A model generated the notes under the pieces. The model saw only the letters and a program-made list of their open reading frames with translations, had not been told where the DNA came from and searched no databases. Positions 1 to 37,030 of a stretch of DNA of 37,030 bases are shown piece after piece. The position numbers and the translations under genes were made by a program. This stretch comes from Marine Group III euryarchaeote CG-Bathy1 (GTDB lineage Archaea > Thermoplasmatota > Poseidoniia > MGIII > CG-Epi1), in contig MIYU01000002.1 of NCBI GenBank assembly GCA_001875425.1, positions 1-37,030 on the forward strand. The letters run 5' to 3'. The number at the start of each line of letters is the position of its first letter. Positions within the stretch are counted from its first letter, which is position 1.

Positions 1-763
1 TTCTACCCAATTTTTTTGCCTGCGCTTCTGCAGATCGTCTTGTACTAACAAAGACTAAGCATTGTTCTGGTAAATTATCCATTGCAATTCCTTCAACCCC
101 TTCTATAGCAATACTATCTTTTTTCTTATCTTCCCATTCGATTCTTTTCTCAATTGATATTCCCCTTCGTAAAGGCACAGGTCGAAAGTCACTTTCAACA
201 AGTTTTGCATCTAACCAACTTGCAATTTCTTTTGAATTTGATACAGTTGCAGATAGTCCTATAATTTGTATGGAAGGGTTTATTTCTCTAAATTTTGACA
301 AAGTCACTTCAAGAGTAGGCCCTCTTCCTGAGTCGTTAATCAGGTGTATTTCATCTGATACTAAGCATTCAACTTCAGATAACCAAGAAGGATTATGTCT
401 AATTAGTGAATCGGCTCTTTCTGAAGTTGATACTATAATATCATATTTAGATAATCCTCTTGCTTTGTCATAATCACCTACCGAAACACCAATTTTTGCA
501 CCATTCAGAATATTTTTACATATATCCCTCAATTCACCAACTTTTTCCCAGGCCAATGCCCTTAGTGGTACAAGATAGATTCCTTTTTTCTTGGCCTTTA
601 CAGCTCTTATCAGGGCAGCATAGGCTACTAGGGTTTTGCCTGCTGCAGTAGGTACAGACATGAGGACAGAATTTCCGTTATCAACAAAATCAATTGCTTC
701 TTTTTGAGGAGGATATAATTCTTTTATATTTAGATAATCAAGCAGTTCTATTAGCAACCTCAC
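1..763 (-). CDS. hel308: Hel308-type Ski2 family DNA helicase, N-terminal part (runs off window)
   Basis: ATP-dependent 3'-5' DNA helicase acting on forked DNA and stalled replication forks; superfamily 2. About 254 codons are present and the C-terminal part lies beyond base 1. Visible: Q-motif region YPPQ (residues 17-20), Walker A TAAGKT (39-44), VPLRALAWEK (65-74), GDYD (97-100), TSERADSL (113-120), DEIH box (137-140), LSAT motif III (170-173) and the start of the second RecA domain (LVFVSTRRS, 236-244). The DEIH box with GRGPTLEV just after it is typical of archaeal Hel308. The start is a GTG that overlaps the stop of the upstream membrane-protein gene by four bases (GTGA), so the two are probably cotranscribed. 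A later start is unlikely because homology begins within about 10 residues. Function is confident from motifs. Confidence 0.93.
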   Translation of the reverse strand, partial: MRLLIELLDYLNIKELYPPQKEAIDFVDNGNSVLMSVPTAAGKTLVAYAALIRAVKAKKKGIYLVPLRALAWEKVGELRDICKNILNGAKIGVSVGDYDKARGLSKYDIIVSTSERADSLIRHNPSWLSEVECLVSDEIHLINDSGRGPTLEVTLSKFREINPSIQIIGLSATVSNSKEIASWLDAKLVESDFRPVPLRRGISIEKRIEWEDKKKDSIAIEGVEGIAMDNLPEQCLVFVSTRRSAEAQAKKLGR

Positions 764-1299
764 CAGCTCTCATCTGGCTCATTTATACCAAACTCATGTT
801 TACATTGGAATGTCAAATAAAGCGCAATTGCTCCGGTAATTGTCGATAATAAAAAGCCACCTAGACCTATAATAGCAGCTGTACAACCAATCAAAACCAT
901 ATTGTAATTTTGTCTTCTAATAAGTGAGGCACTACCAATAAAAGCTAAAACAGCACAACCTAGTTCGTAGAACAATCCACCTCTAAGGACTTGACGAACA
1001 AAATCTTCATCAACATCTCCGCCTTCTTCATCAACCTCAATCCCTGTGTCATCCATCATTTCATTTGTTTTTACAGTGAGCCCAGCCGCTTTTTCGTCAT
1101 CACTTAAAATTCCATTTAAGCTCATTGCAGTTCCCAGAAGAACAATTCCAGCTATAATCAATACTAATGCAGCTTGCGCCGCTTTGTTTGTAGAATGATA
1201 TACTTCTATTAGTCTGCTTTGACTTTCATCCTCTTCTCCCCAATCTAATGATTCGTATTGGGTTTCTTCCCACTCATTTGAATCATCTTCATCAACCAT
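760..1299 (-). CDS. Uncharacterised membrane protein with acidic N-terminus
   Basis: Family not recognised. The 179-residue protein has a strongly acidic, Trp-containing N-terminal tail (about residues 1-30), then a membrane segment around 41-64, an acidic loop with many Asp/Glu (about 67-103), and two or three more hydrophobic segments in the C-terminal half (about 107-165). It is followed by a short acidic tail ending ESW. An AT-rich box (CATTATTATGG on the minus strand, about 1321-1332) lies about 27 nt before the ATG, which fits a leaderless start. The gene overlaps the Hel308 start by four bases. The protein at 16966-17982 has a similar Asp/Trp-rich cytosolic tail before its membrane segment, but nothing else suggests they are related. 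Confidence 0.75.
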   Translation of the reverse strand: MVDEDDSNEWEETQYESLDWGEEDESQSRLIEVYHSTNKAAQAALVLIIAGIVLLGTAMSLNGILSDDEKAAGLTVKTNEMMDDTGIEVDEEGGDVDEDFVRQVLRGGLFYELGCAVLAFIGSASLIRRQNYNMVLIGCTAAIIGLGGFLLSTITGAIALYLTFQCKHEFGINEPDESW

Positions 1300-1336
1300 C
1301 GTTCAGAGTAATATTAGTCCCATAATAATGGTTGCT

Positions 1337-1618
1337 CTAATATTTTTTGAGACTCTTTAGGGTACCACTGCTTTTCATAGTTTTTATTTTGATGCTTCCA
1401 CTTTCCTGGTTCATAATCCTTCTTGCCTCTGCCAATAACTGATGATCTACCCTAATAATACCAGTATTTTCATTAAATTCAATCACTTTACAACCTATTT
1501 TCCCACCCAATAATTTAATTTTCTTATCTATAAATTTATTCATTTCTTTTTTAGTGGATTTACCAGAGTGGGAAAATAGAATGTATCGTTTTCTTCCTCT
1601 GTTTTCTTTAACGACCAT
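1337..1618 (-). CDS. rnp2: Ribonuclease P protein component 2 (Pop5/Rnp2 family)
   Basis: Protein subunit of archaeal RNase P, which trims the 5' leader of pre-tRNA together with the RNase P RNA. The 93-residue protein is slightly short for Pop5. It shows the family's conserved start RKRYILF (residues 9-15), a central LLGGKIGCKVIEF segment (37-49), a strand GIIRVDH (53-59), an Ala/Arg helix (LLAEARRI) and a C-terminal SSGTLKSLKKY, which matches the conserved SGT-lysine ending of the family. It begins within the stop codon of the upstream coiled-coil gene (TAATG), suggesting one transcript. Assignment rests on these landmarks; identity is low-complexity enough that a profile search would help. 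Confidence 0.8.
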   Translation of the reverse strand: MVVKENRGRKRYILFSHSGKSTKKEMNKFIDKKIKLLGGKIGCKVIEFNENTGIIRVDHQLLAEARRIMNQESGSIKIKTMKSSGTLKSLKKY

Positions 1619-2103
1619 TAATCAAAAACTCTTGTCATATTTTCTATGATTTTTTCTAATTTCTCAACTCGTTTTCTCAATTCTTGGACTTCAGCTTTTA
1701 AGCCTTCTTCACTTCCTTCATTTTTGAGTTTGTCAATAAGCCATGAATCCGTTTCTTCCTTTAGTTTTATTATAGATTCTAATTCGTTGTCCTCTTCGTC
1801 TTTAGTTTTAATTTCTTCTTCTACGTTATCTTCATCGAGGTTTTCTACAGTATCAGATTCTTGTGATTTTTCTCTCTGGAAATCCTCTACAGTCATTATG
1901 TTCCCATCGCTATCCGATTTAATTTTACCTTCTTCAGTAAGTTCATCTAAAGCAGGCTTGAAGTTACCCATTTCTCCTCCAGCTTCTTTGAAAGCTATGA
2001 ATAAATTTCCAGAATCTATTTTATACCCTTCCATTTTTAAAATATTAACAATATTGTTTTTTGCTTCATCCATTTTATCAGAGTCATTCAAGGGGTAAGC
2101 CAT
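1618..2103 (-). CDS. Acidic coiled-coil protein, possible N-terminal winged helix
   Basis: Function not recognised. From ATG 2103 it is 161 residues. The first about 65 residues look like a small helix-turn-helix fold (NNIVNILKMEGY, then NFKPALDELTEEGKI and a short beta-like DGNIMTV). A Glu/Asp-rich linker follows, and then a C-terminal coiled coil with heptad-like Leu/Val spacing (EGLKAEVQELRKRVEKLEKI). An in-frame upstream codon at 2142 would add 13 residues, but a TATA element at 2121-2132 sits about 25 nt before ATG 2103, so I chose 2103 as a leaderless start. It is the first gene of the operon running into rnp2. Could be a DNA- or RNA-binding accessory factor; this is inference only. Confidence 0.7.
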   Translation of the reverse strand: MAYPLNDSDKMDEAKNNIVNILKMEGYKIDSGNLFIAFKEAGGEMGNFKPALDELTEEGKIKSDSDGNIMTVEDFQREKSQESDTVENLDEDNVEEEIKTKDEEDNELESIIKLKEETDSWLIDKLKNEGSEEGLKAEVQELRKRVEKLEKIIENMTRVFD

Positions 2104-2120
2104 GGGTAAGGAATAGTAGT

Positions 2121-2132
2121 ATAATTTTATAG
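2121..2132 (-). promoter_or_regulatory. Box A (TATA) promoter for the coiled-coil/rnp2 operon
   Basis: The minus strand reads CTATAAAATTAT here, centred about 25 nt upstream of ATG 2103. This is the normal archaeal TATA-to-start distance for a leaderless mRNA and it rules against the longer open frame beginning at 2142. Confidence 0.65.
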
Positions 2133-2149
2133 TTGATGCCAACTCAATA

Positions 2150-2157
2150 CGTTTAAT
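2150..2157 (+). promoter_or_regulatory. Candidate box A for the DRG GTPase gene
   Basis: The AT-rich stretch CGTTTAAT lies about 26 nt upstream of GTG 2180. It is weaker than the box on the other strand, but its position matches the leaderless spacing seen at other genes here. Confidence 0.4.
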
Positions 2158-2179
2158 CCCCCCTTAATCCTGAAGAATT

Positions 2180-3271
2180 GTGTCTCTTACAGATAAGATT
2201 ACAGAAATCGAAGAAGAAATTGCAAATACTAAATATAACAAGGCCACACAGCACCATATAGGTAAGCTGAAAGCTAAATTGGCCCAATTACGTGAAGAAG
2301 TAGTCATTAGTTCTTCAGGTCCTAAAGGTAGTGGCTATGGTGTTCGTAAGGCAGGAGATGCAACTGTAGCTTTGGTAGGATTGCCTAGTGTTGGTAAATC
2401 TACTTTGCTTAATTGCTTGACCGATGCAGACAGTGAAACCGGGTCTTATGCATTTACTACTTTAGATGTAGTTCCTGGAGTTTTGAAGTATAGAGATGCA
2501 CGAATTCAGATTCTTGATTTACCTGGTTTAATTGAAGGGGCTGCAAGAGGCGCAGGTCGTGGGAAAGAGGTACTTTCAGTTATACGTTCAGCTGATCTCA
2601 TAGTGCATATTATTGATGCAATCGAGCCAGCTCCTCATGTCATCCTCAAAGAATTATTTGATTCTGGTATCCGATTGAATAGTCGGCCTCCAAATGGTAG
2701 CGTCTCCAAAACAGGAATGGGTGGCGTAGAGGTCATTTCTACTGTTGCTCAGGATTTGGAAGAAGATGCTATAAAAACCGTTGTAAGAGAATACGGGCTG
2801 GTTAATGCACAAGTAGTTTTTCGAGAAAAAGTAACATTGGATGATTTGGTTGATATTTTGGCATCTACACGAATTTATGTTCCTTCATTTGATGTTATTA
2901 CTAAGGTTGATATGGTTAATAAAACTCAATTAAAATCTGTTAGGAAGTTGTGCACAAATAAGAAGATAATTGAAGTGGCAGCGCCACAGAATAAGGGAAT
3001 AGAAAAATTGAAAAAACAGATTTACAAATCTTTAGATTTTATATCTATATTTATGAAACCACAAGGCGAAAAAGCAGATTTAGAGGAGCCACTGGTGGTT
3101 CGGAAGGGCACTATTATTGCAGAGATTTGTCAACGTTTACATAGGGATTTTCAACGAAAATTCCGTTATTCACAAGTATGGGGTCCTTCAGCCAAGTTCC
3201 CCGGTCAAACGGTAGGTCTAAACCATAAGGTCAAGGATCAAGATATTGTCAGCATAATTACACACCGCTAA
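2180..3271 (+). CDS. drg: DRG/OBG-family GTPase with C-terminal TGS domain
   Basis: Developmentally-regulated-GTP-binding-type protein, a translation-associated GTPase conserved in archaea and eukaryotes. Residues 1-40 form a helical N-terminal domain (TEIEEEIANTKYNKATQHHIG, typical of DRG). The G domain has G1 GLPSVGKST (67-75), a TTLD segment, G3 DLPGLIEGA (about 113-121) and G4 TKVD (about 241-244). The last about 75 residues form a TGS domain that begins after the DFISIFMKPQGEKAD region and ends in VSIITHR. The 363-residue length is normal for the family. It starts with GTG and stands alone on the plus strand, ending one base before the stop of the convergent SAP-domain gene. Confidence 0.95.
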   Translation: MSLTDKITEIEEEIANTKYNKATQHHIGKLKAKLAQLREEVVISSSGPKGSGYGVRKAGDATVALVGLPSVGKSTLLNCLTDADSETGSYAFTTLDVVPGVLKYRDARIQILDLPGLIEGAARGAGRGKEVLSVIRSADLIVHIIDAIEPAPHVILKELFDSGIRLNSRPPNGSVSKTGMGGVEVISTVAQDLEEDAIKTVVREYGLVNAQVVFREKVTLDDLVDILASTRIYVPSFDVITKVDMVNKTQLKSVRKLCTNKKIIEVAAPQNKGIEKLKKQIYKSLDFISIFMKPQGEKADLEEPLVVRKGTIIAEICQRLHRDFQRKFRYSQVWGPSAKFPGQTVGLNHKVKDQDIVSIITHR

Positions 3272-3272
3272 C

Positions 3273-4223
3273 TTATTTTTCTAGTCTTTTAATTAAAGCA
3301 GCTTTGTTTCCAGAAGTTGGCAGTCCTTTTTTCTTTAAGGCAGTTCTAAGCTCAGGTAATTTCATTGAGCTATAGTTTGAATTATCTGCTTTAGTTTTTC
3401 TACCACCCTTCTTTGGTTTTTCTTCTTTATTACTTCCTCTACCAAAAAGTCCCATTACACTAGAAGCTCCCCTTCCAATTCCTGATTTTACAGCTCCGGC
3501 TCCTTTACCAATTCCTGATTTCACAGCTCCAGCCCCTTTACCAATTCCTGAAGTAATGGCTCCAGCACCTCTGCCTACAGCTGAACCAGCACTTCCTATT
3601 GCAGATTTAGTTTTTGAGCCACTGGATTTAAGCCCACTACCTATTTTGCTACCTAATCCTGATGTTTTTCTGTCTTTAGTTTCTATTTTGGATACTGGTT
3701 TCACTTCATCTTTTTGCGTAGCCTTCTTTTTTGGAGTTAGCTTAAGTTTAGAACGTGGTTTGAAAACAATATTTGGTTTACTTGTCTTCTTTTCATTGTA
3801 ATCCTTACGAGCTGAGTCGGTTGCAACGGATTCAGGGAGTTGGTCTCCAAATCTATCCTTGTACCTGTCCTCTAGGCTCTTGCCCTTAGAATCCATCATA
3901 TGATCTAATCTTTTGTGGATATCTAATAGCGGTTTTTCACTCTTCTTTTCCCATCCTGTTGATGCTGGTGCTTGTGCTGGAGGGGATGAAACAACAGGTT
4001 CTGCTGACACCATTACGTTAGCATCGGCAGTAGTTCCAACTGGAGCTACTTCTATAGTCGGTTGTTGAGCTGCTGGTGCAGCTTGAATTGAAGGCATACC
4101 AGGATTAGCTTGTACTGGTACAGGCTGAACTGCAGCAGGAGCGGCCTGAACTGCAGGAGCTCCTACAGGTTCTAAAACCGGAGGCTTTCTTTTTGGCTTT
4201 TTCTTTCCACCGAACCATCCCAT
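3273..4223 (-). CDS. Low-complexity protein with Gly/Lys repeat and C-terminal SAP domain
   Basis: Architecture is clear, function unknown. The 316 residues contain: a basic start (GWFGGKKKPKRKPP), an Ala/Pro/Gln/Val-rich disordered region to about residue 95, a short helical stretch (LLDIHKRLDHMMDSKGKSLEDRY), a Lys-rich region, three to four 11-residue repeats of the type GIGKGAGAVKS, and a SAP motif at the C-terminus (MKLPELRTALKKKGLPTSGNKAALIKRL is its extent; key features are the two helices around GLPTSGNK). SAP domains bind DNA or RNA, and the basic disordered body also suggests nucleic-acid binding. ATG 4223 is preferred; a TTG at 4235 would add four residues. A 42-residue ORF lies just upstream. 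Confidence 0.8.
   Translation of the reverse strand: MGWFGGKKKPKRKPPVLEPVGAPAVQAAPAAVQPVPVQANPGMPSIQAAPAAQQPTIEVAPVGTTADANVMVSAEPVVSSPPAQAPASTGWEKKSEKPLLDIHKRLDHMMDSKGKSLEDRYKDRFGDQLPESVATDSARKDYNEKKTSKPNIVFKPRSKLKLTPKKKATQKDEVKPVSKIETKDRKTSGLGSKIGSGLKSSGSKTKSAIGSAGSAVGRGAGAITSGIGKGAGAVKSGIGKGAGAVKSGIGRGASSVMGLFGRGSNKEEKPKKGGRKTKADNSNYSSMKLPELRTALKKKGLPTSGNKAALIKRLEK
3475..3573 (-). repeat. Three 33-nt in-frame tandem repeats in the SAP-domain gene
   Basis: Units at 3475-3507, 3508-3540 and 3541-3573 each begin CCAATTCCTGA on the plus strand. The first two are nearly identical and the third is diverged. They encode the 11-residue Gly/Ala/Lys/Ser repeat, and a decayed copy lies on each side. 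The length is a multiple of three, so copy number can change without a frameshift. Confidence 0.85.
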
Positions 4224-4228
4224 AGTTT

Positions 4229-4357
4229 TTACCAATATTTTTTGATTATGTCAACCACCTTTTCAAACAAGCTGAATAGGGTTGGAGAACTCTTCGCTCT
4301 TTTGTTAGAACGAGCTCCATTAGCACCTATTTCAACTCCATTATCATCTGATGGCAT
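4229..4357 (-). CDS. Predicted micro-ORF (42 residues) upstream of the SAP gene
   Basis: An ATG at 4357 opens 42 codons, ending in TAA six bases before the SAP gene's ATG. The product starts MPSDDNGVEIGANGARS and ends in an amphipathic helix (SLFEKVVDIIKKYW). No family is recognised. A box CTTTTAATT at 4379-4387 sits about 27 nt before the ATG. A second TATA-like stretch (TATAAATA, 4365-4372) is too close to this ATG and would start a transcript inside the ORF. It is therefore either a real small protein leading the operon or the 5' region of the SAP mRNA. Confidence 0.4.
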   Translation of the reverse strand: MPSDDNGVEIGANGARSNKRAKSSPTLFSLFEKVVDIIKKYW

Positions 4358-4378
4358 TTTTATGTATTTATAGTAATC

Positions 4379-4387
4379 AATTAAAAG
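4379..4387 (-). promoter_or_regulatory. Candidate box A upstream of the micro-ORF/SAP gene
   Basis: The minus strand reads CTTTTAATT, centred about 27 nt before ATG 4357. The competing TATAAATA at 4365-4372 would give transcription from about 4342, still upstream of the SAP gene. Confidence 0.4.
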
Positions 4388-4402
4388 CTTGTTTCCCTTT
4401 TT

Positions 4403-6223
4403 TTAATCCTGCCAACTCATCTTTTTTTGTACAAATCTTCTCCTATTATAGGCTTTAATCAAATCACCTTTAGTAATTATCCCTATTATCTTTCTATCAT
4501 TTTCTTTTCTTACGACAGGCAGGTGGCTGATTTCTTTGTATCCTAACGAATCTAAGGCTTCGGTTAATGTATCCTCGGGTGTAACAGTAATTAAATCAGT
4601 TGTACAGTAATCTTGTACAGTTAGATGCCTTTCATGTTTCACTACAGCTTCATGAATATCTGACCAAGTTATTATGCCATATAATTCTTCTTCCTCGTTA
4701 ACTACAGGTAACCCCATGTGTCCAGTATCTTCTATGATTTGAAGTGCTACTTCTAAAGGTTCATGGGGTTTAATGGTCATTACATCACTTGACATGGCTT
4801 CTTTGACCTTTATCATTCTCATCAAATCTTGTCCAGCTCCTAAATCAACATTGATCCCCCTTTTTGCTAATTTAGAAGTATAAAAGGAATGTTCAGACAA
4901 AACATAACAAACAGCGTCTGCAACAACACAAGAAAGCATTAGTGGCAAGATAATCTCATACGTTGCAGTCATTTCAAATAGAAGAACAATAGCAGTTAGA
5001 GTAGCCCGTGTTGTTGATGCAACAAAGGCAGCCATTCCAACTAGAGCAAAAGCCCCAGGATGCCCAACAATTCCATATGAGTTTAGGACTAATCCAAGAC
5101 CAGCACCAATTGCAGCACCAATAAACAAACTAGGTGTGAAAATACCACCAGATCCACCACTTCCTATTGAAATGGATGTTGCGATTATTTTTAATGCCAT
5201 AATAGATAATATGAATATTAGTAAGCTTCCTACGCCCGAAGAAACATCTGTATTTGGGAAACTATTCCCTACTATTAAATTATCCTCGCTATCAGTATCT
5301 AAGGATATTAAATCTGAAGTTACATCAAAACCATTTCCTAGGACATGTGGAAAAGATAATGCAATTAGTCCCACACAAAGCCCTCCTATACATGTTCTCA
5401 ACGGAATTGGTACATTTTCAAATTTTTCGATATTATCTTCTACTAAATTCATTAATTTTATAAATATTGCAGCAGCCAATCCAACAATAATTCCTAGTAC
5501 AATATAGAAGGGATATTCAATCGGTGAACTAAGTGTATAATGTGGTATGCTATCAAATGCAGCGACATCTCCCGTCAAACTTCTACCTACAGTTGTTGCT
5601 ATTACAGCTGCTACAACTATAGGGATGAAAGATCTCGTTTTTAGTTCAGCCATAATCAATTCGATAGCAAATAAAACTCCGCCCAATGGTGCATTAAAGG
5701 CGGCAGTGATAGCACTTGCAGCCCCACATCCGACCATAGTCCTCGTTTCTTCTACTGTTTTACCAGTCCTTTGTCCGATTTCAGAACCTATTGTGGAAGA
5801 AATTACAATCATAGGCCCAACACGGCCTAATGACATCCCTGTACCTATACATGTAGCAGATGCAAAGCATTTTGCGACAGCCCTTTTTGCACTTAGTCTT
5901 GCTTTTTTGACTGCTACAGCTTCCATTACAATAGGTACACCTGCTCCTTTTGCATCTTTAGACCAATATTCTATGATAATTCCTGCTATCAGCCCCCCTA
6001 GTGCAGGTATGAATATAATCAACCATTCTCTGTCAGAACCTTCTAGTGAGTTGTGAATAAAACTGTCTCCATAAAATATGTTCTGAATCCCTTTACTCAT
6101 AGATATGAAAATCCATGTCATCAGTGCCGCACAGGCACCTGTTACTGCTGCTAAGATATTTATTTGGAGCATAGGAGATTTGAAAATCTCTTCTAATCTA
6201 TTCATTGCATCAGAATCTTTCAT
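4403..6223 (-). CDS. ClC-family chloride channel/transporter with C-terminal CBS pair
   Basis: Integral membrane anion channel or exchanger of 606 residues. The ClC core spans about residues 20-455. Its filter motifs are GTGMS (127-131), GRVGP (133-137), the GGSGGIFTPSL region (about 355-365) and a TSISIGSG stretch. Two CBS domains follow (about 475-530 and 535-595: VKEAMSSDVMTI and VQDYCTTDLITV), which usually bind adenine nucleotides and gate the pore. The gating-glutamate motif GREGP reads GRVGP here (Val135). The internal proton glutamate position after AFNAPLGGVLFAIE is Leu189. Both changes point to uncoupled, channel-like conduction (inference). The ATG overlaps the MetAP stop (ATGA). 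Confidence 0.95.
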   Translation of the reverse strand: MKDSDAMNRLEEIFKSPMLQINILAAVTGACAALMTWIFISMSKGIQNIFYGDSFIHNSLEGSDREWLIIFIPALGGLIAGIIIEYWSKDAKGAGVPIVMEAVAVKKARLSAKRAVAKCFASATCIGTGMSLGRVGPMIVISSTIGSEIGQRTGKTVEETRTMVGCGAASAITAAFNAPLGGVLFAIELIMAELKTRSFIPIVVAAVIATTVGRSLTGDVAAFDSIPHYTLSSPIEYPFYIVLGIIVGLAAAIFIKLMNLVEDNIEKFENVPIPLRTCIGGLCVGLIALSFPHVLGNGFDVTSDLISLDTDSEDNLIVGNSFPNTDVSSGVGSLLIFILSIMALKIIATSISIGSGGSGGIFTPSLFIGAAIGAGLGLVLNSYGIVGHPGAFALVGMAAFVASTTRATLTAIVLLFEMTATYEIILPLMLSCVVADAVCYVLSEHSFYTSKLAKRGINVDLGAGQDLMRMIKVKEAMSSDVMTIKPHEPLEVALQIIEDTGHMGLPVVNEEEELYGIITWSDIHEAVVKHERHLTVQDYCTTDLITVTPEDTLTEALDSLGYKEISHLPVVRKENDRKIIGIITKGDLIKAYNRRRFVQKKMSWQD

Positions 6224-7110
6224 TTGGTTAATACCTCATTACCATTATTGGTAACCAATAAAGTGTGTTCAGACTGGGCAACAATTCCATTACCTAATTC
6301 ATCTAGAACTGGATAATATGATACGATACCAGCACGCATAAGTTTTTGTAAGCTTTTAGTCGCATCATCCTGAAATTCATGCAACCATCTTTCTGCAAAG
6401 GGTAATCCCTTGTATCTATCTTGAATTTCTTTCATAAGCTCAGTTGCTTTTTCGTCTCTTACTTTTCGTATTTGTCTTAAATGATAGATATTGGAATTTC
6501 TTTTACCACCAACACGACCTGCACCATCTGTAACAAATGGTTCAATTGCTACGATGTCTCCATTATTTAGTGTAGGACCTCCTCTTTCTCTAACACTTGG
6601 AATTGATACTCCACTATGCAGATTGTATCTTTTTATCCGGTGTCCAGTTAAATTAGCTATAGGTCTATATCCGTATTTTTCAATAGTGTCCTGTACTGCA
6701 TGGCCAATAATTCCTACATTGACACCAGCAACTGTAACATTAATTGCAGCATTTAGTGCTTCTCTTGACGCTTCAATCATTTTGGTGTAATTTGTAGACC
6801 CAATCTCTAAAGTTAATGCATTATCTCCAATGTATCCATCAATATGAACTCCTACATCCAGTTTTACAACATCGCCCTTGCAAAAGGTTTCACTACTTTT
6901 ACTTGAGGGTGTCCAATGAGCTCCCACATTATTAATTGCTAAATTAGTTGGAAATGCTAATTCTCCACCATTTTTCTTGACAAATAGTTCAATTTCTTCA
7001 GTTACATTTAACATTGATTTTTCTGCTTCAATCAAGTCTCTTCCAAAATGCAACGCATTTCTGGCTAATTTTCCTGCAGTTTTCCATTTTTCTATTTCTT
7101 CAGGATTCAA
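6220..7110 (-). CDS. map: Methionine aminopeptidase, type II (archaeal MetAP)
   Basis: Cytosolic dimetal enzyme that removes the initiator methionine. From TTG 7110 it is 296 residues, the usual archaeal MetAP length, and starts LNPEEIEKW. Active-site residues by motif: His65 (GAHWTPS), Asp85 (KLDVG), Asp96 (GDNA), His157 (TGHRI), Glu190 (AIEPF) and Glu281 (QSEHTLL), spaced as in Pyrococcus MetAP2. An open frame continues upstream to 7146. TTG 7110 is chosen because a GGAGGG Shine-Dalgarno (7116-7121) sits five bases before it and homology begins there. The start overlaps the end of sua5 by 11 bases, and the stop overlaps the ClC start. Confidence 0.94.
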   Translation of the reverse strand: MNPEEIEKWKTAGKLARNALHFGRDLIEAEKSMLNVTEEIELFVKKNGGELAFPTNLAINNVGAHWTPSSKSSETFCKGDVVKLDVGVHIDGYIGDNALTLEIGSTNYTKMIEASREALNAAINVTVAGVNVGIIGHAVQDTIEKYGYRPIANLTGHRIKRYNLHSGVSIPSVRERGGPTLNNGDIVAIEPFVTDGAGRVGGKRNSNIYHLRQIRKVRDEKATELMKEIQDRYKGLPFAERWLHEFQDDATKSLQKLMRAGIVSYYPVLDELGNGIVAQSEHTLLVTNNGNEVLTK

Positions 7111-7678
7111 GCATTCCCTCCAGAATAGTAGAGTATAAAGCACCAATGCGCGTTATTTCGGGTTTGCTCTCTGTTAAATCAATAATGGTAGATTCAATAC
7201 CCTTTGGTTCTTCTCCATTAAGATAGTGGCAATTCGAACCAAATATTTCTTTTGCTTCATCTAAGCTTCTTGCAATTTTACCTCCGTGTAAATTTACACT
7301 TGTGGTTACTATTGGTTGGTTTGCAGCTAAATCTAGTGCAGTATTGTTTAGAGGTACGCGGATTGCAATATTCCTATTTCTAGTAACGCCTTTGGCAAAT
7401 TCTTTTTTAGATTTAAGTATTAGAGTTATTGGTCCTGGTAAAAATTCTTCAACAATCTTTTTTACTTTTTTATTAACTTCACAAAAATCATAAATTAAAT
7501 TTATATCGCTTAGCATAATGCTCAATCCGTCTATTTTCTTACCTTTGATTCTAAATAGTTCATCAACAGCCTTTTGATTAAAAGGATCACATCCCATGCC
7601 CCAAACAGTATCTGTAGGATAAATCACAATTTTTCCATTTTGAATTGTCTTCTTAGCCTCATTAATGGAAACCATCAT
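7100..7678 (-). CDS. sua5: L-threonylcarbamoyladenylate synthase (Sua5/YrdC/YciO family)
   Basis: Makes threonylcarbamoyl-AMP from Thr, bicarbonate and ATP, the first step of t6A37 tRNA modification. KEOPS/Kae1 performs the second step. The 192-residue product is a stand-alone YrdC domain. It contains YPTDTVWGMGCD (residues about 20-31), KGKKIDGLSIML, the LPGPITLIL core (84-92), a KSKKE loop, RNIAIRVP (103-110) and TTSVNLHGG (126-134), all typical. Full-length Sua5 with its C-terminal domain is longer, and only the catalytic domain is present here. It begins with ATGATG (7678 or 7675), with CATTAAAAG about 23 nt upstream. A Pcc1-like KEOPS domain is encoded 4.1 kb away at 11799-12731. Confidence 0.92.
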   Translation of the reverse strand: MMVSINEAKKTIQNGKIVIYPTDTVWGMGCDPFNQKAVDELFRIKGKKIDGLSIMLSDINLIYDFCEVNKKVKKIVEEFLPGPITLILKSKKEFAKGVTRNRNIAIRVPLNNTALDLAANQPIVTTSVNLHGGKIARSLDEAKEIFGSNCHYLNGEEPKGIESTIIDLTESKPEITRIGALYSTILEGMLES

Positions 7679-7715
7679 GGGTGCTGAGAAATACTACTTT
7701 TAATGTCTTTGGTAA

Positions 7716-8897
7716 TTATCGTTGTTCAATCGGTCTAAATGTACGGTCTATAGGCCCTACATATCTAGCCCTTGGTCGAATAAGTCTATTATTACGATAT
7801 TGTTCTAAAACATGTGCAGTCCATCCAGCTATTCTTGACATAGCAAATAGAGGAGTAAACAAATCTTTTGGAATATCAAGCCCATAGAGGAGAGGTGCGG
7901 AATAAAAATCAACATTAGTTATGATTTGTTTCCTGTCCTTGACCTGTTTTTCAATTTCTTCAGCTACTTCAAAAAGTTCCATATTGCCTTTCTCTTCCCA
8001 AAGTTGCTTAGCCATTTTCTTTAGATGCGGTTTACGAGCATCATCAACTTTGTAAACCCTGTGTCCGAATCCCATTATTTTTTGTTTGGAATCGAATGCA
8101 TTTTGTATATAGGCTGAGGCTTTCTTCTTTTTCCCAACTTCTATAATCATATCCATTGCTTTTTCATTAGCACCTCCATGTAGTGGCCCGCTTAGTGTCC
8201 CTACAGCAGAGGTGATGGCTGAGTGTAAATTGGCTAATGTTCCTGCCGTTACTCTAGCTGAAAAAGTGGATGCATTAAATCCGTGGTCAGCCAGTAAAAT
8301 AAGATATAAATTTAGTGCATTTATTTGTATATCACTTGGATCTTTACCATGCAGCATTCTGAGAAAATCTTCAGAATGGCCTTTGGTTGGATCTGCTTTA
8401 ATGATTGGTAATTTTTCTCTTAATCTATGTATAATTGCAACAGCTGTTGAGATTTGCCCTACTAATCTTAGTGCTTTAGGTGGTAATTCTTTAAGAGGCA
8501 CATTTTTTTCATAGTGCCCCAAAACGGAAACAACTGTTCTTAGTGTGCTCATTGGAGAGGTTTTCCCTACTAATTCAGTAATCACTTTTATTACTTCATC
8601 AGGCAGAACTCTTGCTTCACCCACTTTTCTTGTCATTTCATCCAAGCGTTCTTGGTTTGGCAATTCATTATCATAAAGCAAGCAAATGGTTTCTTCAAAA
8701 GTTGAGCTGAACGCCAAATCATCTATATTGTATCCACAATATCTTAAGATTCCTTTTTCACCATTGACTGAGCTTAGAGTCGTATCTGCTGCAACAATTC
8801 CTTCTAATCCTTTTACAGGTTCGGAGACTGAGTCTTTGTTATCTTTTGGAAGAGACACATTTTCACAGTAAAGACTATGATATTTAGTATTTGCCAA
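7716..8897 (-). CDS. gltA: Citrate synthase
   Basis: Condenses oxaloacetate and acetyl-CoA to citrate at the entry to the citrate cycle. The 393 residues fit the short archaeal/Gram-positive type. Catalytic residues by motif are His240 (SGPLHGGANE), His279 (MGFGHRVYK) and Asp330 (TNVDFYSAPLLY). Arginines of the substrate site lie in GHRVYK and the C-terminal RARYVGP segment. The N-terminal LEGIVAADTTLSSVNGEKG is also characteristic. A methylcitrate synthase role cannot be excluded from sequence alone. The gene starts immediately after the MazG-type gene's stop, so the two are cotranscribed. Confidence 0.95.
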   Translation of the reverse strand: MANTKYHSLYCENVSLPKDNKDSVSEPVKGLEGIVAADTTLSSVNGEKGILRYCGYNIDDLAFSSTFEETICLLYDNELPNQERLDEMTRKVGEARVLPDEVIKVITELVGKTSPMSTLRTVVSVLGHYEKNVPLKELPPKALRLVGQISTAVAIIHRLREKLPIIKADPTKGHSEDFLRMLHGKDPSDIQINALNLYLILLADHGFNASTFSARVTAGTLANLHSAITSAVGTLSGPLHGGANEKAMDMIIEVGKKKKASAYIQNAFDSKQKIMGFGHRVYKVDDARKPHLKKMAKQLWEEKGNMELFEVAEEIEKQVKDRKQIITNVDFYSAPLLYGLDIPKDLFTPLFAMSRIAGWTAHVLEQYRNNRLIRPRARYVGPIDRTFRPIEQR

Positions 8898-9233
8898 TTA
8901 TTCTTGATGGTATTTAGTAACACGAATCCCTAGATCGCCTTTTATTGCCGGTCGTTTCATTATCTCTTTCATTTTAAGGTCAAAAGCAGATTCTAAATCA
9001 ACATCCATTGCGATAGCATGGCCTAGAATTAAGATTAGAATGTCTGCCAATTCCTCTGCTTTTTCAGATTCAGGTTTTCCTTTTGTAAAACATTCAGATA
9101 ATTCACCTAATTCTTCAATAGTTAGCAATATTCGGTAAGCCATATCATGACCATTATTTTCTTTTTTACTAAATTCATGCTTGTCATGGAATTCTTTTAC
9201 TTTTGTCAACATATCAGCATAAGTTTGACTCAT
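8898..9233 (-). CDS. MazG-type nucleotide pyrophosphohydrolase
   Basis: Small all-alpha NTP pyrophosphatase, likely a house-cleaning enzyme hydrolysing non-canonical NTPs or dNTPs to NMP and pyrophosphate. The 111 residues form a single MazG domain. The Mg-binding motif is E41-L-G-E44, followed by E61-L-A-D64 (EELADILILILGHA), the classic ExxE...ExxD pattern. The C-terminal helix has KMKEIMKRP, which often follows in these proteins. The stop codon abuts the citrate synthase start. No clear TATA box was seen at the expected distance upstream. Confidence 0.88.
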   Translation of the reverse strand: MSQTYADMLTKVKEFHDKHEFSKKENNGHDMAYRILLTIEELGELSECFTKGKPESEKAEELADILILILGHAIAMDVDLESAFDLKMKEIMKRPAIKGDLGIRVTKYHQE

Positions 9234-9285
9234 ATCTCAGTATGAAGCATGGCCTTTGTTACACTTTCTATCTTATTAATTATAT

Positions 9286-10743
9286 CTAAAATCTAAAGTA
9301 AATAAAATCGCTTGTATCTACAGGTTTTAGCAGTATTGCTAAAGACAGCATAATGCCAGTTACAAGAGCCCATTTAGGAGGAGAAAGCTTTGCAATTACG
9401 TTCTTTAAACCATTATACTTATAGCTCATATAATGCATAATAAGGAAGGAAGGAACCAATACAAGTAAGTGGAAATACATAGGCCCTGAAAAACTAGAAT
9501 TGAAAATATCCCAATTAAAATTTGCATTGTAGCCTAATGAAGTTTTTAGGGCCACGTTAAGCATATGATCATCCTGGAGTCTGAATATGAGCCATGTCCA
9601 GAAAATAAATAGTTGTGTCAAAAGTAAGCTTGAAAAGCCAAAAGATACTGGAAAATCATTCTTTAACTTTTTTACAAATCCATTATCTCTCACAATTTTA
9701 TGAGCTAAAATCGCTATTCCATGCATTATTCCCCAAATAATAAAATTCCAACTAGCGCCATGCCATAGCCCACCTAAAATCATAGTAATCATTGTTGCTT
9801 TGATTAAGACATTCATTCCTCCTTTACTTCCACCCAATGGGAAGTAAAGATAATCTCTTAGCCACGTTGACAAAGAAATGTGCCATTTTCTCCAGAATTC
9901 TTGAGGATTATGGGCAAAATAAGGGTGCTTGAAATTTTCAGGTAAGTCTATACCAAAAAGTTTTGCAGAACCTATAGCAATATCAGTATAAGCTGAGAAA
10001 TCTGCATATATTTGTATTCCAAAGAATAATGCTCCACACCAAACTAACCAAAAATTTGTTAGATCCTGTTCAACTGTGAATAAGTTATTTACTTGTATAG
10101 CAATGTTGTCTGCTATAACAAATTTCTTGAACAATCCATATATTATGAATGTTAAACCAATTTTCAAATTATTTTCCTTGAATACTAATTTTTTGGTAAT
10201 TTGAGGATTGAAATGTGAATATCTAACTATTGGACCTGCCACTAGTTGGGGAAAGAAAGCCGCATAACAAGCAAAATCAATTAATGATTCTTGTGGTTTT
10301 ACTTTTTTTCTATAGACATCTATTGTGTATGACATTGTTTGAAAAGTATAGAAAGAAATTCCAATAGGTAGTAATAAATTGATTTTTGCAATTTCAGGGA
10401 TTATAGGATAGATGTGAATTAAGGCGTTATAATTTCCAATAAAGAAATTAAAATATTTAAAAATCCCTAAAATAGATAGATTTGTTATTATGCTAAAAAA
10501 AAGGAATTTTTTCTTTTGATTCTTATTATTTGCTTTATCAATGGATTTTCCACAGTAAAAATCCACTAATGTTGACATAAAAAGTAAAAGTATGTAAAAA
10601 CCTGAAGCCAAATAAAAAAAGACATAACTGAGTAGTAAAAGTGAAGATATTTGTTTATTACGAGAATTATAAAAAATTAGGAAGCAGGCCAATAATGCTA
10701 CAGGAATGAAGAGATAATAATATTCTGGTGTTGTGAAATTCAT
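9286..10743 (-). CDS. MBOAT-family membrane O-acyltransferase (AlgI/DltB-like)
   Basis: Multi-pass membrane enzyme that transfers acyl, usually acetyl, groups to extracellular glycans or similar polymers. The 485 residues have about ten hydrophobic segments. AlgI landmarks are LPIGISFYTFQTMSY (about residues 123-137), FPQLVAGPIVRY (about 164-175), the HNPQEFWRKWHISLSTWLRDYLYFPLGG region, and GGLWHGASWNFIIWG carrying the proposed catalytic His. It overlaps the upstream SGNH-like gene by four bases (ATGA), reproducing the acyltransferase-plus-partner gene pairs of AlgI/AlgJ or DltB/DltD systems. No glycan-synthesis cluster is next to it, so the acceptor is unknown. Confidence 0.93.
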   Translation of the reverse strand: MNFTTPEYYYLFIPVALLACFLIFYNSRNKQISSLLLLSYVFFYLASGFYILLLFMSTLVDFYCGKSIDKANNKNQKKKFLFFSIITNLSILGIFKYFNFFIGNYNALIHIYPIIPEIAKINLLLPIGISFYTFQTMSYTIDVYRKKVKPQESLIDFACYAAFFPQLVAGPIVRYSHFNPQITKKLVFKENNLKIGLTFIIYGLFKKFVIADNIAIQVNNLFTVEQDLTNFWLVWCGALFFGIQIYADFSAYTDIAIGSAKLFGIDLPENFKHPYFAHNPQEFWRKWHISLSTWLRDYLYFPLGGSKGGMNVLIKATMITMILGGLWHGASWNFIIWGIMHGIAILAHKIVRDNGFVKKLKNDFPVSFGFSSLLLTQLFIFWTWLIFRLQDDHMLNVALKTSLGYNANFNWDIFNSSFSGPMYFHLLVLVPSFLIMHYMSYKYNGLKNVIAKLSPPKWALVTGIMLSLAILLKPVDTSDFIYFRF

Positions 10744-11789
10744 AGGTGTCCTTTTTCATTAAGAAATTTTGCAAAATTACTTGAATAATTTTTTCGCCCT
10801 TCATAATCCAAATGTGTTAAATCAGCAAAAGTATAATTTTCACTATAAAAATGGTTATAGTGTGTTATATTGTATTTTTTTTCTAATTTGTTTACCGAAG
10901 AATTATAATTATCCCAAAAGTTTTCAGGTGCATTATTGATAGCCAATGGGTTTATGGGTTGTGATTGGAAAACAACATCTATCCCATTAGAGATTAATGA
11001 ATTCACCATAATTTCAATAGAAAAAAGATTTATGGATTTTTCAATATTATTTGAGAAAAAACTTCCTTTTTCATCATAGAAACTATCCATTAATTGCAGT
11101 AATTCACTATCATTTTTCACACTGTAATTTCTAGCAGGATTCTTCATATCGATTTCTTTCGCGTCTGAAGAAAGACTGTTTCTAATACCTTCGTTTAGAA
11201 TATCCTGTCTATATTTATTCCAGAAAAGAGTTTTTTCTATAGAGTTATCTACAAGGTATTTCTCATGTTCTTCTAGTATGTTTTCTCTCCAGTATTTTTG
11301 TTCGTTTTCATTTTGGATTGTACTAGCTAGTCCTATTCTTAGTTCAATAATAGGTTCTAGATAATCTAAATTTGATATATTTGTGAATGTATTTGGTGTT
11401 ATTTCTATTATTACTAAGTCTGGTTTTGCTTCAATTATCTTTGGAATTTCTAGCAATCGAAGATAAGGTATATCTGATGAGCTTCCTAAATTATAGCAGC
11501 TTAGAGAATCGTCATAGTTCTCAATTACTATGCAATCGATATCCTCTCTTGTCATTGAAGAGCCCAAAAAGATTACTTTGTAGTTTTCATCCTCTTTTAT
11601 ACTTTCAAATCTTCTGTAAATTTGATTTTGTTCGGCATGAAAAGTTGAATCTTGATCCATATTACTAAGATATAAATGATAAGTTATTGGATTTGAAAGT
11701 ACAAAAATAATAATTCCTGTGGTAATTAAGTTAAAAAATAATGGCCTTAATCCTGCAAAGTTTTCAATGAAATCCATCTTAGGTTGCAT
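10740..11789 (-). CDS. Membrane-anchored SGNH-hydrolase-like partner (AlgJ/DltD-like)
   Basis: Probably the extracytoplasmic partner of the MBOAT protein encoded next to it. The 349 residues begin with one membrane segment (about 18-36), and the rest is likely outside. The nucleophile block is IFLGSSMTRED (GSS at 76-78), and the C-terminal Asp-x-x-His block is ADLTHLD (Asp323, His326). Both are placed as in SGNH/GDSL-like proteins. Sequence similarity to DltD or AlgJ proper cannot be judged by eye, so the name is by architecture and context. It starts nine bases after the stop of the PP-loop/Pcc1 gene. Function as acyl carrier or transfer partner is inference. Confidence 0.75.
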   Translation of the reverse strand: MQPKMDFIENFAGLRPLFFNLITTGIIIFVLSNPITYHLYLSNMDQDSTFHAEQNQIYRRFESIKEDENYKVIFLGSSMTREDIDCIVIENYDDSLSCYNLGSSSDIPYLRLLEIPKIIEAKPDLVIIEITPNTFTNISNLDYLEPIIELRIGLASTIQNENEQKYWRENILEEHEKYLVDNSIEKTLFWNKYRQDILNEGIRNSLSSDAKEIDMKNPARNYSVKNDSELLQLMDSFYDEKGSFFSNNIEKSINLFSIEIMVNSLISNGIDVVFQSQPINPLAINNAPENFWDNYNSSVNKLEKKYNITHYNHFYSENYTFADLTHLDYEGRKNYSSNFAKFLNEKGHL

Positions 11790-11798
11790 TTAACTCGC

Positions 11799-12731
11799 TT
11801 ATTCTTGTTTTGAAACTTTTTCAGCTACAGACAAACAAGCCATAAAGTCTTCAGCAGCTTTCCTCAGACTTCCTAGATTTTCAGCTTTAACTGTAGCCTT
11901 AATCAAATTGTCTTCAACAACAGTATCCACCCATCCAGCATTCTCAGGTTCAGTTGCTTTCGCAATAGATTCTGCAATCTTTTTATTCTCGAATTTGATT
12001 TTGAATTCAATTTTGTGTTTAATTATATCTTTTATGGCTTTTTGGCTCCCACTACCATATTGGGCCGCTTTTTTTTTTCGGTTTGCTATATCCTCAGGCA
12101 AATCAAGTTTAGATGCAGCTTCACGAAGTGGTAATTTTCCAACTTTACCAATACGTTCCCTTATTGTGAATTTTTCAGCCGCTTCGATAACATCTTTTGA
12201 TAAGTAGGGACATGACAAATTTCGATTGAAAAATTCTGCTATTTTTTTCTCTCTCTCTGGTAAACGATTTATCAAATCATTGACTTCTTTAGTAAGATTA
12301 TTTTTAGTATTTTCCTTTCTGAAACGAGCATACCCTCCAAATAATTCATCAGCCCCTTGTCCACACATTAATATCGGGTTTTTAGAGTTCTTAGCAGCAA
12401 TCCAGAATGGAAGCATGAATTCAACTTCTATAGGCCTTAATTTCAATTCTTTTTGCATGTTAATGCCTTCCAATACCATTTTGCTTGGTTCAACAACAAT
12501 AGTCCTTAGTTTCATATCCATCAGTTTGGCAGCAGATATTGCAGCATCTAAATCATAAGAATTCGGCGTTCCAACTGCAATCAATTCTACGTCGGTGAAT
12601 TTTCTAGCTAAAAATGCAACTAAACTAGAATCAATACCTCCTGAAAAGGCAACAGTTACTGACTCTTTGCAGGATTTCTCAACAGATGTTTCGATAGCTT
12701 CGCATAGCCGTTCAAGACGGTTCTTTTTCAT
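11799..12731 (-). CDS. Asparagine-synthase-like PP-loop ATPase fused to a Pcc1-like domain
   Basis: Residues 1-235 form an asparagine-synthetase-type ATP-pyrophosphatase domain with the PP-loop SGGIDSS (30-36) and CGQGADELFGGYARF (123-137). The N-terminal glutaminase domain of AsnB is absent, so amide nitrogen or another substrate must come from elsewhere. Residues about 241-307 look like Pcc1, the small KEOPS dimerisation subunit: IEFKIKFENKKIAESIAKA, then a strand, LIKATVKAENLGSLRKAAEDFMACL and VAEKV. Pcc1 helps KEOPS bind tRNA and form t6A. The join is in frame with no stop or frameshift. ATG 12731 overlaps the TBP stop (TAATG). I infer a tRNA- or KEOPS-linked ATPase, but an Asn-synthase-like amidotransferase is possible. 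Confidence 0.8.
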   Translation of the reverse strand: MKKNRLERLCEAIETSVEKSCKESVTVAFSGGIDSSLVAFLARKFTDVELIAVGTPNSYDLDAAISAAKLMDMKLRTIVVEPSKMVLEGINMQKELKLRPIEVEFMLPFWIAAKNSKNPILMCGQGADELFGGYARFRKENTKNNLTKEVNDLINRLPEREKKIAEFFNRNLSCPYLSKDVIEAAEKFTIRERIGKVGKLPLREAASKLDLPEDIANRKKKAAQYGSGSQKAIKDIIKHKIEFKIKFENKKIAESIAKATEPENAGWVDTVVEDNLIKATVKAENLGSLRKAAEDFMACLSVAEKVSKQE

Positions 12732-13282
12732 TATGAAGCAATGCCACTCTCAATCATGAATTTTTCTAATTTATTCAATGCTTTCTTTGCTTTCGCCATG
12801 CTAATAATGTCTGTAACTATTAAAACTCCAGATTGGAAAATAACAAAACTAGCATTTGGTTCATCCATCCTTAAGACTAATCCTTTGAAACGGATTGGAT
12901 CGTATTCAGCTCCAGGTATTGCAAGAGCTAGAGCCTGAAGATCGAGAGTCGTTCCTAGATTGCTTCTGACAACCATGTTTTCTAATTTTATTGCCCTCTT
13001 CATTTTTATTTTGGGGTCTATAGCTTTGATAATCTTTCTTAAATCTGATATAAGATCTTTTCCAGTTTCTAATGATTCTACACCAGTCACTATAATTTTC
13101 CCATTTCCAAATAATACTCCTGCAGCTTTTTTATCATTTGCAGCATCCATTTCTATTATTACTGAGGGATTGCCTGAACTTGAGTATCTAGCATTAGGTA
13201 ATTCAGTTGCCAGCTTTATCAGTTCAACATCTTTGCCGAGATGGGATGCGACAATTATGTTCTGTATTTTTATGGGACCCAC
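12731..13282 (-). CDS. tbp: TATA-binding protein (TBP), first repeat diverged
   Basis: General transcription factor that binds box A and recruits TFB and RNA polymerase. The 183 residues make two TBP repeats (about 4-90 and 97-175). The second repeat is canonical: NMVVRSNLG, AEYDPIRFKGLVLRM (Phe132) and FVIFQSG (Phe149). In the first repeat, YSSSGNPSVIIEM has Asn38 where TBP normally has the DNA-intercalating Phe. Phe58 in VLFGNGK is kept. The start is GTG 13282, supported by a TATA element about 26 nt upstream. The stop overlaps the PP-loop/Pcc1 gene. It could be one of several TBP paralogues. Confidence 0.93.
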   Translation of the reverse strand: MGPIKIQNIIVASHLGKDVELIKLATELPNARYSSSGNPSVIIEMDAANDKKAAGVLFGNGKIIVTGVESLETGKDLISDLRKIIKAIDPKIKMKRAIKLENMVVRSNLGTTLDLQALALAIPGAEYDPIRFKGLVLRMDEPNASFVIFQSGVLIVTDIISMAKAKKALNKLEKFMIESGIAS

Positions 13283-13300
13283 AGGAAGTTCAAAACGAGC

Positions 13301-13310
13301 AAGTTTAATA
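13301..13310 (-). promoter_or_regulatory. Box A for the tbp operon
   Basis: The minus strand reads TATTAAACTT, centred about 24 nt before GTG 13282. It supports a leaderless GTG start and suggests tbp, the PP-loop/Pcc1 gene and possibly the acyltransferase pair share a transcript. Confidence 0.55.
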
Positions 13311-13320
13311 GATTACCCTT

Positions 13321-14325
13321 TCAAGCAAATTCATCAAATGGATAAGGTTCAGGCTCTCTTTTACCCATTATAATCTGAGTTTCTGGAACTGTTAAAAGAG
13401 GCATAGGCCATGTAGGTCCATCCTCTATAGCTAATCTTGGACAAGCAGTAATAACAGCTGCATCTATTCCTAATCCTAATAATTGTTCATGTGATTGATG
13501 TATACTTCCAATCATAATTGTTTCTTTACCATTCTCATTCAGTAAGTCAGTTATTTTGTCTGCTAAGTCTATTCTTTTTTGTCCAATTTGGTTGGAAAAA
13601 AGTACTGCCCATCGTCTTGCTTTTTGGGCCATAGCCATTGCCGCATAACGTTGTTTCAAGAATGGTTCTGGGTCCGCTACAGTAATATCACCATTATGAG
13701 GTTCAAGACAAGCAACAGGTTTACCTGATGAGAGGGCAACGGTCAGTGGATGAAACAGTCCAGTTCCAATGTATAAATAACCATCAACATTTAATTTTCT
13801 AGCAGCTGATGAATTACATCCCAGTAGTTGTCCGGCAGCAGCTAATCTTGGCCCACCTGTTGTTACACTCGTATCAAACCCTTCATCATCTAAAATTTTT
13901 CCTGCGAGATCAATCATATGCAAATGTTGAGCAGTAGTGACAATTCCAATTTTATTAGGAAGTATTTCTTTTAATTCAGTAATTGCCTTTTTAGAAAGAG
14001 AAAGTTTCCCAGTGTGCCTTACAGGAACAAAAAAAGTAGGAATTGCATAAAATTCAGAATGATAAGGCATTGGTAAATGTCCCATATGAATTAGTGCATC
14101 AGCCCCTATTTCTTCTAAAGGCCGATCTGCTAAATCACAAGCCCCGTATGTTGGCTCTCCCCACAGAACAACTTTAGCTCCCGTCAATTTAGTTATTAGA
14201 GTTACGATTTCATGAGATTTAGTTTTTAATCCTTCAGGAACTTGAATTCCAATTCTTTCTTTCCCCTTTATTTTTAGGCATACCTCTTCAATTCCAGGTT
14301 TCCAATCAAATGTTACTTCACTCAT
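13321..14325 (-). CDS. dph2: Diphthamide synthase Dph2 (2-(3-amino-3-carboxypropyl)histidine synthase)
   Basis: Radical-SAM-like [4Fe-4S] enzyme that transfers the aminocarboxypropyl group of SAM to a histidine of EF-2, the first step of diphthamide synthesis. The 334 residues carry the three cluster cysteines at the expected places in the three-domain fold: Cys63 (TYGACDLAD), Cys170 (LLGCNSSA) and Cys295 (ITACPRLAIED). These match Cys59/163/287 of the Pyrococcus enzyme in spacing. Other signatures are QVPEGLK (28-34), HMGHLP (80-85) and YIGTGLFHP (185-193). A box CATTATATC about 27 nt before the ATG (14348-14358) supports a leaderless start. Confidence 0.95.
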   Translation of the reverse strand: MSEVTFDWKPGIEEVCLKIKGKERIGIQVPEGLKTKSHEIVTLITKLTGAKVVLWGEPTYGACDLADRPLEEIGADALIHMGHLPMPYHSEFYAIPTFFVPVRHTGKLSLSKKAITELKEILPNKIGIVTTAQHLHMIDLAGKILDDEGFDTSVTTGGPRLAAAGQLLGCNSSAARKLNVDGYLYIGTGLFHPLTVALSSGKPVACLEPHNGDITVADPEPFLKQRYAAMAMAQKARRWAVLFSNQIGQKRIDLADKITDLLNENGKETIMIGSIHQSHEQLLGLGIDAAVITACPRLAIEDGPTWPMPLLTVPETQIIMGKREPEPYPFDEFA

Positions 14326-14371
14326 TTAGTAATTGGCCCTTCTGATAGGAGATATAATGATATTGTTTGAA

Positions 14372-14710
14372 TTATTTTAGAGTGATTAGACGAATTTCTA
14401 GCAACTTTTCAAGAAAAAGTTGTACCCTATCTGTAGCAGGAGCTACGTCTTCTCCAAATTGTTCATCAAAATCAGTAATTATATCTAATATTGAATTTTC
14501 CCCATCACATAGTTTCCAAATATGGGAAGTATATTTGTCAAGCGGTCTTCTAACTTCGTCAGGACCTCCTATTCTTTCATGTAACCATTTTTCTAATTTT
14601 CCGAAATTCTTAGGATATGTTATAACAATTATATCATTTTCGTATTCCCATTTTATGTTTTCATCTGAGGTTCTTACAGGTTTTTTTAGAAGTAATTCTT
14701 TTTTATTCAT
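14372..14710 (-). CDS. PqqD-like (RiPP recognition element fold) small protein
   Basis: The 112-residue protein has a C-terminal half that fits the PqqD family: YTSHIWKLCDGENSILDIITDF (residues about 60-81, quoted as extent; key SHIWKLCDG) followed by DRVQLFLEKLLEIRLI, the winged-helix pattern of PqqD and RiPP recognition elements. The N-terminal half (IKWEYENDIIVITYPKNFG and WLHERIGGP) is not typical. PqqD normally holds a precursor peptide for a radical SAM enzyme, but neither is visible nearby, so this may be a stand-alone family member with another job. The ATG overlaps the stop of the micro membrane protein (ATGA). Confidence 0.75.
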   Translation of the reverse strand: MNKKELLLKKPVRTSDENIKWEYENDIIVITYPKNFGKLEKWLHERIGGPDEVRRPLDKYTSHIWKLCDGENSILDIITDFDEQFGEDVAPATDRVQLFLEKLLEIRLITLK

Positions 14711-14880
14711 AATTTTTCCATTCCAATCACCATCATGATTAATGTTGCAGCTCCTCCAATTGCAGCATATCTAACGGCTAAATTTTGATCTTGCCAAACG
14801 AATCGTGAAACCCATACTAACCATCCACAAGATAGTGCTACAACTAGTAGCAATCCGAACACAACCATCCACAAATCCAT
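14707..14880 (-). CDS. Small two-helix membrane protein (57 residues)
   Basis: ATG 14880 opens 57 codons. Hydrophobic segments run about residues 4-22 (WMVVFGLLLVVALSCGWLV) and 35-53 (VRYAAIGGAATLIMMVIG), joined by a short polar turn with RFVWQDQN. No family is recognised. The stop overlaps the PqqD-like start by four bases, so the pair is translationally linked. The AT-rich stretch at 14898-14908 (minus AATAATTAATA) lies about 23 nt upstream and directly follows the tRNA gene, giving the pair its own likely promoter. Confidence 0.65.
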   Translation of the reverse strand: MDLWMVVFGLLLVVALSCGWLVWVSRFVWQDQNLAVRYAAIGGAATLIMMVIGMEKL

Positions 14881-14908
14881 ACTTTCCCACTGAATGGGTA
14901 TTAATTAT

Positions 14909-14984
14909 TGGTAGCCCCGCCAGGATTCGAACCTGGGTCTCAAGATCCAGAGTCTCAAATGATGGACCACTACACTACGGGGCT
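14909..14984 (-). tRNA. tRNA-Gln (anticodon CUG), 3' CCA encoded
   Basis: The minus strand folds into a cloverleaf: acceptor AGCCCCG/CGGGGCT, a weak D-arm with GUGU and loop AGUGGUCC, anticodon stem UGAGA/UCUUG with loop CUCUGGA (anticodon CUG at loop positions 3-5), a four-base variable loop, T-arm CCAGG/CCUGG with loop UUCGAAU, and discriminator A followed by CCA (14909-14911). The mature part without CCA is 14912-14984. It has no intron. The anticodon stem contains two G-U pairs. Confidence 0.95.
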
Positions 14985-15010
14985 AGTTAGTATTCAGCGC
15001 CCTTCGGTGC

Positions 15011-15019
15011 ATAAAAAAA
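15011..15019 (-). promoter_or_regulatory. Candidate box A for tRNA-Gln; T-run may also end the PRC-barrel transcript
   Basis: The minus strand reads TTTTTTTAT, centred about 31 nt before the first base of the tRNA. That would give a transcript with a leader of a few bases. The same run of seven T lies just downstream of the PRC-barrel gene's stop (15038) and could be an oligo-T terminator for it. Confidence 0.45.
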
Positions 15020-15037
15020 CGATGTTAATCAATTACT

Positions 15038-15340
15038 TTAATTTTCTTCGTAAAATTCGTCTTCATCATCAAATGAAAATTCCGCAGTATCCTTTTTAGT
15101 GAGTTCTATTTTGTCAGGGAAGTGTCTTAAAATTACAACATCATCTAAATCTTGTACCCATCTATAAGGTATGATTATATTCTCACCATCCTTAACTAAT
15201 TCTGGTGTTGTTGCTGTTATTAACAAGGCTGAGATTATACGCTGTGTTGTATCAAGTAGAACATCATGGACTACTCCTAAACGTTCTCCATTTCTCGTAT
15301 AAACCGTTAGCCCGGGCAACCTTGAAGCTTCATTGAGCAC
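15038..15340 (-). CDS. PRC-barrel domain protein
   Basis: The 100-residue protein is almost wholly one PRC-barrel: RLPGLTVYTRNGERLGVVHDVLLD (residues about 7-30, key GxRLGxVxDVLLD), then LITATTP, IIIPYRWVQDLDDVVIL (about 57-73) and an acidic tail (DDEDEFYEEN). In archaea, small single-domain PRC-barrel proteins are common; proposed links include RNA metabolism and cell division (CdpB-type proteins), but the sequence does not decide. It starts with GTG 15340. The AT-rich ATAATTATAT at about 15361-15370 lies about 25 nt upstream, fitting a leaderless start. It diverges from the S17e gene. Confidence 0.88.
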   Translation of the reverse strand: MLNEASRLPGLTVYTRNGERLGVVHDVLLDTTQRIISALLITATTPELVKDGENIIIPYRWVQDLDDVVILRHFPDKIELTKKDTAEFSFDDEDEFYEEN

Positions 15341-15407
15341 AATGGGCTATTGGGTCCACATATAATTATTTTGCGTGATAATTTTACCTTAATTATTTGG
15401 TAATAGA

Positions 15408-15417
15408 CTATAAATAG
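15408..15417 (+). promoter_or_regulatory. Box A for the rps17e operon
   Basis: CTATAAATAG, centred about 27 nt before ATG 15440. This is the clearest canonical archaeal TATA box in the window and indicates a leaderless S17e mRNA. Confidence 0.75.
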
Positions 15418-15439
15418 AGGCCAAAAGTGAAGCGGATGC

Positions 15440-15631
15440 ATGGGTAGAGTAAGACCAACTTATATCAAACGCGTAGCAATTGAGCTTGTAAGAAATCATT
15501 CTGAGAGATTTACAGAAGATTTTGATCATAACAAGCACGTAGTTGCGGAATTGACAGATGTTGAAAGCTTAACCATGCGTAACCGAATTACAGGTTATGT
15601 TACACGTTTCCGGAAACAGGAACAAAATTGA
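15440..15631 (+). CDS. rps17e: 30S ribosomal protein S17e
   Basis: Archaeal/eukaryal small-subunit protein. The 63 residues carry the diagnostic start GRVRPTYIKRVAIELV and then FTEDFDHNKHVVAELT, SLTMRNRITGYVTR, which cover the whole family domain at the usual archaeal length. The stop TGA overlaps the TTG start of the geranylgeranyl reductase gene by four bases, so the two are probably cotranscribed. Confidence 0.96.
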   Translation: MGRVRPTYIKRVAIELVRNHSERFTEDFDHNKHVVAELTDVESLTMRNRITGYVTRFRKQEQN

Positions 15632-16917
15632 GCCATTACGATGTTTTAGTTGAGGGTGCTGGCCCCGCAGGAGCCACAGCCGCTTATTATTTGGCAATGC
15701 AAGGTAAGAAGGTTGCACTAGTTGATAGAGCCAAATTTCCAAGAGAAAAGGCCTGTGGAGGTGGTTTATGTGTGCACATTGAAGAATTTGATCATATTAT
15801 CTCTAATTGGGATGATTTTTTAGAATCAAAATGTCTTCGAGGAATAGTTTATGGTCCTGATTTCATGCCTGTCGATTATGTAAGTGAGAAACCATTTTTT
15901 TACAATATTCGTCGCCTTAAATTTGATAATACATTAGTAGAATATGCCGTAGAAAAGGGTGCGACGCTTATTGAGGGCGTTGCTGTAAAAAATTTTGAGG
16001 TTCATAATGATAAAGTCGTTACTAAATTGAGAAATGGTGAAGAATTAACAAGCGATGTCATCATTGGTGCAGGTGGTTCTTTTGATATGGTATCTCGCCG
16101 AATAAGAGATATTGAAAAGATGCCAATGAAATGGAGAGATGAAGATATCGCGACAGCCCTATATTTTGAGATAGATGTTGGACGTGAGTATATGGATAAG
16201 GTTTATGGAGAAGAACGTATTTCGATGGCACACATAAAGTATCAAAATTTGGATGGTTATGGTTGGTCTTTTTCTAAAGATACAGTTCTAAATGTTGGAA
16301 TAGGATGTCCTCGCTCAGTTATTAAGAGTCTAAAGAAAGAAAAGCCAGGTTGGGATGAAAGACAGTACCTATTGGATTATGTTGAAACATTGAAAGAACA
16401 GGGGTGGTTCCCTAAAGATATTCAAGTTGATCGCAAAATGATTGCAGGTTCAAATATTCCTGTTGGTATGGGTATGAAATGTACTGTAGGAGACAGAATG
16501 TTGGTTATTGGAGATGCAGGTGGTTTTGTTTCACCTTTGTCAGGTGAAGGATTGTATTATGCCTTAGATTCGGGTCGTATTGCAGCAGAGGCATTAGAGG
16601 TTTTATTCAAAGATGGTAATTTTGACAAACAATCTATGATGTTGTATCATAATACTTGGAGTAATAAATGGGGAGATGATTTAGAATGGTTGAAAGTAGC
16701 TTGGCATTTATTGATGGTTATGCCTAATAGTTTAATCAAGTATGCAGCCTTAGATGAGGAAACAAAAGAATTTTTCACCCATATGTTTGTAGGTTCTATG
16801 CCAGCTTCAAAAATAAAGAATAAAGTATTGGCCCTTATTGCAAAAGGTGCTTTGAAACATGATTTCCTAAGTCATATTATTGGCCAGCACGAAAAAGTTC
16901 CTCCGTTGACAAATTAA
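15628..16917 (+). CDS. Geranylgeranyl reductase family FAD-dependent oxidoreductase
   Basis: Flavoprotein of the GGR family that saturates the double bonds of geranylgeranyl chains in archaeal membrane lipids, or of related prenyl groups. The 429 residues start with the Rossmann FAD motif VEGAGPAGATAA (GxGxxG, about 8-19) and an acidic VDRAKFPREKACGGGL segment, in which the KxCGGG stretch is typical of GGR. The second FAD motif is RMLVIGDAGGFVSPLSGEGLYYALDSG (key GDAGGFxSPLxGEG, about 294-310). The C-terminal region with WSNKWGDDLEWLK is also family-like. The start is TTG 15628, overlapping the S17e stop. Confidence 0.92.
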   Translation: MSHYDVLVEGAGPAGATAAYYLAMQGKKVALVDRAKFPREKACGGGLCVHIEEFDHIISNWDDFLESKCLRGIVYGPDFMPVDYVSEKPFFYNIRRLKFDNTLVEYAVEKGATLIEGVAVKNFEVHNDKVVTKLRNGEELTSDVIIGAGGSFDMVSRRIRDIEKMPMKWRDEDIATALYFEIDVGREYMDKVYGEERISMAHIKYQNLDGYGWSFSKDTVLNVGIGCPRSVIKSLKKEKPGWDERQYLLDYVETLKEQGWFPKDIQVDRKMIAGSNIPVGMGMKCTVGDRMLVIGDAGGFVSPLSGEGLYYALDSGRIAAEALEVLFKDGNFDKQSMMLYHNTWSNKWGDDLEWLKVAWHLLMVMPNSLIKYAALDEETKEFFTHMFVGSMPASKIKNKVLALIAKGALKHDFLSHIIGQHEKVPPLTN

Positions 16918-16934
16918 TTTTATTTGTGTGGAAA

Positions 16935-16942
16935 GGTATAAG
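16935..16942 (+). promoter_or_regulatory. Box A for the membrane-anchored protein gene
   Basis: GGTATAAG, centred about 27 nt before ATG 16966, again the leaderless spacing. It suggests the gene is transcribed apart from the upstream reductase. Confidence 0.55.
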
Positions 16943-16965
16943 AAGGAAGTTATAACATAGAGTTT

Positions 16966-17982
16966 ATGGAATCTGGTGCATCTAGGGCTGCAATACCTGA
17001 AGATGATGATTGGGGCGATGATGATTGGGAAGAAGATTATGATGGTGATTCTGTTTTCTCAGGGATATCTTTCGGAATTAAGCCAATTCTTGCAACGGCC
17101 TTTGTAATTTTAATATTAATATGTGCAATGGTTTTCCAGAATTTTGGTTTTTATTTTGGTGCAGGTAATTTGACGGTTTTAATTGATGTCAATGAGGGCA
17201 AGGACCCTGGTGACAGAACATTAGATGCAAATATTTGGGCTACATCTCCTACACTTGGTATGCTTGCTAAAGAAGGTGATTATTCCATTCATTTTGATGG
17301 TGCCAAACAGGCATCCGGAAAATTTGATTTGAATGATGAAGGTCGAGGGTCGATTGAGATAGATTATGAGAATTTTTTTGTAACAAATGGCGATTATACT
17401 ATGAAGGTTGAGTTAGGTGGTCAATCTTCAAGCAGTGTTATTACTCTTGACAGGTTTGCAGATTCAGTTTCAGGGAGCGTGTCCAATTTCGATGGAGACT
17501 ATCCTCTTGACAAGGATTCACCTGTGATTATCAACATGCAATTCACTGCCGAAAACGCCCAGACTAACTTTATCAATCCTTGGGTTTCTGGAACGGTTAA
17601 AGTTTATCATTACGAGAAAGGCTTTAACGAAGATCAGGGTGCAAGTTATTGGAATGATGACTCTGAACGAGGAGACATTGTAGACAACTGGAATTTAGTG
17701 GATACGATTCAACTTGACGTTAACAGTGATAGTGGTAGTTATTCTTATTCAGCAGGAGGAACAACGGATTTCTATGCAGTCGAAATACCACCCTATAATC
17801 TTAATCTAATCATTGACGTAGATAAATTTTATGATGAAGAAGGGAGTGGTGATTACACCTTGGTATTTGATTTTTCCAATGATTTTGGCGACGACACTTC
17901 GAATAAAGAGGGGCGTTCTTCTTGGGCTTGGTTTCATATTTGTGAAACAAAAAGCAATGGAAAGTGTGATGGCAATAAATAA
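16966..17982 (+). CDS. Membrane-anchored extracytoplasmic protein with acidic cytosolic tail
   Basis: No family recognised. The 338 residues have a strikingly acidic Asp/Trp-rich N-terminus (DDDWGDDDWEEDYDGD, about 13-28), one membrane segment (about 41-65) and an outer beta-rich region to the end with many aromatic and Asp residues. This region has paired repeating patterns such as TVLIDVNEGKDPGD and a C-terminal CETKSNGKC that could form a small disulfide. The acidic N-terminus faces the cytosol if the segment is a signal anchor. The 3' end is three bases from the end of the convergent glycosyltransferase gene. Role unknown. Confidence 0.75.
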   Translation: MESGASRAAIPEDDDWGDDDWEEDYDGDSVFSGISFGIKPILATAFVILILICAMVFQNFGFYFGAGNLTVLIDVNEGKDPGDRTLDANIWATSPTLGMLAKEGDYSIHFDGAKQASGKFDLNDEGRGSIEIDYENFFVTNGDYTMKVELGGQSSSSVITLDRFADSVSGSVSNFDGDYPLDKDSPVIINMQFTAENAQTNFINPWVSGTVKVYHYEKGFNEDQGASYWNDDSERGDIVDNWNLVDTIQLDVNSDSGSYSYSAGGTTDFYAVEIPPYNLNLIIDVDKFYDEEGSGDYTLVFDFSNDFGDDTSNKEGRSSWAWFHICETKSNGKCDGNK

Positions 17983-17985
17983 TTT

Positions 17986-18663
17986 TTAAAAATCCTTCAT
18001 TTTAGTAACTAAGAACCAAAGATTCCAAATTCCATCTTCCCAAGTATTTAGTTTCACTTCTCCAACTCTTGAGTGAAAAGGGACGGGAATTTCTACTGCT
18101 CTCAAATCTCTTTTGAAAGCCTCAATTTTAAATTCTTCAGAGAGTGGCATTCCATCACTCGTCAAATTCACTTTAGCTATAACTTCTTTCTTGAAAACCC
18201 ACATACCGCTTTGTGAATCTCTGATGTTTATTCCATGAAATAGATTGGTTCCAAAAGTTAGTCCCCAATTGCCAATTTTATGAGTGATAGACATCGCATC
18301 TTTGTCCATTCTGTCTAATCTGTTACATGTAACAAAATCTAGGTTATTATTAATCAGAAAAGCAAGAACGTGAGGGATTTTATCTGCTGGATAGGTTGTA
18401 TCTCCATCAATGGTAGCCACATAATCAGTATCAACTAGGCTGAAACCAGTCTTGTAAGCTCGTCCATATCCTTTACGAGGTTCATTATGGACAATAGCAC
18501 CTCGTTTTTCAGCCTCTTCTGCAGTACTGTCTGTTGAAGCCCCATCTACAATTAAGACCTTAACGTCTAACCAAGGTAAATCTCTTGGAATCTGATCTAT
18601 CGTTGGACCGATTGATTCCCCTTCATTCAGGGTCGGAATAATTACAGTTAGGCTTATGGCCAT
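17986..18663 (-). CDS. Family 2 glycosyltransferase (dolichol-phosphate sugar synthase-like)
   Basis: Likely transfers a sugar from a nucleotide donor to a polyprenyl phosphate or glycan. The 225 residues are a bare GT-A domain without membrane segments. It shows VIIPTLNEGESIG (residues 7-19), DGASTDST (about 40-47), the metal-binding DGDTTYP (about 88-94; DXD-type) and SGMWVFKKEV with SEEFKIEAFKR, where Dpm1-like enzymes have their acceptor region. The start ATG 18663 lies 26-27 nt from the palindromic TATA element shared with the divergent gene. Confidence 0.9.
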   Translation of the reverse strand: MAISLTVIIPTLNEGESIGPTIDQIPRDLPWLDVKVLIVDGASTDSTAEEAEKRGAIVHNEPRKGYGRAYKTGFSLVDTDYVATIDGDTTYPADKIPHVLAFLINNNLDFVTCNRLDRMDKDAMSITHKIGNWGLTFGTNLFHGINIRDSQSGMWVFKKEVIAKVNLTSDGMPLSEEFKIEAFKRDLRAVEIPVPFHSRVGEVKLNTWEDGIWNLWFLVTKMKDF

Positions 18664-18682
18664 GTTCAGTTGTATGGAGGTC

Positions 18683-18696
18683 TGGTTTTAAGACCA
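18683..18696. promoter_or_regulatory. Shared bidirectional TATA element between divergent leaderless genes
   Basis: TGGTTTTAAGACCA is a near-perfect dyad with one T/G mismatch pair, centred at 18689.5. The glycosyltransferase ATG (18663) and the small membrane protein ATG (18716) are each 26.5 nt from the centre, the usual leaderless TATA distance. The 52-bp intergenic region has no other good TATA candidate on either strand. Confidence 0.65.
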
Positions 18697-18715
18697 ACTA
18701 TGTTTTAGGGTGCTT

Positions 18716-18904
18716 ATGTCTTTATTGTTAAAGCAACTTACCTCTGCCTTTTTTTTGTTAATTGGGCTTATAGCATCCTTATCTTGGAATGAGTGGAAAG
18801 ACTCTCCTACTTGGATGCTGGCAATAGGTATTATTTGTATTTTCTTAGGTGTTGTGGGGGTTGTTTTGAATATTGCACAGGCTGAGGAAGAAACAGATAC
18901 ATAG
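18716..18904 (+). CDS. Small two-helix membrane protein (62 residues)
   Basis: No family recognised. Hydrophobic segments run about residues 9-23 (LTSAFFLLIGLIASLSW) and 34-54 (MLAIGIICIFLGVVGVVLNIA), with a charged turn between (NEWKDSP) and an acidic tail (EEETDT). The open frame extends to a GTG at 18710, but the shared TATA element places the start at ATG 18716. It is divergent from the glycosyltransferase and is followed 44 bases later by pyrD. Confidence 0.7.
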   Translation: MSLLLKQLTSAFFLLIGLIASLSWNEWKDSPTWMLAIGIICIFLGVVGVVLNIAQAEEETDT

Positions 18905-18948
18905 TTCCATTAACCTTATATCGAACCAGTTATCGACTTACATTTTAG

Positions 18949-20064
18949 ATGAGCTTGCTCTACAGAACAATTCTGCGGCCAGCTGTTTTTTTACAGGATT
19001 CTGAAAAAGCTCATAATCGTATAATATTTGCATTAGCAAAAACAAGCCGTTCTCGCTTTCTAACATCAATACTTGGAAACTTGTACAGCTCTCCTGAACT
19101 TCCTGTAAATTTATTTGACCTCGATTTTCCAAACCCCCTCGGAATCGCTGCAGGAATGGACAAGAATGGTGCAGCAGTTCCATCCTGGCAATCTATTGGT
19201 TACGGTTTTAGTGAAATTGGAGGGGTGACACTTCATGAGCAATCAGGGAATCCAAAGCCAAGAATGTTTAGAGCAACTGCAGAAAAAGCCCTTGTAAATC
19301 GCATGGGTTTCAACAATATTGGTGCGAGCGCTGTTAATAATAAATTAAAAGATTGGAAAGATCGAGGTCTTTGGCCAGATTCTCCAGTTGGCATAAATTT
19401 AGGTAAGTCTAAGATAACTAAATTGAATGATGCCCCCAAAGATTATTCAGGTTCACTTGAAATATTGTGGAAACATGCAGATTTCTTTGTAATAAATGTT
19501 AGTTCACCTAATACATTAGGTCTTAGAGAACTACAGCAGTCAGAACATCTGGAATCCATTCTGAATGCGTGTCAAAAAACTAATAATAAATGTTCTAAGA
19601 AAGAAGAAAAAGACCCTAAACCGCTCTTGATTAAAATAGCTCCAGAATTAGACGACAACTATTTAAAAGATATAATTAAATTAATTGGAAAATATAAATT
19701 ATCAGGTATCGTTGCAACAAATACTACAATACAAAGACCTGAAACTAAAGATAGTAACTGTAAAAAGGTCTATAGTGAAGAAGGAGGACTTAGCGGTGTT
19801 CCTCTTAGGGATAGAAGCACTGAGATGATTAGTAAAATTTATAAAATGACTGATGGAAAAGTGCCCATAATTGGTGTTGGTGGAATTTTCACGGTAGACG
19901 ATGCGTGGGAAAAAATAGCTGCTGGAGCTTCTCTTATACAACTTTATACTGGTTTAGTGTTTGAAGGCCCTGGAATTGCAAGAAGTATAGTATCTGGATT
20001 AAAAAAACGTGTTGCTAGTGAAGGTTTTGAATCTATCAGTGATGTGATTGGAATAAATTCTTGA
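18949..20064 (+). CDS. pyrD: Dihydroorotate dehydrogenase, class 2 (quinone-linked)
   Basis: Oxidises dihydroorotate to orotate in pyrimidine synthesis, passing electrons to membrane quinone. The 371 residues have the class 2 N-terminal amphipathic region (LLYRTILRPAVFLQDSEKAH) that class 1 lacks, then NPLGIAAGMDKNG (FMN/substrate binding), NRMGFNN, the NVSSPNTLGLR block with the catalytic Ser of class 2, KIAPELDD, a TNTT segment and GVGGIFTVDDAWEKIAAGASLIQLYTG for the phosphate site (its extent; key GGIF and AGAS). Class 2 is mainly bacterial and eukaryotic, so the archaeal gene may be old transfer (inference). CTTATATCG at 18915-18923 is about 30 nt upstream. Confidence 0.95.
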   Translation: MSLLYRTILRPAVFLQDSEKAHNRIIFALAKTSRSRFLTSILGNLYSSPELPVNLFDLDFPNPLGIAAGMDKNGAAVPSWQSIGYGFSEIGGVTLHEQSGNPKPRMFRATAEKALVNRMGFNNIGASAVNNKLKDWKDRGLWPDSPVGINLGKSKITKLNDAPKDYSGSLEILWKHADFFVINVSSPNTLGLRELQQSEHLESILNACQKTNNKCSKKEEKDPKPLLIKIAPELDDNYLKDIIKLIGKYKLSGIVATNTTIQRPETKDSNCKKVYSEEGGLSGVPLRDRSTEMISKIYKMTDGKVPIIGVGGIFTVDDAWEKIAAGASLIQLYTGLVFEGPGIARSIVSGLKKRVASEGFESISDVIGINS

Positions 20065-20065
20065 T

Positions 20066-23000
20066 TTATTCTCTAATAACAAATTGAGCTTGGCACATGG
20101 GGCATCCAACCTGAATAGGTCTTTGATCAGTAGTTATTGTTATCAAGCCTGAACAGTTTGGACAGGAAAGATTTACAGGTCCGGTATCTGTAAATTCAAA
20201 GAAATCATCCTCTTCTTCACTTCTAAAGTATCTTAACCCAATTACAGCACCAATAATTCCTATTGCGGCTGCGGCACCTCCTATCTTCCTAATATTACTA
20301 TTATCATTATTATTTCCACCAGAATTAGTTATCACATTTTCCTCGACAATAATACTTCCTTGCCACGTGTTAGTATCTCCAGAATTATCAGTAACAGTTA
20401 ATACAATATTGTAAGTTGCAACACTTACAAATGTGTAATCAAATTGTTCTTGTATATTGTTAAATTGTATTAATCCATCATCACTCGTGATACTCCAACT
20501 ATAGGAGATGATTGTTCCATCAGAATCGTAAGAATTAGTTCCACTTAACGTTACTAAATCGGTGGTTTTTACTATGATGAATAGTGAATTACTTTCAGGA
20601 ATTCCATTTATAGAAACTAATCCTAGTGCAACAGGTTCGATATTTTCTTCTTCAGGTTCTTGAACATAAGCATATTTGCTTATTGTGTCTTCAACATCTT
20701 CTATTTCTGAGGTAATTTGTATGCTTCCAGCCTCATATGGTGTCCATGCAAATACTATCATATTCTCTTGATTAGACAATACCTCAATACTTTCTTGATT
20801 AATTACATTTCCTGCAGCATAAGTCGAAACTATTGCAGTACCTTCTTTTCCGCCAGTATTTGCCACAGTAACTGTAACAGTAGCTTCTTCACCAACATAC
20901 AAAGGGTCATTCCATGAAATACTCTTTAGTTCAAAACTTTCCTTCGGTTCTTGAATTTCTATTTCTTTTGTTATTTCATTGTTATCTTCTGTTGTTTCAG
21001 CCGGGTCTGAATTATCCAATCTGATTTTCACAGTATGCGTTCCTTTTTCTGCATCCCAAATATAACTCTTAATCTCCGAGGATTCTGAATCTATCTGTTC
21101 ATTCCCACTGTCTACGGCATTACCATCAATCATTACTTCATAGTCAATTGTCCCACTTGTTTTACCAAGATTGAATATTTCATAGTTTATGGTAATTTCT
21201 TGTCCCTCTTCCAAAGTTCCTTCAAATTCGATATTGGCTGGAGAGAAGTCTGGTTCATCAGGTGGTGGGCTTACATCTATAGTAAATGAGCGTTCATCGT
21301 TGTTACTATTTTGATCTTCTGGTTCAATACTTACTAACCTTGCAAGTAATTCACTTTCTCCTTCTTTTGCCGTCCATTCACCACTAATCGTTATTTCTTC
21401 TTCAACATTTATTTCGGTTCCTTCCAATGTTGCAAATTTACTGTTATCATCATACCACCGGAGTTCAAAATCAGTAGCAGTTTCCGTTCCCTGATTCTTA
21501 ATTTTTGCATAGACTGTTATGTATTCATTATGTATTGGATCTGAATCATCAGTCCAGACATCAATTATTGCTAAATCAACTCCATCTGCTGGAGCTTCAC
21601 TAACACTTACTTGTTCTTCTATAGCATTATTTTCAAATTTACTTTCAGCTGGTTCTACTTCATGTACTTCAGCTTTTATGTTATAATTACCTTCATCAGG
21701 CTCCCAATCGTAGGTCCAGATGATATCAGAATCAATACTTATGGATCCGAGTGAAGAATCATCTTCTATTTCTTCTTCATTTATCAGGAGTTTTATCGAG
21801 GAACTATCTATGTCCATAGTGCCTTGGTTTTTGACTTCTACTGAAATAGTAACAGAGTCTCCTTCAACAGGTTCCTCAGGAGTTATAGATATTTCTGTGA
21901 TGATTGCATCAGGTTGGTTAATGTCAACAATTTCGTATCCATCAATATATCCATATCCATAATAGTAATTGTATTTGTCACTTTCATTAGGCTCAGAGGC
22001 ACTACCGTCATGTTCCCCATCCCATGCCTCAGAATAATCCTGTAGGCGATCTCTCACGCCGTTAGTATTAGACGTAGGTGCCAATGAACTATCAGCTTCA
22101 AGAAGTAGGGCAGCTAGTCCAGCGACTATGGGTGTTGCCATACTTGTACCAGATTGTGTAGTCCATCCTTGTGCATTACTTTCTCCAAATAAATTGCTGT
22201 GACCTAGCGCTGCTCTGATGTCACTTCCTGGAGCTACTACAGACGGTTTGAGTTCATCCCATCTATCATTGTCCCCATCATCCTCTCTTGGACCGTAGTT
22301 GCTATAACTTGCTAAATCATCATCGTTCCTATTTACATTCTCATTATTATCCATGGCTCCGACAGCAACACTCCAATCTGCAGCAGCTGGTGATGGAACT
22401 TCTTCATCACCATCATTACCCATTGCAATTACTACTACTATTCCTGCCGCATTTGCCTGATTTACAAGTTGTGATTGTGAGTCAGAACCATCACTCCCAC
22501 TTGTAGTTCCAAGAGACATAGACATAATCTGAACACCGTTGTTTTTTTCTCCATCATTTTCCCAGTCTGTATTTACGTTCTCAATACATGCTTCAATTGC
22601 TTCGTTGATATCTGCACTGGAACCAGAACCCCAGTCAGCCATTACTTTCATATCAATTAATCTTGCACCAGGAGCAACTCCAACACATTCATCATCACTT
22701 TCACAAGAATTTCCATCTCCCTCATCTCCTCCAGTTCCCAGAACTGTAGAGGCTACATGGGTTCCATGTCCATCAAAATCATCTGGATCTTCATTACTAT
22801 CTTCTTCGGTAGTAAATTGATAATTTCCGTTACCATCTGTTGGGCAACCCCCATCACAATTTATTCCTGCAATAAATCTTCTAACATCCTGTTCTCCAAA
22901 AATACCGAATGTTTCATGTTCATTATCAACACCAGTATCCAATACTGCTACATTAATTCCTTCACCATACAATTCTTTATCCCAAACTACAGGACTATAT

Positions 23001-23443
23001 TCATCAGATTCTCTGACTTTAATCGCTTTAACGGCTGTATCCAGGAAAGGGTATACAGGTGCCTGCCATTCTACAATTTTCAGATCATTAATCTTTGTTA
23101 ATTTGTTAATTTTATTTGCTGGAACCTCATCAATTCTTATGGCGTTGATATATTTGTAAATATGATTAATATTAAGTCCAATATTTTCTATTTGTTCAAT
23201 ATGTTCACTAGTAGGTTTTTTATGAAATATAACTATGACTCCTAAATTCTCATTATTTTTGATAAGAACATCCATTCTGTCATCAATTCCATCACCATCT
23301 TTATCAAAATACCCCTTTTCAAAATCATTTTCATATTCTGCATGAGATGCCATTGGCATAAAAGAAGTCAGGATCAGAATTCCAGTGATGAGTAGCCATC
23401 TCATATAATGTCCATTTCTCTTATGTCTAATAAAATGTTGCAT
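20066..23443 (-). CDS. Secreted subtilisin-like peptidase (S8) with CARDB/PKD repeats and cytosolic zinc-ribbon tail
   Basis: Extracellular serine endopeptidase, about 1125 residues from ATG 23443. It has a signal peptide (about 1-35), a DKDGDGIDDRMD calcium-like loop, an inhibitor-like prodomain, and a peptidase domain with Asp169 (VLDTGVD), His226 (DGHGTHVAS) and Ser434 (QSGTSMATP). CARDB/Ig-like repeats and a PKD-like domain (SNSYDSDGTIISYSW region) follow. A membrane segment (IGGAAAAIGIIGAVIGLRYF) is followed by an acidic tail with a CPNCSG...CPMCQ four-cysteine zinc ribbon. That ribbon should lie in the cytosol. A TTG at 23455 overlapping the upstream stop is an alternative start. It sits in an operon with the clostripain-like gene. 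Confidence 0.94.
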   Translation of the reverse strand: MQHFIRHKRNGHYMRWLLITGILILTSFMPMASHAEYENDFEKGYFDKDGDGIDDRMDVLIKNNENLGVIVIFHKKPTSEHIEQIENIGLNINHIYKYINAIRIDEVPANKINKLTKINDLKIVEWQAPVYPFLDTAVKAIKVRESDEYSPVVWDKELYGEGINVAVLDTGVDNEHETFGIFGEQDVRRFIAGINCDGGCPTDGNGNYQFTTEEDSNEDPDDFDGHGTHVASTVLGTGGDEGDGNSCESDDECVGVAPGARLIDMKVMADWGSGSSADINEAIEACIENVNTDWENDGEKNNGVQIMSMSLGTTSGSDGSDSQSQLVNQANAAGIVVVIAMGNDGDEEVPSPAAADWSVAVGAMDNNENVNRNDDDLASYSNYGPREDDGDNDRWDELKPSVVAPGSDIRAALGHSNLFGESNAQGWTTQSGTSMATPIVAGLAALLLEADSSLAPTSNTNGVRDRLQDYSEAWDGEHDGSASEPNESDKYNYYYGYGYIDGYEIVDINQPDAIITEISITPEEPVEGDSVTISVEVKNQGTMDIDSSSIKLLINEEEIEDDSSLGSISIDSDIIWTYDWEPDEGNYNIKAEVHEVEPAESKFENNAIEEQVSVSEAPADGVDLAIIDVWTDDSDPIHNEYITVYAKIKNQGTETATDFELRWYDDNSKFATLEGTEINVEEEITISGEWTAKEGESELLARLVSIEPEDQNSNNDERSFTIDVSPPPDEPDFSPANIEFEGTLEEGQEITINYEIFNLGKTSGTIDYEVMIDGNAVDSGNEQIDSESSEIKSYIWDAEKGTHTVKIRLDNSDPAETTEDNNEITKEIEIQEPKESFELKSISWNDPLYVGEEATVTVTVANTGGKEGTAIVSTYAAGNVINQESIEVLSNQENMIVFAWTPYEAGSIQITSEIEDVEDTISKYAYVQEPEEENIEPVALGLVSINGIPESNSLFIIVKTTDLVTLSGTNSYDSDGTIISYSWSITSDDGLIQFNNIQEQFDYTFVSVATYNIVLTVTDNSGDTNTWQGSIIVEENVITNSGGNNNDNSNIRKIGGAAAAIGIIGAVIGLRYFRSEEEDDFFEFTDTGPVNLSCPNCSGLITITTDQRPIQVGCPMCQAQFVIRE

Positions 23444-23447
23444 CGTT

Positions 23448-25997
23448 CTATTCAACTCTTCTTTGATATACTATATACATTATACCTAAGATACCAACTC
23501 CAGCCAATATAATGGAAATAGTTTTTCTGTCTTCAATTTCATCTTGATTTATATTATCAATGATTAGACTTATTTCAGCAGATATATTTTGATTACCTAT
23601 ACTATTGACCACAAATTGAGCCACATAGTTTTTCGATTCGTTACCCTGTATCCCGATACCTTTAATCCTTATTTCTTCAAAAGCTTCAAGTTCAAAATAA
23701 GTTTCTGTTAGATAGAGGGTAAGTCCTTCATCTAAACTTTTTTCAAGTTTGAAACTATCTTTTCCATTACCATTATTTTGTACCACTATACTTATTTCAT
23801 CTCCACTATTATCAGCCTTTATTCCAACTCCATAATATTGAGGTACATTAACAGTTACTATCCCATATCCAGCTTGGAGACCATTTCTATCTATAAGTTT
23901 TAGATTTATTTTGTATTCACCCGTTTCAGTATTCAGAGGTGGTTTTATCCTAACTAAGGCTGATGTTTCTTGAGAAATATGTAAAAAACCTTCAGATTCG
24001 AAGGTCCAATTATCTGTTAAAGTAGCATTTATACTTATGTAATCCCATGATTGAGGTTCAAGATTATTGATGATAACGTAACTTTCTAACCATGGGAACT
24101 CATATTCTCCTTTTTCGTTCGTTTCGATTTCCAATATATTCTTGTTTTCTGTATTAACCAGATATTCATGCCCTATTTTATCAAATATCATAAAGGAAAA
24201 TGAAGTGTAATTATTTTCAGGATCAATTTCAAACGGGTCCTCAGACCATAGTTCAATTTCTAGATTATATTCTCCCAAAGAAGAAGCATTGCTTGATATG
24301 TTCCATGTTTCAATTTGATTTGGTTCTATTTTAGCGAAATGAAATGGTTTTTCAATACCGTTATCATTTACAATAACTGTAATATTTTTTGATGAAACAG
24401 TTCCTATATTTTGAATATCACCTTCTATCCAAAAAACATCGCCCTTTTGAATGTTTTCTACTTGATATGAGTCTCCTTTTTCATCTTCTATCATTATTCT
24501 TGGGCTATTTGCTACCAAATCAGGTAATTGAAGATTTATGAATAGATTTTCATTTATATAGTGGTCTTCAAGAAAACCAGACTCTCCATAAAGCCCTATT
24601 TCTAGCGAATAATTTCCAGATTTCGTTGGTTGTAGAAAAATATTTGATATAATTCCATTATTTACTTGCCCATCATATGTATTCATTACTTTTCCATCAG
24701 AATTTACCAATCTTATTTTGATTTCAGAGGCATTACCATTATAGTTTCCATTGATCAAGACGCTATCATTATGGCCAGTACCAGTATCTACACTAGAAGT
24801 ATAAAGATTGTTGAAACTGGCTTTTGAACTTATTCCCATTTCAAAGTTTCCTATGAATTCATACCAAGAGTTCTGATTTATTCTTAAATCACTATATCCT
24901 GTTTTTATTCCTTCATTAGGAAAATAGATTGTCAAGCCATGTGCTCTATCTACTGGTAATTTCCCTGGTTTTTGCCAATGATCCTCAGCCATTATTGCAG
25001 AATTAATAGAATTTTGAAGTTTTTCAGAATAATTTTGAGAATCTGACATCGGAATTTGATTTTCTATGTTTATTGTCAAATCATACAAGTCACGGTAATT
25101 TGGATTTTGGTCATATCGCTGTGTATTGTCTCTTGAATTGCTTATTTCATCCCTGTAAATTGGTAAAATACTGTTTAATTCTGAACTAAAGTTTTCTAAA
25201 TCATTCCATAGGCTTTCTAATTTGGTGGTATCAATTACAGCAGCTGTAACTGAATAACTAGTGTATACCGAACCATTTCGGTATGATTCTACATAATCAT
25301 AGACAACATTCTGGGCAAGTTCTTCATTTGTTAAATTTTTATCAAGTTTATACAGCAGATGGTTGTATGTCCAGCCTTCCAGTGGTTCGTATGCTTCAGA
25401 ACCATGAACCATTTCAGCCTGATCTTTTAGTTCATAAGCAATTTCAAACATTCCCATTAAACAGGCGTCAAAACCAATCATTGTCAATTTCGAATCTCCA
25501 GTTTCCTCTCTGTATTGCTCTATTGATTCTCTTATTTCTGGAACAGTAAGATGACTTTCGCGATCTTCAGCCACTTTTTCCCATCCACTTCCATGATTCC
25601 ATATAACTAGGATTTTCTTTTCAGCAGGGTATTCAGTAGTGGCCCAGATCATAAAATCCCTCAATGTTTCTCCTTTTCCCATATCAAGTTCATTGCTCCA
25701 ACTTGCATTTATCTCCTGAAGGGGAGTTTCTTCAAGTCCATGTTGAATTACGCGATATGCATGAGAATCATCCTGGGGAACTTGGTCAGTCAAAACTACT
25801 ATTTCTAAATCATTATTAGATCCAACCATTTTCATTTCATTTAAATCGTCATCTACTTCTTCATAAAGTGAGTTGTCACCAGCCATGTATACGTAGAATC
25901 CCCATTCTGGTATTTCTTCTTCATTTTCAGCCATACTCAGGGGGCTTGCTGGGAACATCAGCACAATTGCTAACAAATACAAAGAGACTCTTCTCAC
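23448..25997 (-). CDS. Secreted clostripain-family (C11) cysteine peptidase with C-terminal anchor
   Basis: Extracellular cysteine peptidase, 849 residues. It has a signal peptide (about 1-23) and a C11 domain from WGFYVYMAGDNSL (32-44). Its catalytic His135 lies in VIWNHGSGW and Cys179 in GFDACLMGMFE. The domain ends near residue 390. The rest is beta-rich, CARDB-like segments, and a C-terminal membrane anchor (IILAGVGILGIMYIVYQRR) follows. The start is GTG 25997, with CTATAAAAA (26018-26026) about 26 nt upstream, so it is leaderless. It is the first gene of an operon with the S8 peptidase four bases downstream. Both are likely to degrade protein at the cell surface. Confidence 0.93.
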   Translation of the reverse strand: MRRVSLYLLAIVLMFPASPLSMAENEEEIPEWGFYVYMAGDNSLYEEVDDDLNEMKMVGSNNDLEIVVLTDQVPQDDSHAYRVIQHGLEETPLQEINASWSNELDMGKGETLRDFMIWATTEYPAEKKILVIWNHGSGWEKVAEDRESHLTVPEIRESIEQYREETGDSKLTMIGFDACLMGMFEIAYELKDQAEMVHGSEAYEPLEGWTYNHLLYKLDKNLTNEELAQNVVYDYVESYRNGSVYTSYSVTAAVIDTTKLESLWNDLENFSSELNSILPIYRDEISNSRDNTQRYDQNPNYRDLYDLTINIENQIPMSDSQNYSEKLQNSINSAIMAEDHWQKPGKLPVDRAHGLTIYFPNEGIKTGYSDLRINQNSWYEFIGNFEMGISSKASFNNLYTSSVDTGTGHNDSVLINGNYNGNASEIKIRLVNSDGKVMNTYDGQVNNGIISNIFLQPTKSGNYSLEIGLYGESGFLEDHYINENLFINLQLPDLVANSPRIMIEDEKGDSYQVENIQKGDVFWIEGDIQNIGTVSSKNITVIVNDNGIEKPFHFAKIEPNQIETWNISSNASSLGEYNLEIELWSEDPFEIDPENNYTSFSFMIFDKIGHEYLVNTENKNILEIETNEKGEYEFPWLESYVIINNLEPQSWDYISINATLTDNWTFESEGFLHISQETSALVRIKPPLNTETGEYKINLKLIDRNGLQAGYGIVTVNVPQYYGVGIKADNSGDEISIVVQNNGNGKDSFKLEKSLDEGLTLYLTETYFELEAFEEIRIKGIGIQGNESKNYVAQFVVNSIGNQNISAEISLIIDNINQDEIEDRKTISIILAGVGILGIMYIVYQRRVE

Positions 25998-26017
25998 GAT
26001 TTGTCGTTACTAAGCTG

Positions 26018-26026
26018 CTATAAAAA
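26018..26026 (-). promoter_or_regulatory. Box A for the C11/S8 peptidase operon
   Basis: The minus strand reads TTTTTATAG, centred about 25-26 nt before GTG 25997, supporting a leaderless GTG start. Confidence 0.6.
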
Positions 26027-26037
26027 TGCTTTTAATC

Positions 26038-26481
26038 TTAATATTCGTTAGTGTATGCCCATTCAATGGTATCTTCATTATTTACAATTTGACGATTTGC
26101 AGCTACTTGTCCACTTTCATCGTTTATGAAATAAGTCCACCAGTAACCATCCTCATTTTGACAACCACCACAGTTTCCCCAAGTTGCAATAGATTCAATA
26201 AAAAGACCCCATTCATAGTGTGTTGTTGCAGTCACAGAATAGTTTCCTTGAGTTTGAGCAGCTAGAAGTAGACCATATACGGTTGATTCTGAAGTAGTTA
26301 CATAATCAAAAGTCATTGTGCTGTTGCCATCTAAATTTCCAAATGTTATTACTAATTTGGCCGTTACGATGGTTGAAGTATCAAGTTCTTCCTCATTCGA
26401 GTTAAGTCCATAGAATATTCCCCCAATAGCTAGCACGTTCACCACAACGATGGCTATAATCACATTTCCAGTCTCACTCAT
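26038..26481 (-). CDS. Membrane-anchored DUF4430-like (transcobalamin-C-like) protein
   Basis: The 147-residue protein has one N-terminal membrane segment (about 6-26) and an outer domain that fits the DUF4430/transcobalamin C-terminal beta fold. It has STVYGLLLAAQ (66-76), YEWGLFIESIATWGNCGGC (89-107, key GLFIESI), GYWWTYFINDESG (112-124) and EDTIEWAYTN (136-145). The CGGC pair (Cys104, Cys107) could be a disulfide. The start lies four bases after the stop of the upstream membrane gene, so the two are cotranscribed. Cobalamin or another small ligand is a guess from the fold; the family is not characterised in archaea to my knowledge. Confidence 0.72.
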   Translation of the reverse strand: MSETGNVIIAIVVVNVLAIGGIFYGLNSNEEELDTSTIVTAKLVITFGNLDGNSTMTFDYVTTSESTVYGLLLAAQTQGNYSVTATTHYEWGLFIESIATWGNCGGCQNEDGYWWTYFINDESGQVAANRQIVNNEDTIEWAYTNEY

Positions 26482-26484
26482 TAA

Positions 26485-27057
26485 TTATATCTCAAATTTT
26501 ATGTTTTGTTCTGAAATATTGTCACTATCTGATTTCTTAGTCAAAATACAATAGACTGGAAAACCAATAAGTGAAAATGTGATAATGCTTGATAAAAGGT
26601 GGTAAATCATAAATGGCAGGCCTAAAGCATATACCAAAAACAGATTATCTAGCGTATGTTCATATGAAAGCCAGAAAACCCCAAAATTAGTCCATGTATC
26701 ATAAACTAATGCAAAAATTATACCTGAGCTGGTAAATTTGTATACAGTTCCGGATGTAAATTTTCCTTCGAGTTTATTTTTGAATTTAGACGAGATTAGT
26801 GAAACTAACAGAAATCCCGTATATGTAAAAATCAAAATCTTTGTAGTACCCATATAACCCAAATAAAGATCACTTAGGACCATTATTGACATAGTGACTA
26901 GCAATGCGATGTTCAAAGGCAGTAACATAGAAGCCAAAAACACAGAGACCATTACAGTTTCAAAATTATGATAATCGTGTAGCATAATTCTTCCACCGAA
27001 ACCTAATACAAATAGTAAGATTGCCGTCGATAGAATAGGTATTTTGGTGTTGGTCAC
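26485..27057 (-). CDS. Multi-pass membrane protein resembling an ECF-transporter substrate-binding (S) component
   Basis: The 190 residues have five to six hydrophobic segments (about 7-25, 35-60, 73-90, 105-125, 138-160 and 160-178). The C-terminal half (DTWTNFGVFWLS, LVYALGLPFMIYHLLSSIITFSLIGFPVYCIL, whose key residues are NFGV and LPF) fits DUF6580/ECF-S-like membrane proteins. ECF S-components bind vitamins and work with a shared energising module, and none of those ATPase or T genes is in the window. The start GTG 27057 lies 30 bases from the UDG gene's stop. It forms a two-gene unit with the DUF4430-like gene. Confidence 0.65.
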   Translation of the reverse strand: MTNTKIPILSTAILLFVLGFGGRIMLHDYHNFETVMVSVFLASMLLPLNIALLVTMSIMVLSDLYLGYMGTTKILIFTYTGFLLVSLISSKFKNKLEGKFTSGTVYKFTSSGIIFALVYDTWTNFGVFWLSYEHTLDNLFLVYALGLPFMIYHLLSSIITFSLIGFPVYCILTKKSDSDNISEQNIKFEI

Positions 27058-27087
27058 TTAATCAGCATTTAGAAGCATCGATAAAAA

Positions 27088-27753
27088 TCAATTGCCCAAT
27101 TTTTGAATAACTTCTAAAAACATATCATAAGTTAATCTTCCAGTATTGATATTGTATCTACTGGGGTGGTATGAATTTACCAATTTCCATTTTCGGTTTT
27201 TAATCTTATGCATGTTTTTGTGACCAAATTTAAATTTACTTTGTTTTTCACCAATACAATGTATGATTTGTCGATGTGCAATTCCACCCAGAGCCAGAAC
27301 AAATCTTAGATTTTCCATCATGTTCATTTCTTGTACCAAATATGGCCTGCAATTTAGAATTTCTTCGTTGAGCGGTTTATTTTGGGGAGGGGCACATCTT
27401 ACAGCATTTGCAATCCTAACATTTTTTAGTTTTAGACCATCATCAAGTGAAACTGCATTGGCTGAACTAGCTAAATTCGATTGATACAGAGCTTTGTAGA
27501 GTATTTCTCCAGCATAATCGCCTGTAAATGGTCTTCCTGTTCGACCAGCACCATGTTTTCCTGGAGCCAAACCTACAATTAGAATTTCAGAATTCAGATT
27601 TCCAAAGGAAGCGACTGGTTTACACCAATAATCCTTTTTTTCAAAACCTTTTTTTCTACCATTTTTTAATGTTTCTTGTGCATATTGGACCATTCGTTTA
27701 CATTTCTGGCATCCAATAACAAGTTCATCAAATCTTCTTTTATCAGTTTTCAT
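27088..27753 (-). CDS. Uracil-DNA glycosylase, family 5 (UDGb)
   Basis: Base-excision repair enzyme that removes uracil and some other deaminated bases from DNA; it uses an iron-sulfur cluster. The 221 residues show Cys15/Cys18 (IGCQKCKR), Cys44, motif 1 GLAPGKHGAGRTGRPFTGD (61-79, with no polar residue after the Pro as in family 5), NAVRCAPPQNKPLN, CRPYL and motif 2 SYHPSRYNINTGRLT near the C-terminus. These fit UDGb rather than family 4. The ATG 27753 diverges from the CARDB gene. Confidence 0.93.
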   Translation of the reverse strand: MKTDKRRFDELVIGCQKCKRMVQYAQETLKNGRKKGFEKKDYWCKPVASFGNLNSEILIVGLAPGKHGAGRTGRPFTGDYAGEILYKALYQSNLASSANAVSLDDGLKLKNVRIANAVRCAPPQNKPLNEEILNCRPYLVQEMNMMENLRFVLALGGIAHRQIIHCIGEKQSKFKFGHKNMHKIKNRKWKLVNSYHPSRYNINTGRLTYDMFLEVIQKLGN

Positions 27754-27813
27754 TGTTTATTCTGGTAAATATAGCAAACCCCTTATTAGATAAATCCAAA
27801 AATTTCGGCATTC

Positions 27814-27822
27814 TTTTATTAA
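27814..27822 (+). promoter_or_regulatory. Candidate box A for the large surface protein gene
   Basis: TTTTATTAA is centred 36 nt before ATG 27854, so the mRNA would have a leader of about 9-10 nt. A GGAGAG at 27835-27840 lies between the box and the ATG. Confidence 0.45.
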
Positions 27823-27853
27823 GGGGCCCAAGGCTGGAGAGTAGGCGATTGTA

Positions 27854-30733
27854 ATGAACGCGAGTTACAAGAGTAAATTGTTAGCGAGTGCAGTGACTGC
27901 AGTATTGGTATTGTCCAGTTTAATATTTTTGACTGGTGTACAGGCAGGCCCTGCTGAGGATTTAGAGGTTAGTAATGTTGCAGAAACCATGGGTAGTCCA
28001 CCACCTAGAGCAAACATCCCATATGACATAACAGTATCATGGTCTAATGATGGTAGCAGTGATTATGACGCTACAGTTCGGTTATATGATGATTGTGATT
28101 TAACTACGAAAGTTGCTGAATCTGATACAATAACTATGGGTGATGGCGAAAGTGGTAGTGTTACATTAGAAATGACTTTTGATGAGACTGGTGAAATCTG
28201 TTTTTCAGCTACGATTTACTATGGTTCAACAGACTATGGTGAATTTGAAGCTTTTATGAATGTTGAGCCTGAGACTGGTGATGCAGATTTATGGATTGAA
28301 TTAGATATGGAAGGCAGCAGTTTTGCAGCCGGTGAAGAGGTCAATGTAGTATTTGAATATGGTAATGATGGAGACGTTAGTTCATTGAATCCAGTAACAA
28401 TGATGGCTTATTTTGATCCTCTTGAGGATGATCCTACAAATTATTTTGAGCCCTCACCTTTACTTTTTAATTTTTTGAGTCCTCCACCGCCTGATGCACC
28501 ACCTGAGCCTGAAAGAATGGAGTGGCAGTATACTATACCACCAAATACTGAGGATGGTAGATACAAATTTACAGTGATTACAGACTCTGATGAAAATAAT
28601 ACGGAAGAAGATCCAGATTTGGAAAATAATATAGATGTTTTGGAAATTTGTGTAGGAGACTGTAGTGAACCTGATCTTCAGATTTGGGAAGGTGCAAGTT
28701 TCGATTCATTACGTTCACAGCCAGAGGATCCCGTTGCCGGAATGACACTTTCATTCTTTTATTCGGTTGAGAATAGTGGAGAAGGTGACGCTCAACCACC
28801 AGGTCCTTTTGATGAAGAAGATGGAGAATTCGTTATGCATCTTGAAGTGAGGAAGTGTCCTGATGGTGATTGTGAAGGTCAACCTTGGGTCTTTGTGAAT
28901 CAAACTCAAAGTATCCGAACTGCAATTGCCGCAGGAGACATATTGAATGATGATTCAGCTTTAAGACTCAATTGGACGACTCAACCTGAGGATGCAGGTG
29001 TTTGGAATATTCGAGTTATAGCAGATGGTGAAAATGTTATTGAAGAAATTGATGAAACAAATAATGCACTTGAATGGTACAAAGTTCACAATGGTTACTT
29101 TGACTTGAAAGAGCAGAGGCCAGATTTGATTGTTGCAGGTATCGATGAAGGCTCCGAAAAAGTATATCAGGATGATCCCAGAACAATAACTGTTGCTGTT
29201 GCACAATCAGGTTTAGGGGATGCAATGGCTGATGACGTCGAAGTTCATATTAAGATAAAAGATCCTGATTTAATCATCTATGATTTCTCTTGTATAGAAG
29301 AATCCCCCGACGTATGCAAAAAACTGACAGTTGGTCTTACACCAGAAACAACATTTTTTGAGTATAGTTGGACACCAACTAAGTTGGGCGTCTATGAATT
29401 TTATGCATATGTAGATTATGATGATAATGTTCTTGAATGGGATGAAACAAATAATCAATATGAAAGCGACAAATATGTTGAAGTCTTTGAAAAGTTACCC
29501 GATCTTCAAATTACAAGTATGTCTATAGCACCTGTAAATGATGATGGGTATGCTATGGTTGGTGTAACTTCTGAAGTTACCGCTACTATTGCTAATCTTG
29601 GAGTAAGAGATATGACTTCTAGTGAAGGTTCCAAATTAGAAGTGACATTCTATACCTCTGCCCCTTTTGCTTCTGAATTAGCTACAGTAAATGTAGAGAA
29701 GGCCTTGGTTATTGGGGAAACTATTGACGTTTCTATACCTTTCACTTTCATAGGAAATGATCAATATCGTATCATTGCAAAAGTTGATGAAGATAAATTG
29801 ATTGCGGAATCTGAAGAAAATAATAATGAGCTTTACAAGAACATTTATGCTGTAAGTTCAATAGACGCCTATGTTTCTAACATGAGTGTATTTGCAGGTG
29901 ATGGCCTTGCTGGTAAGGATCATCCAATAACATTTGATTTGGGTATGGCAAATCTTCCCGGTGAAGGAACTTATAGATTGCATTTCAATGTTTCAGTAGA
30001 CGGAACGTTTGGTTGGGGTGATGTTCTTGCTTTGGCAAGTCAGAATATGACTGGTTATCATCCTATAGGAACAGGATATCAAGTTTCTCAAGATTATGGT
30101 CTTGGTTACATAGACTTCAATTCAAGTTATAATCACCAAACAGTAGTAATGCCTTGGATTCCTAACAAGGATAGGACAGATACCTACAATATTTCTGTAA
30201 AAGTTAGTAGTGTGATTAATGTTGATGAAACTAATGATTTAGCATATGTTGGTATTTCTGTTGAAAAGCTGACTACCAATTTAGTTGTAGATGCCATTAA
30301 AGTTACTGAATCTGACGGTTCAGCAACAATTAAAGTAACAGTAGGTTATCCGCAAGGTGAACAATCTGAGTTGGATGCTGATGTTGCACTTATGGTTTAC
30401 AGAGCATCAGATTATGAAGAAGGAAATCCACCAATAGATCAATTAACGACTAAAACAATTACAGGTATCCTAAAGGGCGATTCCAGACCAGTATCTTTCA
30501 CATGGGCTGTAAAGAATGGTGATTTCATTTTTGTGGCTGTTTTAGATCCAGATGACAATGTCAAAGAAGTTAATGAGGATGATAATTCATTCCCTTCAAA
30601 ATCGGTTACATTTGGTCCTTCTGGACCTGTAGTTACAGAGAAAAAAGAAGATGAGGGCCTATTACCAGCACCTTCTTTGGTTACAGCATTATCGTTGATT
30701 GGTGTTGTAGCATTATCACGTAGAAGAAGTTAA
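27854..30733 (+). CDS. Large CARDB-repeat cell-surface protein with C-terminal sorting-type anchor
   Basis: The 959-residue secreted protein has a signal peptide (about 1-31, ending GVQA), then about seven Ig-like/CARDB repeats. Typical marks are the recurring strands of the form EEIDETNNALEW, LEWDETNNQYES, AESEENNNELYKN, NVDETNDLAY and KEVNEDDNSFPS, one per repeat. The C-terminus is a short acidic-basic stretch, LPAPSL, a membrane segment (VTALSLIGVVALS) and RRRS. This layout is like archaeal PGF-CTERM-type sorting signals. The protein is acidic and low in Cys and may be an S-layer or adhesion protein; no enzymatic domain is visible. The stop overlaps the GPN GTPase ATG by one base. Confidence 0.9.
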   Translation: MNASYKSKLLASAVTAVLVLSSLIFLTGVQAGPAEDLEVSNVAETMGSPPPRANIPYDITVSWSNDGSSDYDATVRLYDDCDLTTKVAESDTITMGDGESGSVTLEMTFDETGEICFSATIYYGSTDYGEFEAFMNVEPETGDADLWIELDMEGSSFAAGEEVNVVFEYGNDGDVSSLNPVTMMAYFDPLEDDPTNYFEPSPLLFNFLSPPPPDAPPEPERMEWQYTIPPNTEDGRYKFTVITDSDENNTEEDPDLENNIDVLEICVGDCSEPDLQIWEGASFDSLRSQPEDPVAGMTLSFFYSVENSGEGDAQPPGPFDEEDGEFVMHLEVRKCPDGDCEGQPWVFVNQTQSIRTAIAAGDILNDDSALRLNWTTQPEDAGVWNIRVIADGENVIEEIDETNNALEWYKVHNGYFDLKEQRPDLIVAGIDEGSEKVYQDDPRTITVAVAQSGLGDAMADDVEVHIKIKDPDLIIYDFSCIEESPDVCKKLTVGLTPETTFFEYSWTPTKLGVYEFYAYVDYDDNVLEWDETNNQYESDKYVEVFEKLPDLQITSMSIAPVNDDGYAMVGVTSEVTATIANLGVRDMTSSEGSKLEVTFYTSAPFASELATVNVEKALVIGETIDVSIPFTFIGNDQYRIIAKVDEDKLIAESEENNNELYKNIYAVSSIDAYVSNMSVFAGDGLAGKDHPITFDLGMANLPGEGTYRLHFNVSVDGTFGWGDVLALASQNMTGYHPIGTGYQVSQDYGLGYIDFNSSYNHQTVVMPWIPNKDRTDTYNISVKVSSVINVDETNDLAYVGISVEKLTTNLVVDAIKVTESDGSATIKVTVGYPQGEQSELDADVALMVYRASDYEEGNPPIDQLTTKTITGILKGDSRPVSFTWAVKNGDFIFVAVLDPDDNVKEVNEDDNSFPSKSVTFGPSGPVVTEKKEDEGLLPAPSLVTALSLIGVVALSRRRS

Positions 30734-31512
30734 TGGAACATACAGCACTGCTTTACTTTGTTGGACCTGCAGGTGCAGGTAAGTCAACTTTAGTAGCTAC
30801 ATTACAAGAATGGATGCAACATTATCGCTATGATGGGATTGCAATTAATTTAGATCCCGGTGCTGAAAGTGTAGCGTATGAGGCAGCTATAGATGTACGT
30901 GAGAAATTCACTCTTCGCGAAATCATGGAAGAGTATAGTTTAGGTCCTAATGGTGCTCAAGTGGTTTGTGCAGATTTGTTGGCAGTTGAACTTGATTGGC
31001 TAAGGGAGCAAATACAAGAGGTACACTGTGATTATTTTCTAATAGATACACCAGGACAAACTGAATTATTTTTATATCGTGAGGCTTCTAAAGTATTTGT
31101 AGAGAATTTATCGGAAAGATCTGCTATGGTCCTACTTTTAGATCCGCTTTTATCACGCACTCCTGAAGGATTTGTTACACAGTTATTACTTGCCTCAGCC
31201 GCTCATTTAAGATTTCCAATACCTATGTTTCCAGTATTAACAAAGTGTGATTTACTCAAGCCCGAAGAAATAGATCAAATTCGTGAGTGGGCCATGGATT
31301 TGGATAAATTAGCAATGTCCATGCCTAATTTGCCAGGAATGTCTGGTGTTCTTTCATCAGAATTGTTGCGGGTTCTTCAAGTATTAGCTCTTGAATCAAA
31401 TTTAATTGCCGTTTCTTCTAAAGAGGGAGAGGGTATGGATGATTTGTATTCTATTATTCAATCTACTTTTTCAGGTGGAGATGATTTGGAAGCCCATTCA
31501 GATAATAATTGA
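30733..31512 (+). CDS. GPN-loop GTPase
   Basis: GTPase of the GPN/XAB1 family, linked in eukaryotes to RNA polymerase assembly and conserved in archaea, where it forms homodimers. The 259 residues have the P-loop FVGPAGAGKST (9-19), the DPG motif LDPGAES (40-46), the family-defining Gly-Pro-Asn in YSLGPNGA (about 74-81), the switch DTPGQTELF (about 114-122) and TKCD (about 179-182). The ATG overlaps the previous stop (TAATG). A run of seven T (31513-31519) right after the stop may be a terminator. Confidence 0.94.
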   Translation: MEHTALLYFVGPAGAGKSTLVATLQEWMQHYRYDGIAINLDPGAESVAYEAAIDVREKFTLREIMEEYSLGPNGAQVVCADLLAVELDWLREQIQEVHCDYFLIDTPGQTELFLYREASKVFVENLSERSAMVLLLDPLLSRTPEGFVTQLLLASAAHLRFPIPMFPVLTKCDLLKPEEIDQIREWAMDLDKLAMSMPNLPGMSGVLSSELLRVLQVLALESNLIAVSSKEGEGMDDLYSIIQSTFSGGDDLEAHSDNN

Positions 31513-31525
31513 TTTTTTTAGTAGT

Positions 31526-31535
31526 TATTATTAAT
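31526..31535 (+). promoter_or_regulatory. Box A for the enoyl-CoA hydratase/carboxylase operon
   Basis: The AT-rich TATTATTAAT lies about 27 nt before ATG 31558. It separates the catabolic operon from the GPN GTPase, whose stop is followed by a T-run. Confidence 0.55.
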
Positions 31536-31557
31536 AGTACTATTTTTATGTAAGAAC

Positions 31558-32286
31558 ATGCCTAATCAAATTCCTCTTATCGTTGATAGAAGAGGAAGTG
31601 TTTTGACTCTAAGTTTGAATAATCCCCGTAAAAAAAATGCATTAAATTCTGAAATTATGGGTGCTTTATTTGCTGCAATTGAAGAAACAAAAAAATATGA
31701 AGAATTAAGGGCTATAGTAATTAGAGGCGAAGGTTCAGTTTTTTGTTCAGGAGCTGATGTTAAAAATTGGAAACCTAATCAACTTCAGATTTTGCTTAAA
31801 TCAATAGTAGAATGTTCTTTACCAACTATTGCAGAAGTTAATGGTGCATGCCTGGGCGGAGGCATGGGTTTAATCTGTGCATGTGATTTTGTAGTGGCTA
31901 AAGACTCAACTCACTTTGGGTTTCCTGAAGTCAGAATAGGGATGATTCCAGCAGTTATACTGCCATATGTTGCTAGGAAGCTTACTCTTTCCAAGATACG
32001 GGAATTATTTATAACTGGAGAAAGATTTGACAATAGTAGGGCCGAATCCTTAGGAATTTTGTACCATGAAAGTAATTTAGATGAATTAGTTTCTAAGATT
32101 GAAAAAGGTGGTCCAAATGCTCAAAAAGAAATTAAATCTTTGTTAAATAAGGATATTTTTTCTAAATCCTCATCAGCAAGAGATACCGAATTAGCCAATT
32201 TGATATCTAAAATTAGAGAGGGTTCCGAATGTATTGAGGGAATTAATTCGTTTTTAGAAAAACGTCAACCAAAATGGGGCAAATAG
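31558..32286 (+). CDS. Enoyl-CoA hydratase/isomerase family protein, likely methylglutaconyl-CoA hydratase
   Basis: Crotonase-fold enzyme of 242 residues. Landmarks are RGEGSVFCSGADVKN (57-71, oxyanion loop), NGACLGGGMGLICACDFVVA (98-117, key GGG) and FGFPEVRIGMIPA (about 121-133), which carries one catalytic Glu. The second Glu of typical hydratases is not obvious at the usual IPAVI-LPY site. The methylcrotonyl-CoA carboxylase genes directly downstream make 3-methylglutaconyl-CoA hydration (leucine breakdown, next step after the carboxylase) the best guess. The stop overlaps the next gene's GTG by one base. Confidence 0.85.
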   Translation: MPNQIPLIVDRRGSVLTLSLNNPRKKNALNSEIMGALFAAIEETKKYEELRAIVIRGEGSVFCSGADVKNWKPNQLQILLKSIVECSLPTIAEVNGACLGGGMGLICACDFVVAKDSTHFGFPEVRIGMIPAVILPYVARKLTLSKIRELFITGERFDNSRAESLGILYHESNLDELVSKIEKGGPNAQKEIKSLLNKDIFSKSSSARDTELANLISKIREGSECIEGINSFLEKRQPKWGK

Positions 32287-33761
32287 TGATTAGGAAGATT
32301 CTTATTGCGAATAGAGGCGAAATAGCCTGTCGAATAATCAAGGCGTGTAATGAAATGGGAGTCAAAACGGTTGCAATTTATTCCGAAGTTGATTCAGATG
32401 CACCTCATGTTATGATGGCAGATGAGGCTGTAGAAATAGGTCCAGCCAATCCTTCTGAAAGCTATTTAAATTTTGATAAGGTTGTTATGGCAGCTAAGAA
32501 AACAAATGCTGATGCCATACATCCAGGATATGGTTTTCTTTCTGAAAATGGTGATTTTGCACAGCATGTCCAAGATTCAGACTTGATATTCATAGGGCCT
32601 GAACCAAGTACAATAAAGTCAATGGGTGATAAATCAGAATCTAAGAAGATGATGGCTAAAGCTGGAGTTCCCACTATTCCAGGTAGTGATGGCGAATTAG
32701 TTGGAAATATTGATGCAATGGCTAGAGATATTGGTTATCCATTGATGGTGAAAGCAGCAGCTGGCGGAGGAGGTAAGGGAATGCGTGTCGTCAAAGATCC
32801 TGAAGAACTAGAGTCTGCAATAGAAGGAGCCAAAAACGAGGCTAGAAATTCTTTTGGAAACGACACTCTTATTCTAGAGAAATTCTTAGATAATCCTAGG
32901 CATATCGAAGTTCAGATTTTAGGAGATCAAAAAGGCAATATTATTCATCTTTATGAAAGGGAATGTTCTATACAAAGACGTCATCAAAAGATAGTAGAGG
33001 AATCTCCTTCACCAGCAATAACTAATAAATTAAGAAAAGAAATGGGTGCAGCTGCTGTAAAAGCAGCTAAGGCTGCAGACTATAGTAATGCAGGTACTGT
33101 TGAGTTCTTGTATCAGGAAGGTAAATTTTACTTTTTAGAGATGAATACACGTCTTCAGGTCGAACATGGTGTTACTGAAATGGTTTGTGGTATTGACATT
33201 GTAAAATGGCAAATTAGAATTGCAAATGGCGAAAAATTAGATTTAAACCAAAAAGATGTAAAACAAAGAGGTCATTCTATAGAATGTAGGATTTATGCAG
33301 AAGATCCTTCACGAGGTTTTCTTCCAACCCCTGGCGTAATACGAAAGATGATTTTGCCTGATGGTCCAGGAGTACGTAATGATGTTGGCGTATCTGAGGG
33401 TCAAGAAGTGTCTAGTGCTTATGATCCCTTGTTAGCAAAGTTAGTTGTTTGGGATTCAGATAGAAATTCCGCTATTCAGCGTATGGACAATGCACTGGGT
33501 AATTTCATTATTTTAGGATTAGTGACCAATCAGCCTTTTCTTCGAGATATAATGAAAAATGACGCATTTCAAAAATCATCTTTTTCTACCAATTTTATTG
33601 ACACGCATTTTCAAAATTGGAATTTTAGTAAAATAACACCAGATGTACTAGCAGTTGCTTTACTTGGCACAAAGACAACAACAGTATCAACCAAAAAGGC
33701 AACATCTGGAGATCCATATTCACCCTGGAGTAGTAAAGGTGGTTGGAGGCAAGGAGTCTAA
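32286..33761 (+). CDS. Biotin carboxylase subunit of acyl-CoA carboxylase (split MCC alpha, N-terminal part)
   Basis: ATP-grasp enzyme that carboxylates biotin. The 491 residues start VIRKILIANRGEIACRII and hold GGGGKGMRVV (ATP-grasp loop), ERECSIQRRHQKIVEE, EMNTRLQVEHGVTE (a P-to-G change at 33168-33170) and RIYAEDP. The C-terminus ends PWSSKGGWRQGV, which corresponds to the first strand of the BT domain in single-chain methylcrotonyl-CoA carboxylase alpha, and then stops. The start GTG 32286 is chosen because GGGG lies five bases before it; ATG 32274 would add four residues. The next ORF, in another frame, carries the rest of that chain. Confidence 0.92.
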   Translation: MIRKILIANRGEIACRIIKACNEMGVKTVAIYSEVDSDAPHVMMADEAVEIGPANPSESYLNFDKVVMAAKKTNADAIHPGYGFLSENGDFAQHVQDSDLIFIGPEPSTIKSMGDKSESKKMMAKAGVPTIPGSDGELVGNIDAMARDIGYPLMVKAAAGGGGKGMRVVKDPEELESAIEGAKNEARNSFGNDTLILEKFLDNPRHIEVQILGDQKGNIIHLYERECSIQRRHQKIVEESPSPAITNKLRKEMGAAAVKAAKAADYSNAGTVEFLYQEGKFYFLEMNTRLQVEHGVTEMVCGIDIVKWQIRIANGEKLDLNQKDVKQRGHSIECRIYAEDPSRGFLPTPGVIRKMILPDGPGVRNDVGVSEGQEVSSAYDPLLAKLVVWDSDRNSAIQRMDNALGNFIILGLVTNQPFLRDIMKNDAFQKSSFSTNFIDTHFQNWNFSKITPDVLAVALLGTKTTTVSTKKATSGDPYSPWSSKGGWRQGV

Positions 33762-33763
33762 TT

Positions 33764-34255
33764 ATGGATAAACTCAAGATAGGGTCTAATTCTTTTATGG
33801 TCAAACTAAGGCGCTCAGGTACCAATTTCACAATTGAGGTTGATGATGAGGTACACGAAGGTAATTTCACTAGAAAAATGGGAGGGGCCATAGAATTAGT
33901 AATGAATGATTCTCGCACAATTTGTTTTTCTGAAAGAAAGGGTAATGAGATTTATGTTTTTGCGAATGGTATAAATTATGTTATTAGTAGAGAATCAAGC
34001 GAGATCAAAGGGATTGTACATGAAGAGGAAAGTGAAGATTCCGTTTCAAGCCCAATTACAGGTAAGTTACTAGATAAAAAAGTGAAAAATGGAGACAAAG
34101 TTAGCCAAGGAGACGTTGTTGTAATTCTTGAGGCAATGAAAATGGAGCATAGGCTCAAAGCACCGCGTGATGGTGTCTTGTCAAAGCTTACATCAGCAGA
34201 GATAGGTGGCCAGATAAAAGAAGGGGAATTGATGTTTGAATTGGAGAAGGAATGA
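33764..34255 (+). CDS. Biotin carboxyl carrier protein (BT-linker plus biotinyl domain)
   Basis: The 163 residues hold the remaining BT-domain-like region (about 1-85, with [11 protein letters not shown] and [14 protein letters not shown]) and a biotinyl domain at the C-terminus: [31 protein letters not shown] with the biotin-attachment Lys in EAMKM, then a lipoyl-like end. It starts at ATG 33764, two bases after the previous stop, with AAGGAG 7-8 nt upstream (33750-33755); an in-frame TTG at 33743 lacks one. Together with the previous ORF it makes a complete MCC alpha chain. It overlaps the next gene by four bases (ATGA). Confidence 0.92.
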
Positions 34256-35859
34256 GTATAATACAAAGTAAACACAATTCATCCTCACCCGAATCAATTA
34301 AGAATAGAGATTACAACGAAAAGAATATCAAGGATTTAAGACAAAAGATAGCAGATAAAAGCCAAGGTGGCCGTTCTGAAATGGTCAAACGTCACAAAGA
34401 GCGTGGTAAACTTCTTGCTAGAGAACGCATTGAGGAATTAATTGATTCTGATACACCGTTTCTTGAATTATCTACATTGGCAGCTAATGGTTTGTATAAT
34501 GATGAAGTTCCATCTGCAGGAATAGTAACGGGTATTGGCGTTGTTCATAGTAGGGAGGTAATGATAATTGCTAATGATGCAACTGTCAAAGGTGGAACAT
34601 ACTATCCGCTTACTGTAAAGAAACATCTAAGAGCCCAAGAGATTGCGCAAGAGAATCATTTACCATGTATCTATTTGGTAGATTCAGGTGGTGCATTTTT
34701 ACCAATGCAGGACGAAGTTTTCCCAGATAGAGAACATTTTGGTAGAATTTTTTACAATCAGGCTCAAATGTCTGCACAAGGAATTCCACAAATTGCTGTT
34801 GTCATGGGTTCCTGTACTGCTGGAGGAGCTTATGTTCCAGCAATGTCAGATGAGACTATTATTGTCAAGGAACAAGGAACTATATTCTTGGGAGGTCCTC
34901 CGCTAGTAAAAGCGGCAACAGGTGAAGAAGTTACTTCAGAAGATTTGGGCGGAGCTGAAGTTCACACTAGAAAAAGTGGAGTTGCAGATCATTATGCAAT
35001 TAATGATTCTCATGCTATAGAGATAGCAAGAGATATCATCTCAAATTTGAATAGGCCGCCAAAATCTATATTGAGTATTGCAGAACCTGAAGATCCAATA
35101 TATGAAACACAAGAACTTTATGAAATAATACCGCATGATTCAAGATTGCCATATGATGTCAGAGAAGTTATAGCTAGATTAGTAGATGGTTCTAAATTTC
35201 ATGAATTTAAATCAAATTATGGAAAGACAATAGTGTGTGGTTTTGCAAAGATTATGGGTTATCCTGTAGGAATTATAGCCAATAATGGAGTTCTTTTCTC
35301 AGAGTCTTCACTCAAAGCCACTCACTTTATTGAAATGTGCTGCCAACGCAAGACTCCACTAGTATTTTTACAGAATATAGTTGGTTTTATGGTAGGCAAG
35401 GATTATGAGTCTGGTGGAATAGCAAAAGATGGTGCAAAGATGGTTATGGCAGTATCAAATGCAAAGGTTCCTAAGTTTACAGTAGTGATTGGTGGGTCCT
35501 TTGGTGCAGGTAATTATGGGATGTGTGGACGCGCATATCAGCCACGACAACTTTGGATGTGGCCCAATGCTCGAATTTCAGTTATGGGTGGAGAACAGGC
35601 AGCAGATGTACTGAAGACAATAAAAGAAGACCAATTAAGTAGCAAGGGAAAGAAGATGACGAAAGCAGATATTAAGAAAGTAAGAGAGCCCATCCTCGAA
35701 AAGTATGAAGTAGAGGGAAATCCGTATTATTCTACAGCTCGTCTTTGGGATGATGGCATTATAGATCCCTTAGACACACGAATGATATTAGCCTTAGGCA
35801 TCTCAACGTCACTTAATGCAGAGTTAGAGGAATCTAATTTTGGCGTTTTTAGAATGTAA
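34252..35859 (+). CDS. Methylcrotonyl-CoA carboxylase beta chain (carboxyltransferase)
   Basis: Transfers the carboxyl group from biotin to the acyl-CoA. The 535 residues show the MCC beta pattern closely: [92 protein letters not shown], then [18 protein letters not shown] and [16 protein letters not shown] and [18 protein letters not shown]. These resemble methylcrotonyl- rather than propionyl-CoA carboxylases, and the hydratase upstream agrees. With the alpha chain and hydratase it would convert methylcrotonyl-CoA to methylglutaconyl-CoA and then to HMG-CoA. The substrate is inferred from sequence similarity. Confidence 0.94.
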
Positions 35860-35864
35860 CTGTT

Positions 35865-35873
35865 AAATATAAG
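35865..35873 (+). promoter_or_regulatory. Candidate box A downstream of the carboxylase operon
   Basis: AAATATAAG-like sequence in the 33-base gap after the beta chain, about 25 nt before ATG 35893. It may start the small-ORF transcript. Confidence 0.4.
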
Positions 35874-35892
35874 CATCCCTCGACACCAAATA

Positions 35893-36060
35893 ATGGAAGA
35901 GTCAATTTGTCGAATTGAGTTAGAAATTGAAGACAAAACGTATATAGCAAAAGTTCAAACTGATATGGGGGGCCCTCGCGAATATCAAAGTAAACGTTTT
36001 GATAGACTTCTTACACAACTTATGACGGAATTACAAGCTGAATTTGAACCAGATTTCTGA
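35893..36060 (+). CDS. Small hypothetical protein (55 residues)
   Basis: Not recognised. ATG 35893 opens 55 codons with a beta-like start (SICRIELEIEDKTYIAKVQTD), a glycine turn (MGGPREY) and an amphipathic helix (RFDRLLTQLMTELQAEFEPDF). Its stop overlaps the ATG of the next ORF (TGATG), so the two are translated together. The box at 35865-35873 fits a leaderless start. Confidence 0.6.
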   Translation: MEESICRIELEIEDKTYIAKVQTDMGGPREYQSKRFDRLLTQLMTELQAEFEPDF

Positions 36061-36242
36061 TGACATGGTTTCCTTTTCTAGCTCCTATTAGTGTAGGATT
36101 AGGTGTCCTGATTGGTTATTTTTTAATGAAATATATAGCTCTTAAGATGGGTAAACCGTTTCCGGCAATAGGAGAATTAATGTATCCTATGCACCACAAA
36201 GATTCAAAAATAGATAAATCCCACAGGAAAGGTAAGCGTTAA
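36060..36242 (+). CDS. Small membrane protein with basic tail (60 residues)
   Basis: No family recognised. One membrane segment (about residues 4-24, FPFLAPISVGLGVLIGYFLM) or a helical hairpin, then a Lys/His/Arg-rich cytosolic tail (HHKDSKIDKSHRKGKR). It overlaps the previous ORF by one base and ends 33 bases before the secreted protein's start. Likely part of one small transcript. Confidence 0.6.
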   Translation: MTWFPFLAPISVGLGVLIGYFLMKYIALKMGKPFPAIGELMYPMHHKDSKIDKSHRKGKR

Positions 36243-36275
36243 ATGCTATCTGGAGCTAACTTTGTAGGAGTATTT

Positions 36276-37030
36276 ATGCGTGTACAACTGATTTTTGTAT
36301 TTTTGTTCGCAGTTTTGATAGCTGGTCTTTCTAATGTTAGCGGTGAACCTGAGATTTTAATGGTAAGTGTAAATCCAGAAAATGTAGACAACCAACAGGA
36401 TGAAGAAATTTCGTTTGATGGTGATTGTAATATTTGTAATGAAGATGAATTAGCTTATTTTTATTGGAATTCTTCGATTGGTGGAGTCTTAAATGAAGGT
36501 TCATCTCCAGCTAATATTAATTTCATGGAGTCTTCTTCATCTTTTGCCACCGGTGAGCACAATATCACATTCCAGGTCAGAGACAATAATGGAACATGGA
36601 GCGAGATTACAGAAGAATTTACAGTTTTATTGACTGTTGCAGGAAGGGATGATTCTGAGGGAATAACCGTTAATTTCGCAATTACACCCCCTTCTATTCA
36701 TCTTGGTGAAACTGTACGTTTTGAATCTTGCCAAGAAATGCAGCCAGATCCGCAACCTTGTGTAGATGATATAAATCCTGACCTAGATTTTGATTGGGAA
36801 ATACAATGGGATGGAGAAACAAATTGGTCTTACTTAGGTAATCAGGAAGCATTTGATTATGTAGATTTTCAAGAAGGTGCACATAGTGTACAATTAACGA
36901 TTACTGATAATTCTAATGGAGAGTCGGCATCTGATGTTTCGGAAATAAATGTCTTACCAGCAATTCCAAGTGTGGCTATTTCAGGCCCAAATCAAATTAA
37001 TATTAAGGAAGGTCAAAATTTGACATTGAG
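36276..37030 (+). CDS. Secreted PKD/Ig-like protein, N-terminal part (runs off window)
   Basis: The frame is open to the window end, at least 251 codons. From ATG 36276 there is a signal peptide (MRVQLIFVFLFAVLIAG, then NVSG cleavage region) and repeated Ig/PKD-like strands (EEISFDGDC, GEHNITFQVRDNNGTW, GAHSVQLTITDNSNG). Several cysteines pair up (CNIC; SCQEMQPDPQPC). An in-frame ATG at 36243 would add 11 residues in front of the signal peptide. AGGAG at 36266-36270 lies five bases before 36276, which supports the later start. Function unknown. Confidence 0.8.
   Translation, partial: MRVQLIFVFLFAVLIAGLSNVSGEPEILMVSVNPENVDNQQDEEISFDGDCNICNEDELAYFYWNSSIGGVLNEGSSPANINFMESSSSFATGEHNITFQVRDNNGTWSEITEEFTVLLTVAGRDDSEGITVNFAITPPSIHLGETVRFESCQEMQPDPQPCVDDINPDLDFDWEIQWDGETNWSYLGNQEAFDYVDFQEGAHSVQLTITDNSNGESASDVSEINVLPAIPSVAISGPNQINIKEGQNLTL

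Follow-up and report, generated by a model that had tools for sequence, protein, structure and literature searches.

What does a PP-loop ATPase do with a C-terminal domain that resembles a subunit of the tRNA-modifying complex KEOPS? The question is raised by positions 11799-12731 of a 37,030-nucleotide stretch of Marine Group III euryarchaeote DNA (the window), for which a preliminary description had proposed a fusion of an asparagine-synthase-type ATPase with a Pcc1-like domain. We examined whether the fusion is real, which KEOPS subunit the tail represents and on what substrate the enzyme may act.

Domain architecture of the fused protein

We found that an open reading frame of 310 amino acids plus stop occupies exactly the proposed span. 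It is encoded by the minus strand, from 12731 to 11799; the preliminary description had left the strand unnamed, and the plus strand of the same interval contains in-frame stops. The motifs quoted in that description (SGGIDSS, GQGADELFGGYARF, FKIKFENKKIAESI and GSLRKAAEDFMACL) were all found in the minus-strand translation. The gene and its domains are:

11799..12731, minus strand: fused PP-loop (AsnB-type)-Pcc2 gene, 310 amino acids plus stop
12027..12731, minus strand: AsnB-type synthetase (PP-loop) domain, residues 1-235, without glutaminase (Pfam Asn_synthase, Foldseek)
11802..12017, minus strand: Pcc2-type domain of the Pcc1 family, residues 239-310, beta-alpha-beta-beta-alpha (Pfam, NCBIfam, model)

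The N-terminal part was matched by Pfam Asn_synthase (1.8e-25, residues 11-155). The frame starts about 23 residues ahead of the PP-loop strand, so there is no N-terminal Ntn domain and the glutaminase is absent, as had been noticed. The tail exceeded the curated cut-offs of two Pcc1 models, Pfam PF09341 (23.2 bits against 20.9, residues 242-306) and the NCBIfam KEOPS Pcc1 model NF011470 (41.2 bits against 27, residues 241-307), and PF09341 was matched by 12/12 fused tails tested.

Searched against the PDB as a single sequence, the tail gave chance-level matches only, so profiles and structure were needed. In an AlphaFold2 model of the whole protein (mean pLDDT 87) the tail folded as beta-alpha-beta-beta-alpha, and the isolated tail (pLDDT 85) was likewise predicted to have the Pcc1 fold. 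When Foldseek was run with the tail alone, the 18 best PDB matches were all chains of Pcc1/Pcc2/KEOPS structures, with query-normalised TM-scores of 0.71-0.87 to Pcc1/Pcc2 chains.

These results also deal with the reading that the tail is the normal C-terminus of Asn-synthase-like proteins. Nothing was found in its support. The curated Pcc1 matches and the fold speak against it, and the non-fused relatives are shorter, mostly stopping about 15-45 residues past the RKKKAAQYGSG motif without a Pcc domain; the Pcc2 domain takes the place of their short C-terminus. We regard this reading as ruled out, its likelihood being practically nil.

Conservation and gene neighbourhood

Examination of relatives, which the preliminary description had suggested, found the fusion, intact or as an edge fragment, in 19/21 Marine Group III genomes from three genera, at 43-89% identity. 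The exceptions, G017 (65% complete) and G018 (60% complete), contained only a Pcc-less paralogue. Because independently assembled genomes share the architecture over this range of identity, it is neither a chance event nor an assembly artefact, and the PP-loop-Pcc2 fusion is real. Among the genomes compared, it was absent from the other two families of the class, which we infer to be Marine Group II. No description of such a fusion was found in the open-access papers searched, and the architecture is apparently undescribed so far.

The assembly to which the window belongs contains a second TBP-fusion pair, 64% identical (G000:C20:3412-4326; L002, L026). Its sequence is close to the copies of genus g2, and it probably reached the draft, whose listed contamination is 5%, from another genome.

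The fused gene lies in a conserved run, dph2-TBP-fusion-MazG-citrate synthase-Sua5, represented in the window by:

13321..14325, minus strand: dph2 (diphthamide biosynthesis; profile matches), upstream of the TATA-binding protein gene
12731..13282, minus strand: TATA-binding protein (TBP) gene, whose stop overlaps the ATG of the fusion (TAATG)
8898..9233, minus strand: MazG-like gene, directly following the fusion in most relatives
7719..8897, minus strand: citrate synthase, a conserved neighbour
7103..7678, minus strand: Sua5/TsaC, threonylcarbamoyladenylate synthase, one domain (TIGR00057, PF01300)

TBP, named as a neighbour in the preliminary description, was thus confirmed directly upstream. 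In relatives, the fusion is followed by MazG-like, citrate synthase, Sua5, methionine aminopeptidase and ClC-type channel genes. The Sua5 gene product scored 162 bits with TIGR00057 against a cut-off of 123, with PF01300 also matched, and its place as a downstream member of the run is kept in relatives. Together, the fusion and this gene context suggest a link of the fused protein to t6A.

In the window, an MBOAT (DltB-like) gene and a partner of 349 amino acids are found between the fusion and MazG (9286-11789, minus strand). This pair is a local insertion, as MazG directly follows the fusion in most Marine Group III relatives. A small PqqD-like protein is encoded just upstream of dph2 (14372-14710, minus strand) and is kept in the Marine Group III run. 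Since dph2 lies in the neighbourhood, a role of the fusion as a substitute for a Dph6-like diphthine amidase was considered and ruled out, Dph6 being present (PF01902, 1e-64). Dph6 is encoded close to Cgi121, within about 2.5 kb (G000:C1:77233-79570).

The fused domain is of the Pcc2 type

Pcc1 and Pcc2 are known to differ in box 2, which is N-S/T in Pcc1 and two acidic residues in Pcc2 (PMC9889334). Alignments identified the corresponding pair in the fused protein:

11847..11852, minus strand: box-2 pair Glu294-Asp295, the Pcc2 signature (Asn-Ser/Thr in Pcc1)

Glu-Asp was found throughout the aligned fused tails and Asn-Ser in the standalone Pcc1 of the same genomes. In hhalign comparisons, the fused-tail profile matched standalone Pcc2 with 6e-25 (score 122.8) and Marine Group III Pcc1 with 4e-7 (score 37.9). 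Fused tails and standalone Pcc2 also fell on one side of the tree with moderate support (94/86). A profile built from fused tails only did not separate Pcc1 and Pcc2 in the PDB. Judged by these sequence comparisons, the tail is the Pcc2 (fifth-subunit, Gon7-like) paralogue rather than Pcc1, so that the two domains of the original proposal stand while the naming of the second does not.

The preliminary description had called the arrangement novel if the gene were the only Pcc1 of the organism. It is not, as the genome carries its own standalone pcc1 (C12:47537-47740), found in the search for a separate copy that had been recommended. The fused domain seems instead to be its sole Pcc2. Marine Group III genomes usually carry a single standalone Pcc1 plus a single fusion; no standalone pcc2 was found in those searched, most of the genomes compared being incomplete drafts. 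Cgi121 was found in 15/21 of the Marine Group III genomes. In the sister families of the class, both Pcc1 and Pcc2 types occur as free proteins.

Active site and relatives of the synthetase domain

Three motifs of the synthetase domain were compared with those of relatives:

12624..12644, minus strand: PP-loop SGGIDSS, residues 30-36, ATP pyrophosphate binding; positions invariant or nearly so in 31-34 relatives
12330..12362, minus strand: GQGADELFGGY, residues 124-134, with Gln125 at the position of human ASNS Glu-364
12048..12080, minus strand: RKKKAAQYGSG, residues 218-228, including the position that in AsnB and beta-lactam synthetase is the catalytic Lys

The PP-loop and catalytic-Lys motifs were nearly invariant across fused proteins and relatives, and Asp128/Glu129 are retained in GQGADELFGGY. 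Gln125 was present in every fused protein. In human ASNS, Glu-364 is needed, and E364Q abolishes ammonia-dependent activity (PMC6748925). As Gln125 is also common to the wider archaeal family, it does not by itself exclude asparagine synthesis. Glu102 replaces an Arg of AsnB; the same Glu is found in beta-lactam and carbapenam synthetases and, of the archaeal sequences compared, only those of the fused branch have it. The curated AsnB model TIGR01536 gave 91.9 bits, below its cut-off of 267. With the whole model, the first Foldseek matches included beta-lactam synthetase (1mc1, 7e-12) and AsnB (1ct9, 9e-11), the best being beta-lactam and carbapenam synthetases.

On one reading, the PP-loop part serves as a regulatory or non-catalytic module that senses ATP or ammonia and thereby steers the assembly of KEOPS. 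Pcc2 does set the oligomeric state of KEOPS (PMC9889334), and Gln125 could abolish amide formation. The retention of the PP-loop and catalytic Lys motifs across 43-89% identity argues against a sensor, and we consider it distinctly unlikely.

In the tree, the fused PP-loop domain fell inside the Thermoplasmatota set, with archaeal AsnB-like proteins as its nearest relatives. Glutaminase-less AsnB-like proteins of about 250-290 amino acids are common in Thermoplasmatota and also occur in DPANN and Altiarchaeota; full-length versions were found in Methanobacteriaceae, Methanococcaceae and Thermococcus. Absence of the glutaminase is therefore not special to the fusion, being shared with its closest non-fused Thermoplasmatota relatives.

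Non-fused PP-loop genes showed no regular adjacency to KEOPS genes in the loci compared, which weighs against the KEOPS-tethered reading given below. In Methanomassiliicoccales-type genomes, the non-fused gene lies beside a Mur-ligase/FolC-like gene and an endonuclease III-like gene. In one Thermoplasmata lineage, a free Pcc1 gene is preceded at about 2.5 kb by a PP-loop gene and followed by a prefoldin-like gene (L105:5983-9457, L144:2257-5763). Two apparent Pcc1 fusions in the GC-rich loci L105/L144 were rejected because they look like start-site artefacts, with a spurious extension before a normal Pcc1.

A probable tethered synthetase and its possible substrates

The curated matches, the Pcc2 typing, the genome complement, the presence of Sua5 in the run and the retained motifs together support a reading that we consider probable: the protein is the Pcc2 subunit of Marine Group III KEOPS, equipped with an N-terminal glutaminase-less AsnB-type synthetase as a tethered amide-forming enzyme. 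Pcc2 binds Pcc1 at its dimer face, blocking KEOPS dimerisation while leaving t6A synthesis active (PMC9889334). If the fusion behaves likewise, every KEOPS complex would carry one synthetase. By pairing with the separate Pcc1, the Pcc2 domain would dock the protein on Kae1-Bud32-Cgi121 and, like known Pcc2, hold the complex in its monomeric state. In the PP-loop domain, Mg-ATP would be bound and a carboxylate adenylated; an amide would then form as AMP is displaced by free ammonia or by an amine of the same molecule. Such adenylate-then-amide chemistry is established for the AsnB family.

Free L-aspartate, converted to asparagine, has somewhat less than an even chance of being the substrate. 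AsnRS exceeded its cut-off in 16/21 Marine Group III genomes and no AsnA was found in those searched. GatB-family matches were nearly all full-length frames of 570-590 amino acids, which we read as GatE. Full-length AsnB was found only in G013, G015 and G017, most Marine Group III genomes being without it, and in G002 (97% complete) the fusion is the sole Asn_synthase protein. Given this combination, the fusion is the leading candidate for an asparagine synthetase, most clearly in G002.

The same genome content, along with the archaeal AsnB-like proteins as nearest relatives and the Methanobacteriaceae relatives that adjoin homoserine dehydrogenase, an aspartate-pathway gene, would also suit a plain ammonia-dependent asparagine synthetase whose fusion to Pcc2 merely co-produces or co-localises two unrelated proteins. 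Several points speak against this, and all but the last of them also against aspartate as the substrate of a tethered synthetase: Glu-364 is replaced by Gln and the Arg of AsnB by Glu, family f17 has PP-loop proteins without AsnRS, and asparagine uptake is a possible alternative source. Near-complete genomes of that family (G073, G081, G108, G117) gave no match to AsnRS yet retain AsnB-like PP-loop proteins, and most of these genomes have two. We take such a merely co-localised synthetase to be a serious possibility, though not one that we favour.

The second likeliest substrate of the tethered synthetase, at somewhat lower odds than aspartate, is a carboxylate that KEOPS would deliver on tRNA or on a precursor of tRNA; the remaining probability falls to another metabolite or to no activity. 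More specifically, with the tRNA held by KEOPS, the PP-loop domain could amidate or cyclise a tRNA carboxylate, such as the t6A37 threonyl carboxylate or the cm5 group at U34. Its fusion to a KEOPS subunit and the Sua5 gene in the same run are consistent with this, as are the fold matches to beta-lactam and carbapenam synthetases and the Glu102 shared with them. In those enzymes, ring closure follows carboxylate adenylation.

Another point in its favour comes from a second, Pcc-less PP-loop paralogue in Marine Group III genus g2, which starts 3-4 nt after elp3 in 10/10 loci (L180:2348-4787, L024-L025, L028-L034, L202). As of 2019, the enzyme converting cm5U to ncm5U was unknown in any organism (PMC6412123), and the paralogue is a candidate for the cm5U34-to-ncm5U34 amidating enzyme. 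However, elp3 adjoins the Pcc-less gene and not the fusion, it is not a neighbour of most Thermoplasmatota PP-loop genes, and no RNA-binding domain was seen in the PP-loop part of the fusion. On balance, amidation or cyclisation of tRNA by the fused domain seems unlikely.

The tree neighbours of the Pcc-less paralogue were DPANN proteins (Diapherotrites, Nanoarchaeota). Across the phylum, elp3 adjacency was not seen in the positions compared, except for the Marine Group III paralogue and the syntenic group L086/L091/L097. The elp3 gene itself is present in Marine Group III and most other Thermoplasmatota and was not found in the listed genomes of sister families f2 and f3 (G021-G059). One Thermococcus contig (L126:4989-8530) carries in succession, in the same orientation and about 25-45 nt apart, a glutaminase-bearing AsnB-like gene, a glycosyltransferase gene and a two-domain Sua5 gene; the AsnB-like gene, two genes before Sua5, may give a weak independent hint of a link to tRNA modification.

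In its most far-reaching form, the tRNA reading would make KEOPS of Marine Group III bifunctional: one complex would threonylcarbamoylate A37 and, through the Pcc2-borne amide- or ring-forming synthetase, use ATP to convert a carboxylate of the tRNA (t6A or cm5U), the elp3-linked paralogue being the cm5U34-to-ncm5U34 enzyme. We hold this combination to be improbable.

To our knowledge, little is understood of what the fifth KEOPS subunit, Pcc2/Gon7, does. A Pcc2 permanently joined to an amide-forming ATPase is a direct, testable hint that Pcc2 can dock other enzymes, and suggests that KEOPS holds a further chemical activity besides its tRNA modification. The analysis also brings to light a family of archaeal AsnB-like proteins with an active site that departs from human ASNS at a residue which the human enzyme requires to form asparagine. 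Its other Marine Group III member, travelling with elp3, would supply a long-missing activity if it is the cm5U-to-ncm5U enzyme.

Comparison with known systems

Apparently, what is new is the conserved joining of Pcc2 to an AsnB-like ATPase, both component families being already known. Archaeal Pcc2 (PMC9889334; 'Pcc1-like' in PMC10989989) has the same fold and acidic box-2 pair and a separate Pcc1 alongside, but is free-standing and about 85 amino acids long, whereas in the 310-residue fusion it follows an enzyme domain as the C-terminal part. The synthetase domain of AsnB (1ct9) shares the PP-loop, GxGxDE, the catalytic Lys and the fold; the fusion differs in lacking the glutaminase, in having Gln for Glu-364 and Glu for the AsnB Arg, and in its extra Pcc2 domain. 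Beta-lactam synthetase and the carbapenam synthetase CarA, the best Foldseek matches, have Glu at the position of Glu102, yet the fusion lacks their N-terminal domain and has another substrate context. Glutaminase-less AsnB-like PP-loop proteins of Thermoplasmatota are about 30-38% identical to the fusion and share the RKKKAAQYGSG signature; unlike it, they have no Pcc2 domain and most have Ser at position 102. The Ubl-Cgi121 fusion of Thaumarchaeota (PMC2948915) likewise joins a KEOPS subunit to a protein from a different pathway that may be tRNA-related, but both the subunit and the partner differ.
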